Assembly: GCA_947589145.1 (NCBI GenBank)
Contig: CANQCB010000002.1
Coordinates: forward strand, 1-43,996
From: an uncultured Clostridia bacterium
GTDB taxonomy: Bacteria > Bacillota > Clostridia > Christensenellales > Pumilibacteraceae
Direction of reading: 5' to 3'
Length of the DNA stretch: 43,996 nucleotides
Numbering within the stretch: the first letter of the stretch is position 1; every line of letters begins with the position of its first letter. Of this stretch, positions 1 through 43,996 are shown piece by piece. Under the pieces are notes generated by a model that made no database searches, was not told the origin of the DNA, and saw only the letters and a program-made list of their open reading frames with translations. A program made the translations under genes and the position numbers.

Positions 1-2
1 AT

Positions 3-326
3 ATGCGTACTCTTCCGGGCGCACTCTTCATCGTGGACCCGAAGAAAGAGCACCTCGCCGTAGCGGAGGCTCGCAAGCTCCACATTCCCATTGTCGGCAT
101 AGTGGATACCAACTGCGACCCCGACGAGGTCGATTACGTTATTCCCGGTAACGACGACGCTATCCGCGCTATCAAGCTCATTGCAGGCGCAATGGCAGAC
201 GCGGTAGTCGAATCGAGAGAGGGCGAGGAAGCGCTCACGGCTATGAGAGCTGCCGCAGCCGCAGCCGAAAACGCGGCTTCCGACGAAGCGCCCGTTTCGG
301 TAGAAGACAATATAACGGAGGAATGA
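3..326 (+). CDS. rpsB: 30S ribosomal protein S2, C-terminal part (truncated by window start)
   Basis: Protein [60 protein letters not shown] matches the S2 C-terminal signature; followed by tsf. Confidence 0.97.
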
Positions 327-330
327 TATT

Positions 331-1251
331 ATGAGTTTTACAGCTAAGGATGTAGCCGAACTCCGCGAGATCACCGGCGCAGGCATGATGGATTGCAAGA
401 AAGCGCTCGTGCATACGGACGGAGACAAGGATAAAGCAATAGAATATCTCAGAGAAATCGGCGTCAGCATTGCCGCCAAGAAGGCAAGCCGTATCGCCAG
501 CGAAGGACTTATCGGCGGATATACGGCAGACGGAATCGGCGTACTTGCCGAACTTAACTGCGAGACCGACTTCGTCGCCAATACCGAAGGTTTCCGCGCT
601 CTCGTAGCCAAGGTAGCCAAAGGCGTAGCGGATAACGATCCCGCAGACGTTGACGCGCTTCTTTCCACGAAAATCGACGGAAGCACCGTAACCGAGCTTA
701 TTCAGGGCGAGACGGCTAAATGCGGCGAGAAGATCACCGCGCGTCGTTTCGTAAAATACGAGATAAAGCAGGGCGTAGAAGAGATTTACCTTCACAACGG
801 CGGAAAGATCGGCGTTATGCTCGAAGTGGAAACCGACAAGCCCGCTTGCGCAGAGATCAAGGAAATGGCGCATGACATTGCAATGCACATTGCGGCTTTC
901 TCTCCCGCGCACGTGGACGTAAGCGAAGTTCCCGCAGAGTATGTCGAGCACGAAAAGGCGATACTCCTCGCTCAGGCGAAGAACGATCCCAAAAACGCTT
1001 CGAAACCCGACAATATTCTCGAAAAGATGCTTGCGGGCAGACTTCAAAAGAGTTTGAAAGAAATTTGCCTCGTAGATCAGGCTTTCGCAAAGGACGCGTC
1101 GATAACGGTCGCACAGCTCGTGCAGAACGTTTCCAAAGCGACGGGGACGGCTATTAAACTCAACAGGTTCGTTCGCCTCGTAATGGGAGAGGGACTTGAA
1201 AAGAAAGTCGACAATTTGGCGGAAGAAGTTGCGAAAATGTCGGGAAAATAA
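331..1251 (+). CDS. tsf: Elongation factor Ts
   Basis: ELREITGAGMMDCKKAL N-terminal signature; rpsB-tsf-pyrH-frr order. Confidence 0.97.
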   Translation: MSFTAKDVAELREITGAGMMDCKKALVHTDGDKDKAIEYLREIGVSIAAKKASRIASEGLIGGYTADGIGVLAELNCETDFVANTEGFRALVAKVAKGVADNDPADVDALLSTKIDGSTVTELIQGETAKCGEKITARRFVKYEIKQGVEEIYLHNGGKIGVMLEVETDKPACAEIKEMAHDIAMHIAAFSPAHVDVSEVPAEYVEHEKAILLAQAKNDPKNASKPDNILEKMLAGRLQKSLKEICLVDQAFAKDASITVAQLVQNVSKATGTAIKLNRFVRLVMGEGLEKKVDNLAEEVAKMSGK

Positions 1252-1256
1252 AAATT

Positions 1257-1284
1257 AAAGGAACGCTTCGGTGTTCCTTTTTCT
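1257..1284 (+). terminator. Intrinsic terminator between tsf and pyrH
   Basis: 10-bp stem AAAGGAACGC / GTGTTCCTTT with UUCG tetraloop, followed by a T-rich tail. Confidence 0.8.
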
Positions 1285-1302
1285 TAGAAGGAGGGAACGA
1301 AT

Positions 1303-1998
1303 ATGTATAAACGAATACTTCTTAAAATAAGCGGAGAGGCGCTTGCCGGCGCAAACGGTACGGGCATAGATCCCGCAATGGTGGAACACGTCGTTTCGCA
1401 GATAGTAGAGGTGCACAACCTCGGCATAGACGTCGCCGTGGTAATGGGCGGCGGCAATTTCTGGCGGGGCAGACAGGGAACGAATATGGAGAGGGTGACC
1501 GCCGACCACATGGGAATGCTTGCAACGATCATGAACGGGCTTGCGCTTCAAGACGCGATAGAGAAAAAGGGGCTTCAAACAAGACTTCAAACCGCGCTTT
1601 CCATTCCCGAGGTAGCCGAGCCGTTTTTGCTCAGAAAGGCGCTCAAACATTTTGAAATGGGCAGGATAGTCCTGTTTGCTTGCGGCACCGGCAATCCGTT
1701 CTTCTCGACAGATACGGGCGCGGCGCTCCGTGCTGCGGAGATAGGAGCGAGCGTGCTCCTTATGGCGAAGAACATAGACGGAGTTTACGACAGCGACCCG
1801 AGAAAAAATCCGAACGCCAAGAAGTTCGACCGTCTCTCATATCTCGACGTCATCAACCTTCGACTTGCACACATGGATACGACTGCGATCACAACTTGCA
1901 TGGAAAATAATATCCCGATAATCACGTTCGCACTCGACGAAACCGATAGTATCGTAAAAGCGGCAAAGGGCGAAAAAATCGGTACATTTATCGGTTAA
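1303..1998 (+). CDS. pyrH: UMP kinase
   Basis: KRILLKISGEALAG, VVMGGGNFWRG, DTGAALRAAEI motifs; SD GGAGGG. Confidence 0.97.
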   Translation: MYKRILLKISGEALAGANGTGIDPAMVEHVVSQIVEVHNLGIDVAVVMGGGNFWRGRQGTNMERVTADHMGMLATIMNGLALQDAIEKKGLQTRLQTALSIPEVAEPFLLRKALKHFEMGRIVLFACGTGNPFFSTDTGAALRAAEIGASVLLMAKNIDGVYDSDPRKNPNAKKFDRLSYLDVINLRLAHMDTTAITTCMENNIPIITFALDETDSIVKAAKGEKIGTFIG

Positions 1999-2003
1999 AA
2001 CTG

Positions 2004-2033
2004 TTGTACGTAGCAAATAAATTGTGATATAAT
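2004..2033 (+). promoter_or_regulatory. Sigma-A-type promoter upstream of frr
   Basis: TTGTAC - 18 bp - TATAAT with TGA directly before the -10. Confidence 0.6.
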
Positions 2034-2060
2034 GTAAATAATTAACGGAGGGAAAGAGTT

Positions 2061-2627
2061 ATGTTACCCGAACTCGAAGAAGAAATATTCAACTACGAAG
2101 AAAAACTCGAAAAGGCAATCAATCATCTTTCGGGCGAGTTTTTGACCGTGCGCGCAGGCCGCGCGAATCCGAAGATTCTCGATAATATAACGGTGGATTA
2201 TTACGGTTCACAGACGCCTTTGAAGCAAATGGCAAACATAACCGTACCCGAACCGAGAATGCTCGTTATAAGTCTTTTCGACCGCAGCGCGGCGAAAGAG
2301 ACCGTAAAGGCAATCTCCGCGTCCGATATAGGAATAAACCCCGTGGACGACGGAAAGGTTATCCGCCTCGTTTTCCCCCAACTCACCGAAGAGCGCAGAC
2401 GGGATCTCGTTAAGCAGGTCAGAAAAATGGCGGAAGACGCGAAGGTCGTGCTCAGAAACGAACGCCGCGATGTGCTCGATAAGGCGAAGAAACTCAAAAA
2501 GGATCTCAACTTCTCGGAGGACGAACTGACGGGTTTTGAAAAAGAAGTGCAGAAAGAACTCGATAAGTCGATAGCGACGGTGGACGACCTCGGCAAAGCA
2601 AAGGAAAAGGAAATTCTTGAAATCTGA
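2061..2627 (+). CDS. frr: Ribosome recycling factor
   Basis: HLSGEFLTVRAGRANPKILDNITVDYYGSQTPLKQMANI. Confidence 0.97.
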   Translation: MLPELEEEIFNYEEKLEKAINHLSGEFLTVRAGRANPKILDNITVDYYGSQTPLKQMANITVPEPRMLVISLFDRSAAKETVKAISASDIGINPVDDGKVIRLVFPQLTEERRRDLVKQVRKMAEDAKVVLRNERRDVLDKAKKLKKDLNFSEDELTGFEKEVQKELDKSIATVDDLGKAKEKEILEI

Positions 2628-3309
2628 CAACAACCCTCGGCATATCGCGATAATAATGGACGGCAACGGAAGGTGGGCAAAACGCCGTCTTTTGCCGCGT
2701 AATTTCGGTCATAAAAAGGGAGTGGAGACCATAGACCGAATAAGCCGCTACGTCTTTGACAAAGGCGTGGAAATATTGACGTTATTTGCGTTTTCGACGG
2801 AGAATTTAAGACGCCCGAAAGAAGAAGTATCGGGAATATTCGAACTTTTCTCCACATATATAAAAAAAAATCTGCCCGACATGATAGAGAGGGAGATAAA
2901 ATTCAAAGTCGTCGGGGATATTTCCGTTTGCGACGACGGTTTGAAAACATTGATAGCCGACGCGGAAAAACAGACGGAGAAATTCAACCGCGGCAAACTC
3001 AATATTTGTTTTAATTACGGCGGTCGCGCGGACATAGTCAACGCCGCGAACAAACTCATACAAGAGGGAAAAACGGTGACGGAGCAGGAATTTGCCGACG
3101 CTCTTTACACCGGCGGTTTGCCCGACCCCGACATAGTGATACGCACGGGCAACGAGCATAGAATAAGCAATTTCTTGCTTTATCAAATGGCATATTCGGA
3201 AATATATTTCACAAGCACTCTTTGGCCGGATTTCAAAGAGAAAGAATTGAACGAAATTATTGCCGATTTCAAAAAGACCAATAGAAGGTTCGGAAACATA
3301 GAACAATGA
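2617..3309 (+). CDS. uppS: Isoprenyl transferase (undecaprenyl diphosphate synthase)
   Basis: HIAIIMDGNGRWAKRR, TLFAFSTENLRRP, PDPDIVIRTGNEHRISNFLLYQMAYSEIYF; TTG start overlapping frr. Confidence 0.96.
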   Translation: MKSDNNPRHIAIIMDGNGRWAKRRLLPRNFGHKKGVETIDRISRYVFDKGVEILTLFAFSTENLRRPKEEVSGIFELFSTYIKKNLPDMIEREIKFKVVGDISVCDDGLKTLIADAEKQTEKFNRGKLNICFNYGGRADIVNAANKLIQEGKTVTEQEFADALYTGGLPDPDIVIRTGNEHRISNFLLYQMAYSEIYFTSTLWPDFKEKELNEIIADFKKTNRRFGNIEQ

Positions 3310-4310
3310 AGAACAGACTGATTTACGGATTTTTAATAGGCGTGATTGTTACGGGCGTATTGTTTTTATCCATTTACATAGTGGATGTAGTTTACGACGC
3401 GTTCGTGCTTTTCCTCATGTTCGTCGGTTCTTATGAAATGTCCAAGGCGATAGGGAACAAGTTCGCAAAACCGATCTATCCGATAATCGCGATATTTATA
3501 TCGCTCGGCTATGTTTCGTATAAAGTCATACACATAATTCGTGGCAACGGCGGAATAACCGCGTTCTTCGTGATTATGATAATTATGGCTGTCGTTTGTT
3601 TTATCGTCAATATGGCAAGCCCGAAATTGTCCTTCGAAAACGTAGTCAGCACGTTTATCTGTATGCTTTATCCGGTGGGCTTGATGCTGTGCTTTTTGGG
3701 ACTTAACTATCTTCCTGGTAGCGGCGTTCCCGTGAATCCGTTCGAAAAATACGGAGCGCAGGCAGGTATCGTGAATCTCGGCATTGCTTACAGCCCGTCT
3801 ACCCCTTGGATGTACAATGCTTATCAGACAGGCGTGTTTGTGCCGAACTATCGTGCCATCGCCATATTGGCTACCATACTCTGCGCGTCGGGCTCGGATA
3901 TATTCGCATTGTTTACGGGCATGCTTTTGAAAGGACCGAAACTTGCGCCGAACATCAGCCCGAAAAAGACGATATCGGGCGCGATAGGCGGACTGTTCGG
4001 CGGTATGATAATGGCTGCGATGCTGTTCGGTTTCTCGTTTACGGGGGTTATGGGCTTAACGGGGCTGAACGATAACGTCGCAATCAGTTTGGTTTTATAT
4101 CTCGTTCTCGGACTTCTTATAGCCGTAGCGACCGAACTCGGCGACTTGATGGCGTCTTACATAAAGCGGTTCTGCGGGGTTAAGGACTACGGCAATCTTA
4201 TTCCCGGGCACGGCGGCGTGCTCGATAGGGTAGACGGCTGGATCTTGGGAGCATTGGTTGCATTCTTATTCATAACCTTGATTTCGGCAATACCCGGTTT
4301 GGGGAGTTGA
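3306..4310 (+). CDS. cdsA: Phosphatidate cytidylyltransferase
   Basis: Multi-TM protein with SPKKTISGAIGG and KDYGNLIPGHGGVLDRVDG CTP-transferase signature. Confidence 0.95.
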   Translation: MKNRLIYGFLIGVIVTGVLFLSIYIVDVVYDAFVLFLMFVGSYEMSKAIGNKFAKPIYPIIAIFISLGYVSYKVIHIIRGNGGITAFFVIMIIMAVVCFIVNMASPKLSFENVVSTFICMLYPVGLMLCFLGLNYLPGSGVPVNPFEKYGAQAGIVNLGIAYSPSTPWMYNAYQTGVFVPNYRAIAILATILCASGSDIFALFTGMLLKGPKLAPNISPKKTISGAIGGLFGGMIMAAMLFGFSFTGVMGLTGLNDNVAISLVLYLVLGLLIAVATELGDLMASYIKRFCGVKDYGNLIPGHGGVLDRVDGWILGALVAFLFITLISAIPGLGS

Positions 4311-4312
4311 TC

Positions 4313-5422
4313 ATGAAAACTGTTGCGGTTTTCGGAAGTACAGGCAGTATCGGCGTACAGACTTTGAATGTTGTGCGCCGATTTCCTCATGCATATAAAG
4401 TAGTAGCGCTTGCGGCAGGGAATAATACGGCTTTGCTTGCCGAGCAAGAGGCGGAATTTTCACCCGATTATATCTCGACTACGGCGGCGTATAATTCGAT
4501 TTCCGCGCGTGTTTTTACGGGTACGGACGGCGCTGAAAAACTTGCCGAAGAAGTCGACGCCGATATTTTCGTAATGGCAATAAGCGGACTTGCCGCGCTC
4601 TCTCCGCTGTTCAAGATCATAAAAAAGGGTAAGCGCGTCGCGCTTGCGAATAAAGAAGCAATCGTGTGCGCAGGCGACATTGTAACGGATGAGGCAAAGC
4701 GTTACGGTACGGAGATAATACCCGTCGACAGCGAGCACTCCGCCGTTTTTCAATGCCTGCGTGAGGAGAGAAAAAACGTCAAAAAAGTCGTTTTAACCGC
4801 AAGCGGAGGGCCGTTCTATGCCTGTCATAGTATGGATTTGCGCCAAATAACGCCTGAAATGGCAATAAAACACCCCACTTGGAACATGGGAAGAAAAATC
4901 TCCGTTGACAGCGCTACCATGGTAAACAAAGGGTTGGAGATCATCGAGGCGGCGCGTCTTTTCGGCACGAGCAATGTGGACTATATAATTCACCCCGAAA
5001 GCATAATACATTCGATGGTGGAGTTTAACGACAATTCCACTCTCGCTTTGATGTCATATCCCAATATGGAACTTGCCATACAATATGCTTTGACTTATCC
5101 CGAAAGGGAGAAAAACGACGGTGTGAAACCCTTTGATTTCAAGAAAAATCTGACCTTTGTTCTGCCCGACGAAATTCGTTTTCCCGCTCCGAAGATAGCC
5201 AAGGAATGTTTGCGTTTGGGCGGCACAGCGCCGGCGATATACAGCATAGCGGACGAGGTCGGCGTCGGATTGTTTTTATCGAAAAAAATTAAATTTACCG
5301 ATATTTGCGGAATAATCGAGGAGGCATTGAGCATAAACGAAATAGAGCGGGATTTTTCCATAGAGCGATTGAAAGAGCTCGATAGGGAAATCTCTCAATA
5401 TTTTCGTAGGAGTATGGATTGA
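4313..5422 (+). CDS. dxr: 1-deoxy-D-xylulose 5-phosphate reductoisomerase
   Basis: VFGSTGSIGVQTLNVV, ANKEAIVCAG, PVDSEHSA, TASGGPF motifs; ATG at 4313 preferred. Confidence 0.96.
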   Translation: MKTVAVFGSTGSIGVQTLNVVRRFPHAYKVVALAAGNNTALLAEQEAEFSPDYISTTAAYNSISARVFTGTDGAEKLAEEVDADIFVMAISGLAALSPLFKIIKKGKRVALANKEAIVCAGDIVTDEAKRYGTEIIPVDSEHSAVFQCLREERKNVKKVVLTASGGPFYACHSMDLRQITPEMAIKHPTWNMGRKISVDSATMVNKGLEIIEAARLFGTSNVDYIIHPESIIHSMVEFNDNSTLALMSYPNMELAIQYALTYPEREKNDGVKPFDFKKNLTFVLPDEIRFPAPKIAKECLRLGGTAPAIYSIADEVGVGLFLSKKIKFTDICGIIEEALSINEIERDFSIERLKELDREISQYFRRSMD

Positions 5423-6618
5423 TTGCGTTTTTCATTCTGATCGCTTTGGTGATATTGCTTGTGATGATAACGATTCACGAGTTCGGTCATTATATCGCGG
5501 CAAGACTGCTCGGCTTTTCCATAGACGAATTTTCCATAGGTTTCGGACCCGCTGTTTACAAAAAGAAAAAGAAGAACGGTGAAATCTTCTCGATAAGAAT
5601 ACTTCCGTTAGGGGGATATTGCGCTTTTACCGACGACGTCTCCGACGATAATACGGATTCCGCCGATGACATATTCGGGATAGCGCAGGGCAATGCGGAC
5701 GCGAAAAATAAAGATGATACGGCGAATTCGAAAGCAATAAAAAGCCGATCGGGGGCGAAGGAAAAAATCGATACCGAAAAAACGCAAGCCGAACGCGTCG
5801 TCGGTGCGAAAATACCGTTCGGCGCGCAAAAGCCGTGGAAGAGGCTGATAGTAATGTTGTGCGGCCCGCTCTTCAATCTGCTTTCCGCGTTTTTGTTTTC
5901 TTTTATATTCATAATCTCCGTCGGTTATGCGTCTCCGATCATAGACGAACTGTATATAAATCCCCAAACGAACGAACCGTATGCCGTCGGGCTCGAAGCG
6001 GGGGACGTGATCGTTGCGGTAAACGGCATAAACATAGGAGTGCTTAATTCCTTCATAGAACTCGTCACGGGCGTGGAAACGGGAGAAACGGTAACGTTTA
6101 CCGTCAAACGTGACGGAGAGAAAAAGGAGATCGCGATAACAAAGCAGACCGTACTTGTGCCGCATGAAAACGGTTATTCGGAGCAAGAACTGTTCGGCTT
6201 TGTGCAGATATACGCCAGGGAGCATGTGGGATTTTTTCCTGCGATAGGATATTCTTTCCCATACACGTTCAAACTTTGCGGAGAAATTTTCGCGTCGCTC
6301 GGCGGTCTTTTGACGGGCAACTTGCCTTTGACCGAACTCAACGGACCGATCGGAACAGTCACGACGATAGCGACGTATTCGCAAATGAGCTGGCAATATT
6401 TGTTGCTTTTTCTGCCGCTTCTTGCGTGTAACTTCGCAATATTCAACATTCTTCCGATACCGTCTTTGGACGGAGTCAAGGCGATTTTCGTCATTATCGA
6501 ATGGATAAGAAAGAAGCCGATAAACAAGAAAGTCGAAAATGCAATTCACTCGATCGGATTGATGTTTTTGCTCGGATTCGTTATGATCATAGATGTAATC
6601 GGACTGATACTAAGGTAG
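5419..6618 (+). CDS. rseP: Site-2 zinc metalloprotease (RseP/RasP family) with PDZ domain
   Basis: TIHEFGHYIAARLLG (HExxH), PDZ region, NILPIPSLDG motif; cdsA-dxr-rseP synteny. Confidence 0.93.
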   Translation: MIAFFILIALVILLVMITIHEFGHYIAARLLGFSIDEFSIGFGPAVYKKKKKNGEIFSIRILPLGGYCAFTDDVSDDNTDSADDIFGIAQGNADAKNKDDTANSKAIKSRSGAKEKIDTEKTQAERVVGAKIPFGAQKPWKRLIVMLCGPLFNLLSAFLFSFIFIISVGYASPIIDELYINPQTNEPYAVGLEAGDVIVAVNGINIGVLNSFIELVTGVETGETVTFTVKRDGEKKEIAITKQTVLVPHENGYSEQELFGFVQIYAREHVGFFPAIGYSFPYTFKLCGEIFASLGGLLTGNLPLTELNGPIGTVTTIATYSQMSWQYLLLFLPLLACNFAIFNILPIPSLDGVKAIFVIIEWIRKKPINKKVENAIHSIGLMFLLGFVMIIDVIGLILR

Positions 6619-6623
6619 GTAAA

Positions 6624-7667
6624 ATGAGCGCGAAAAAAGTAAAAATAGGCAATATTTTCATTGGCGGCGGCGAGCCGATAGCCGTGCAGTCCATGACAAA
6701 TACGGACACCGCCGACTATGCGGCGACAACGGCTCAACTTGCGGCTCTTCGAGAGGCAGGTTGCGATATAGCGCGGTTGGCGGTACGGAATTTCGCCGAC
6801 GTCGAGGTGTGTAAAAAATACGTCGAAGAATGCGCAATGCCCCTCGTGGCGGACATTCAATTCGACTGCCGTTTGGCGATTGCCTGCGCGGACATAGGCT
6901 TTGCCAAGGTGCGGTATAACCCCGGCAACACGACCGCGAGCGGGCTGAAAGAACTTGTCGCGGCGTGCAGGGCGAACTCCTGCCCGATAAGAATAGGCAT
7001 TAACGGCGGATCTTTGGAAAAAGATATCAAAGAAAAACATGGCGGAGCAACGGCAGACGCGCTCGCCGAAAGCGCAATGCGTTCCGTGCATGCTTTGGAA
7101 AACGCAAACTTTTTCGATATCGTAATTTCCGTCAAGTCCAGCGATGTGGCGACCTGCGTCAATGCGTACGAAATTCTCGCAAAATCCTGCGATTATCCGT
7201 TACATATAGGTATAACCGAGAGCGGTTGGGGCGAGGACGCCGTGATAAAATCGTCGGCGGGAATAGGCGCAATGCTGCTTCGCGGAGTAGGCGACACTTT
7301 GCGCGTGTCCCTCACGGGCGACCCCGTGCGCGAGGTTGAAGTGGGCAAAAGCATTTTAAGCGCCGTCGGATTGAATAAAAATTTTGTCGAAATAATTTCC
7401 TGTCCGACTTGTGCGCGTTGTTTTTACGATCTCGAAACGCTTGTCGTCAAATGCAAGGCTATGACGAAAAACGTGAGAAAGCCCCTTAAAATCGCGGTTA
7501 TGGGCTGCGCGGTAAACGGCCCGGGAGAGGCGGCAGACGCCGATATAGGCATAGCCGGAGGGAAAGACAAAGCCGTCCTCTTCAAAAAAGGCGTTATAGT
7601 GGAAACCTTGCCCACGAAAGAAGCGGAAGAAAAATTTACGACGATGCTCGGAGAACTCATTAAATGA
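6624..7667 (+). CDS. ispG: 4-hydroxy-3-methylbut-2-en-1-yl diphosphate synthase (flavodoxin)
   Basis: QSMTNTDTAD, VRYNPGN, CPTCARC and MGCAVNGPGEA motifs; ATG at 6624 after GGTAGGT. Confidence 0.95.
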   Translation: MSAKKVKIGNIFIGGGEPIAVQSMTNTDTADYAATTAQLAALREAGCDIARLAVRNFADVEVCKKYVEECAMPLVADIQFDCRLAIACADIGFAKVRYNPGNTTASGLKELVAACRANSCPIRIGINGGSLEKDIKEKHGGATADALAESAMRSVHALENANFFDIVISVKSSDVATCVNAYEILAKSCDYPLHIGITESGWGEDAVIKSSAGIGAMLLRGVGDTLRVSLTGDPVREVEVGKSILSAVGLNKNFVEIISCPTCARCFYDLETLVVKCKAMTKNVRKPLKIAVMGCAVNGPGEAADADIGIAGGKDKAVLFKKGVIVETLPTKEAEEKFTTMLGELIK

Positions 7668-9154
7668 ACGATTTTAACGAAAGATTTGCGAAGTCGGCAG
7701 GCAATTTCGCATACATACGCTTTTTATCGGCGAAAATAGACGCAAGCAAACTTAAAGTAACCGTAAGTGCGGTTTACGATAAGGAGAACGAAGCCCGATT
7801 TACCAAAGAAAAAGCGCAAATCTTGGAGGAGTTGAAAAAGCTCCTTCCGCCGTCGGCGCGCGTGGAATTAAGCGCGACGGCGATTTCGCGCACGCCTTCG
7901 GAAATAGTTCGAACCGTACTCGACTATCTGAGCAAAGAGAGCATATTTGTTTATTCGTCGATAAACAAAGAGGATATAACCGCGATAGCGGGGGACAATC
8001 CTATCGTCAGACTCCGCGTAAGCGAGTCGATTGGCGAATATATGGAAATGAACGGGCTGGTCGAAAAATTGCGTTCATATCTCTCGAATTCCATGTTGGC
8101 GGAATTTACCGTCAAGTTGGAAAAACGGTCTGAGGATATGGCGGAAGTCATCGAACGACTTTCTGCGGAAACGTACCGCCCGAGGTTTACCTACGAACGC
8201 CCGGATGAAGGGAGAACGATCGACCCTCGTGGGCGCACGCCTATGTGCGGAAACATAATAACCGAAAAAGCGCGGTATATCTCCGACTGCATTCGACCGG
8301 ATTACGTGACGCTCTACGGTACTATGTCAGACGTAAAAGAGCATGAATATACGCCTAAAAACGCCAAAAACGAAGAAAAACGCAAATATGTAACGTTTTT
8401 TCTCGATGATACGACGGGGAAAATAAGGTGTGTGTTTTTCGTCCGTCAGAAGTCGGAAAGCGTGCTTAAATATTTGCAAAACGGCGCATATATCATTGCG
8501 AACGGAAATCTCGATTACGACGCGAGGTTAAACGACGGATCTATGCAATTCAACGTGCGCAGGTTTACGGGATGCGACAAAGCGGACTTTGTACCGAACA
8601 AAGTCGTGCGGCTCGTCGACGACAAATATCGTTTTGTTACGCCCGTCAAATATACCTATCGCACGCAGGACTCGATTTATGCGGAGCAAAAAGCGCCTTT
8701 GACGGACGAGCCTATCGTAATATTCGAAACTTTGACTACGTCGAGGCATCTCGCGGCGTTCGGGGAACTTGTAGAGATAGGCGCGGCAAAAATACGCGAC
8801 GGCAGAATCATAGAAACATTCGGCACATTTATCCGTCCTTTGGGCGAAGTGTCCGAGGAAGTGCGAACAAATCTCGGCATCAGATTATCGGATATAACGG
8901 GTAAACCGTCCTTTGACGAAGCGTTACCCGACTTTTTCAAATTTTTCGACGGATATACGCTGACGGCTTTCCCGTACGATTTTCACATGAAAGTCCTCGG
9001 CACTTATTTGGATAAACTTCACATTCCGATGCCATCAACCGTGGATATGGCGAACTATACGGATAAAGCGACGTTGAAAAGCGCCAGACAAAAGAGTACG
9101 GGCAGAACGGTGGGCGCGGCAATCGCTTTGGCTAAAATTTTAACCAATACCTGA
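7664..9154 (+). CDS. PolC-like N-terminal/OB-fold protein with degenerate exonuclease-like C-terminus; no PHP or polymerase domain
   Basis: Located between ispG and rimP where polC lies in B. subtilis; N-terminal PolC-like region, OB segment YVTFFLDDTTGKIRCVFFV, exonuclease-like IVIFETLTTSRHLAAFGELVEIGAAKIRDGRIIETFGTFIRP; stop at 9154. Confidence 0.75.
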   Translation: MNDFNERFAKSAGNFAYIRFLSAKIDASKLKVTVSAVYDKENEARFTKEKAQILEELKKLLPPSARVELSATAISRTPSEIVRTVLDYLSKESIFVYSSINKEDITAIAGDNPIVRLRVSESIGEYMEMNGLVEKLRSYLSNSMLAEFTVKLEKRSEDMAEVIERLSAETYRPRFTYERPDEGRTIDPRGRTPMCGNIITEKARYISDCIRPDYVTLYGTMSDVKEHEYTPKNAKNEEKRKYVTFFLDDTTGKIRCVFFVRQKSESVLKYLQNGAYIIANGNLDYDARLNDGSMQFNVRRFTGCDKADFVPNKVVRLVDDKYRFVTPVKYTYRTQDSIYAEQKAPLTDEPIVIFETLTTSRHLAAFGELVEIGAAKIRDGRIIETFGTFIRPLGEVSEEVRTNLGIRLSDITGKPSFDEALPDFFKFFDGYTLTAFPYDFHMKVLGTYLDKLHIPMPSTVDMANYTDKATLKSARQKSTGRTVGAAIALAKILTNT

Positions 9155-9161
9155 AAAACGC

Positions 9162-9190
9162 TTGCAATTATGCGGAAATACTGTTATAAT
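9162..9190 (+). promoter_or_regulatory. Sigma-A promoter for rimP-nusA operon
   Basis: TTGCAA - 17 bp - TATAAT. Confidence 0.8.
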
Positions 9191-9216
9191 ATGCTTGACT
9201 TTAATAGTAAGGCTAT

Positions 9217-9251
9217 GAGAGTGGACTGTTTCGTCCGCTCTCGAACTTTTT
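9217..9251 (+). promoter_or_regulatory. Leader hairpin with U-tract in rimP-nusA 5' UTR
   Basis: 10-bp stem GAGAGTGGAC / GTCCGCTCTC (one G-U), 6-nt loop, then GAACTTTTT. Confidence 0.6.
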
Positions 9252-9263
9252 ACGGAGGTATCT

Positions 9264-9716
9264 TTGGACGAGATATTCAATGCCGTCGATCCCAAAGTGC
9301 GCGAACTCGGATACGAGACCGTTGCGGTAGAACGGCGCACCGAGTACGGACAAAAAATAATAACGATCATAGTGGACAAAGTACCTCAGGGCGTATCTCT
9401 CGACGACTGCGAGAAGATACACTACGCGATCGAACCGATCGTGGACGAATTGGACCCGACGAACGGACAGCCGTACGTTCTTGAAATTTCATCTCCCGGA
9501 CTTGACAGACCTTTCAAAACACAGCGAGATTTCGAAAGAAACTACGGAAAGGAAGTGGAAGTTAAGTTATATGCCCCCGTTAAAGGCGTAAAAACTTACG
9601 AAGGGATTCTGCTCGAACGAACGGAAGGCTATGTCCTTATAGAAAATGATAACTCTCAAATAAAAATAGAAACAAACAGAATCGCGGTAGTAAGACCGCT
9701 TGTCAGATTCGAATAA
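9264..9716 (+). CDS. rimP: Ribosome maturation factor RimP
   Basis: VLEISSPGLDRPFKTQRDFERNYGKEVEVKLY; TTG start after GGAGG; precedes nusA. Confidence 0.94.
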   Translation: MDEIFNAVDPKVRELGYETVAVERRTEYGQKIITIIVDKVPQGVSLDDCEKIHYAIEPIVDELDPTNGQPYVLEISSPGLDRPFKTQRDFERNYGKEVEVKLYAPVKGVKTYEGILLERTEGYVLIENDNSQIKIETNRIAVVRPLVRFE

Positions 9717-9733
9717 AATCGGAGGAAACAAAA

Positions 9734-10861
9734 ATGGTAAGTAAGGATTTTTTCAGCGCTCTCGATATGCTCGAAAGCGAAAAGAAAATACCCAAAAACG
9801 TCTTTATCGAGACGCTTGAAAGCGCGCTCGCTCTTGCGTATAAGAAACAGTACGGCACTGCGAAGGCGATACAAGTTATGCTTATTCCCGAGCGTTCGGC
9901 AATACGAGTCATCGCGTATTTGACCGTTGTGGAGGAAGTGGAGGATAAGGACTCTCAGATCAGTCTCGAAGACGCCAAACTCATAGATAAGAAATATAAG
10001 GTCGGCGACAGAATTTCCGAAGAGATAGACACGAAAGGCGACTTCGGCAGAATAATAGCGCAAAACGCAAAACAGGTTATTCTCCAAAAACTTCGCGAGA
10101 TCGAGAATAACGTGATATACGAGGAACTTTCGGAGAAAGAGGACGACCTCGTAACTTGCTCGGTAAGGCGTATCGACGGTAAATATGTTTACGTCGATCT
10201 CAAAAAGCTCGAAGCGGTGCTTATGCCTACCGACCAGCTTCCTGCGGATAAATTCTATGTCGGCGAGCGCATAAAGGTATATGTAAAGAAGATCAAACCG
10301 GGTACGAGAGGCCCTCAGATTCAGGTATCGCGAACCGTTCCGGGATTTGTGCGCAAACTTTTCGAAGCCGAAGTCCCCGAGATCAAGTCGGGACAGGTCG
10401 TAATAAAGGCGCTCGTCAGAGAACCGGGTTATCGCACCAAAATGGCGGTATACAGCGAAGATCCCAACATTGACCCCGTTGGCGCGTGCGTGGGAAACAG
10501 AGGCTTGCGCGTAAATAATATCGTAGCCGAGCTCGGCGGCGAGAAGATCGAGATCATACCGTGGTGCGAAGATCCGTTGGAATTTATCGCTCGCGCGCTT
10601 TCTCCCGCAAAAGTCATCATGGTGGAAGCGAACGAGGACGAAAGGGCGGCAAGAGTGTTTGTAAAGGACGATATGCTCAGCCTCGCAATCGGTCGCGACG
10701 GACAGAACGCCCGTCTTGCGGCACGTCTGACGAATTGGAAGGTAGACGTCAAGCCGTATTCGCTTCACAGAGACGAGGACGAGTCGGAACAAAATATTTC
10801 CGATGAAGATTTAAGCGTCGACGACCTCGATACGGGTCTTAACGAAAGTGAGGGCGAATAA
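9734..10861 (+). CDS. nusA: Transcription termination/antitermination protein NusA
   Basis: S1 and KH domains: TRGPQIQVSRTVPGFVRKLFEAEVPEI, DPVGACVGNRGLRV, AIGRDGQNARLAARLTNWKVDV. Confidence 0.97.
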   Translation: MVSKDFFSALDMLESEKKIPKNVFIETLESALALAYKKQYGTAKAIQVMLIPERSAIRVIAYLTVVEEVEDKDSQISLEDAKLIDKKYKVGDRISEEIDTKGDFGRIIAQNAKQVILQKLREIENNVIYEELSEKEDDLVTCSVRRIDGKYVYVDLKKLEAVLMPTDQLPADKFYVGERIKVYVKKIKPGTRGPQIQVSRTVPGFVRKLFEAEVPEIKSGQVVIKALVREPGYRTKMAVYSEDPNIDPVGACVGNRGLRVNNIVAELGGEKIEIIPWCEDPLEFIARALSPAKVIMVEANEDERAARVFVKDDMLSLAIGRDGQNARLAARLTNWKVDVKPYSLHRDEDESEQNISDEDLSVDDLDTGLNESEGE

Positions 10862-11112
10862 TGGGGAAGATCCCTCAAAGAATGTGCGTTGCGTGCAGGC
10901 AAATGAAAGATAAGCGCGAATTGACACGTTGTCGCGTAACTCCGGAAGGAAAGGTGGAAATCGATCCGACAGGGAAAAAAAGCGGTCGAGGCGCATATAT
11001 TTGTTCAAGTGCGGAATGCATAGCCAAGGCGAGAAAGCAAAATATTTTGGCTAAGGCGTTGGGAGCCGTCGCGGATCCCGAATTGTACGACGCATTGGAG
11101 ACGAATGAGTAG
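10861..11112 (+). CDS. ylxR: YlxR-family RNA-binding protein (DUF448)
   Basis: RMCVACRQMKDKRELTRCR, GRGAYICSSAECIAKA; nusA-ylxR synteny. Confidence 0.92.
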   Translation: MGKIPQRMCVACRQMKDKRELTRCRVTPEGKVEIDPTGKKSGRGAYICSSAECIAKARKQNILAKALGAVADPELYDALETNE

Positions 11113-11392
11113 TATAAAAAGTTATATAGGCTTTGCCGTAAAATCGGGCAAAATACTATACGGAATAGACAATATAATTCAAAGCCGAAAACGCAAATAC
11201 GTTATGGTAATTTGCAAAACGGCTTCCGAAAATCTCGCGGATAAAGCGAGAAAATATTCCGAAAAAAACGGCATACCGCTTATCATGGCGGAATTGCCGC
11301 TCGAAGAAATGGTACATAAGACGAATTGTAAGTTAATTGCGATATCAGATGCAAATTTGGCAAGCGCCGTTATCGGAACGAATGGGAGGTAA
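11105..11392 (+). CDS. L7Ae-family ribosomal protein (YlxQ-like)
   Basis: YIGFAVKSGKILYG, VMVICKTASENLADKARKYSEKNGIPL; nusA-ylxR-L7Ae-infB synteny. Confidence 0.87.
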   Translation: MSSIKSYIGFAVKSGKILYGIDNIIQSRKRKYVMVICKTASENLADKARKYSEKNGIPLIMAELPLEEMVHKTNCKLIAISDANLASAVIGTNGR

Positions 11393-11393
11393 A

Positions 11394-13832
11394 ATGCCAC
11401 AAGAACAGAAAAAATCTCAACATTTCTCAATGGAAGTATTGAAAAAACTGATCACGCAAACAAGCGCCGACGGTTCTTTCTCCGTATACCGTTCGGAAAT
11501 CGAAACGGCTCAACGCAAAGTGAGCGGCATACTTTCCGCATGCAGAGAGATTTCCGAAAGGATAAACCGACAAAAACAGTCCGAGGCGCTTGAACAACGC
11601 AAGGAAAAGGTACAAAAGGAGGAAGTTCCCGAGCCTGTCGCGCAACCTCAGAAAGCGGCGGAGCCCGTCGCGCCCGCTCCCAAAACTCCGAACGTACGCA
11701 CCAAGCACATGGATAACGTACCGAGTTACGTAAAAGGAGTTGTGGATCTTCACCCCGAAACGCCGAAAAAGCCGCGTACGCAGACCGTCAACGGAGCAAA
11801 ACCGTCGTCAACGCGTCCGGCAAGCGCTACGCCTCGTCCCTTCGGACCGAGAGTCGCAACACCTCCTCCAGCGGCTCCCGTCGTGAAACCGCGCAAGACG
11901 TCCGACAAAGATAAGAAGAGGGATTCCGCTAAGTCATACGAAGAGAAAAAAGCCATGACTAAGCGCACTCTCATTCGCAAGGGATTTATACAGGACGACC
12001 TCGACGACGACAGAGTAAGAGTAAGAAGAAAGTTAAAGAATAAGAGCAAGACCGAACAAACGGCGGTCGAGCCTCGCGTAATAGACAACGTTACGATTAC
12101 TTCGTCGCAGGTTACCGTCAAGCAACTCAGCGAAATGATAGGCGTGGCGGCGCAGGAAATCATGAAAAAAATGCTTATGATGGGCGGCGCGCCGATTACT
12201 TCGATAAATTCCGTCGTGGATTTCGATACGCTTTTCCTCGTTGCCGACGCGTTTGGAATAACCCTTCAACGCAAGGTTGCACAGTCTCAGGAAGAACTTG
12301 CGGAGGCGCTCCACGACGAAGCGGACGACGAAAAAGATCTCGTTCCGCGCCCTCCCGTAATAACCGTTATGGGACACGTTGACCACGGTAAAACGAGCCT
12401 GCTCGACGCCATTCGCAACAGTAACGTAGTCAAGGGAGAGGCAGGCGGCATAACGCAGCATATCGGCGCGTACTCGGTAACGTGGGAGTATGAAAAGAAA
12501 AAGCGCCAGATTACCTTCCTCGATACGCCCGGACATGAAGCGTTCACGGAAATGCGCGCGAGAGGCGCGAAGGTAACGGATATCGTCGTGCTCGTAGTCG
12601 CCGCAGACGACGGCGTTCAGCCGCAAACGATTGAGGCGATCAATCACGTAAAGGCGGCAAACGCGCCCATGATCGTCGCTATCAACAAGATAGATAAGCC
12701 CACCGCCAATCCCGAAAAGATCAAGGAAGAACTTTCGAATTACGGCGTAGTAACAGACGAGTGGGGCGGCGACGTCAAAATGGTACCTATTTCCGCAAAG
12801 TTCAATAAGGGAATAGACACTTTGCTCGAAGAAATACTTTTCCTCGCAGATCTCAACGATTACAGAGCGAACCCTAACCGTAAGGCAAAGGGCGCGATCG
12901 TGGAAGCGCGGCTTGACAAAGGCAAAGGTCCCGTTGCGACCATACTTGTACAAAACGGCACGCTCCACAGCGGCGACGCGGTCGTTTGCGGAACGACATA
13001 CGGCAAGATCAGAAATATGACCGACTCTACGGGTAAGACAGTCAAAGCGGCTTTGCCGTCCACCGCCGTATCCGTAACGGGCTTATCCGGCGTTCCTAAT
13101 GCAGGCGACGACATGTGGGTGGTCGCAGACGAAAAAACTGCGAAAGAGATCGCGGACGGCAGAATAGAAAAGGATAAGATAGCGCATTCGAGCGACCTTG
13201 CCGTCAAAACCTTTGACGAAAAAGTCGTTAAGAATCTCAACGTTATCATCAAAACGGACGTTCAAGGTTCTGCGGAGGCTCTCAAAAGCGCTATATCGAA
13301 GTTGGAAAACGAAGAAGTCAAGGTTTCCGTCGTACATTGCGGCGTCGGCAATATAAACAAGTCGGATATGATGCTTGCGGAAGTCACGAATGCGTTTGTT
13401 ATCGGTTTTAACGTAAAGGCGGATTCCGAAGCGCGCATTATTGCCGAACAGAGCAAGATAAGAATGGGCTCTTACAGCGTAATTTACGACGCTATCGACG
13501 CGGTCGAAGCGGCTATGGACGGAATGACCGAGCCTAAATATCAGGAAGTATATATCGGAAAAGCGCAAGTGCGCAATATCTTCAAGATCACCGGCGTAGG
13601 TATGGTCGCAGGTTCTTATGTGTTGGAAGGCAAAGTTCAACGAGGCGCAAAGGTTGTCGTGAAGCGCCGCGGCGAGACTTTGTTCGAAGGCACGCTCAGC
13701 GGACTTAAACGCTTCAAAGACGACGTCAAAGAGGTCGCGGCGGGATACGAATGCGGCATATCCATCGACGGCTACTCCGATTTTGCCGAAGAGGACGAGA
13801 TCGAAGCGTATATCACGGAAAGGATCAAATGA
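11394..13832 (+). CDS. infB: Translation initiation factor IF-2
   Basis: [50 protein letters not shown] at 11394 after GGGAGG. Confidence 0.98.
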
Positions 13833-14188
13833 GTTACAAAACGGACAGAACGGCAGGCGAAATTCAAAAATGCGCTTCGCTGATATTGCAAAATAAATTG
13901 CATAATCCCGACGTTCCGCCCATGACGACCATAACGGACGTTACCGTCACCAAGGACTTGAAATACGCCACGCTTTATGTGAGCGTATTCGGCGACGGAC
14001 AAAAGGCGGTGGACGCGCTCAATTCGTCGGCAGGTTTTATCAGACATGAGTTGGCGGCGGCTCTTCGCAATATGCGCACGGTACCGTCACTTCGGTTCGT
14101 GATAGACAATTCCGTCGAGTACGGAAGAAAGATAGACACTATTTTGAAGGAGATTGCCGAAAATGAATCCCATTCTCGAAGCGATTAA
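13829..14188 (+). CDS. rbfA: Ribosome-binding factor A
   Basis: [63 protein letters not shown] overlap with infB. Confidence 0.92.
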   Translation: MSYKTDRTAGEIQKCASLILQNKLHNPDVPPMTTITDVTVTKDLKYATLYVSVFGDGQKAVDALNSSAGFIRHELAAALRNMRTVPSLRFVIDNSVEYGRKIDTILKEIAENESHSRSD

Positions 14189-15110
14189 CAGAGCAAATAG
14201 CGTCCTTATAATAGGACACGTTAGACCCGATGGCGACTGCATTGGGTCTGCTTTTGCATTAAGAGAATATTGTCTCAAACTCGGTAAAACGGCGGACGTC
14301 GGCAGTCCGACGCCGCTTCCGGACGCTTATACTTTTGTGCGAAACAGCGATCAATTTAACCGAATTACGCGCAAAAATTACGACCTGTTCATTGCCGTCG
14401 ACTGCGGCGCAAGGGATAGGATAGGGAGAATGGAAGGGTTTTTCAAATCGGCGAAAGAAACTGTCTGGGTGGATCACCACGAGGGACACAACGGTTTCGG
14501 CAAATATAACCGTGTGGACGCCACAGCTTCGAGTACTTGCGAAATCGTTTTCGACCTTCTCGATCCCACGGGGAAAATCGATCCCGTAATCGCCACGTAT
14601 CTGTATCTCGGACTTTCCACGGATACCGGGCATTTCATGCATAACAACACCACGCCCAAAGTGCTGTATACGGCTTATAAACTCGCTTCGTACGGCGCAG
14701 AGTGTCACGAACTTGCCGTCCGATTATATCGCACTCGTACGATGGAAAAGACCGCGTTGATCGCAAAGTCGATAGAGACGCTGCGCCTGTATATGGACGG
14801 TAAAGTCGCAATAATTGCCATGACTCGGGATATTCTCGACGAATGCCATATCGACGCCAACGACACGGAAGGTATAATAGACTACGCAATCGCCGTCGAG
14901 GGCGTGGAAATAGGCGTAAGTATATGCGAAGAAAAACCGAACGAATTTAAGATAAGCTTTCGTTCTCGCGGAAAGCGCGACGTAAACGAAGTTGCACGCT
15001 TTTTCGGCGGGGGCGGTCACGTTAACGCCGCAGGGTGTCGCGCAAGCGGAAATAAAGAGGACGTAATCGATCGGATATTACGGGCAATCAGGTGCACAAT
15101 CGGGGAATGA
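14163..15110 (+). CDS. nrnA: DHH/DHHA1 phosphoesterase (NrnA-like bifunctional oligoribonuclease/pAp phosphatase)
   Basis: GHVRPDGDCIGSAFAL, VWVDHHEGH, GGGGHVNAAGCR. Confidence 0.9.
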   Translation: MNPILEAINRANSVLIIGHVRPDGDCIGSAFALREYCLKLGKTADVGSPTPLPDAYTFVRNSDQFNRITRKNYDLFIAVDCGARDRIGRMEGFFKSAKETVWVDHHEGHNGFGKYNRVDATASSTCEIVFDLLDPTGKIDPVIATYLYLGLSTDTGHFMHNNTTPKVLYTAYKLASYGAECHELAVRLYRTRTMEKTALIAKSIETLRLYMDGKVAIIAMTRDILDECHIDANDTEGIIDYAIAVEGVEIGVSICEEKPNEFKISFRSRGKRDVNEVARFFGGGGHVNAAGCRASGNKEDVIDRILRAIRCTIGE

Positions 15111-15967
15111 AAAGCGGCGTCGTAAACATTTATAAGGAGAGCGGCCCGTCATCGTCCGCCGTCGTCGGCAAAGTGAGACGCGCTCTCGGCACTCGCGCCG
15201 TAGGACACATGGGTACGCTGGATCCGATGGGAGAGGGGGTGCTTCTCATCGGCGTCGGTAAGGGTACGCGGCTGTTTGAGTATTACTTATCCAAAACCAA
15301 AACCTACGAGGCAACTTTTCGCTTCGGCTGCACCTCGGACACGCTTGACGTTACGGGCAATATCACGACGGAAACGGTTGCGCCGACTAAGGAACAAATA
15401 GAAAGCGCATTGCCTTTACTCGTCGGCAAACAAAACCAGATTCCGCCCTCTTACAGTGCGAAATCCGTTGGCGGAGTCAGGGCGTACAAACTCGCAAGAG
15501 AGGGGAAAGTACCCCAATTGAAGCCCGTGGAAATTACGGTAAATTCTCTCGAACTTATCAAAGAGGTAGGGGAAAACGAATATTTATTCCGTATAGACTG
15601 CTCCTCGGGAACGTATATCAGAAGTTTGTGCAGAGACATTGCAGAGATGAGCGGATCTCTGGGACTTATGACTTCGATAAAGCGCACTCGCTGCGGAAAC
15701 TTCCGCGCGGACGACGCAGTAAGGGTCGAAAACGTTACTATGTCAGACATAATACCGCTCGAAATCGCAATTTCGGACTTAAAAAGATACGATCTTGCGG
15801 ATAATTTGTATAAAAAAGTTGTGAACGGCGTGCCTATTGAAATCGACGGTATAGAAGGCAATTTTGCCCTCTTTTGCAGAAACGAATTGATAGGTATCGC
15901 GGAAAACACGCCGCGCGGCGTACGTATAAAGACTTATTTGAAAGAGGATCAAAATGCAGACCGTTGA
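15107..15967 (+). CDS. truB: tRNA pseudouridine(55) synthase TruB
   Basis: NIYKESGPSSSAVVGKVRRALG, GHMGTLDPMGEGVLLIGVGKGTRL, CSSGTYIRSLCRDI. Confidence 0.96.
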   Translation: MKSGVVNIYKESGPSSSAVVGKVRRALGTRAVGHMGTLDPMGEGVLLIGVGKGTRLFEYYLSKTKTYEATFRFGCTSDTLDVTGNITTETVAPTKEQIESALPLLVGKQNQIPPSYSAKSVGGVRAYKLAREGKVPQLKPVEITVNSLELIKEVGENEYLFRIDCSSGTYIRSLCRDIAEMSGSLGLMTSIKRTRCGNFRADDAVRVENVTMSDIIPLEIAISDLKRYDLADNLYKKVVNGVPIEIDGIEGNFALFCRNELIGIAENTPRGVRIKTYLKEDQNADR

Positions 15968-16832
15968 ATTCGGCAAACCTTACGAAAAAGAAATAGTGCT
16001 TGCGCTCGGATATTTCGACGGAATGCACATAGGGCACAGACTGATTTCCGACAAGGTAAAAGAGCTTGCCGAAAAATATAACTGTACGCGCGCTATTTCT
16101 ACGTTCGCCGACAGCCCCAATCGAAAAGATACGTTGTTTTCCTATCATGACAGGCGTTTGATTTTCGCAGATTGCGGAATGGAACTCTGCCTTACCTTGT
16201 ATTTTATTCGCGTTTGCCGCATGACGGGTGAGGAGTTTTTCAAACAACTCACCGATACGTATAAGGTTAAAGCAATCGTGTGCGGACAAAACTATACGTT
16301 CGGTTCGGACAGGTGCAATGTCGACGCGCTTAAAAAACTTTGCGATGAGCGCGGTATCGAACTGACGGTTATCCCCACTTATTTGTATCACGGCGTAGTC
16401 GTTTCGACCACCGCGGTAAAAACATTTTTGATTACCGGCGACGTCAAAAGCGCGAATATGTTCCTCGGCTCGACTTATTTTATTCGCGGAAACGTTGTTT
16501 ACGGCGACGGACGGGGAAGAAACATAGGCGTGCCTACCGTCAATCTCAATCTTCCCATCGGCGTAATGGAGATCAAACGCGGGGTATACGGCACTCATAC
16601 CATTCTCGGCGGCAAGGAATATAAGTCGGTGACTAACGTCGGACCTCGACCGACCTTTACGCAAAGCAAATTTGCGGTGGAGACCAATCTGATAGGTTAC
16701 GAGGGCGGAAGTTTGCTCGGTAAAGAAATTACGGTTTATTTTTATAAATATTTGCGTTCGATAAGAACTTTCAAGAATGCGGAGGAACTTGTCGCACGAA
16801 TACAAAAGGATAAGGAGTGGACGGAATGCTGA
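15954..16832 (+). CDS. ribF: Bifunctional riboflavin kinase/FAD synthetase
   Basis: LALGYFDGMHIGHR, GRGRNIGVPTVNL, GVYGTHTILGGKEYKSVTNVGPRPTF. Confidence 0.94.
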   Translation: MQTVEFGKPYEKEIVLALGYFDGMHIGHRLISDKVKELAEKYNCTRAISTFADSPNRKDTLFSYHDRRLIFADCGMELCLTLYFIRVCRMTGEEFFKQLTDTYKVKAIVCGQNYTFGSDRCNVDALKKLCDERGIELTVIPTYLYHGVVVSTTAVKTFLITGDVKSANMFLGSTYFIRGNVVYGDGRGRNIGVPTVNLNLPIGVMEIKRGVYGTHTILGGKEYKSVTNVGPRPTFTQSKFAVETNLIGYEGGSLLGKEITVYFYKYLRSIRTFKNAEELVARIQKDKEWTEC

Positions 16833-17668
16833 AAATAGGGCCGAGCGGAAATTCGCTCTCTTTCTATGAGGAAGGCTATTCGCATACGCGGGACGCCGCG
16901 GCATGGGTGAGCGCAAGAGGGCTCGATTGCTACGAATATTCTTTCGGGCGCGGAGTAAATATCGGGGATTCGGCTGCGAGAGAAATAGGCGCGGCATTTG
17001 AAAATTACGGCATAGAGATAAGCGTTCACGCCCCTTATTACACCAACTTTGCTAACCCCGACGACGAAATGATTGCAAAATCTTTCGGATACGTTCGACA
17101 ATCCATAATCGCAGGGCATAAAATGGGCGGTATACGCACCGTTTTTCATCCCGCCTCTTGCGGAAAAATGCCCAGACGAGAAGCGGTGGAACGTTGTGAA
17201 ACGAATATCGCGAAACTCATGGAAACGCTATCGGATATTCCGTTCGAATTTATTCTTTGTCCGGAAACTATGGGCAAGTTCAATCAAATCGGCACGGTGG
17301 AGGAAGTGGTGGAATTCTGCAAAATACATCCCGCTCTTTATCCGTGCTTCGACTTCGGGCATATAAACAGTTATTTGCTCGGCGGAATAAAGGGTTATGA
17401 CGATTACAAGCGGATCATAGATTACACGGCCGATAACCTCGGAGATAAAAAAACTTACAATATGCACGTGCATTTTTCCAAGATAATGTACGGCGCGAAG
17501 GGAGAGCTTAAACATCTGACCTTTGCCGACGATAAATACGGACCCGAGTTCGAAGGTTTTGCAAAGCTCATAAAGGAATACGATCTCACTCCGTACATAG
17601 TTTGCGAGTCGGACGGCACTCAGGCAGAGGACGCGCTTCAAATGAAAAAAATGTTGCAAAATTGCTGA
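16826..17668 (+). CDS. Endonuclease IV-like AP endonuclease family 2 (TIM barrel) protein
   Basis: SVHAPYYTNFANP, FHPAS, LCPETMGK, PCFDFGHINS motifs; SD AAGGAG. Confidence 0.82.
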   Translation: MLKIGPSGNSLSFYEEGYSHTRDAAAWVSARGLDCYEYSFGRGVNIGDSAAREIGAAFENYGIEISVHAPYYTNFANPDDEMIAKSFGYVRQSIIAGHKMGGIRTVFHPASCGKMPRREAVERCETNIAKLMETLSDIPFEFILCPETMGKFNQIGTVEEVVEFCKIHPALYPCFDFGHINSYLLGGIKGYDDYKRIIDYTADNLGDKKTYNMHVHFSKIMYGAKGELKHLTFADDKYGPEFEGFAKLIKEYDLTPYIVCESDGTQAEDALQMKKMLQNC

Positions 17669-17693
17669 CATAGCGCGATTAGTGTGGTATAAT
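17665..17693 (+). promoter_or_regulatory. Sigma-A promoter for M24 peptidase; predicted +1 at the start codon
   Basis: CTGACA - 17 bp - TATAAT; -10 ends 17693 and ATG begins 17700. Confidence 0.7.
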
Positions 17694-17699
17694 ATGGTT

Positions 17700-18740
17700 A
17701 TGAACGACTTATTTAATGAAAATGACGCCGTGCTTTCGGTAGATCCGAGCAATCGTTTATACTTCTCCGGCGTAGAGACGTCTTTCGGCATAGTCCTGCT
17801 CACCGCCGAAACGAAGTATTTTTTGACCGATTTTCGCTATGCTTCGGCAATAAAGCGCAAACTCAAAGACTTCGAAATAATCATTACGGAAAAAGAGCGC
17901 GTATATGCGGATGTAGACGATATACTCGATTCGTGTTCGGTAAAGACGGTCGGATACGAGGACGAATATTGGAGCGTATCTTCTTTCAAAACGCTCAAAA
18001 AGGAACTCAAAAAATATGAGTTAAAGCCTATAAGCGCGGAAATTCGCGCAATGAGGGCAATCAAAACTCCCGAAGAAATCGAAAAAATGAGGGCGGCGCA
18101 AGCGCTGACGGAGACCGCGCTCGATAAAGTTCTTTCCAAACTTAAAGTAGGCGTAAGGGAAAGAGACATCGCAGCGGAACTGTCTTATCAATTCATATCC
18201 CTCGGCGCGGACAGAGAAGCATTTGAAAGTATCGTCGCATTCGGAGAAAATTCAGCGGACTGCCACCATATCGCAGGCGATCGCAAACTTTGCAAAAACG
18301 AAATCGTGTTGTTCGATATCGGCGCAAAATTGAACGGGTACTGTTCCGATATGACGAGAACGTTCTTTTTCGGTGAGGCAAGTCAGCGGTTTGCGGAACT
18401 GCATAATATCGTAACGAAAGCGCAATTATACGTTTTGAAGCACATTAAAGCAGGCATAACGGGCGCCGAAGCGGATATGATGGCGCGCGAATTTATCAAA
18501 GCCAACGGGTACGAAAAGGAATTCGGGCACAGTCTCGGACACAGCCTCGGAATAGATATTCACGAAGGACCGTCTTGTTCGAAGAATAATACCGCGCCGC
18601 TTCCCGAAAACGCCGTTGTGACAATCGAACCGGGCGTATATATTTCCGATTACGGCGGTGTACGCATGGAAGATATGGTAGTAATAAAAAAAGGCGGTAT
18701 AGAGAACTTGACAAAATATAGGAAAACCTATATAATATAG
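17700..18740 (+). CDS. M24 family aminopeptidase (Xaa-Pro dipeptidase-like)
   Basis: [61 protein letters not shown] metal-ligand motifs. Confidence 0.94.
18708..18736 (+). promoter_or_regulatory. Perfect-consensus sigma-A promoter for efp
   Basis: TTGACA - 17 bp - TATAAT, inside the 3' end of the M24 gene. Confidence 0.85.
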
Positions 18741-18765
18741 AAAATCCAAACATCAAGGAGTAATT

Positions 18766-19323
18766 ATGGTAGCAGGAGATTTCAGAAAAGGAACAACGTT
18801 CGAGAAAGACGGCAAGGTTTTTCGTGTGGTCGATTTCCAACATGTTAAACCCGGCAAGGGTTCCGCATTCGTCAGAACAAAGTATAAAAATGTCGTTACG
18901 GGACAAGTTCTTGAAGAATCGTTTAACCCGACGGAAAAATTCCTCGATGCAAGGATCGAGACGCATGATTATCAATTTCTTTATGCGGACGAAGATTTCT
19001 GCCATTTCATGGAGCCGGAGACGTTTGAGCAAATCGATATCAATATCGACGAATGCCGTGACGCGCTTCAATACATCATTCCCGAAATGATGGTTTCCAT
19101 TCAATCGTACAAAGGCATGCCTTTCAGCGTAGAACCGCCTAACTTTGTAGAACTCACGATCACGGAAACCGAACCCGGTATACAGGGAGATACTTCCAAA
19201 GCGGGTAACAAGCCCGCGACTCTCGAAACGGGTGCGGCGATACAAGTTCCGCTCTTTATCAATATCGGGGATAAGATCCGCGTCGATACCAGAACGGGGA
19301 CGTATATGTCTCGCGTTAAATAA
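18766..19323 (+). CDS. efp: Elongation factor P
   Basis: [43 protein letters not shown]. Confidence 0.97.
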
Positions 19324-19341
19324 TTAAAATAAAAAGGCGGG

Positions 19342-19378
19342 AGGCTATTGCAAGAAATCACTTGCGATAGCCTTTTTT
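19342..19378 (+). terminator. Intrinsic terminator after efp
   Basis: 13-bp stem AGGCTATTGCAAG / CTTGCGATAGCCT (one G-U), then TTTTTT. Confidence 0.9.
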
Positions 19379-19391
19379 AATACAATTTACG

Positions 19392-19431
19392 CAAAAAAGG
19401 GGACTGTTTCAAAAAACAGCCCTTTATTTTT
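19392..19431. terminator. Probable terminator for the convergent amidase gene, possibly bidirectional
   Basis: AAAGGG(GA)CTGTTT...AAACAGCCCTTT hairpin, T-rich on both strands, between convergent genes. Confidence 0.65.
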
Positions 19432-19496
19432 AAGCGAGACAGTTTGCAAAATCATGATAAGAAATGCGGATCATGCCCGTGCGATTTTCATGCAAG

Positions 19497-20549
19497 TTAA
19501 TTGCGCGGGGAATTGAGAGTGTTTAATGCCGCCCAGGTGAGAGGTCCGACAACGCCGTCCGCGTCGAGCCCGGATTCGGCTTGGAAGGCCCGGACGGCAT
19601 TTTGAGTGTTATTTCCGAAAATTCCGTCCGCGGCGACAGGGTAGAGTTTGGAAAGCAATTTGTTTTGGAGATACCAAACCGGCGAGCCTTTGCTTCCGAT
19701 CCCGAGCACGAATGCGGAAGGGTTAGGCAGCGCAAGTTTCGTCCAGGTTTGCCGTCCGACTATGCCGTCTGCCGAAAGCCCGTTGTCCGTTTGAAATTCT
19801 TTGATTGCCGACGCGGTTACGTTTCCGAATATGCCGTCGGCGGAGATATTGTAGCCGTATATTTGTAAATAATATTGCGCGATTTTTACGTAATTGCCTC
19901 GACTTCCGTTTTTTATGAGCGGATACGCGGCGACGTTGCCTTCCGAAACAAAAGGTTCGCGGACAAATTCGCAAATCCCCATGACGGCGGCCGTACCGAT
20001 CGACTTTTGCCACATGGGGTCGAGCATAAGTCGCGCCTCTCGTAAGTTTGTCATATATCCTGCCTCGATGAGTGAGCTTGGAGCGAATACGGAATCCAAT
20101 ACTCCTACGCTGAGCGTGAAAACTCCTCGACCTTTGTTTTGCAGAGAATTATTCACTATATTGATATATATATCCTCGGTAAGCGCGCGGCTGTCTGTCG
20201 CATGCCTGTTTAGCGCGGAATAATACGCTTCGAGTCCCGATACGGAATTAAAGGAGTTGCCGCTTCCGAAAGCGTTGTAAGCAAAAGTGACAAGCAAGGT
20301 TATGCCTGCGCGATTGGCGCGCAAGACCCTTTGACTTATGGAAATATCCGACTTTTCCGGATGAATGTCGTATGTATTATAACCGCACCGTGCCGCCGAG
20401 ATAAGAAAATACAGTTTTGCGGGACGGTTAAATTCGTTTTCGTAAATGCTTCTGCCGAGATACGGCATAGCAGGGGTTCTTTTTCCTGCTGTCGGCGGGC
20501 TGATTCCGTGTTCGTCATTGCCGCCGATAAGATAATCGGATGCGCTCAT
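19497..20549 (-). CDS. N-acetylmuramoyl-L-alanine amidase-like protein (Amidase_3-like) with two C-terminal peptidoglycan-binding repeats
   Basis: NDEHGISPPTAGKRTPAMP, YENEFN, SSLIEAGYMTNLREA; repeats ADGIFGNVTASAIKEFQTDNGLSADGIVGRQTW and ADGIFGNNTQNAVRAFQAESGLDADGVVGPLTW. Confidence 0.85.
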   Translation of the reverse strand: MSASDYLIGGNDEHGISPPTAGKRTPAMPYLGRSIYENEFNRPAKLYFLISAARCGYNTYDIHPEKSDISISQRVLRANRAGITLLVTFAYNAFGSGNSFNSVSGLEAYYSALNRHATDSRALTEDIYINIVNNSLQNKGRGVFTLSVGVLDSVFAPSSLIEAGYMTNLREARLMLDPMWQKSIGTAAVMGICEFVREPFVSEGNVAAYPLIKNGSRGNYVKIAQYYLQIYGYNISADGIFGNVTASAIKEFQTDNGLSADGIVGRQTWTKLALPNPSAFVLGIGSKGSPVWYLQNKLLSKLYPVAADGIFGNNTQNAVRAFQAESGLDADGVVGPLTWAALNTLNSPRN

Positions 20550-20626
20550 ACTGTCATAATATGCCGATAATTGTCGGCGTGTGATATTTCAATCATACGG
20601 TTTAATACCGAAAAATATATTATGGT

Positions 20627-21547
20627 ATGTTCGATTTATCGTCACTTAAACATGTCTTACCGACAAAAATTTACTCGTCGATATCGAATAATCTCGATCC
20701 GCAAAAATTGCGAGAGATAAGACTACGCGCGGAAAAACAGGTATGCGTTTCATACGGTCAAAAAAATATTGCATACTTGACCGCGAACGGAATAAGCGAT
20801 AGGGCGGACAAAGCGTTGACGGTTTCCGCGGACGATATAAAACGCGCGGTGGTGTCGTCGGCGGAACATTCGGTTTATGCGTACAACGACGATATTAACA
20901 AGGGATTTATAACGTTGGATAGCGGAGCGCGAATAGGCGTGTGCGGAGAGTGCGTTTTCGAGGACGGGAAAATAAAAGCGGTAAAGAATTATTCATCTGT
21001 AAATATACGTATTCCTCATGAAATTCGCGGTTGCGCAAGCGGTATTATGCCTGTCATAGTAGAAAATAATTGCCGCATAATGCTGATTTCCGCTCCCGGC
21101 GGCGGGAAAACCACTATGCTCAGAGATATAGCGAGACAGTTATCCGAACTCACGCCTCGCAATATTCTGATCGTAGACGAAAGGAGCGAAATTGCCTGTA
21201 CGGTCGGAGGCGTTCAGAAGCACGACGTCGGCATAAATACCGACGTAATTTCCGGTTCGGAAAAGGCGTATGCGTTCGAGTGCGCAATTCGTTCAATGCG
21301 ACCCGATGTTATAATCACGGACGAGATTTTCGGTAAAAGCGACATAGAGACGATAAGGGAAGCGGTCGGGTGCGGTATATCCGTGATCGCGTCGGCGCAT
21401 TCTTCGAATCCGGAAACTTTTATCATGCGTCCGTTTGTAAGGCAACTTGTCGAGGACAAACTCTTCGAAAGGTATATTTTTCTTTCGTCCGATTTTTTTT
21501 CGGACAGAGTAGAGGCAATGCTCGACAGGGATTTGAATTTGATATGA
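20627..21547 (+). CDS. spoIIIAA: Stage III sporulation protein AA (ATPase)
   Basis: Walker A ISAPGGGKTTMLRDIAR, IVDERSEIA; first of eight co-oriented spoIIIA genes. Confidence 0.95.
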   Translation: MFDLSSLKHVLPTKIYSSISNNLDPQKLREIRLRAEKQVCVSYGQKNIAYLTANGISDRADKALTVSADDIKRAVVSSAEHSVYAYNDDINKGFITLDSGARIGVCGECVFEDGKIKAVKNYSSVNIRIPHEIRGCASGIMPVIVENNCRIMLISAPGGGKTTMLRDIARQLSELTPRNILIVDERSEIACTVGGVQKHDVGINTDVISGSEKAYAFECAIRSMRPDVIITDEIFGKSDIETIREAVGCGISVIASAHSSNPETFIMRPFVRQLVEDKLFERYIFLSSDFFSDRVEAMLDRDLNLI

Positions 21548-22026
21548 TAGATAAGATGTTTCTTACGGTTTGCCTTACCGCCGTCGGAACGATAGTAGGG
21601 TTTGTAATAGGACACAGGCTTAAATTGCGCAAACAGTATTTCGATAGTTTGGACGGACTTCTTGCGCGCTTCGAGTCCACGTTGGCTTTTTCGCATGACA
21701 CCGTCCCGACCGTACTCGGACAGTATCGAACGGATTCGGGACTGCTTAACTCTCACATAAAGTTCTGCCTTCTGGAAATGAAGGGCGAGAAAGGGGATAA
21801 ATTTGCAAACGGTTATCTGTCGAAAAGCGAATCCGATTTTGTCCGTTCCGTAATAATGTCGCTCGGAACTTACAACACGGCGGCGGAGAAAAACGCGGTG
21901 GCGACAAATCGTATGAAATTAAAGGAATATTGCGCCGCCGCTGACGATAAATATGCAAAACTCGGCAAACCGAGCATAAAATTGGGCTTTCTTTTCGGAC
22001 TTCTGCTGTCCGTTCTGTGTTGGTAA
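21544..22026 (+). CDS. spoIIIAB: Stage III sporulation protein AB
   Basis: MIDKMFLTVCLTAVGTIVGFVIGHRLKLRKQ; position after spoIIIAA. Confidence 0.85.
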   Translation: MIDKMFLTVCLTAVGTIVGFVIGHRLKLRKQYFDSLDGLLARFESTLAFSHDTVPTVLGQYRTDSGLLNSHIKFCLLEMKGEKGDKFANGYLSKSESDFVRSVIMSLGTYNTAAEKNAVATNRMKLKEYCAAADDKYAKLGKPSIKLGFLFGLLLSVLCW

Positions 22027-22226
22027 TGAGTATAGATATAATATTCAAGATAGCCGCGATAGGGCTGATAACCGCAATAGTCGGTCAGGTATTGAAAAAA
22101 TACGACAAAGACGAGATAGCGTCGTTGGTAACGCTCGTCGGGCTTGTGACCGTTCTTTTGATAGTCATCGACTCTCTGACGGACTTGTTTTCCGCGCTTC
22201 AATCGGTTTTCGGGTTATATTCATGA
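22026..22226 (+). CDS. spoIIIAC: Stage III sporulation protein AC
   Basis: Small two-TM protein DIIFKIAAIGLITAIVGQVLKKYDKDEIASLVTLVGLV. Confidence 0.92.
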   Translation: MSIDIIFKIAAIGLITAIVGQVLKKYDKDEIASLVTLVGLVTVLLIVIDSLTDLFSALQSVFGLYS

Positions 22227-22612
22227 TATTGAAGATTGCAGCAATGGGCGTGATCACGGTAATATCGGTACTTACGGTACGAAGCGAGAGATCGGATATA
22301 GCCGTAACGATAGCGATAGTCGGCGGCATAGCGATTGTGCTGAGCGTAGTCGATTATTTTACGGCCATTGCGGAAATGCTAAACGATCTTGCGACGCGGA
22401 CGGGCGTAAACATGGATCTCGTGCAATATTTGCTTAAACTCGTCGGGGCAGGATATGTGATAGAATTTGCTTGCGATACTGCGGAGGACGCGAAGTTGCC
22501 CTCTCTTGCAAATAAAATTTCATTCGGCGGCAAGGTGGTACTGTTTTGCTTAATGATCCCTATCGTAAAAGAACTCATAGATATCGTAATATCATTATTG
22601 GAATACTGTTAA
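22223..22612 (+). CDS. spoIIIAD: Stage III sporulation protein AD
   Basis: ILKIAAMGVITVISVLTVRSERSDIAVTIAIVGG; position. Confidence 0.92.
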   Translation: MILKIAAMGVITVISVLTVRSERSDIAVTIAIVGGIAIVLSVVDYFTAIAEMLNDLATRTGVNMDLVQYLLKLVGAGYVIEFACDTAEDAKLPSLANKISFGGKVVLFCLMIPIVKELIDIVISLLEYC

Positions 22613-23745
22613 GTTTCGGTGCGATAATACTTTTTTCCACATTGGTAAGACCGCATGCGGACGGGGGAAGCGGCAGTTATACGGATGAAATAATTTCCTC
22701 GCTCGGCGGTGACTTTTCCAAACTTTTGTCCGGGCTAACCGAAACTCAGATAAATTTTTTCGGAGGGAACGACTATCTCGGCGTGCTGCGCGACATCGCA
22801 AGCGGTAAATTTACGTTGGATTTCTCCAACCTTTTCACGCTTATTTTCAGCGCGATAGGCGCGAGTATAACCGACCTGCTTACGCTCCTGATAGTCGTCG
22901 TTTCCATAGCGATAATATATTCCATACTCGGAGCGTTCAAAGGCAGAGCGTCGTCGGAAAGCGTGGGGAAAATGGTGCATTTTGCGTCGGTTTCCGCTAT
23001 GGTAGCGGTGCTTGGCGCGACTACGGTGGGGTTGTTCGGAGCGTGTGCGGAAACGCTGAACATAATTTCATCGCAAATTAACCTCATAATGCCGATCATG
23101 CTCACGCTGATGGCGGCGATAGGCGCGACGTCGTCCTCGGGAGTATTTCAGCCGGCAATCGCAGTTCTTACGAGCGGACTTACGACATTGCTCATCACGG
23201 TGCTTTTTCCCATGCTGATAGCCTCCTTCGTTTTCAACGTTATCGGCAACATATCCTCGGAAATGAGACTTTCCAAAGTATCCGAATTTTTGGGGAGCGC
23301 GGTGAAGTGGTTGTTCGGCACGGGATTTTTTATACTCACCGCATTTCTTTCCGTACAGGGAATAACCGCCTCCGTATTCGACGGGATATCTGTCAGGAGC
23401 GCGAAGTTCACGATAGGAAAGTTCGTTCCCGTCATCGGCGGTTATCTTGCGGAAGGCGTCAACCTGATAATATCCGGAGGGATAGCCGTAAAAAATGCGT
23501 TGGGATATACCGCGCTTGTCCTGCTTGCGGTTACCGTAATACCGATCATAATAAAAATCGCGGTTTATTCGTTATGTTTGCGGCTTGCGGCGGCAGTGGT
23601 TGAGCCGTTGGGAGATAAACTTATGAGCAATATGCTTTCTGGAATGGCGAAAACGGTGAGCCTTACCGGCGCAATAATGTCGGGCGCGGCGTTTTTATAT
23701 TTTATTTTTCTGCTTATCGTCGTATCCGCGGGGAACAGAATATGA
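22546..23745 (+). CDS. spoIIIAE: Stage III sporulation protein AE (exact start uncertain)
   Basis: Polytopic membrane protein, LLTLLIVVVSIAIIYSILGAFK ... GYLAEGVNLIISGGIAVKNALG; position. Confidence 0.9.
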   Translation: MLNDPYRKRTHRYRNIIIGILLSFGAIILFSTLVRPHADGGSGSYTDEIISSLGGDFSKLLSGLTETQINFFGGNDYLGVLRDIASGKFTLDFSNLFTLIFSAIGASITDLLTLLIVVVSIAIIYSILGAFKGRASSESVGKMVHFASVSAMVAVLGATTVGLFGACAETLNIISSQINLIMPIMLTLMAAIGATSSSGVFQPAIAVLTSGLTTLLITVLFPMLIASFVFNVIGNISSEMRLSKVSEFLGSAVKWLFGTGFFILTAFLSVQGITASVFDGISVRSAKFTIGKFVPVIGGYLAEGVNLIISGGIAVKNALGYTALVLLAVTVIPIIIKIAVYSLCLRLAAAVVEPLGDKLMSNMLSGMAKTVSLTGAIMSGAAFLYFIFLLIVVSAGNRI

Positions 23746-24224
23746 CGGCGTGGCTACTCTCTGTCGCGGGAACGGGCATACTCGGCGTGCTTATAGGGCA
23801 TTTGACGTCCAAAACGCGAATGCACGCCGTCATCAAAACCGCTTGCACATACGTCTTTTTGCTCGTGTTGATTTTTCCCATACCGACGCTCATTACGAAC
23901 GGGATCGATATGTCGTCTTGCAGTATATTCGGCGGCGACTTTTCATACAATGAGGATGTATTCGATAAAACGAGCGAAGCCTACTTTTCGGTCGTAAAAA
24001 CGGAGATAGAAAGGCAGGCGCAAGAACGCGGATATGAGATCGAGTGCGAGATAAACGGCACGCTTGACGAGGAAAAAATCACCGTGCATGAAGTGACTGT
24101 AATTCTGAAAGGCGAATTTGCCGACAGTTCCGCCGCGATATTGGACGTAAAAGCTATGATAGCTGACTATCTCGAAGTGGAAGAATCAATAGTGAGGGTT
24201 CAAGTTGAGCAAGTTAAAGGATAA
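23742..24224 (+). CDS. spoIIIAF: Stage III sporulation protein AF
   Basis: Position; N-terminal two-TM then soluble domain. Confidence 0.82.
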   Translation: MTAWLLSVAGTGILGVLIGHLTSKTRMHAVIKTACTYVFLLVLIFPIPTLITNGIDMSSCSIFGGDFSYNEDVFDKTSEAYFSVVKTEIERQAQERGYEIECEINGTLDEEKITVHEVTVILKGEFADSSAAILDVKAMIADYLEVEESIVRVQVEQVKG

Positions 24225-24630
24225 ATTCAAGAACATATTCGCAGAAATAAAATCGATCAAACACATAGAGATAATCATAGCCGTTATAGCGATCGTCATA
24301 ATGCTCGTTATTTATTTCGGTACGTCTTGTTCTCCCGATGAAAAAACAAGCATAGAGCCGCTGCCGGGTGAATATGATTATTATACGGAAACGGTCAGGG
24401 AACTCGAAACGAAACTCTCTCAGATAGAGGGAGTGGGAGACGTATCGGTGCTGGTAAATTGGTCGCAGGAAGCCGAGGAAACCTCAAACGGTTTGCCGAA
24501 GCCCGAAGGCGTGATCATCATCTGCGAGGGAGGAAACAATATTTCTGTAAAATTAAAACTAATTTCGTCGGTTGCGTCATATTTTGGGATCAGCGAAAAT
24601 AAAATCAATGTGTTAGCGAAAAGCAAATAA
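24205..24630 (+). CDS. spoIIIAG: Stage III sporulation protein AG (short form)
   Basis: Single TM then YTETVRELETKLSQIEGVGDVSVLVNW; position. Confidence 0.85.
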   Translation: MSKLKDKFKNIFAEIKSIKHIEIIIAVIAIVIMLVIYFGTSCSPDEKTSIEPLPGEYDYYTETVRELETKLSQIEGVGDVSVLVNWSQEAEETSNGLPKPEGVIIICEGGNNISVKLKLISSVASYFGISENKINVLAKSK

Positions 24631-24653
24631 AAAATATTTCGGGGGTAAACGCC

Positions 24654-25136
24654 ATGTTAAGTAAGAAAAAGAAGATCTTCATTTTGTCGGGTATGGTTGC
24701 ACTGCTTGTGCTTACGGGAGTGCTTAACATCGTACTGAATACGACGGCTTCCGCGCCGTCGGACAGCGTAAATGCCGGGTCGGAATATACCGATTTCTTT
24801 ACGGCGTACAAAGCGGACAGAAAGGCTTCCAGAGAGCAGGCTCTGCTCTATTACGACGAAATAATTTCGTCCGACAAATATTCGGAGGAAGTCAAACAGA
24901 ACGCTCAGAACGCAAAAGTCGCCCTTGCCGAGAGCATGGACACCGAACTCGTTCTCGAAGGGCTTATCAAGTCTTTGGGCTTCGAGGACGCAATAGTAAC
25001 GAGTACGACGGAGAATATCAACGTAATAGTCAAGTGTGACGAACTTACGGGTCCTCAGGCAAATCAGATCATGCAGATAGTCATAACGGAGACTGATAGA
25101 AAAGCGACGAACGTAAGAATTATTCCTACCGAATAA
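24654..25136 (+). CDS. spoIIIAH: Stage III sporulation protein AH
   Basis: TM then FFTAYKADRKASREQALLYYDEIISSDKYSEEVKQNAQ; last gene of spoIIIA operon. Confidence 0.9.
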   Translation: MLSKKKKIFILSGMVALLVLTGVLNIVLNTTASAPSDSVNAGSEYTDFFTAYKADRKASREQALLYYDEIISSDKYSEEVKQNAQNAKVALAESMDTELVLEGLIKSLGFEDAIVTSTTENINVIVKCDELTGPQANQIMQIVITETDRKATNVRIIPTE

Positions 25137-25147
25137 TAAAAAAAAGA

Positions 25148-25176
25148 TTGAAATATAAGAGCCGCTGTGCTATACT
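25148..25176 (+). promoter_or_regulatory. Sigma-A promoter for the nusB operon
   Basis: TTGAAA - 17 bp - TATACT. Confidence 0.75.
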
Positions 25177-25184
25177 TACATAAG

Positions 25185-25250
25185 TAGTGGTGCGCGCTCC
25201 GCAAAATTGCCCTAAAAATCCGCGCACCGCTAACGCGGATTTTTATATTT
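25185..25250 (+). promoter_or_regulatory. Candidate transcription attenuator in the nusB leader
   Basis: 12-bp pairing 25185-25196 / 25221-25232 versus 11-bp terminator stem 25214-25224 / 25234-25244 ending in TTTTT. Confidence 0.65.
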
Positions 25251-25261
25251 ACGGAGAAATT

Positions 25262-25675
25262 ATGGGAAGAAAATCGGCAAGGGAAGCGTTATTCGGTTTG
25301 GTCTATGAATATACGGTGAGAAACGAAGAGGACGAATTTACGCTGTCGATAATGACAAAAGATTTGTCTGCCGACGATATCGAATATGTGGAATCGTCGT
25401 ATCGCGGCATTATTTCCAATCGTGAAAAAATCTGCGAGTTGATACAAAAATACAGTCGCGGCTTTGCGCTCGACCGAATATACAAAATAGATTTAGCAAT
25501 ACTTATGGTTGCGGTATACGAAATTCTTTACCGTGACGACGTCCCTTATTCGGTAAGTGCGAACGAGGCGACGGAACTTGCGAAAAAATACTCGACCGAC
25601 AAGAGTTATTCCTATGTGAACGGAGTGCTTGCGTCTGTAATAAAGGAGGTCGGCAATGTCGGCACGTTTGATTGA
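25262..25675 (+). CDS. nusB: Transcription antitermination factor NusB
   Basis: MGRKSAREALFGLVYEYTV, LAILMVAVYEILYRDDVPYSVSANEATELAKKYSTDKSYSYVNGVLASV; precedes folD. Confidence 0.94.
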   Translation: MGRKSAREALFGLVYEYTVRNEEDEFTLSIMTKDLSADDIEYVESSYRGIISNREKICELIQKYSRGFALDRIYKIDLAILMVAVYEILYRDDVPYSVSANEATELAKKYSTDKSYSYVNGVLASVIKEVGNVGTFD

Positions 25676-26510
25676 CGGAAAGGCGTTATCTCAATCCATT
25701 AAAGAAACGCTAAAAGGCGAAGCCGCGAAGTTCGAAAGCGCTTACGGCAGAAAAGTAGGGCTTGCGGTTATAAAAGTAGGCGCGAACCCGGCAAGCGAAG
25801 TTTACGTCCGCAACAAGATCAAGTCGTGCGAGGAAGTAGGCGTTAAATCTTTCTCGTACAATCTTCCGGAAGAAACGGAGGAAAGCGCGCTTATCGAACT
25901 TATCGACGCGCTTAACGGCGACGGGAACGTGGACGGGATACTCGTGCAACTTCCTTTGCCGAAAGGGCTTAACGAGAAGAAGATCCTTGCGCGGATTTCA
26001 CCCGAAAAAGACGCCGACGGTTTTCATGCCGTGAATGCGGGCGGTCTTTTGCTGGGATTGCCTTGCACCAAGCCCTGTACTCCGGCAGGAATTATAGAAT
26101 TGATAAAATCCACGGGTACGGAGATCGCGGGTAAGAACGCGGTTGTGATCGGCAGAAGCAACATAGTCGGTAAACCCGCCGCCATATTGCTTTTATCGGA
26201 GAATGCTACGGTTACGATATGCCATTCCAAGACGGTTGATCTTGCGTCGATTGCAAAAAACGCGGACATTCTCGTTGCCGCAGTGGGCATAAAAGAATTC
26301 GTTACGGGCGACATGATAAAAGAGGGCGCGGTCGTTATCGACGTCGGCATGAACAGGTGCGACGGCAAACTCTACGGCGACGTGAATTTTGCCGAAGCGT
26401 GCGAAAAGGCGGCGTATATTACTCCCGTTCCGGGCGGCGTTGGACCGATGACGGTCACAATGCTCATCAAAAATGCGATAGAATCGGCATTCAGATGCAA
26501 AAAAAGCTGA
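25656..26510 (+). CDS. folD: Methylenetetrahydrofolate dehydrogenase/cyclohydrolase FolD
   Basis: GILVQLPLPKGLNEKKIL, KPCTPAGI, VVIGRSNIVGKPAA, ITPVPGGVGPMTVTML. Confidence 0.97.
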   Translation: MSARLIDGKALSQSIKETLKGEAAKFESAYGRKVGLAVIKVGANPASEVYVRNKIKSCEEVGVKSFSYNLPEETEESALIELIDALNGDGNVDGILVQLPLPKGLNEKKILARISPEKDADGFHAVNAGGLLLGLPCTKPCTPAGIIELIKSTGTEIAGKNAVVIGRSNIVGKPAAILLLSENATVTICHSKTVDLASIAKNADILVAAVGIKEFVTGDMIKEGAVVIDVGMNRCDGKLYGDVNFAEACEKAAYITPVPGGVGPMTVTMLIKNAIESAFRCKKS

Positions 26511-27673
26511 CAGTTTCACAGCTCAACGCGTATATCCGAGGTGTTTTCGACGACGAGTTCGTTCTGCACGACGTGACGGTTTGCGGCGAGGTTTTCGAGT
26601 TCAAGCGAATGGGCGCGCGGACATTCATAACTCTCAAAGAAGGGGAATGCACGCTCCCGTGCGTGAGTTTTCGCGCCGTCGACGACGGATTGCTCGGCAA
26701 AAACGTCGAGTCGGTCGGTACGGTCAACTTTTACGAAAAAACAGGGCGCGTATCCTTTCTCATAGACGAAATAACCCCGTCGGGAGACGGCAAAATTCTC
26801 CTAGATCTGGCGAAACTTCGTGAGAGTTTACGCGGAGAGGGATTGTTTGACAACAGACTCGAACTTCCGTCCGAGATTTCCAAAGTTGCGGTAATTACGA
26901 GCGAACACGGCGCGGTCCTCCACGATATAGCATCCGTAGTGCGTTCGAAAGGGGTGTCTCTCGCAATATGCGTCTATGACGTGCGCGTACAGGGCAAGGA
27001 AAGCGCGTCGGAAATTTCGACGGCAATCGACGACTTAAACGCAGGAAAACTCGGCATAGACGCAATAATAATCGCGAGGGGCGGCGGCTCGGCTACCGAC
27101 CTTGCGGCTTATAATACGGAGGAAGTCGCTCGCGCGGTCGCACGCAGCAAAATCCCCATAATCAGCGCGGTAGGGCACGAGACCGACTATACTTTGTGCG
27201 ATTTATGCGCGTCCGTCAGAGCAGGCACTCCGAGTATTGCCGCGGATATCGTCGCATATTCGGCATATCAAAAGACGGAGAGAATTCGGAATTTGTCAAA
27301 GGCGATATGCGCCGGCATAGAGAAAAAGTTCGCCGTTTGTCGCAATCGTGTAATTTCGCGCGGAATGGGCATAATCGATTTCAGCGAGAGTAAAATATCG
27401 AGTCAATCTCGTCGCATAATATATGACGCGACGCAAATTGCGCGCAAGGCAGAGAACATACTGTCCGCGCGCGAGGACAGATTGAAATTTATTGCGGCTA
27501 TGCTCGACAAGGTTAATCCGCTTAAAGTTCTGTCGCAAGGCTATTCCAAATTGGTCATGGACGGCAGGGAAATAACGAGCAGCAAAATGCTCAAAACCGG
27601 TGACGATATAAAAATAATAATGCGCGACGGCAAGGTAAAGGCAAAAGTCTGCGAGGTGAAACATGACGCTTGA
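26495..27673 (+). CDS. xseA: Exodeoxyribonuclease VII large subunit
   Basis: LTVSQLNAYIRGVF, IIIARGGGSATDLAAYNTEEVARAVARSKIPIISAVGHETDYTLCD; ATG at 26495. Confidence 0.96.
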   Translation: MQKKLTVSQLNAYIRGVFDDEFVLHDVTVCGEVFEFKRMGARTFITLKEGECTLPCVSFRAVDDGLLGKNVESVGTVNFYEKTGRVSFLIDEITPSGDGKILLDLAKLRESLRGEGLFDNRLELPSEISKVAVITSEHGAVLHDIASVVRSKGVSLAICVYDVRVQGKESASEISTAIDDLNAGKLGIDAIIIARGGGSATDLAAYNTEEVARAVARSKIPIISAVGHETDYTLCDLCASVRAGTPSIAADIVAYSAYQKTERIRNLSKAICAGIEKKFAVCRNRVISRGMGIIDFSESKISSQSRRIIYDATQIARKAENILSAREDRLKFIAAMLDKVNPLKVLSQGYSKLVMDGREITSSKMLKTGDDIKIIMRDGKVKAKVCEVKHDA

Positions 27674-27878
27674 AGAGAATATAAACGAATTGGAAAAAAT
27701 TTTGGCGGCGCTCGAAAAAGAGGGCGTTACGGTAGAAGAAGGCATCGAACTTTTCGAAAAGGGAATTGCCGTGACGAAGGAATGTTTGACGGGATTGGAA
27801 AGCACGAAGGGAAAGATCACGCTGCTTAAAAAACAAATGGGCGAACTGATCGAACAACCGATAGATCTCGATGCCTGA
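27663..27878 (+). CDS. xseB: Exodeoxyribonuclease VII small subunit
   Basis: NINELEKILAALEKEGVTVEEGIELFEKGI; overlaps xseA. Confidence 0.93.
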   Translation: MTLEENINELEKILAALEKEGVTVEEGIELFEKGIAVTKECLTGLESTKGKITLLKKQMGELIEQPIDLDA

Positions 27879-27886
27879 ATACATAT

Positions 27887-28690
27887 ATGAATTTTACGTC
27901 GGAATACCAAAAATTGCGCAATACGGTTGACGCCGCGCTTGAAAGCATTGTTTCGGACGGCGTCTGTCCCGAACTCAAAGCTGCGGTCAATTACAGCCTT
28001 CTCGGCGGAGGAAAGCGTCTCCGTCCCGTTTTGTATTTGTCCGTGTTGTGCGCTTACGGCGTTGCGGCTACGGAAAATGACGTAAAGGTCGCGTGCGCCA
28101 TAGAGTGTATACACACCTATTCGCTCATACATGACGACCTTCCGGCAATGGATAACGACGATTATCGAAGAGGCAGACCCACCAATCATAAAAAGTTCGG
28201 CGAGGCGATTGCTATACTCGCGGGAGACGGCTTGCTCAATCTCGCTTACGAACTCCTTGCCGACGTCGCAATGCGCGACGGTAAATATGCGGCGGTAATG
28301 CGGATCGTTTCCGAAAACGCGGGAATGCGCGGCATGGTGGGCGGTCAAGCGTATGAGTTCGCGGCTACCGAAGATACGGCAGAGCACGTCGCATACCTTA
28401 AAACGGGGAAACTCATAGAAGCGGCGATAGTCTCCGCCGTTCACGCGGCAGGAAAGGACGAGGATGAGGAAATATGGCGCGAGTTTGCCGTGGATTTCGG
28501 CAAAGCGTTCCAATTTCGCGACGACCTTCTCGACATGACCGAAGAGGAAGCAGAAAAAATGGGCGTAAAACGCAACCTCGAACGCTTCTACGCCGCCGCG
28601 CTGAACGCTCTCGATAAAACAAACTGCGATACGGCGTTTTTACGCGCATTAACGGATAAAATGCTGTCGAGAACGACAGACGGCATATAG
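27887..28690 (+). CDS. ispA: Polyprenyl synthetase (farnesyl diphosphate synthase-like)
   Basis: LLGGGKRLRPVL, SLIHDDLPAMDNDDYRRGRPTNH (FARM), FQFRDDLLD (SARM). Confidence 0.94.
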   Translation: MNFTSEYQKLRNTVDAALESIVSDGVCPELKAAVNYSLLGGGKRLRPVLYLSVLCAYGVAATENDVKVACAIECIHTYSLIHDDLPAMDNDDYRRGRPTNHKKFGEAIAILAGDGLLNLAYELLADVAMRDGKYAAVMRIVSENAGMRGMVGGQAYEFAATEDTAEHVAYLKTGKLIEAAIVSAVHAAGKDEDEEIWREFAVDFGKAFQFRDDLLDMTEEEAEKMGVKRNLERFYAAALNALDKTNCDTAFLRALTDKMLSRTTDGI

Positions 28691-28720
28691 TCGGAATACA
28701 AACATATATATTGATAACAA

Positions 28721-30547
28721 ATGGCATATCTCGAAAAAATAAACAGTCCTGCCGATCTGAAAAAACTTTCGATTTCGGAATTGAAATCTTATGCGGAAGA
28801 ACTTCGGCAGTACATAATAACAGTCGTCGGTAAAAACGGCGGACACCTTGCGTCGAATCTCGGCGCGGTGGATTTTACCGTTGCTTTGCACTACGTATTC
28901 GACTGTCCGAGGGATAAGTTCATTTTCGACGTAGGTCATCAATCATACGCGCACAAAATTATAACGGGGCGTATGGCAGAATTTGCGCGTCTCCGACAGG
29001 ACGGCGGAATAACGGGTTTCGAAAATATGCGCGAGAGCGAATACGACGCATTTTCGACGGGGCACAGCAGTACGTCGCTGTCCGTCGGGCTCGGGCTTGC
29101 TCGCGCCCGAGACCTTGCGGGCGACAGATACAACGTCGTTTCCGTGATAGGCGACGGCGCGCTCACGGGCGGAATGGCGTATGAGGCGCTGAACGACATA
29201 GGCGCGTCGGGCACGAAAATGATAATCGTGCTCAACGACAATGCGATGTCCATTTCCAAAAACGTGGGGGCGATATCCTCTTATCTCGGTAAACTCAGAC
29301 TCAGTAAGAAATATAAAAAGTTAAAACGCGTCACCAAACAGGGAATAGACGGGTTGCCTATAATCGGACCGTATGTATTACGCGCAACCGAGCGAATCAA
29401 GATGTGGCTTAAAAAGCAGCTCGTTTCCAACAAAATGTTCGAACAGCTCGGAATAAAATATTACGGAGTGTTTGACGGTCATAATATCGGGGAAATGATA
29501 AATCTTCTCGAACAGATAAAAAATTCCAAAGGACCCGTCATCATACATATAACCACGCATAAGGGAAGCGGACTTTACGAGGCGGAAATGAATCCCGAAA
29601 AATATCACGGGGTAGACGCGTCAACCGAGCAAATACATAAATTTTCGGACGTAGTCGGCGAAAAACTCACCGAACTCGCCGCACGCGACGACAAGATTGT
29701 GGGCGTCTCCGCCGCAATGATGTCCGGAACGGGGCTGAACGCATTTCGACAAGCATATCCCGATCGTTGTTTCGACGTCGGTATAGCCGAACAGCACGCC
29801 GTCGCCATGTGCGCAGGGTTGGCGGCGGCAGGTTATAAACCCTATTTTGCGGTATATTCTTCATTCCTTCAACGCGGTTTCGATCAGATACTCCACGATG
29901 TGTGCATAAATAATTTACCCGTAAGGTTTTTGATCGACAGGGCGGGCGCAATAGGCGCGGACGGAGTCACGCACCAAGGGCTTTTCGACCTCGGATATTT
30001 GAGTATGCTGCCCAATATGACCGTGCTTGCGCCGAGAAACGGGGAAGAATTGCGCAAAATGCTGGATTGGTCGTCGGAATTTAATTCTCCGCTTGCAATA
30101 AGATATCCCAAAGGATATAAAGACGACATAGTCTTGCCGTCGAGCGAAATCGTTTACGGTAAATGGGAGACGGTGGCGCGCAGCGCGGAAAAAGTTTACG
30201 TAATAGCCGTCGGAAATCGAATGTTGTCCGTTGCGAAAGAAGTGGATTGCAATTTGATAAGCGCGAGGTTTGTGAAACCGCTTGACGGCGAAATGCTGAA
30301 CGAGATAAACGCAGAAGGCAATATCGTCATTACAATGGAGGAAAACGCTTTGCGCGGCGGCTTCGGCGAAAGCGTCAGAACGTACCTTTGCGAGCATGGA
30401 ATTCGTTGCGATCTCAAATGCCTCGGCTTCGACGACAGGTTTTGCGAGAGCCTTTCGGTGAATACTTCGTTTGAGCAGCAGGGGCTGACAGCGGAAAATT
30501 TGCGTAAAATAATTTTCGAACACAAACTTTTGAACAAAAACTCTTGA
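28721..30547 (+). CDS. dxs: 1-deoxy-D-xylulose-5-phosphate synthase
   Basis: VIGDGALTGGMAYEALN, FDVGIAEQHAVAMCAGLA, IGADGVTHQGLFDLGYL. Confidence 0.97.
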   Translation: MAYLEKINSPADLKKLSISELKSYAEELRQYIITVVGKNGGHLASNLGAVDFTVALHYVFDCPRDKFIFDVGHQSYAHKIITGRMAEFARLRQDGGITGFENMRESEYDAFSTGHSSTSLSVGLGLARARDLAGDRYNVVSVIGDGALTGGMAYEALNDIGASGTKMIIVLNDNAMSISKNVGAISSYLGKLRLSKKYKKLKRVTKQGIDGLPIIGPYVLRATERIKMWLKKQLVSNKMFEQLGIKYYGVFDGHNIGEMINLLEQIKNSKGPVIIHITTHKGSGLYEAEMNPEKYHGVDASTEQIHKFSDVVGEKLTELAARDDKIVGVSAAMMSGTGLNAFRQAYPDRCFDVGIAEQHAVAMCAGLAAAGYKPYFAVYSSFLQRGFDQILHDVCINNLPVRFLIDRAGAIGADGVTHQGLFDLGYLSMLPNMTVLAPRNGEELRKMLDWSSEFNSPLAIRYPKGYKDDIVLPSSEIVYGKWETVARSAEKVYVIAVGNRMLSVAKEVDCNLISARFVKPLDGEMLNEINAEGNIVITMEENALRGGFGESVRTYLCEHGIRCDLKCLGFDDRFCESLSVNTSFEQQGLTAENLRKIIFEHKLLNKNS

Positions 30548-30572
30548 ATAAATATAAATTTTATTGTATAAT
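30544..30572 (+). promoter_or_regulatory. Sigma-A promoter for NAD kinase; predicted +1 at the start codon
   Basis: TTGAAT - 17 bp - TATAAT; -10 ends 30572 and ATG begins 30579. Confidence 0.7.
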
Positions 30573-30578
30573 CATACT

Positions 30579-31400
30579 ATGCACGTAGGAATTTACGTTA
30601 ATACGGAGAGGGATAAAAACCTTACGGCGACCGAAACGCTCATGTCTTTGCTCTCGGCAAAAGGAGTGTCTTTTGCCTTGCATGATTCTGCGGCGCACTT
30701 AAAAAAGAACGTGGAATATTTTGGCGACGATTGCGAGGGTTTCGACGCCATTTTCGCCATGGGCGGCGACGGGACGATCCTCTCGGCGGCGAGTTTCGCG
30801 GCTGAAAAGAATATTCCCATAATCGGCGTCAATCTCGGACATACGGGCTTTTTGTCCGAATTTACTCCGAGCATGCTTGCCGATTGCGTGGACAGGCTGA
30901 TACGCGGCGATTACTCGGTTGTCGGGCGCGATATGATTAAAACGGAAGTCGGCGGCAAACCTATAATCGCGCTCAACGAGCTTGCTTTTTACAAAAAGAA
31001 TATCGGCAGAACGATTACGTTAACGGTAAAGGTGAACGGCGCGGTGCTTAATAACTTCAAATGCGACGGGTTTATAATCAGCACGCCGACGGGCTCGACC
31101 GCTTATGCGCTGTCGTCCGGCGGACCGATAATAGAGCCAAGCGTAAAGTGCCTTCTGCTCGTGCCGATAAACTGTCATCATCTTTCCGCAAAGCCCGTGG
31201 TAGTCGGAGAGGACGCGGAAATAGTCATACGCGGCGACGAGCCTGCGTGCGTAATCGCCGACGGCAGGGTGGTAAGCAGCGACTCCGACGGCATAGTCGT
31301 TACAAAAGCGGGCATGAGCGCAAAGTTTATTTGCATGAACGGTTGCAATTTTTTCAACAGACTGTATGAAAAGCTGGGCGCAAAGCCAAAGGAGCTATAA
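30579..31400 (+). CDS. nadK: NAD kinase
   Basis: MHVGIYVNTERD, FAMGGDGTILSAA, GVNLGHTGFLSEF, ISTPTGSTAYALSSGGPI. Confidence 0.95.
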   Translation: MHVGIYVNTERDKNLTATETLMSLLSAKGVSFALHDSAAHLKKNVEYFGDDCEGFDAIFAMGGDGTILSAASFAAEKNIPIIGVNLGHTGFLSEFTPSMLADCVDRLIRGDYSVVGRDMIKTEVGGKPIIALNELAFYKKNIGRTITLTVKVNGAVLNNFKCDGFIISTPTGSTAYALSSGGPIIEPSVKCLLLVPINCHHLSAKPVVVGEDAEIVIRGDEPACVIADGRVVSSDSDGIVVTKAGMSAKFICMNGCNFFNRLYEKLGAKPKEL

Positions 31401-31401
31401 T

Positions 31402-31848
31402 ATGGCGCGCAATTCAAGACAATTCAAAATACTCGAGTTGATCGCGGAAAAACCAATCGAGACGCAGGAAGAACTTGCCGCCGAACTTGTCGGCATGGGT
31501 TTCAACGTTACGCAGGCGACCGTATCGCGCGACATAAAGGAACTCGGGCTTATAAAAATCAACGACCGCGGTCGGCAAAGATATGTTAACGAGACTTCGG
31601 ACAGTAAGCATTACTCGTCCAATATCGAGAACATATATCGCAATGCCGTGCTTTCCATAACTTCTGCGCAGAATTTGGTGGTTATAAAGACCGTACCCGG
31701 CGGCGCTTCGACCGTGGGAATGAACATAGATCGTCTGGATAACGTCGACGTTCTCGGTTGCGTGGCAGGCGACGACACCGTGCTTGCCGTTGCGAGGACG
31801 AACGAGACTGCGGAAGAAATAGCAAATCGTCTCAGGGAGATGCTCTGA
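31402..31848 (+). CDS. argR: Arginine repressor
   Basis: NVTQATVSRDIKELGLIKI, GGASTVGMNIDRLDNVDVLGCVAGDDTVLA. Confidence 0.95.
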   Translation: MARNSRQFKILELIAEKPIETQEELAAELVGMGFNVTQATVSRDIKELGLIKINDRGRQRYVNETSDSKHYSSNIENIYRNAVLSITSAQNLVVIKTVPGGASTVGMNIDRLDNVDVLGCVAGDDTVLAVARTNETAEEIANRLREML

Positions 31849-31851
31849 CAA

Positions 31852-33546
31852 ATGCTGGAAAGGATAACGATAAGCAATCTTGCGTTGATTTCCGACGCGG
31901 AATTGACTTTTTCGGACAAATTGAATATACTCAGCGGCGAAACGGGCGCGGGCAAATCCATTATTGTTGACGCGCTCATGTTGCTTATGGGCGGTAAATA
32001 TGACAAAACAATGCTCAGTTACGGGGCGGAAAGCGGCTTCGTGGAAGGGCTGTTTTCTTTTGATGAGACAAAAACCGAGTTTTTACCCGAGTACGGAATA
32101 GACGCGGACGCGGAACTCATCGTTAATCGCAAATTTTACTCGGACGGAAAAAACGATATAAGAGTAAACGGAAAGAGCGTTACCGCAAAAATGCTCAAAG
32201 CCATTATGTCGCACTTTGTGGATATTTGCGGGCAAAACGAATATCAGGTGCTTGCGAACAAGCGCGAGCACGCTTCCATTCTCGACGCGTACCTGTCGGA
32301 TGAACTTGCTCCCGCGCTCGGCGAGGCGGCGGCGCTGTTTGCCGAGTATACGGACGTTAAAAAGAAAATGGCGTTGATAGGGAACACCGAACAGCGTTTG
32401 CAACGAATCGATATTTTGACGTATCAGATCAACGAAATCGACCGAGCGAATATAAGGGAAGGCGAGGAAGAGGAACTGACCGAGTATCGCAACAGGGCGA
32501 TGCACTCCGAAAAAATCAAACTTGCTCTCGGCGGCGCAACGGATGAATTGACTCGCGACGGCGGCTGCGTCGACAGCCTTTATGCCGTTTTGAAGTCTGT
32601 CGGTTCGATTGCCGACATTTCAGCCGAATACGGGGATATAAATGCGCGTTTGAATGCGATCGCAGTTGAACTCGACGATATATCGGGAACGGTATCGTCA
32701 TTGCTTTCCGACGTGGATTTCAACGAAGCCGACCTCGAAAATGCGGAATCACGTTTGCAACAAATAAGATCGATACGGAAAAAATACGGCGATTTGGCGG
32801 AATTGCCCGATAAATACAAAAAATTGTGCGCAGAATTGCAAGTTTTGCAAAACAGCGACGAGGAATACGAATATCTCTGCGAAACGAAAAAGAAACTGCT
32901 CGGCAAATTGTACGACGTTTGCAAAGAAGTTTCGACAATACGTAAAAAGGGCGCGCTCGGATTGGAAGAGGACGTGAAGCGCGAACTTTCCGCGCTCGGT
33001 ATGAAAAATGCCGAATTTAAGGTCTCGTTTGCGGATTACCCGAGCGAGACGGACTTTGAAAAAACCGTAAGCGCAAAGGGCGCGGACGATATCGAATTTT
33101 TACTTTCTCCCAACATCGGACAGCCTTTATTGCCGCTTATTAAGATAATATCGGGTGGCGAAATGTCCCGCTTTATGCTGGCGCTTAAAGTAATTACCAG
33201 CAAATACGGCGAGTTGGATACGATGATTTTCGACGAAATCGACACCGGTATCAGCGGAAAAATCGGGCAGGAAGTGGCAAAAAAACTTGCCGATATTTCC
33301 CGTTCGAGCCAAGTATTGTGCGTAACGCATCTTCCTCAAATAGCGGCAATGGCAGATTTTCAATATTATATAGAAAAGAGTACGGACGGCAAATCCACCA
33401 GAACGGACGTGCGTTGTTTGGACAGAGAGGGCATGATAAACGAGATTTCCCGACTCTCGGGAGCGCGCGGCATCAGTTCGGCGGCGCGGTTGTCTGCGTC
33501 GGAGCTCAAAGATTGGTGCGACTCTTACAAAAAAAGTCTCGAATAG
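31852..33546 (+). CDS. recN: DNA repair protein RecN
   Basis: ITISNLALISDAELTFSDKLNILSGETGAGKSIIVDAL, ISGGEMSRFMLALK, MIFDEIDTGISGK. Confidence 0.97.
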   Translation: MLERITISNLALISDAELTFSDKLNILSGETGAGKSIIVDALMLLMGGKYDKTMLSYGAESGFVEGLFSFDETKTEFLPEYGIDADAELIVNRKFYSDGKNDIRVNGKSVTAKMLKAIMSHFVDICGQNEYQVLANKREHASILDAYLSDELAPALGEAAALFAEYTDVKKKMALIGNTEQRLQRIDILTYQINEIDRANIREGEEEELTEYRNRAMHSEKIKLALGGATDELTRDGGCVDSLYAVLKSVGSIADISAEYGDINARLNAIAVELDDISGTVSSLLSDVDFNEADLENAESRLQQIRSIRKKYGDLAELPDKYKKLCAELQVLQNSDEEYEYLCETKKKLLGKLYDVCKEVSTIRKKGALGLEEDVKRELSALGMKNAEFKVSFADYPSETDFEKTVSAKGADDIEFLLSPNIGQPLLPLIKIISGGEMSRFMLALKVITSKYGELDTMIFDEIDTGISGKIGQEVAKKLADISRSSQVLCVTHLPQIAAMADFQYYIEKSTDGKSTRTDVRCLDREGMINEISRLSGARGISSAARLSASELKDWCDSYKKSLE

Positions 33547-33572
33547 TCATTTACATATATTTACCTTATTCA

Positions 33573-33598
33573 GGCGTCGCTCGGTGCGGCGCTTTTTT
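33573..33598 (+). terminator. Intrinsic terminator after recN
   Basis: GCGTCGC-TCGGT-GCGGCGC stem-loop then TTTTTT. Confidence 0.85.
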
Positions 33599-33633
33599 GC
33601 ATAAGCACGGGATTGGCAGGCAAACATAATAAT

Positions 33634-34617
33634 ATGCGTAAAATTCGCTCGACAACCGTTTTATTGTTTATATCGATTTTTTTTATCATATTCGCTCCGC
33701 TGTCAAATGCAAACGCAACCGCGTATATTTCGGAAGTTTATCTCGGCGGATATCCGATTGCGATCGAAATGCTGAGCGACGGTCCGATAGTCAGCAGCGT
33801 ATCCGAGAATTACGCGCTGTCGGGAGAAATTAAAACAGGGGACGTAATCAAGAGTATAAACGGACGATCCGTAAGTTCATGTACCGATATCGGCGAAATA
33901 ATTTCGGACGATGACCTCGAAACTCCGCTTCGAGTATGCGTTTTGAGATATAATTCTTATTTGAATTTGGAAATTATGCCGGAAAAGGACGTCTGTTCGG
34001 ACAAGCTAAAACTCGGTTTTGCCACAAAAGAGGGTGTCTCCGGCGTCGGAACTATGACTTTCGTTACCAAGGACGGCAAATTTTACGCGCTCGGTCATTC
34101 CATAAAAGACGGAGAAAGCACGTCTCGGTTCGTTTGCCGCAGCGGCGAGATATACAAATGCGAAATAAACGGAATAAAACGCCCCGACAACGGCAGAACG
34201 GGCAAATTGATCGGCAGGAGCGTAGATTGCGGCAGTCCTTTGGGCGAGATAGAAGAGAACTCGTTATACGGTTTGCGCGGAACATTTTACGATCCTTTCG
34301 GCGAAATCGTATCATTGATGCCTCGCGACGAAATCAAACCGGGCAAAGCGCAAATAAGAACCACATTGCGCGGTGAACCCGCATATTTCGATATAGAAAT
34401 AATCAAGGCAAGCAAACAGTCAACTGCGGCGGAAAAGGGAATGGTAATTCACGTAACTGACGCAGCGTTGATAAACAATGCAGGCGGCATATTGCAGGGA
34501 ATGAGCGGCAGTCCGATTTTGCAAAACGGAAAATTGGTAGGCGCGGTAACTCATGTTTTTACCAACGATCCTACTCGCGGCTATGGCGTTTATGCGGATT
34601 GGATGTTGACCGCATAA
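33634..34617 (+). CDS. spoIVB: SpoIVB peptidase (S55 family)
   Basis: PDZ region, YALGHSIKDGE, GGILQGMSGSPILQNGKLVGAVTHVFTNDPTRGYG; downstream of recN. Confidence 0.95.
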   Translation: MRKIRSTTVLLFISIFFIIFAPLSNANATAYISEVYLGGYPIAIEMLSDGPIVSSVSENYALSGEIKTGDVIKSINGRSVSSCTDIGEIISDDDLETPLRVCVLRYNSYLNLEIMPEKDVCSDKLKLGFATKEGVSGVGTMTFVTKDGKFYALGHSIKDGESTSRFVCRSGEIYKCEINGIKRPDNGRTGKLIGRSVDCGSPLGEIEENSLYGLRGTFYDPFGEIVSLMPRDEIKPGKAQIRTTLRGEPAYFDIEIIKASKQSTAAEKGMVIHVTDAALINNAGGILQGMSGSPILQNGKLVGAVTHVFTNDPTRGYGVYADWMLTA

Positions 34618-34634
34618 CGGGAAATACATATTAT
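34606..34634 (+). promoter_or_regulatory. Sigma-A promoter whose -10 is overlapped by a 19-bp palindrome
   Basis: TTGACC - 17 bp - TATTAT; palindrome TATTATGTCTGACATAATA at 34629-34647. Confidence 0.55.
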
Positions 34635-34710
34635 GTCTGACATAATATTATAAAAATTAATTGATTTTTGGATAAATCATATATTTTGACATAAAAACAT
34701 ATAGTTTATT

Positions 34711-35325
34711 GTGTCGAAAAAAAATAATAATTTCAAATATTTTATGATGACGAAACAGGATGAGATTTCGTCTTTTGTCAAATCGAACGCAAAATGGATA
34801 GTAATATTTTGCATAATTCTGATATTCGGTTTGGTAGTAGGCGTAATATCTTCGCTTAAACCCGTAGATCCGTTTGAAACGCTTTCGACGCACAATAACT
34901 CGATTTTTATAGTGATAGAAAATGCGTCGTATTTACAGTTTCTGTTTACGTCGATGGTAACCTACGTATCGATCGTTTTTCTTTCTGCGATGTTCGGTCG
35001 ATTTTCTCTGTCTGCCATACTTCTTATTTCCGTGACGTTGGTGATGGGGTATTTTCAGTCGGGCACGGTCATTTTGGTGGTAAGGGTTTACGGAGTAATT
35101 TCCTTGCCGCTTGTAATATGCTATTCCGTCTTTTCGATTTTTGCCGATATCGTGCTGTTTTGCTTTTTCGCGACGCTTGTCAAAGCGGGCAGGGAGCGAC
35201 GAAAATACGGTTGTAAAACCTCGTTTGCGAAAACGCTTTTAGGCTCTGCATATTTGATGATAGTCATTATTTTGGCGCTGCTTATAAGATTTTTTACGGT
35301 TATCGCTTTTTCATTTTTCCTTTGA
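34711..35325 (+). CDS. Multi-TM membrane protein, SpoIIM-like by topology and synteny
   Basis: 204 aa with 5 predicted hydrophobic helices, between spoIVB and a dacF-type gene; GTG start. Confidence 0.5.
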   Translation: MSKKNNNFKYFMMTKQDEISSFVKSNAKWIVIFCIILIFGLVVGVISSLKPVDPFETLSTHNNSIFIVIENASYLQFLFTSMVTYVSIVFLSAMFGRFSLSAILLISVTLVMGYFQSGTVILVVRVYGVISLPLVICYSVFSIFADIVLFCFFATLVKAGRERRKYGCKTSFAKTLLGSAYLMIVIILALLIRFFTVIAFSFFL

Positions 35326-35382
35326 AATACATATTTTTCATAATGACTGCGCAAAATCCTTCATATGGAGGAAAAGCGTATT

Positions 35383-36549
35383 ATGAAGAATTTCAAATTT
35401 ATTCCCGTCGTTATATGCGCCATGGCAATTTTATTCTCGGTGTCGGGAAGTATTCTCGGCGTATCCGCGGCGAATACGGACGCAGTGAATATACAATCGC
35501 CGTCCGCGATACTCGTTGAGGCGAGTACGGGTACGGTTTTATACGAACATAACTCGCACGAACACAGACCCATTGCAAGCATGGTAAAAATTATGACGCT
35601 ATGTCTGGCATTCGATTCGGTCGAAAAGGGCGAGCTCGATATTTCCGAAGAAATTACGGTGAGCGAGAACGCGTCGTCTATGGGCGGAAGTCAGGCATTT
35701 CTCGACGCGCATGCGAGCTATAAGACGGAAGAATTGCTTAAATCGATCATCATCGCGTCGGCAAACGACGCCTGTGTGGCAATCGCCGAGCGCATTGCGG
35801 GGTCGGTGGACGGTTTTGTAAAACTTATGAATGAAAAAGCGGCGGCTCTCGGCATGGCAGACACCAACTTCGTGAATTGTACGGGATTGCCTGCGCCGAA
35901 TCAATATTCCTGCGCATACGACGCGTCTCTTATGTTCGGGGAATTGATAAAACACAAAGAATATTTCGATTATTCAAAGATATGGATGTTTGATTTGGAG
36001 CATCCGAGCGGTCGTAAGACAATGTTGTCCAATACAAATAAACTCGTTCGCGCGTATGAGGGCTGCGACGGCGGTAAAACCGGCTTTACCAACGAAGCGA
36101 TGTATTGTCTGTCCGCTACCGCCGAGCGAAACGGCATGAGACTTATCAGCGTAATTACCGGCGCGCAAACATCGAAAGGGCGCAATGCGGAAATTTGCAA
36201 ACTTTTCGATTACGGCTTCGCGAACTACGAAACCAAGCAAGTCATATTCAAGGGCGTGCCGCTCGACGAGAACTTTTCCTGTCCGAATTCCAAAGAAAAA
36301 ACCTGCCGCATATCGGCGCGTACCGACGAGTTTTATCTCGTCGAGCGGGGCAAGGCGGGCGAACTGACATATAAAAAGGAATTTTACGACGGTATGAAAC
36401 TGCCCATTCCCGCAGGGACTTCGATAGGAAAAATTTCCGTACACACGGCAGACGGTTCGGCGATCGCGACAAGCGAACTCGTTACGGAAACGGACTTAAA
36501 CGAGCGCGGATATCTCGATATTCTCAAAGAATTTGCGGAGAAATGGTAA
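35383..36549 (+). CDS. dacF: D-alanyl-D-alanine carboxypeptidase (DacF-like PBP5 family)
   Basis: IASMVKIMT (SxxK), SANDACVA (SxN), GGKTGFTNEA (KTG), signal peptide; SD GGAGG. Confidence 0.92.
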   Translation: MKNFKFIPVVICAMAILFSVSGSILGVSAANTDAVNIQSPSAILVEASTGTVLYEHNSHEHRPIASMVKIMTLCLAFDSVEKGELDISEEITVSENASSMGGSQAFLDAHASYKTEELLKSIIIASANDACVAIAERIAGSVDGFVKLMNEKAAALGMADTNFVNCTGLPAPNQYSCAYDASLMFGELIKHKEYFDYSKIWMFDLEHPSGRKTMLSNTNKLVRAYEGCDGGKTGFTNEAMYCLSATAERNGMRLISVITGAQTSKGRNAEICKLFDYGFANYETKQVIFKGVPLDENFSCPNSKEKTCRISARTDEFYLVERGKAGELTYKKEFYDGMKLPIPAGTSIGKISVHTADGSAIATSELVTETDLNERGYLDILKEFAEKW

Positions 36550-36560
36550 GGCGCAAACCG

Positions 36561-36589
36561 TTGACTATTTATTAATAAAATGATATACT
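36561..36589 (+). promoter_or_regulatory. Promoter for scpAB
   Basis: TTGACT - 17 bp - TATACT with TGA extended -10. Confidence 0.75.
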
Positions 36590-36660
36590 GTCGAAAGTGG
36601 GTGCGAGCCTTTTTCGGCAGTATTATATTATGACGCGTCGAAAGTCGCACGGCGATTTTT

Positions 36661-37431
36661 ATGGAAGAAATCAGAGAATTCGAATCGGATGACGACTCGC
36701 TGGGCGAATCATACAGGATTAAGTTGGATATGTTCGAAGGTCCTCTTGACCTGCTTTTGCATTTGATAAAGCGCGCCAAAATCCGTATTTGCGACATATT
36801 CGTATCGGACATTACCAAACAATTCGTGGAAATTATCAACAATTCGGAAATTTTGGATCTTGATAAGGCCTCGAATTTTTTGAGCATGGCGGCAACTCTT
36901 CTGGAAATAAAAGCAAAGTCCCTGTTGCCGAAACCCGAAATTCCGTCTCAGGAAGACGACGAGGAAAAGAACGAACTGATCCGAAAGCTGAAAGAAAGGG
37001 AATACGAATTATATAAAAACGAGTCGGAAAAACTTAAAGACCTCGAAACCGTAAATATGCATTTCCGCAATCCCGACCCCACGGTAGGCGACGAACGCAC
37101 TGTATTGAAAGATATGACGATGGACGGATTGCTCGAAGCGCTTAAAAAAATATACAGCCGCATAGAAAAACGCTCGATAGATACCACGCCCAAGGAAATC
37201 GTTCGCGACCCGTTTACCGTAGAAGAAAAAATAACGAGTATTCGGAACACGTTGGACGCTGTCGGCAAAACCCGATTTTCCGATTTGTTCGGAGAGCGTA
37301 CAACGGTCAACGAAGTTACGACGACCTTTCAGGCAATTCTCGAACTGATGAAAATACAATATTTGACGGCGCAGCAAAACGAGATATTCGGCGAAATCGG
37401 TCTTGTAAAATTGGAAGAAAAGGAAGAGTAA
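36661..37431 (+). CDS. scpA: Segregation and condensation protein A
   Basis: MFEGPLDLLLHLIKRAKIRICDIFVSDITKQFVE; ATLLEIKAKSLLP. Confidence 0.95.
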   Translation: MEEIREFESDDDSLGESYRIKLDMFEGPLDLLLHLIKRAKIRICDIFVSDITKQFVEIINNSEILDLDKASNFLSMAATLLEIKAKSLLPKPEIPSQEDDEEKNELIRKLKEREYELYKNESEKLKDLETVNMHFRNPDPTVGDERTVLKDMTMDGLLEALKKIYSRIEKRSIDTTPKEIVRDPFTVEEKITSIRNTLDAVGKTRFSDLFGERTTVNEVTTTFQAILELMKIQYLTAQQNEIFGEIGLVKLEEKEE

Positions 37432-37432
37432 A

Positions 37433-38113
37433 ATGGATATAGAAAAGTTGGATAACGTGCTCGAATCGCTGCTGTTTCTTTCGGGAGAACCTCTTCAAAT
37501 AGATACTTTGGTCTCCTCGCTCGAATTGCAAAGAAGCGAGATAAGAAAATCGCTCAACAGGCTTAAAAGCAAATATTCGGGGACGTGCGGCATACATCTT
37601 TTGGAATATAACGGAAAAGTGCAATTCGGAACAAATCCCGAATATGAGGAAGAAGTTGCGGGAGTGCTCAATCCCATAAAAGAAAAAGAACTTTCCAAAG
37701 CGACTTTGGAAACCATTGCGATTATCGCTTACAAACAACCCGTCACAAAATTGGAAGTGGAGTCCATTCGCGGAGTTAATTGCGATTATACGATACAGTC
37801 GCTGCTTTCTCTCGGTATGATAGAGGCAGTGGGAGTAAAAGACGCAATAGGGCATCCCAAACTTTACGGCACGACCGACGAATTTCTCAGGCGTTTTCGA
37901 CTTGAACGCATAGAGGAATTGCCGGATTACGAAAGCCTGTTACAAAGTATCGAGGAACTTAAAAATCGTCAACTCGAAAGCGACAGTCTTTACAATCAGT
38001 TTGAAATCGAGGAAGAGAAACCCTACTTTATGGAAGGAGAGGAGGCTACGATGATCGTTGCCGACGATCCCATCGCAGACAAAGAAATTGCGTCAACGGA
38101 CGCGGACGACTGA
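37433..38113 (+). CDS. scpB: Segregation and condensation protein B
   Basis: LESLLFLSGEPLQI, LETIAIIAYKQPVTKLEVESIRGV, LYGTTDEFLRRFRL. Confidence 0.95.
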   Translation: MDIEKLDNVLESLLFLSGEPLQIDTLVSSLELQRSEIRKSLNRLKSKYSGTCGIHLLEYNGKVQFGTNPEYEEEVAGVLNPIKEKELSKATLETIAIIAYKQPVTKLEVESIRGVNCDYTIQSLLSLGMIEAVGVKDAIGHPKLYGTTDEFLRRFRLERIEELPDYESLLQSIEELKNRQLESDSLYNQFEIEEEKPYFMEGEEATMIVADDPIADKEIASTDADD

Positions 38114-38154
38114 CCCAAATACATATTTTATTTCAAAATGCCGATACTGAATAT

Positions 38155-38763
38155 GTGTCGGTATTTTTATGCGTTTCGATATTGATTTTGACTCTTTTCG
38201 GCGCCGAATTGCAAGCGAGCGTCGATTTTCACGCAAACATTCTTAAAAATGCAATGGACGTAAAAATTATGGCGTTTGGAATAAGTATTATGCGTGTCAA
38301 AGTATCATTCGTAGAGTTGGATTTAGCCAATAAATATGTTTGGATAAAGATAAATGAAAAATCGCTCGGTATCGCTCTTACGACGGATAGGAATAACAAG
38401 GACTCTATTTTGAACTATATGACAAACCCCATAATAAATGCGATCGACTTCAAGTATTTCGATTTGTTTGTCAGTGCCGGCATATGCGAAAATCCGTTTA
38501 TGACGGCAATGTTGCTCCAAACGGTAAGAATGGGTTTCGCTTCGGTTGTTTCATACATTAAAAACAGGCAGGATTTGGAGACCGATCAGAGTTTTGTTAT
38601 GAATTATTTCGAGAACGTTCTTAAAATCGGATTTTTCGGCATAATCGGCATAACTCTTGCAAATATTATATTTAGTTTTTTCGTAGCTGTTGTGAGAAAA
38701 ATCAGAACGAATATGAAAACAAGGAGGAAAAATGATAATAAATACCGAGCAAAAACCCATTGA
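38155..38763 (+). CDS. DUF2953-like membrane-anchored protein (YtfI-like)
   Basis: Between scpB and ytfJ as in other Firmicutes; N- and C-terminal hydrophobic segments; GTG start. Confidence 0.55.
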   Translation: MSVFLCVSILILTLFGAELQASVDFHANILKNAMDVKIMAFGISIMRVKVSFVELDLANKYVWIKINEKSLGIALTTDRNNKDSILNYMTNPIINAIDFKYFDLFVSAGICENPFMTAMLLQTVRMGFASVVSYIKNRQDLETDQSFVMNYFENVLKIGFFGIIGITLANIIFSFFVAVVRKIRTNMKTRRKNDNKYRAKTH

Positions 38764-39124
38764 AAGAGTTATGGAAACGGCGTTTTCGCGACTGAAAACG
38801 CTTGTTGACGCCGATACGGTAATAGGAAAGCCTTTGATCTTGGAGGACGGTACGGGCATTATTCCAATCAGCCGCATTGCCATGGGATTTTTGACGGGCG
38901 GAGGAGAGTACAGCGATATGACGGGCAAGTCGTGCGAATTCCCGTTTGCCGGGGGCAGCGGCGTCGGCGCGTCCGTCGTGCCCGTGGGCTTTCTCGTCAA
39001 AAAAGATAGGGACTATAAGATAATCAACGTGGGCGATAAGAGCTTGTACGATAAGATATTATCCCTCGTTCCCGAAGCGTTGGAGAAGTTGACAAATGCA
39101 TTCAATAACAATAAAAAGAAATAA
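38732..39124 (+). CDS. ytfJ: GerW/YtfJ family sporulation protein
   Basis: DADTVIGKPLILEDGTGIIPISRIAMGFLTGGGEY, FAGGSGVGASVVPVGFLV. Confidence 0.92.
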   Translation: MIINTEQKPIERVMETAFSRLKTLVDADTVIGKPLILEDGTGIIPISRIAMGFLTGGGEYSDMTGKSCEFPFAGGSGVGASVVPVGFLVKKDRDYKIINVGDKSLYDKILSLVPEALEKLTNAFNNNKKK

Positions 39125-39950
39125 ATTTCCGCTATTTATATTTGTTATTATGTCTGTCATAGTAGCATTATCGTTCGTTTTCGTGCAAATAGACCGTCCG
39201 TTTGCCGCGAGTTTCGAAACTTCGGCAAAGAGCGCTATCGTTATCGAGCGCACGAGCGGTAAGGTACTTTATGAGAAAAACGCCGATCAAAAACTTCCGA
39301 TAGCCAGCACGACAAAAATTTTGACAGCGATTACGGTAATCGAAAACAGCAAAGACGTAAACGAGGTTGTGACCGTTCCAGACTGCGCGGTTGGAATAGA
39401 AGGAAGTTCGATATATCTCACGAAAGGAGAGAAGTTGCGTATAATAGATCTGCTTTACGGACTTATGCTTCAATCGGGTAACGACTGTGCCGTGGCGCTC
39501 GCATGTCTGACGTCGGGCAGCATAGAGCGATTTTCGCTTTTGATGAATGCGGTTGCGGCGCGAGCGGGCGCACACAATTCGCATTTCGCCAATCCTCACG
39601 GGTTGCCCGACGATAACCATTATTCCACCGCGCGTGACATGGCGGCTATCTCGGCTTACGCGATGAAAAACGCGCTTTTCCGCGAAATAGTGGGCACGGA
39701 AAATTATCGCGACTGCCCGAGCGCCGACGGCGGACGCAGGTATATACACAATAAGAATAAGATCCTTACCATGCTTGACGGCGGAAACGGGATAAAAACG
39801 GGATATACAAAAGCCGCCGGTAGATGCCTCGTGTCATCTGCAGAGAGGAACGGCAACGAGGTAATTTGCGTCGTATTGTCCTGCGGCGCGATGTTTGAAG
39901 AGAGTTGCGCTTTGATCAACGCCGCGTTTGAACAACTGAAAGGCGAGTGA
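39096..39950 (+). CDS. D-alanyl-D-alanine carboxypeptidase (short PBP5-type)
   Basis: IASTTKILTA (SxxK), SGNDCAVALA (SxN), GIKTGYTKAAGRC (KTG). Confidence 0.92.
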   Translation: MHSITIKRNKFPLFIFVIMSVIVALSFVFVQIDRPFAASFETSAKSAIVIERTSGKVLYEKNADQKLPIASTTKILTAITVIENSKDVNEVVTVPDCAVGIEGSSIYLTKGEKLRIIDLLYGLMLQSGNDCAVALACLTSGSIERFSLLMNAVAARAGAHNSHFANPHGLPDDNHYSTARDMAAISAYAMKNALFREIVGTENYRDCPSADGGRRYIHNKNKILTMLDGGNGIKTGYTKAAGRCLVSSAERNGNEVICVVLSCGAMFEESCALINAAFEQLKGE

Positions 39951-40046
39951 AAAACAATAACATCGATGACGGTCGGATACGAAATATTGCGTTCTCAATG
40001 AAAAACGTTTGCTTTTTTTGTCGATATATTGTATCATTGACAACGT

Positions 40047-40760
40047 ATGAGGATAAACAAATTTCTTGCGGAGTGCGGACTTGCGAGCCGTCGTAAATGC
40101 GAGCAGTATGTGCTGGACGGATCGGTGACAGTCAACGGAAAAGTTGTGACCGATCTTTCAACGAACGTTGAATATTGCGACTTTGTAACGGTTAACGGGA
40201 AAAAAGCGGAACCCGCCAAGCACGTTTATGTAATAATGAATAAGCCGAAAGGCGTCGTGACCACGGTATCCGACGATAAGGGCAGAAAAACCGTGTTGGA
40301 TATCGTACGAAAAGATTATCCCAACACGAGGCTGTTTCCCGTCGGTCGCCTCGACTATGACACCGAGGGCTTGCTTATCCTCACTACGGACGGAGACCTG
40401 TGCAACAGACTGACGCACCCGAGCAGCGAAATAGAGAAAATATATTCCGCCAAAATAGAGGGTGAAATTACCGAGGCCGACTTAAACTTAATTCGGCGCG
40501 GAGTGGAGATTGACGGCAAACGCACGAAAAAATGCCGTGCAAAGTTTTTGGGCTACGACGGCAAAACAAAAGTCAGTACGGTGGAAGTGGCTATTTCCGA
40601 GGGAATGAACAGGGAGATCCGAAAAATGTTCGAATCGATCGGGAAACATGTTACGTTTCTCAAACGCGTTGCCATCGGCGAATTGCGGCTTCGCGGAGTA
40701 GATCGCGGCTCGTACCGAAAAATGACCGCGGCGGAAGTCGAGTACATAAAGAATATGTAA
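40047..40760 (+). CDS. rluB: rRNA pseudouridine synthase (RsuA/RluB family)
   Basis: S4 domain RINKFLAECGLASRRKCEQYV; PVGRLDYDTEGLLILTTDGDLCNRLTHPS. Confidence 0.95.
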   Translation: MRINKFLAECGLASRRKCEQYVLDGSVTVNGKVVTDLSTNVEYCDFVTVNGKKAEPAKHVYVIMNKPKGVVTTVSDDKGRKTVLDIVRKDYPNTRLFPVGRLDYDTEGLLILTTDGDLCNRLTHPSSEIEKIYSAKIEGEITEADLNLIRRGVEIDGKRTKKCRAKFLGYDGKTKVSTVEVAISEGMNREIRKMFESIGKHVTFLKRVAIGELRLRGVDRGSYRKMTAAEVEYIKNM

Positions 40761-40768
40761 AAAAACAA

Positions 40769-40809
40769 AAAATGAAAAACAATGTTTTATTTTGCTTGTT
40801 TTTCATTTT
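40769..40809. terminator. AT-rich hairpin, probable terminator downstream of rluB
   Basis: Perfect 14-bp inverted repeat AAAATGAAAAACAA / TTGTTTTTCATTTT with 13-nt loop. Confidence 0.6.
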
Positions 40810-40824
40810 CTTTTAATGTATAAT
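40796..40824 (+). promoter_or_regulatory. Promoter for the decarboxylase operon
   Basis: TTGTTT - 17 bp - TATAAT; SD GGAGG before 40861. Confidence 0.65.
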
Positions 40825-40860
40825 TCCTATTGCAAAATATTTTTATATCGGAGGTAAAAC

Positions 40861-42222
40861 ATGAGTTCCGACTTGAAGAGTGTTATCGCTTCATACTCGT
40901 CATCAACGAAGAACGTTCGTAAGACTATCGACGCGATAATCGACGGCAGTTCTTTCGTAGAATTGGATGCTTTTATCGGCGGAGCGAACGAACTCGGAGA
41001 AATAAAGGGCGAGGGTGTGCTTTGCGGCCTTGCCTCGATCGGAGAAAATGACGTCGCTCTTTTTGCGATCAATTCCGACGTTTTCAACGGCGGTATTTCC
41101 AAGAGAGGAGCGGAAAAGATAGAACGACTTATCAGTCGCGCCATAGACGCCTGCGTACCTCTCGTATCGATCATCGACACCGAGGGTGCGAGGGTACTCG
41201 AAGGGATCGACGCACTTTACGGCTACGGCCTCGTCCTGAACGGTTTTTCGAGAGCGTACGGTCAGATTCCAGTGATCACCGTAGTGAAAGGCAAAAACTA
41301 CGGAATGCTTACATATCTCGCGGGTCTTTCCGACTTCTTTATCGCTTATGATAAGGCGCAGATCGCAACGGCAAGCCCGCTGCTCATTTCATCATCTGCC
41401 GACGGGAAGAACTATTCGGACGTCAAGAGTCATTACGAAGTCAGCGGTATAATCACAAATATCGTAAAATCGGACGCTGAACTTAAAACTCTTCTTGTAA
41501 AAGCGCTCGGTGAAATCGAGGACGTAATTTCCGATCCTGTCGACGACGCCAACCGCGTTTGCAAGGGTCTCACAACGGATTCGACGGTTGATAAAGTTCT
41601 CAAAAGCGCGTTTGACGCCGACTCGGTTATCGAACTGCGCGCAGGCGTCGCTACCAACGTGATTACCGCCCTCGCAAAGCTTAACGGCATTTCCGTCGGC
41701 GTTGTCGGCGTAAACGGCAAGCTCACCGCAAAGGGAAGCGCGAAGATCACCGATTTTCTCAACACCGTTTCAAACCTCGGACTGCCCGTGATCAACCTCG
41801 TCGGCAGCACGGGCATAATTGTGGACGCGCATCAGGAAACGCATTGCCTTATCCGTAACGTGTCCGATTTGATATACGCATACAACAATATCGGCGTACC
41901 TAAGATCGCGCTCGTATGCAGCGGCGCCGTAGGAGCGGCATACAGCATATTCGCGTCAAAAAAGACTTTCGATTATACTATCGCGTGGGACGGCGCGGCA
42001 ATTACTCCGCTTGAAAGCGCTTCGGCGGCACGCCTGCTTTACGGCGACGAGATTGCGAAGTCCAAAGACCCGGCGACGGCGGAGGCAAAATTCGCCAAGG
42101 TATACGCCGAGGAAAATTCGGCGATGGCGGCTGCGGAAAAGGGATATATCGACACCGTTATTCTTCCCAACCACTCCCGTCAATATCTTATCGCCGCATT
42201 GCAGACGATGGTAAAGAGGTGA
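40861..42222 (+). CDS. Carboxyl transferase domain protein (MmdA/GcdA-like alpha subunit, divergent)
   Basis: SFVELDAFIG, KGEGVLCG, DTEGARVLEGIDALYGYG, LIYAYNNIGVPKIALV; followed by OadG-, BCCP- and OadB-like genes. Confidence 0.8.
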   Translation: MSSDLKSVIASYSSSTKNVRKTIDAIIDGSSFVELDAFIGGANELGEIKGEGVLCGLASIGENDVALFAINSDVFNGGISKRGAEKIERLISRAIDACVPLVSIIDTEGARVLEGIDALYGYGLVLNGFSRAYGQIPVITVVKGKNYGMLTYLAGLSDFFIAYDKAQIATASPLLISSSADGKNYSDVKSHYEVSGIITNIVKSDAELKTLLVKALGEIEDVISDPVDDANRVCKGLTTDSTVDKVLKSAFDADSVIELRAGVATNVITALAKLNGISVGVVGVNGKLTAKGSAKITDFLNTVSNLGLPVINLVGSTGIIVDAHQETHCLIRNVSDLIYAYNNIGVPKIALVCSGAVGAAYSIFASKKTFDYTIAWDGAAITPLESASAARLLYGDEIAKSKDPATAEAKFAKVYAEENSAMAAAEKGYIDTVILPNHSRQYLIAALQTMVKR

Positions 42223-42226
42223 ATCG

Positions 42227-42586
42227 ATGTTAGCATTAGTTCCCGGTTATAATGCCGGTACGGTGGCGCTCTATTGTGTGCTCGGCTTCGTTCTCGTCAT
42301 GGCGGTTCTTGCTATTCTCGTCGTGATACTTATGTTGTTCAGCAAGGGTTTCGGCGCAATTGAGAGAGCTACCGGCAAATTAAAAAACAAACCCAAAAAA
42401 GAAAAGTCGAAGAAATCGGATAAGCCGACGGAGACCGTTGTGGCGCAGACCGAAAGTTCGGATGAGGACGAAGAGGTTGTTGCGGCTATTACGGCGGCGC
42501 TTATGGCTTATTACGATGTCGGCGCTACGGACGGGGAAGACGAAGTTCCTCCTCCGTTCATCATCAAATCTATCAAAAAAAATTAA
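42227..42586 (+). CDS. OadG-like gamma subunit of Na+-translocating decarboxylase
   Basis: Single N-terminal TM, Lys/Glu-rich linker, EEVVAAITAALMAYY motif. Confidence 0.78.
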   Translation: MLALVPGYNAGTVALYCVLGFVLVMAVLAILVVILMLFSKGFGAIERATGKLKNKPKKEKSKKSDKPTETVVAQTESSDEDEEVVAAITAALMAYYDVGATDGEDEVPPPFIIKSIKKN

Positions 42587-42601
42587 CGGAGGAAATTATA
42601 A

Positions 42602-42970
42602 ATGCGTAAGTTCAACGTTTCCGTAAACGGAAAATCTTATTCTGTAGAAGTAGACGAAATAAACGGTGCGTCGTCCGCACCCGTTGCGGCAGCTCCCGCG
42701 GCAGCGGCGCCCGCGCCCGCAGCCGCTCCGGTCGCGCCCAAGGCCGCAGCTCCGACAGGCGGAAAAGAAGTAACGTCGCCGATGCCCGGTACTATCAGAA
42801 AACTTGCCGTGGCAGACGGAGCAACCGTAAAAGCAGGTCAGTCAATCGTCGTTCTTGAAGCGATGAAGATGGAAAACGATATCGTATCTACCGCGGACGG
42901 CGTAATAACCTATGCCGTAAAAGCGGGCGATAATGTCGAAACAGGCGCGGTTCTCGCTTATATCAAATAA
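42602..42970 (+). CDS. Biotin carboxyl carrier protein subunit
   Basis: Ala/Pro-rich linker then VTSPMPGTIRKLAVADGATVKAGQSIVVLEAMKMENDI (AMKM biotinylation site). Confidence 0.95.
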   Translation: MRKFNVSVNGKSYSVEVDEINGASSAPVAAAPAAAAPAPAAAPVAPKAAAPTGGKEVTSPMPGTIRKLAVADGATVKAGQSIVVLEAMKMENDIVSTADGVITYAVKAGDNVETGAVLAYIK

Positions 42971-42987
42971 GTCGGAGGAAATCGTAA

Positions 42988-43996
42988 ATGGATTTAGGTA
43001 AAATCATGCTCAACTTATGGGAGAGCACGGGTATGTTTGCGTCTACGTGGCAAAACTACGTAATGATACTCATATCTTTCGTGCTTTTCTATCTTGCCAT
43101 TTGGCGTAAGTTTGAGCCTCTCCTTCTTGTGCCCATCGCTTTCGGAATGCTGCTTGCGAATATTCCGGGCGCTTATGAAGTGCTCCATGAACCTTCGCAA
43201 ATGACGACCGTCACGGTGGCGCCGGGAGTAACGGAAACCGAATACGCGGCAGGCGGACTGTTCTATTATCTGTCGAAGGGCGTGGAGTGGGTAATATTCC
43301 CGCCGCTCGTGTTCCTCGGAATAGGAGCAATGACCGACTTCGGTCCGTTGATCGCAAACCCGAAGAGCCTGCTTCTCGGCGCGGGCGCACAGCTCGGTAT
43401 CTTTATAGCGCTTGCCTTTGGCTTCTTGTGCTTTGATAACGCCGGTCTTGCCGCGTCGGTCGCTATTATCGGCGGAGCGGACGGACCTACCGCAATATAC
43501 GTAACGACGGTCCTCGGGCAGAGCAACTCTTTGGGCGCGATAGCGATAGCGGCATATTCGTATATGGCATTGATACCGGCAATTCAGCCGCCTATTATGA
43601 AACTGCTTACGACTAAGAAAGAGCGTCAAATCAAGATGCGTCAGCTCAGAACGGTATCTCGCACGGAAAAGATTATTTTCCCGATAGTGGTTATCGTGCT
43701 TTGCGGATTGTTTTTACCTTCGGCGCTTCCTCTTCTCGGCATGTTGATGCTCGGCAACTTGCTCAAAGTATGCCTTGTTACCGACAGACTCGCGGAGACT
43801 GCAAGCAACGGGCTTTGCAACACGATCACGATACTTCTCGGTACGTGCGTCGGTTTCAAGGCGGTAGGCTCGGCATTCCTCGACCTTAATACGTTGCTTA
43901 TCATATTGCTCGGCTTGACTGCATTTGCATTCGGAACGGCGGGCGGCGTGCTTGTCGCGAAGTTTATGAATCTCTTCCTTAAAGAGAAGATGAACC
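42988..43996 (+). CDS. Na+-translocating decarboxylase beta subunit (OadB/GcdB/MmdB), truncated by window end
   Basis: Own translation from ATG 42988 (SD GGAGG): MDLGKIMLNLWESTGMFASTWQNYVMI ... FPPLVFLGIGAMTDFGPLIANP ... AIIGGADGPTAIYVT; open to the last base. Confidence 0.92.
   Translation, partial: MDLGKIMLNLWESTGMFASTWQNYVMILISFVLFYLAIWRKFEPLLLVPIAFGMLLANIPGAYEVLHEPSQMTTVTVAPGVTETEYAAGGLFYYLSKGVEWVIFPPLVFLGIGAMTDFGPLIANPKSLLLGAGAQLGIFIALAFGFLCFDNAGLAASVAIIGGADGPTAIYVTTVLGQSNSLGAIAIAAYSYMALIPAIQPPIMKLLTTKKERQIKMRQLRTVSRTEKIIFPIVVIVLCGLFLPSALPLLGMLMLGNLLKVCLVTDRLAETASNGLCNTITILLGTCVGFKAVGSAFLDLNTLLIILLGLTAFAFGTAGGVLVAKFMNLFLKEKMN

Follow-up and report, generated by a model that had tools for sequence, protein, structure and literature searches.

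The DNA analysed here, referred to below as the window, is a stretch of 43,996 nt from an uncultured member of the Clostridia (family Pumilibacteraceae; contig CANQCB010000002.1), and the genome behind it comprises 1.32 Mb in 129 contigs. Within the window, the sporulation operon spoIIIAA-AH is followed on the same strand by a run of housekeeping genes headed by nusB (nusB-folD-xseA-xseB-polyprenyl synthase-dxs, as identified by Pfam). Between them lies a predicted nusB promoter, the -35 box of which begins 11 nt past the stop codon of spoIIIAH, and a leader of 80 nt separates this promoter from nusB (Table 1). The leader carries a hairpin resembling an intrinsic terminator, and begins with an arm, region 1, that could pair with either of two partners, namely the RNA of the promoter region (region 0), or the 5' arm and loop of the terminator (region 2).

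Table 1. Features of the spoIIIA-nusB junction, in window coordinates.
Feature	Position	Strand	Description
spoIIIAA-AH sporulation operon	20627-25136	+	SpoIIIAA at 20627
spoIIIAH	24654-25136	+	Pfam SpoIIIAH, E=9e-28; last gene of spoIIIAA-AH
nusB promoter	25148-25176	+	TTGAAA-17-TATACT with extended -10 TG; predicted start near 25182-25184
-35 box	25148-25153		TTGAAA
-10 box	25171-25176		TATACT; spacer of 17 nt
Region 0 (promoter-region RNA, putative anti-antiterminator)	25159-25177	+	Pairs with 25182-25199; only in transcripts started upstream
Region 1 (switching arm, predicted 5' end of nusB transcript)	25182-25199	+	Core 25185-25196; partner is 25221-25232 or region 0
Antiterminator 3' strand (region 2)	25221-25232	+	Last four bases of terminator 5' arm and most of loop
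Intrinsic-terminator-like hairpin	25213-25245	+	UAAAAAUCCGCG-loop-CGCGGAUUUUUA; U-tract within 3' arm and beyond
Shine-Dalgarno of nusB	25252-25256	+	CGGAG, from sequence; outside the competing helices
nusB	25262-25675	+	ATG at 25262; Pfam NusB, E=1.8e-29

The original prediction for this site described a promoter followed by a leader with two competing helices. The promoter boxes lie exactly where they had been placed, and an extended TG is additionally seen at the -10 box. The antiterminator helix of 12 bp (25185-25196 with 25221-25232, including one G-U) is present as claimed, as is the 11-bp terminator helix (25214-25224 with 25234-25244), which an extra A-U pair (25213:25245) lengthens. 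Bases 25221-25224 are common to the two, making them mutually exclusive. Taken alone, the leader of the window stands out only slightly (fold z=-1.55, with 15 of 200 shuffles folding equally well), and the hairpin before nusB is absent from the plus-strand list that a simple terminator scan gave for the window. The pairing of the 5' arm beats 99.75% of its own dinucleotide shuffles. When 713 kb of the window genome was scanned for a promoter and terminator with a complementary 5' arm, nothing comparable was found elsewhere, and among the 29 candidates the antiterminator of the nusB leader was the strongest by a wide margin (-23.4 kcal/mol, the next being -14.4). When this context is counted, the arrangement of the leader exceeds chance.

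Fourteen genomes of the genus (the Candidatus Protoclostridium group) were searched, and nusB was found in 13. All 13 loci have a promoter with a 17-nt spacer, a 5' arm, and a terminator-like hairpin ahead of the first codon; the U-tracts are poor in two species (L006 and L014). Identity across species is 90-94% at the -35 and -10 boxes, compared with 47% in the spacer and about 45-47% in the arms, indicating that it is the pairing and not the sequence of the arms that has been kept. A covariance model built on the leader gave one strong match in each nusB-bearing genome of the genus, always at nusB. Weaker matches were inspected in the genus and the wider order, and none was a leader of the nusB type. 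A repeated element or regulon was rejected, since these weaker matches were ordinary terminators of the AAATCCGC..GCGGATTT type or sequences resembling promoters. Terminators of the AAATCCGCG..CGCGGATTT type are common among the matches in the order. In 11 of the 13 species only 9-11 nt separate the spoIIIAH stop codon from the -35 box, which leaves no space for another terminator between them. In L011 and L012, about 100-130 additional bases lie between the spoIIIAH stop codon and the nusB promoter, and these end in what appears to be a decayed second copy of the 3' end of spoIIIAH.

Covariation in the spoIIIAH-nusB spacer had been suggested as a check of the original prediction, and compensatory changes between the 5' arm and the terminator arm and loop were indeed found. 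Pairing of regions 1 and 2 reached -14.98 kcal/mol within a species against -11.84 kcal/mol between mismatched species (13 species; permutation p=5e-5), and its sum over the 13 species exceeded that of shuffles (0 of 2000 as good). The signal persists with one representative per clade (median p 8e-4), and in a subset of five species with a common register none of the seven pairs is lost, four of them having changed on both sides. The antiterminator departs from this pattern in L008 and L012, and in L012 it shows no excess over shuffles. Behind a promoter and ahead of the first codon, a conserved helix that competes with the terminator for shared bases is the layout of an attenuator, and comparison of the sequences strongly supports a predicted leader of mutually exclusive antiterminator and terminator.

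While sequence comparison shows the parts and how they are conserved, pair and covary, the winning fold at each RNA length comes from computed equilibrium folding. RNA folded as far as the end of the terminator loop adopts the antiterminator in nearly all species, and likewise, in nearly all, an RNA with the nusB start is computed to form the antiterminator before the 3' arm of the terminator exists. For the full-length leader, the minimum is usually the terminator, and the equilibrium of the RNA with its own start favours the terminator in most species. Since the finished leader thus tends to the terminator, escape of transcripts begun at the nusB promoter has to rely on kinetics and may be incomplete. 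The finished own-start leader of the window is near balance (-22.4 vs -21.3 kcal/mol). Hairpins nucleate next to their loop, and it is this portion of the terminator that the antiterminator occupies, by which it would block nucleation.

As a description of the leader, a switch of two helices was correct for both of these but missed a third, formed between promoter RNA and the 5' arm. RNA from -36 to +28 folds as a long hairpin in every species, with the promoter region (about -27 to -2) paired to the 5' arm; in the window this helix has 17 pairs and spans the predicted start site. Pairing of regions 0 and 1 is -18.0 kcal/mol in cis compared to -14.4 kcal/mol in trans (z=-4.65, p=5e-5), the hypothesis having been formed on the same 13 species as were used for its test. 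With nine clade representatives the probability is about 1e-4, and this helix covaries at least as strongly as the antiterminator. Four control segment pairs, together with six windows in the nusB coding sequence, showed no significant excess of cis pairing. Among the 204 predicted pairs between regions 0 and 1, 35 are G-U. RNAalifold found no consensus for this helix in an alignment of the sequence from promoter to arm, because the register of the helix drifts, and for the same reason the pairing of matched and mismatched species was compared instead. That upstream RNA both pairs and covaries with the switching arm is what would be expected of a terminator that discriminates between transcripts by origin.

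In computed folds, attaching a species' own 36 upstream nt lowers antiterminator occupancy to 0.37 of its own-start value, compared with 0.63 when the upstream sequence of another species is used (p=5.5e-4) and 0.73 with shuffles (0 of 100). When the 3' arm was made to emerge base by base, the terminator overtook the antiterminator earlier with upstream RNA attached in all 13 species, by a mean of 4.9 nt (2.2 +/- 0.45 for shuffles). In the window species, region 0 removes just 2% of the antiterminator at the earliest stage and brings the takeover 4 nt sooner (8 rather than 12 emerged bases), a smaller discrimination that reflects the exceptional strength of its antiterminator. Early effects of region 0 are likewise weak in L010 and L014.

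Together, the promoter and the 80-nt leader may constitute a terminator that senses where a transcript began, a reading that we consider to stand at an even chance. A transcript from the nusB promoter would lack region 0. Its region 1 would capture region 2 before the 3' arm of the terminator has been made, the terminator would be kept from nucleating, and RNA polymerase would enter nusB. A transcript arriving from the spoIIIA operon, on the other hand, would include region 0; regions 0 and 1 would then fold first, region 2 would be left free, and the terminator would form. Such a device would terminate the spoIIIA message and protect the housekeeping operon nusB-folD-xseAB from sporulation transcription, and would do so although the sole terminator sits downstream of the nusB promoter. 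Sensing of origin is the simplest model in which all three helices are needed, and it agrees both with the lack of space for another terminator before the -35 box and with promoter boxes far better conserved than the spacer and arms; the start site, termination itself and the insulating role are what we infer from the sequences. Somewhat more tentatively, at a little under half, the transcribed promoter may be seen as an anti-antiterminator, and a single stretch of about 90 bp as a one-way insulator between a sporulation and a housekeeping operon. If so, a promoter would be usable despite a terminator downstream of it, since its own transcribed sequence would set the switch, and closely packed operons with opposite expression programmes could be insulated compactly. 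Similar devices could be sought elsewhere as a promoter RNA, a leader arm and a terminator arm that are mutually complementary. The case would also illustrate how what looks like an attenuator upstream of a regulator's gene may wrongly be taken for feedback control.

The most serious competitor, although unlikely, is ordinary attenuation of the nusB operon, with some effector (a protein, pausing dependent on NusA or NusG, or the speed of RNA polymerase) selecting the antiterminator or the terminator on transcripts from the nusB promoter. The conserved, mutually exclusive antiterminator and terminator helices are what it would require, and the finished own-start leader, which is near balance in several species or favours the terminator, would be open to such control. 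There are also precedents among Nus factors, as autoregulation of NusA through a leader attenuator is established in B. subtilis (PMC12288461) and has been proposed in S. agalactiae (PMC4448216), while the rimP-nusA leader in the same window has a terminator directly after its predicted start. Ordinary attenuation does not, however, predict that a promoter region untranscribed from the nusB start should covary with the 5' arm, and neither a ligand-sensing domain nor a start codon nor a boxA is conserved in the leader, which matches no Rfam family at cut-off.

Because NusB is an antitermination factor, autoregulation by attenuation had been regarded as plausible in the original prediction. Such a scheme, in which NusB (with S10) would regulate its own operon through the leader, can appeal to the identity of the gene, and to the widespread autoregulation of Nus factors in gammaproteobacteria, which includes a putative boxA before ribH-nusB of Pseudomonas (PMC5725501). 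Three references were used in the search for boxA, those of E. coli and of the B. subtilis-like type and a boxA-like sequence of the genus inferred from the 16S leaders of two genomes, and across the 13 nusB leaders the best matches were at the level of shuffles, apart from a single isolated match in L013. The leader lacks a conserved boxA-like site and has no other feature that indicates NusB; moreover, the known cases combine boxA with translation repression and Rho, and are not switches of an intrinsic terminator (PMC5725501). Autoregulation via boxA was rejected because no match other than the one in L013 rose above shuffles, feedback by NusB now seems improbable, and the helix between promoter-region RNA and the 5' arm is the reason for preferring discrimination by origin.

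Comparably improbable is a main start site further upstream, which would turn regions 0, 1, 2 and 3 into a classical attenuator with a signal-sensing 5' hairpin. Four regions with overlapping pairings do make up the textbook layout. Against this, the promoter hexamers and their 17-nt spacing are present in all 13 species and are conserved far better than the arms, and with the -35 box only 9-11 nt from the spoIIIAH stop codon in 11 of the 13, an earlier start would have to lie in or beside spoIIIAH. Least probable of all is that a transcription factor binds the inverted repeat at the start site as a DNA operator, the RNA pairing being a by-product. The dyad does extend over the -10 box and the start, a usual place for a repressor. 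Between species, however, its arms share only about 45-47% identity and yet still pair, 35 of the 204 predicted pairs are G-U, and an operator would not account for the additional match of the 5' arm to the terminator. A riboswitch or other known RNA family was rejected, as Rfam gave no match at the gathering score in the window, and on the short stretch only a sub-threshold Leu_leader (22.9 bits against a cut-off of 50). A leader peptide was likewise rejected, as by eye the 13 leaders share no common frame and several have no usable start codon past the start.

Other genera of the family that were examined do not have such a leader; in these, either a reading frame separates spoIIIAH from nusB or the spacing is tight. 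In several of them a hairpin resembling an intrinsic terminator lies directly before the nusB ribosome-binding site, with no obvious promoter (the loci are from L022-L027, L032-L034, L037, L062 and L070). One genome of the genus has a second nusB copy (L015; G012:C74) with the gene order of other genera and no leader, which is probably contamination of that assembly. The conserved 16S leader of the genus holds the boxA-like sequence GGCTTTTTGAAGC. Among the 16S loci of three genomes of the genus (L153, L154 and L155), two have a terminator-like hairpin within about 150 nt past the 16S gene, and the partial 16S gene of the third looks alike, with a terminator-like hairpin after it. This suggests that 16S and 23S are unlinked in the genus.

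In classical attenuators, and in the expression platforms of T-boxes and riboswitches, a terminator and an antiterminator share bases and exclude each other. The nusB leader resembles them in the bases shared by its own terminator and antiterminator, but has no ligand or leader-peptide module, its apparent input being whether upstream RNA is attached or not. The insertion sequence IS10 is protected from outside transcripts. In IS200, a stem-loop terminates impinging transcripts (cited in PMC3196728), and there too outside transcripts are treated differently from the element's own, but it is the transposase that is protected, and the portion of the source drawn on here describes no antiterminator that would free the element's own transcript. 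The greA leader GraL (PMC6829880) is similar in belonging to an elongation-factor gene and in being short and ending in an intrinsic terminator; an origin-dependent third helix is not described in the parts of that account consulted. Autoregulation of Nus factors through boxA (suhB, rpsJ and ribH-nusB; Baniulyte 2017, PMC5725501) also concerns expression of Nus-factor genes, but proceeds by translation repression followed by Rho termination, and boxA is absent from the nusB leader. A search of the open full-text literature, a scope outside which most subscription papers fall, found no description of a nusB leader.

Closest in setting is the rimP-nusA attenuator (PMC2965389; PMC12288461; PMC4448216), which likewise places an intrinsic terminator near the start in the leader of a Nus-factor operon. 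The rimP leader has been described as a short terminator motif with no larger conserved elements (Naville and Gautheret 2010, PMC2965389), whereas the nusB leader also has an antiterminator that covaries, and its third arm lies within the promoter. The window also contains the leader of a rimP-nusA-infB operon (9160-9264), with a predicted promoter TTGCAA-17-TATAAT and a strong terminator-like hairpin (about 9214-9245) that lies about 17 nt past the predicted start and before rimP (TTG at 9264). It resembles the known rimP leader, at which NusA autoregulation takes place. Two Nus-factor operons within the window have leader terminators, and the designs of these differ.
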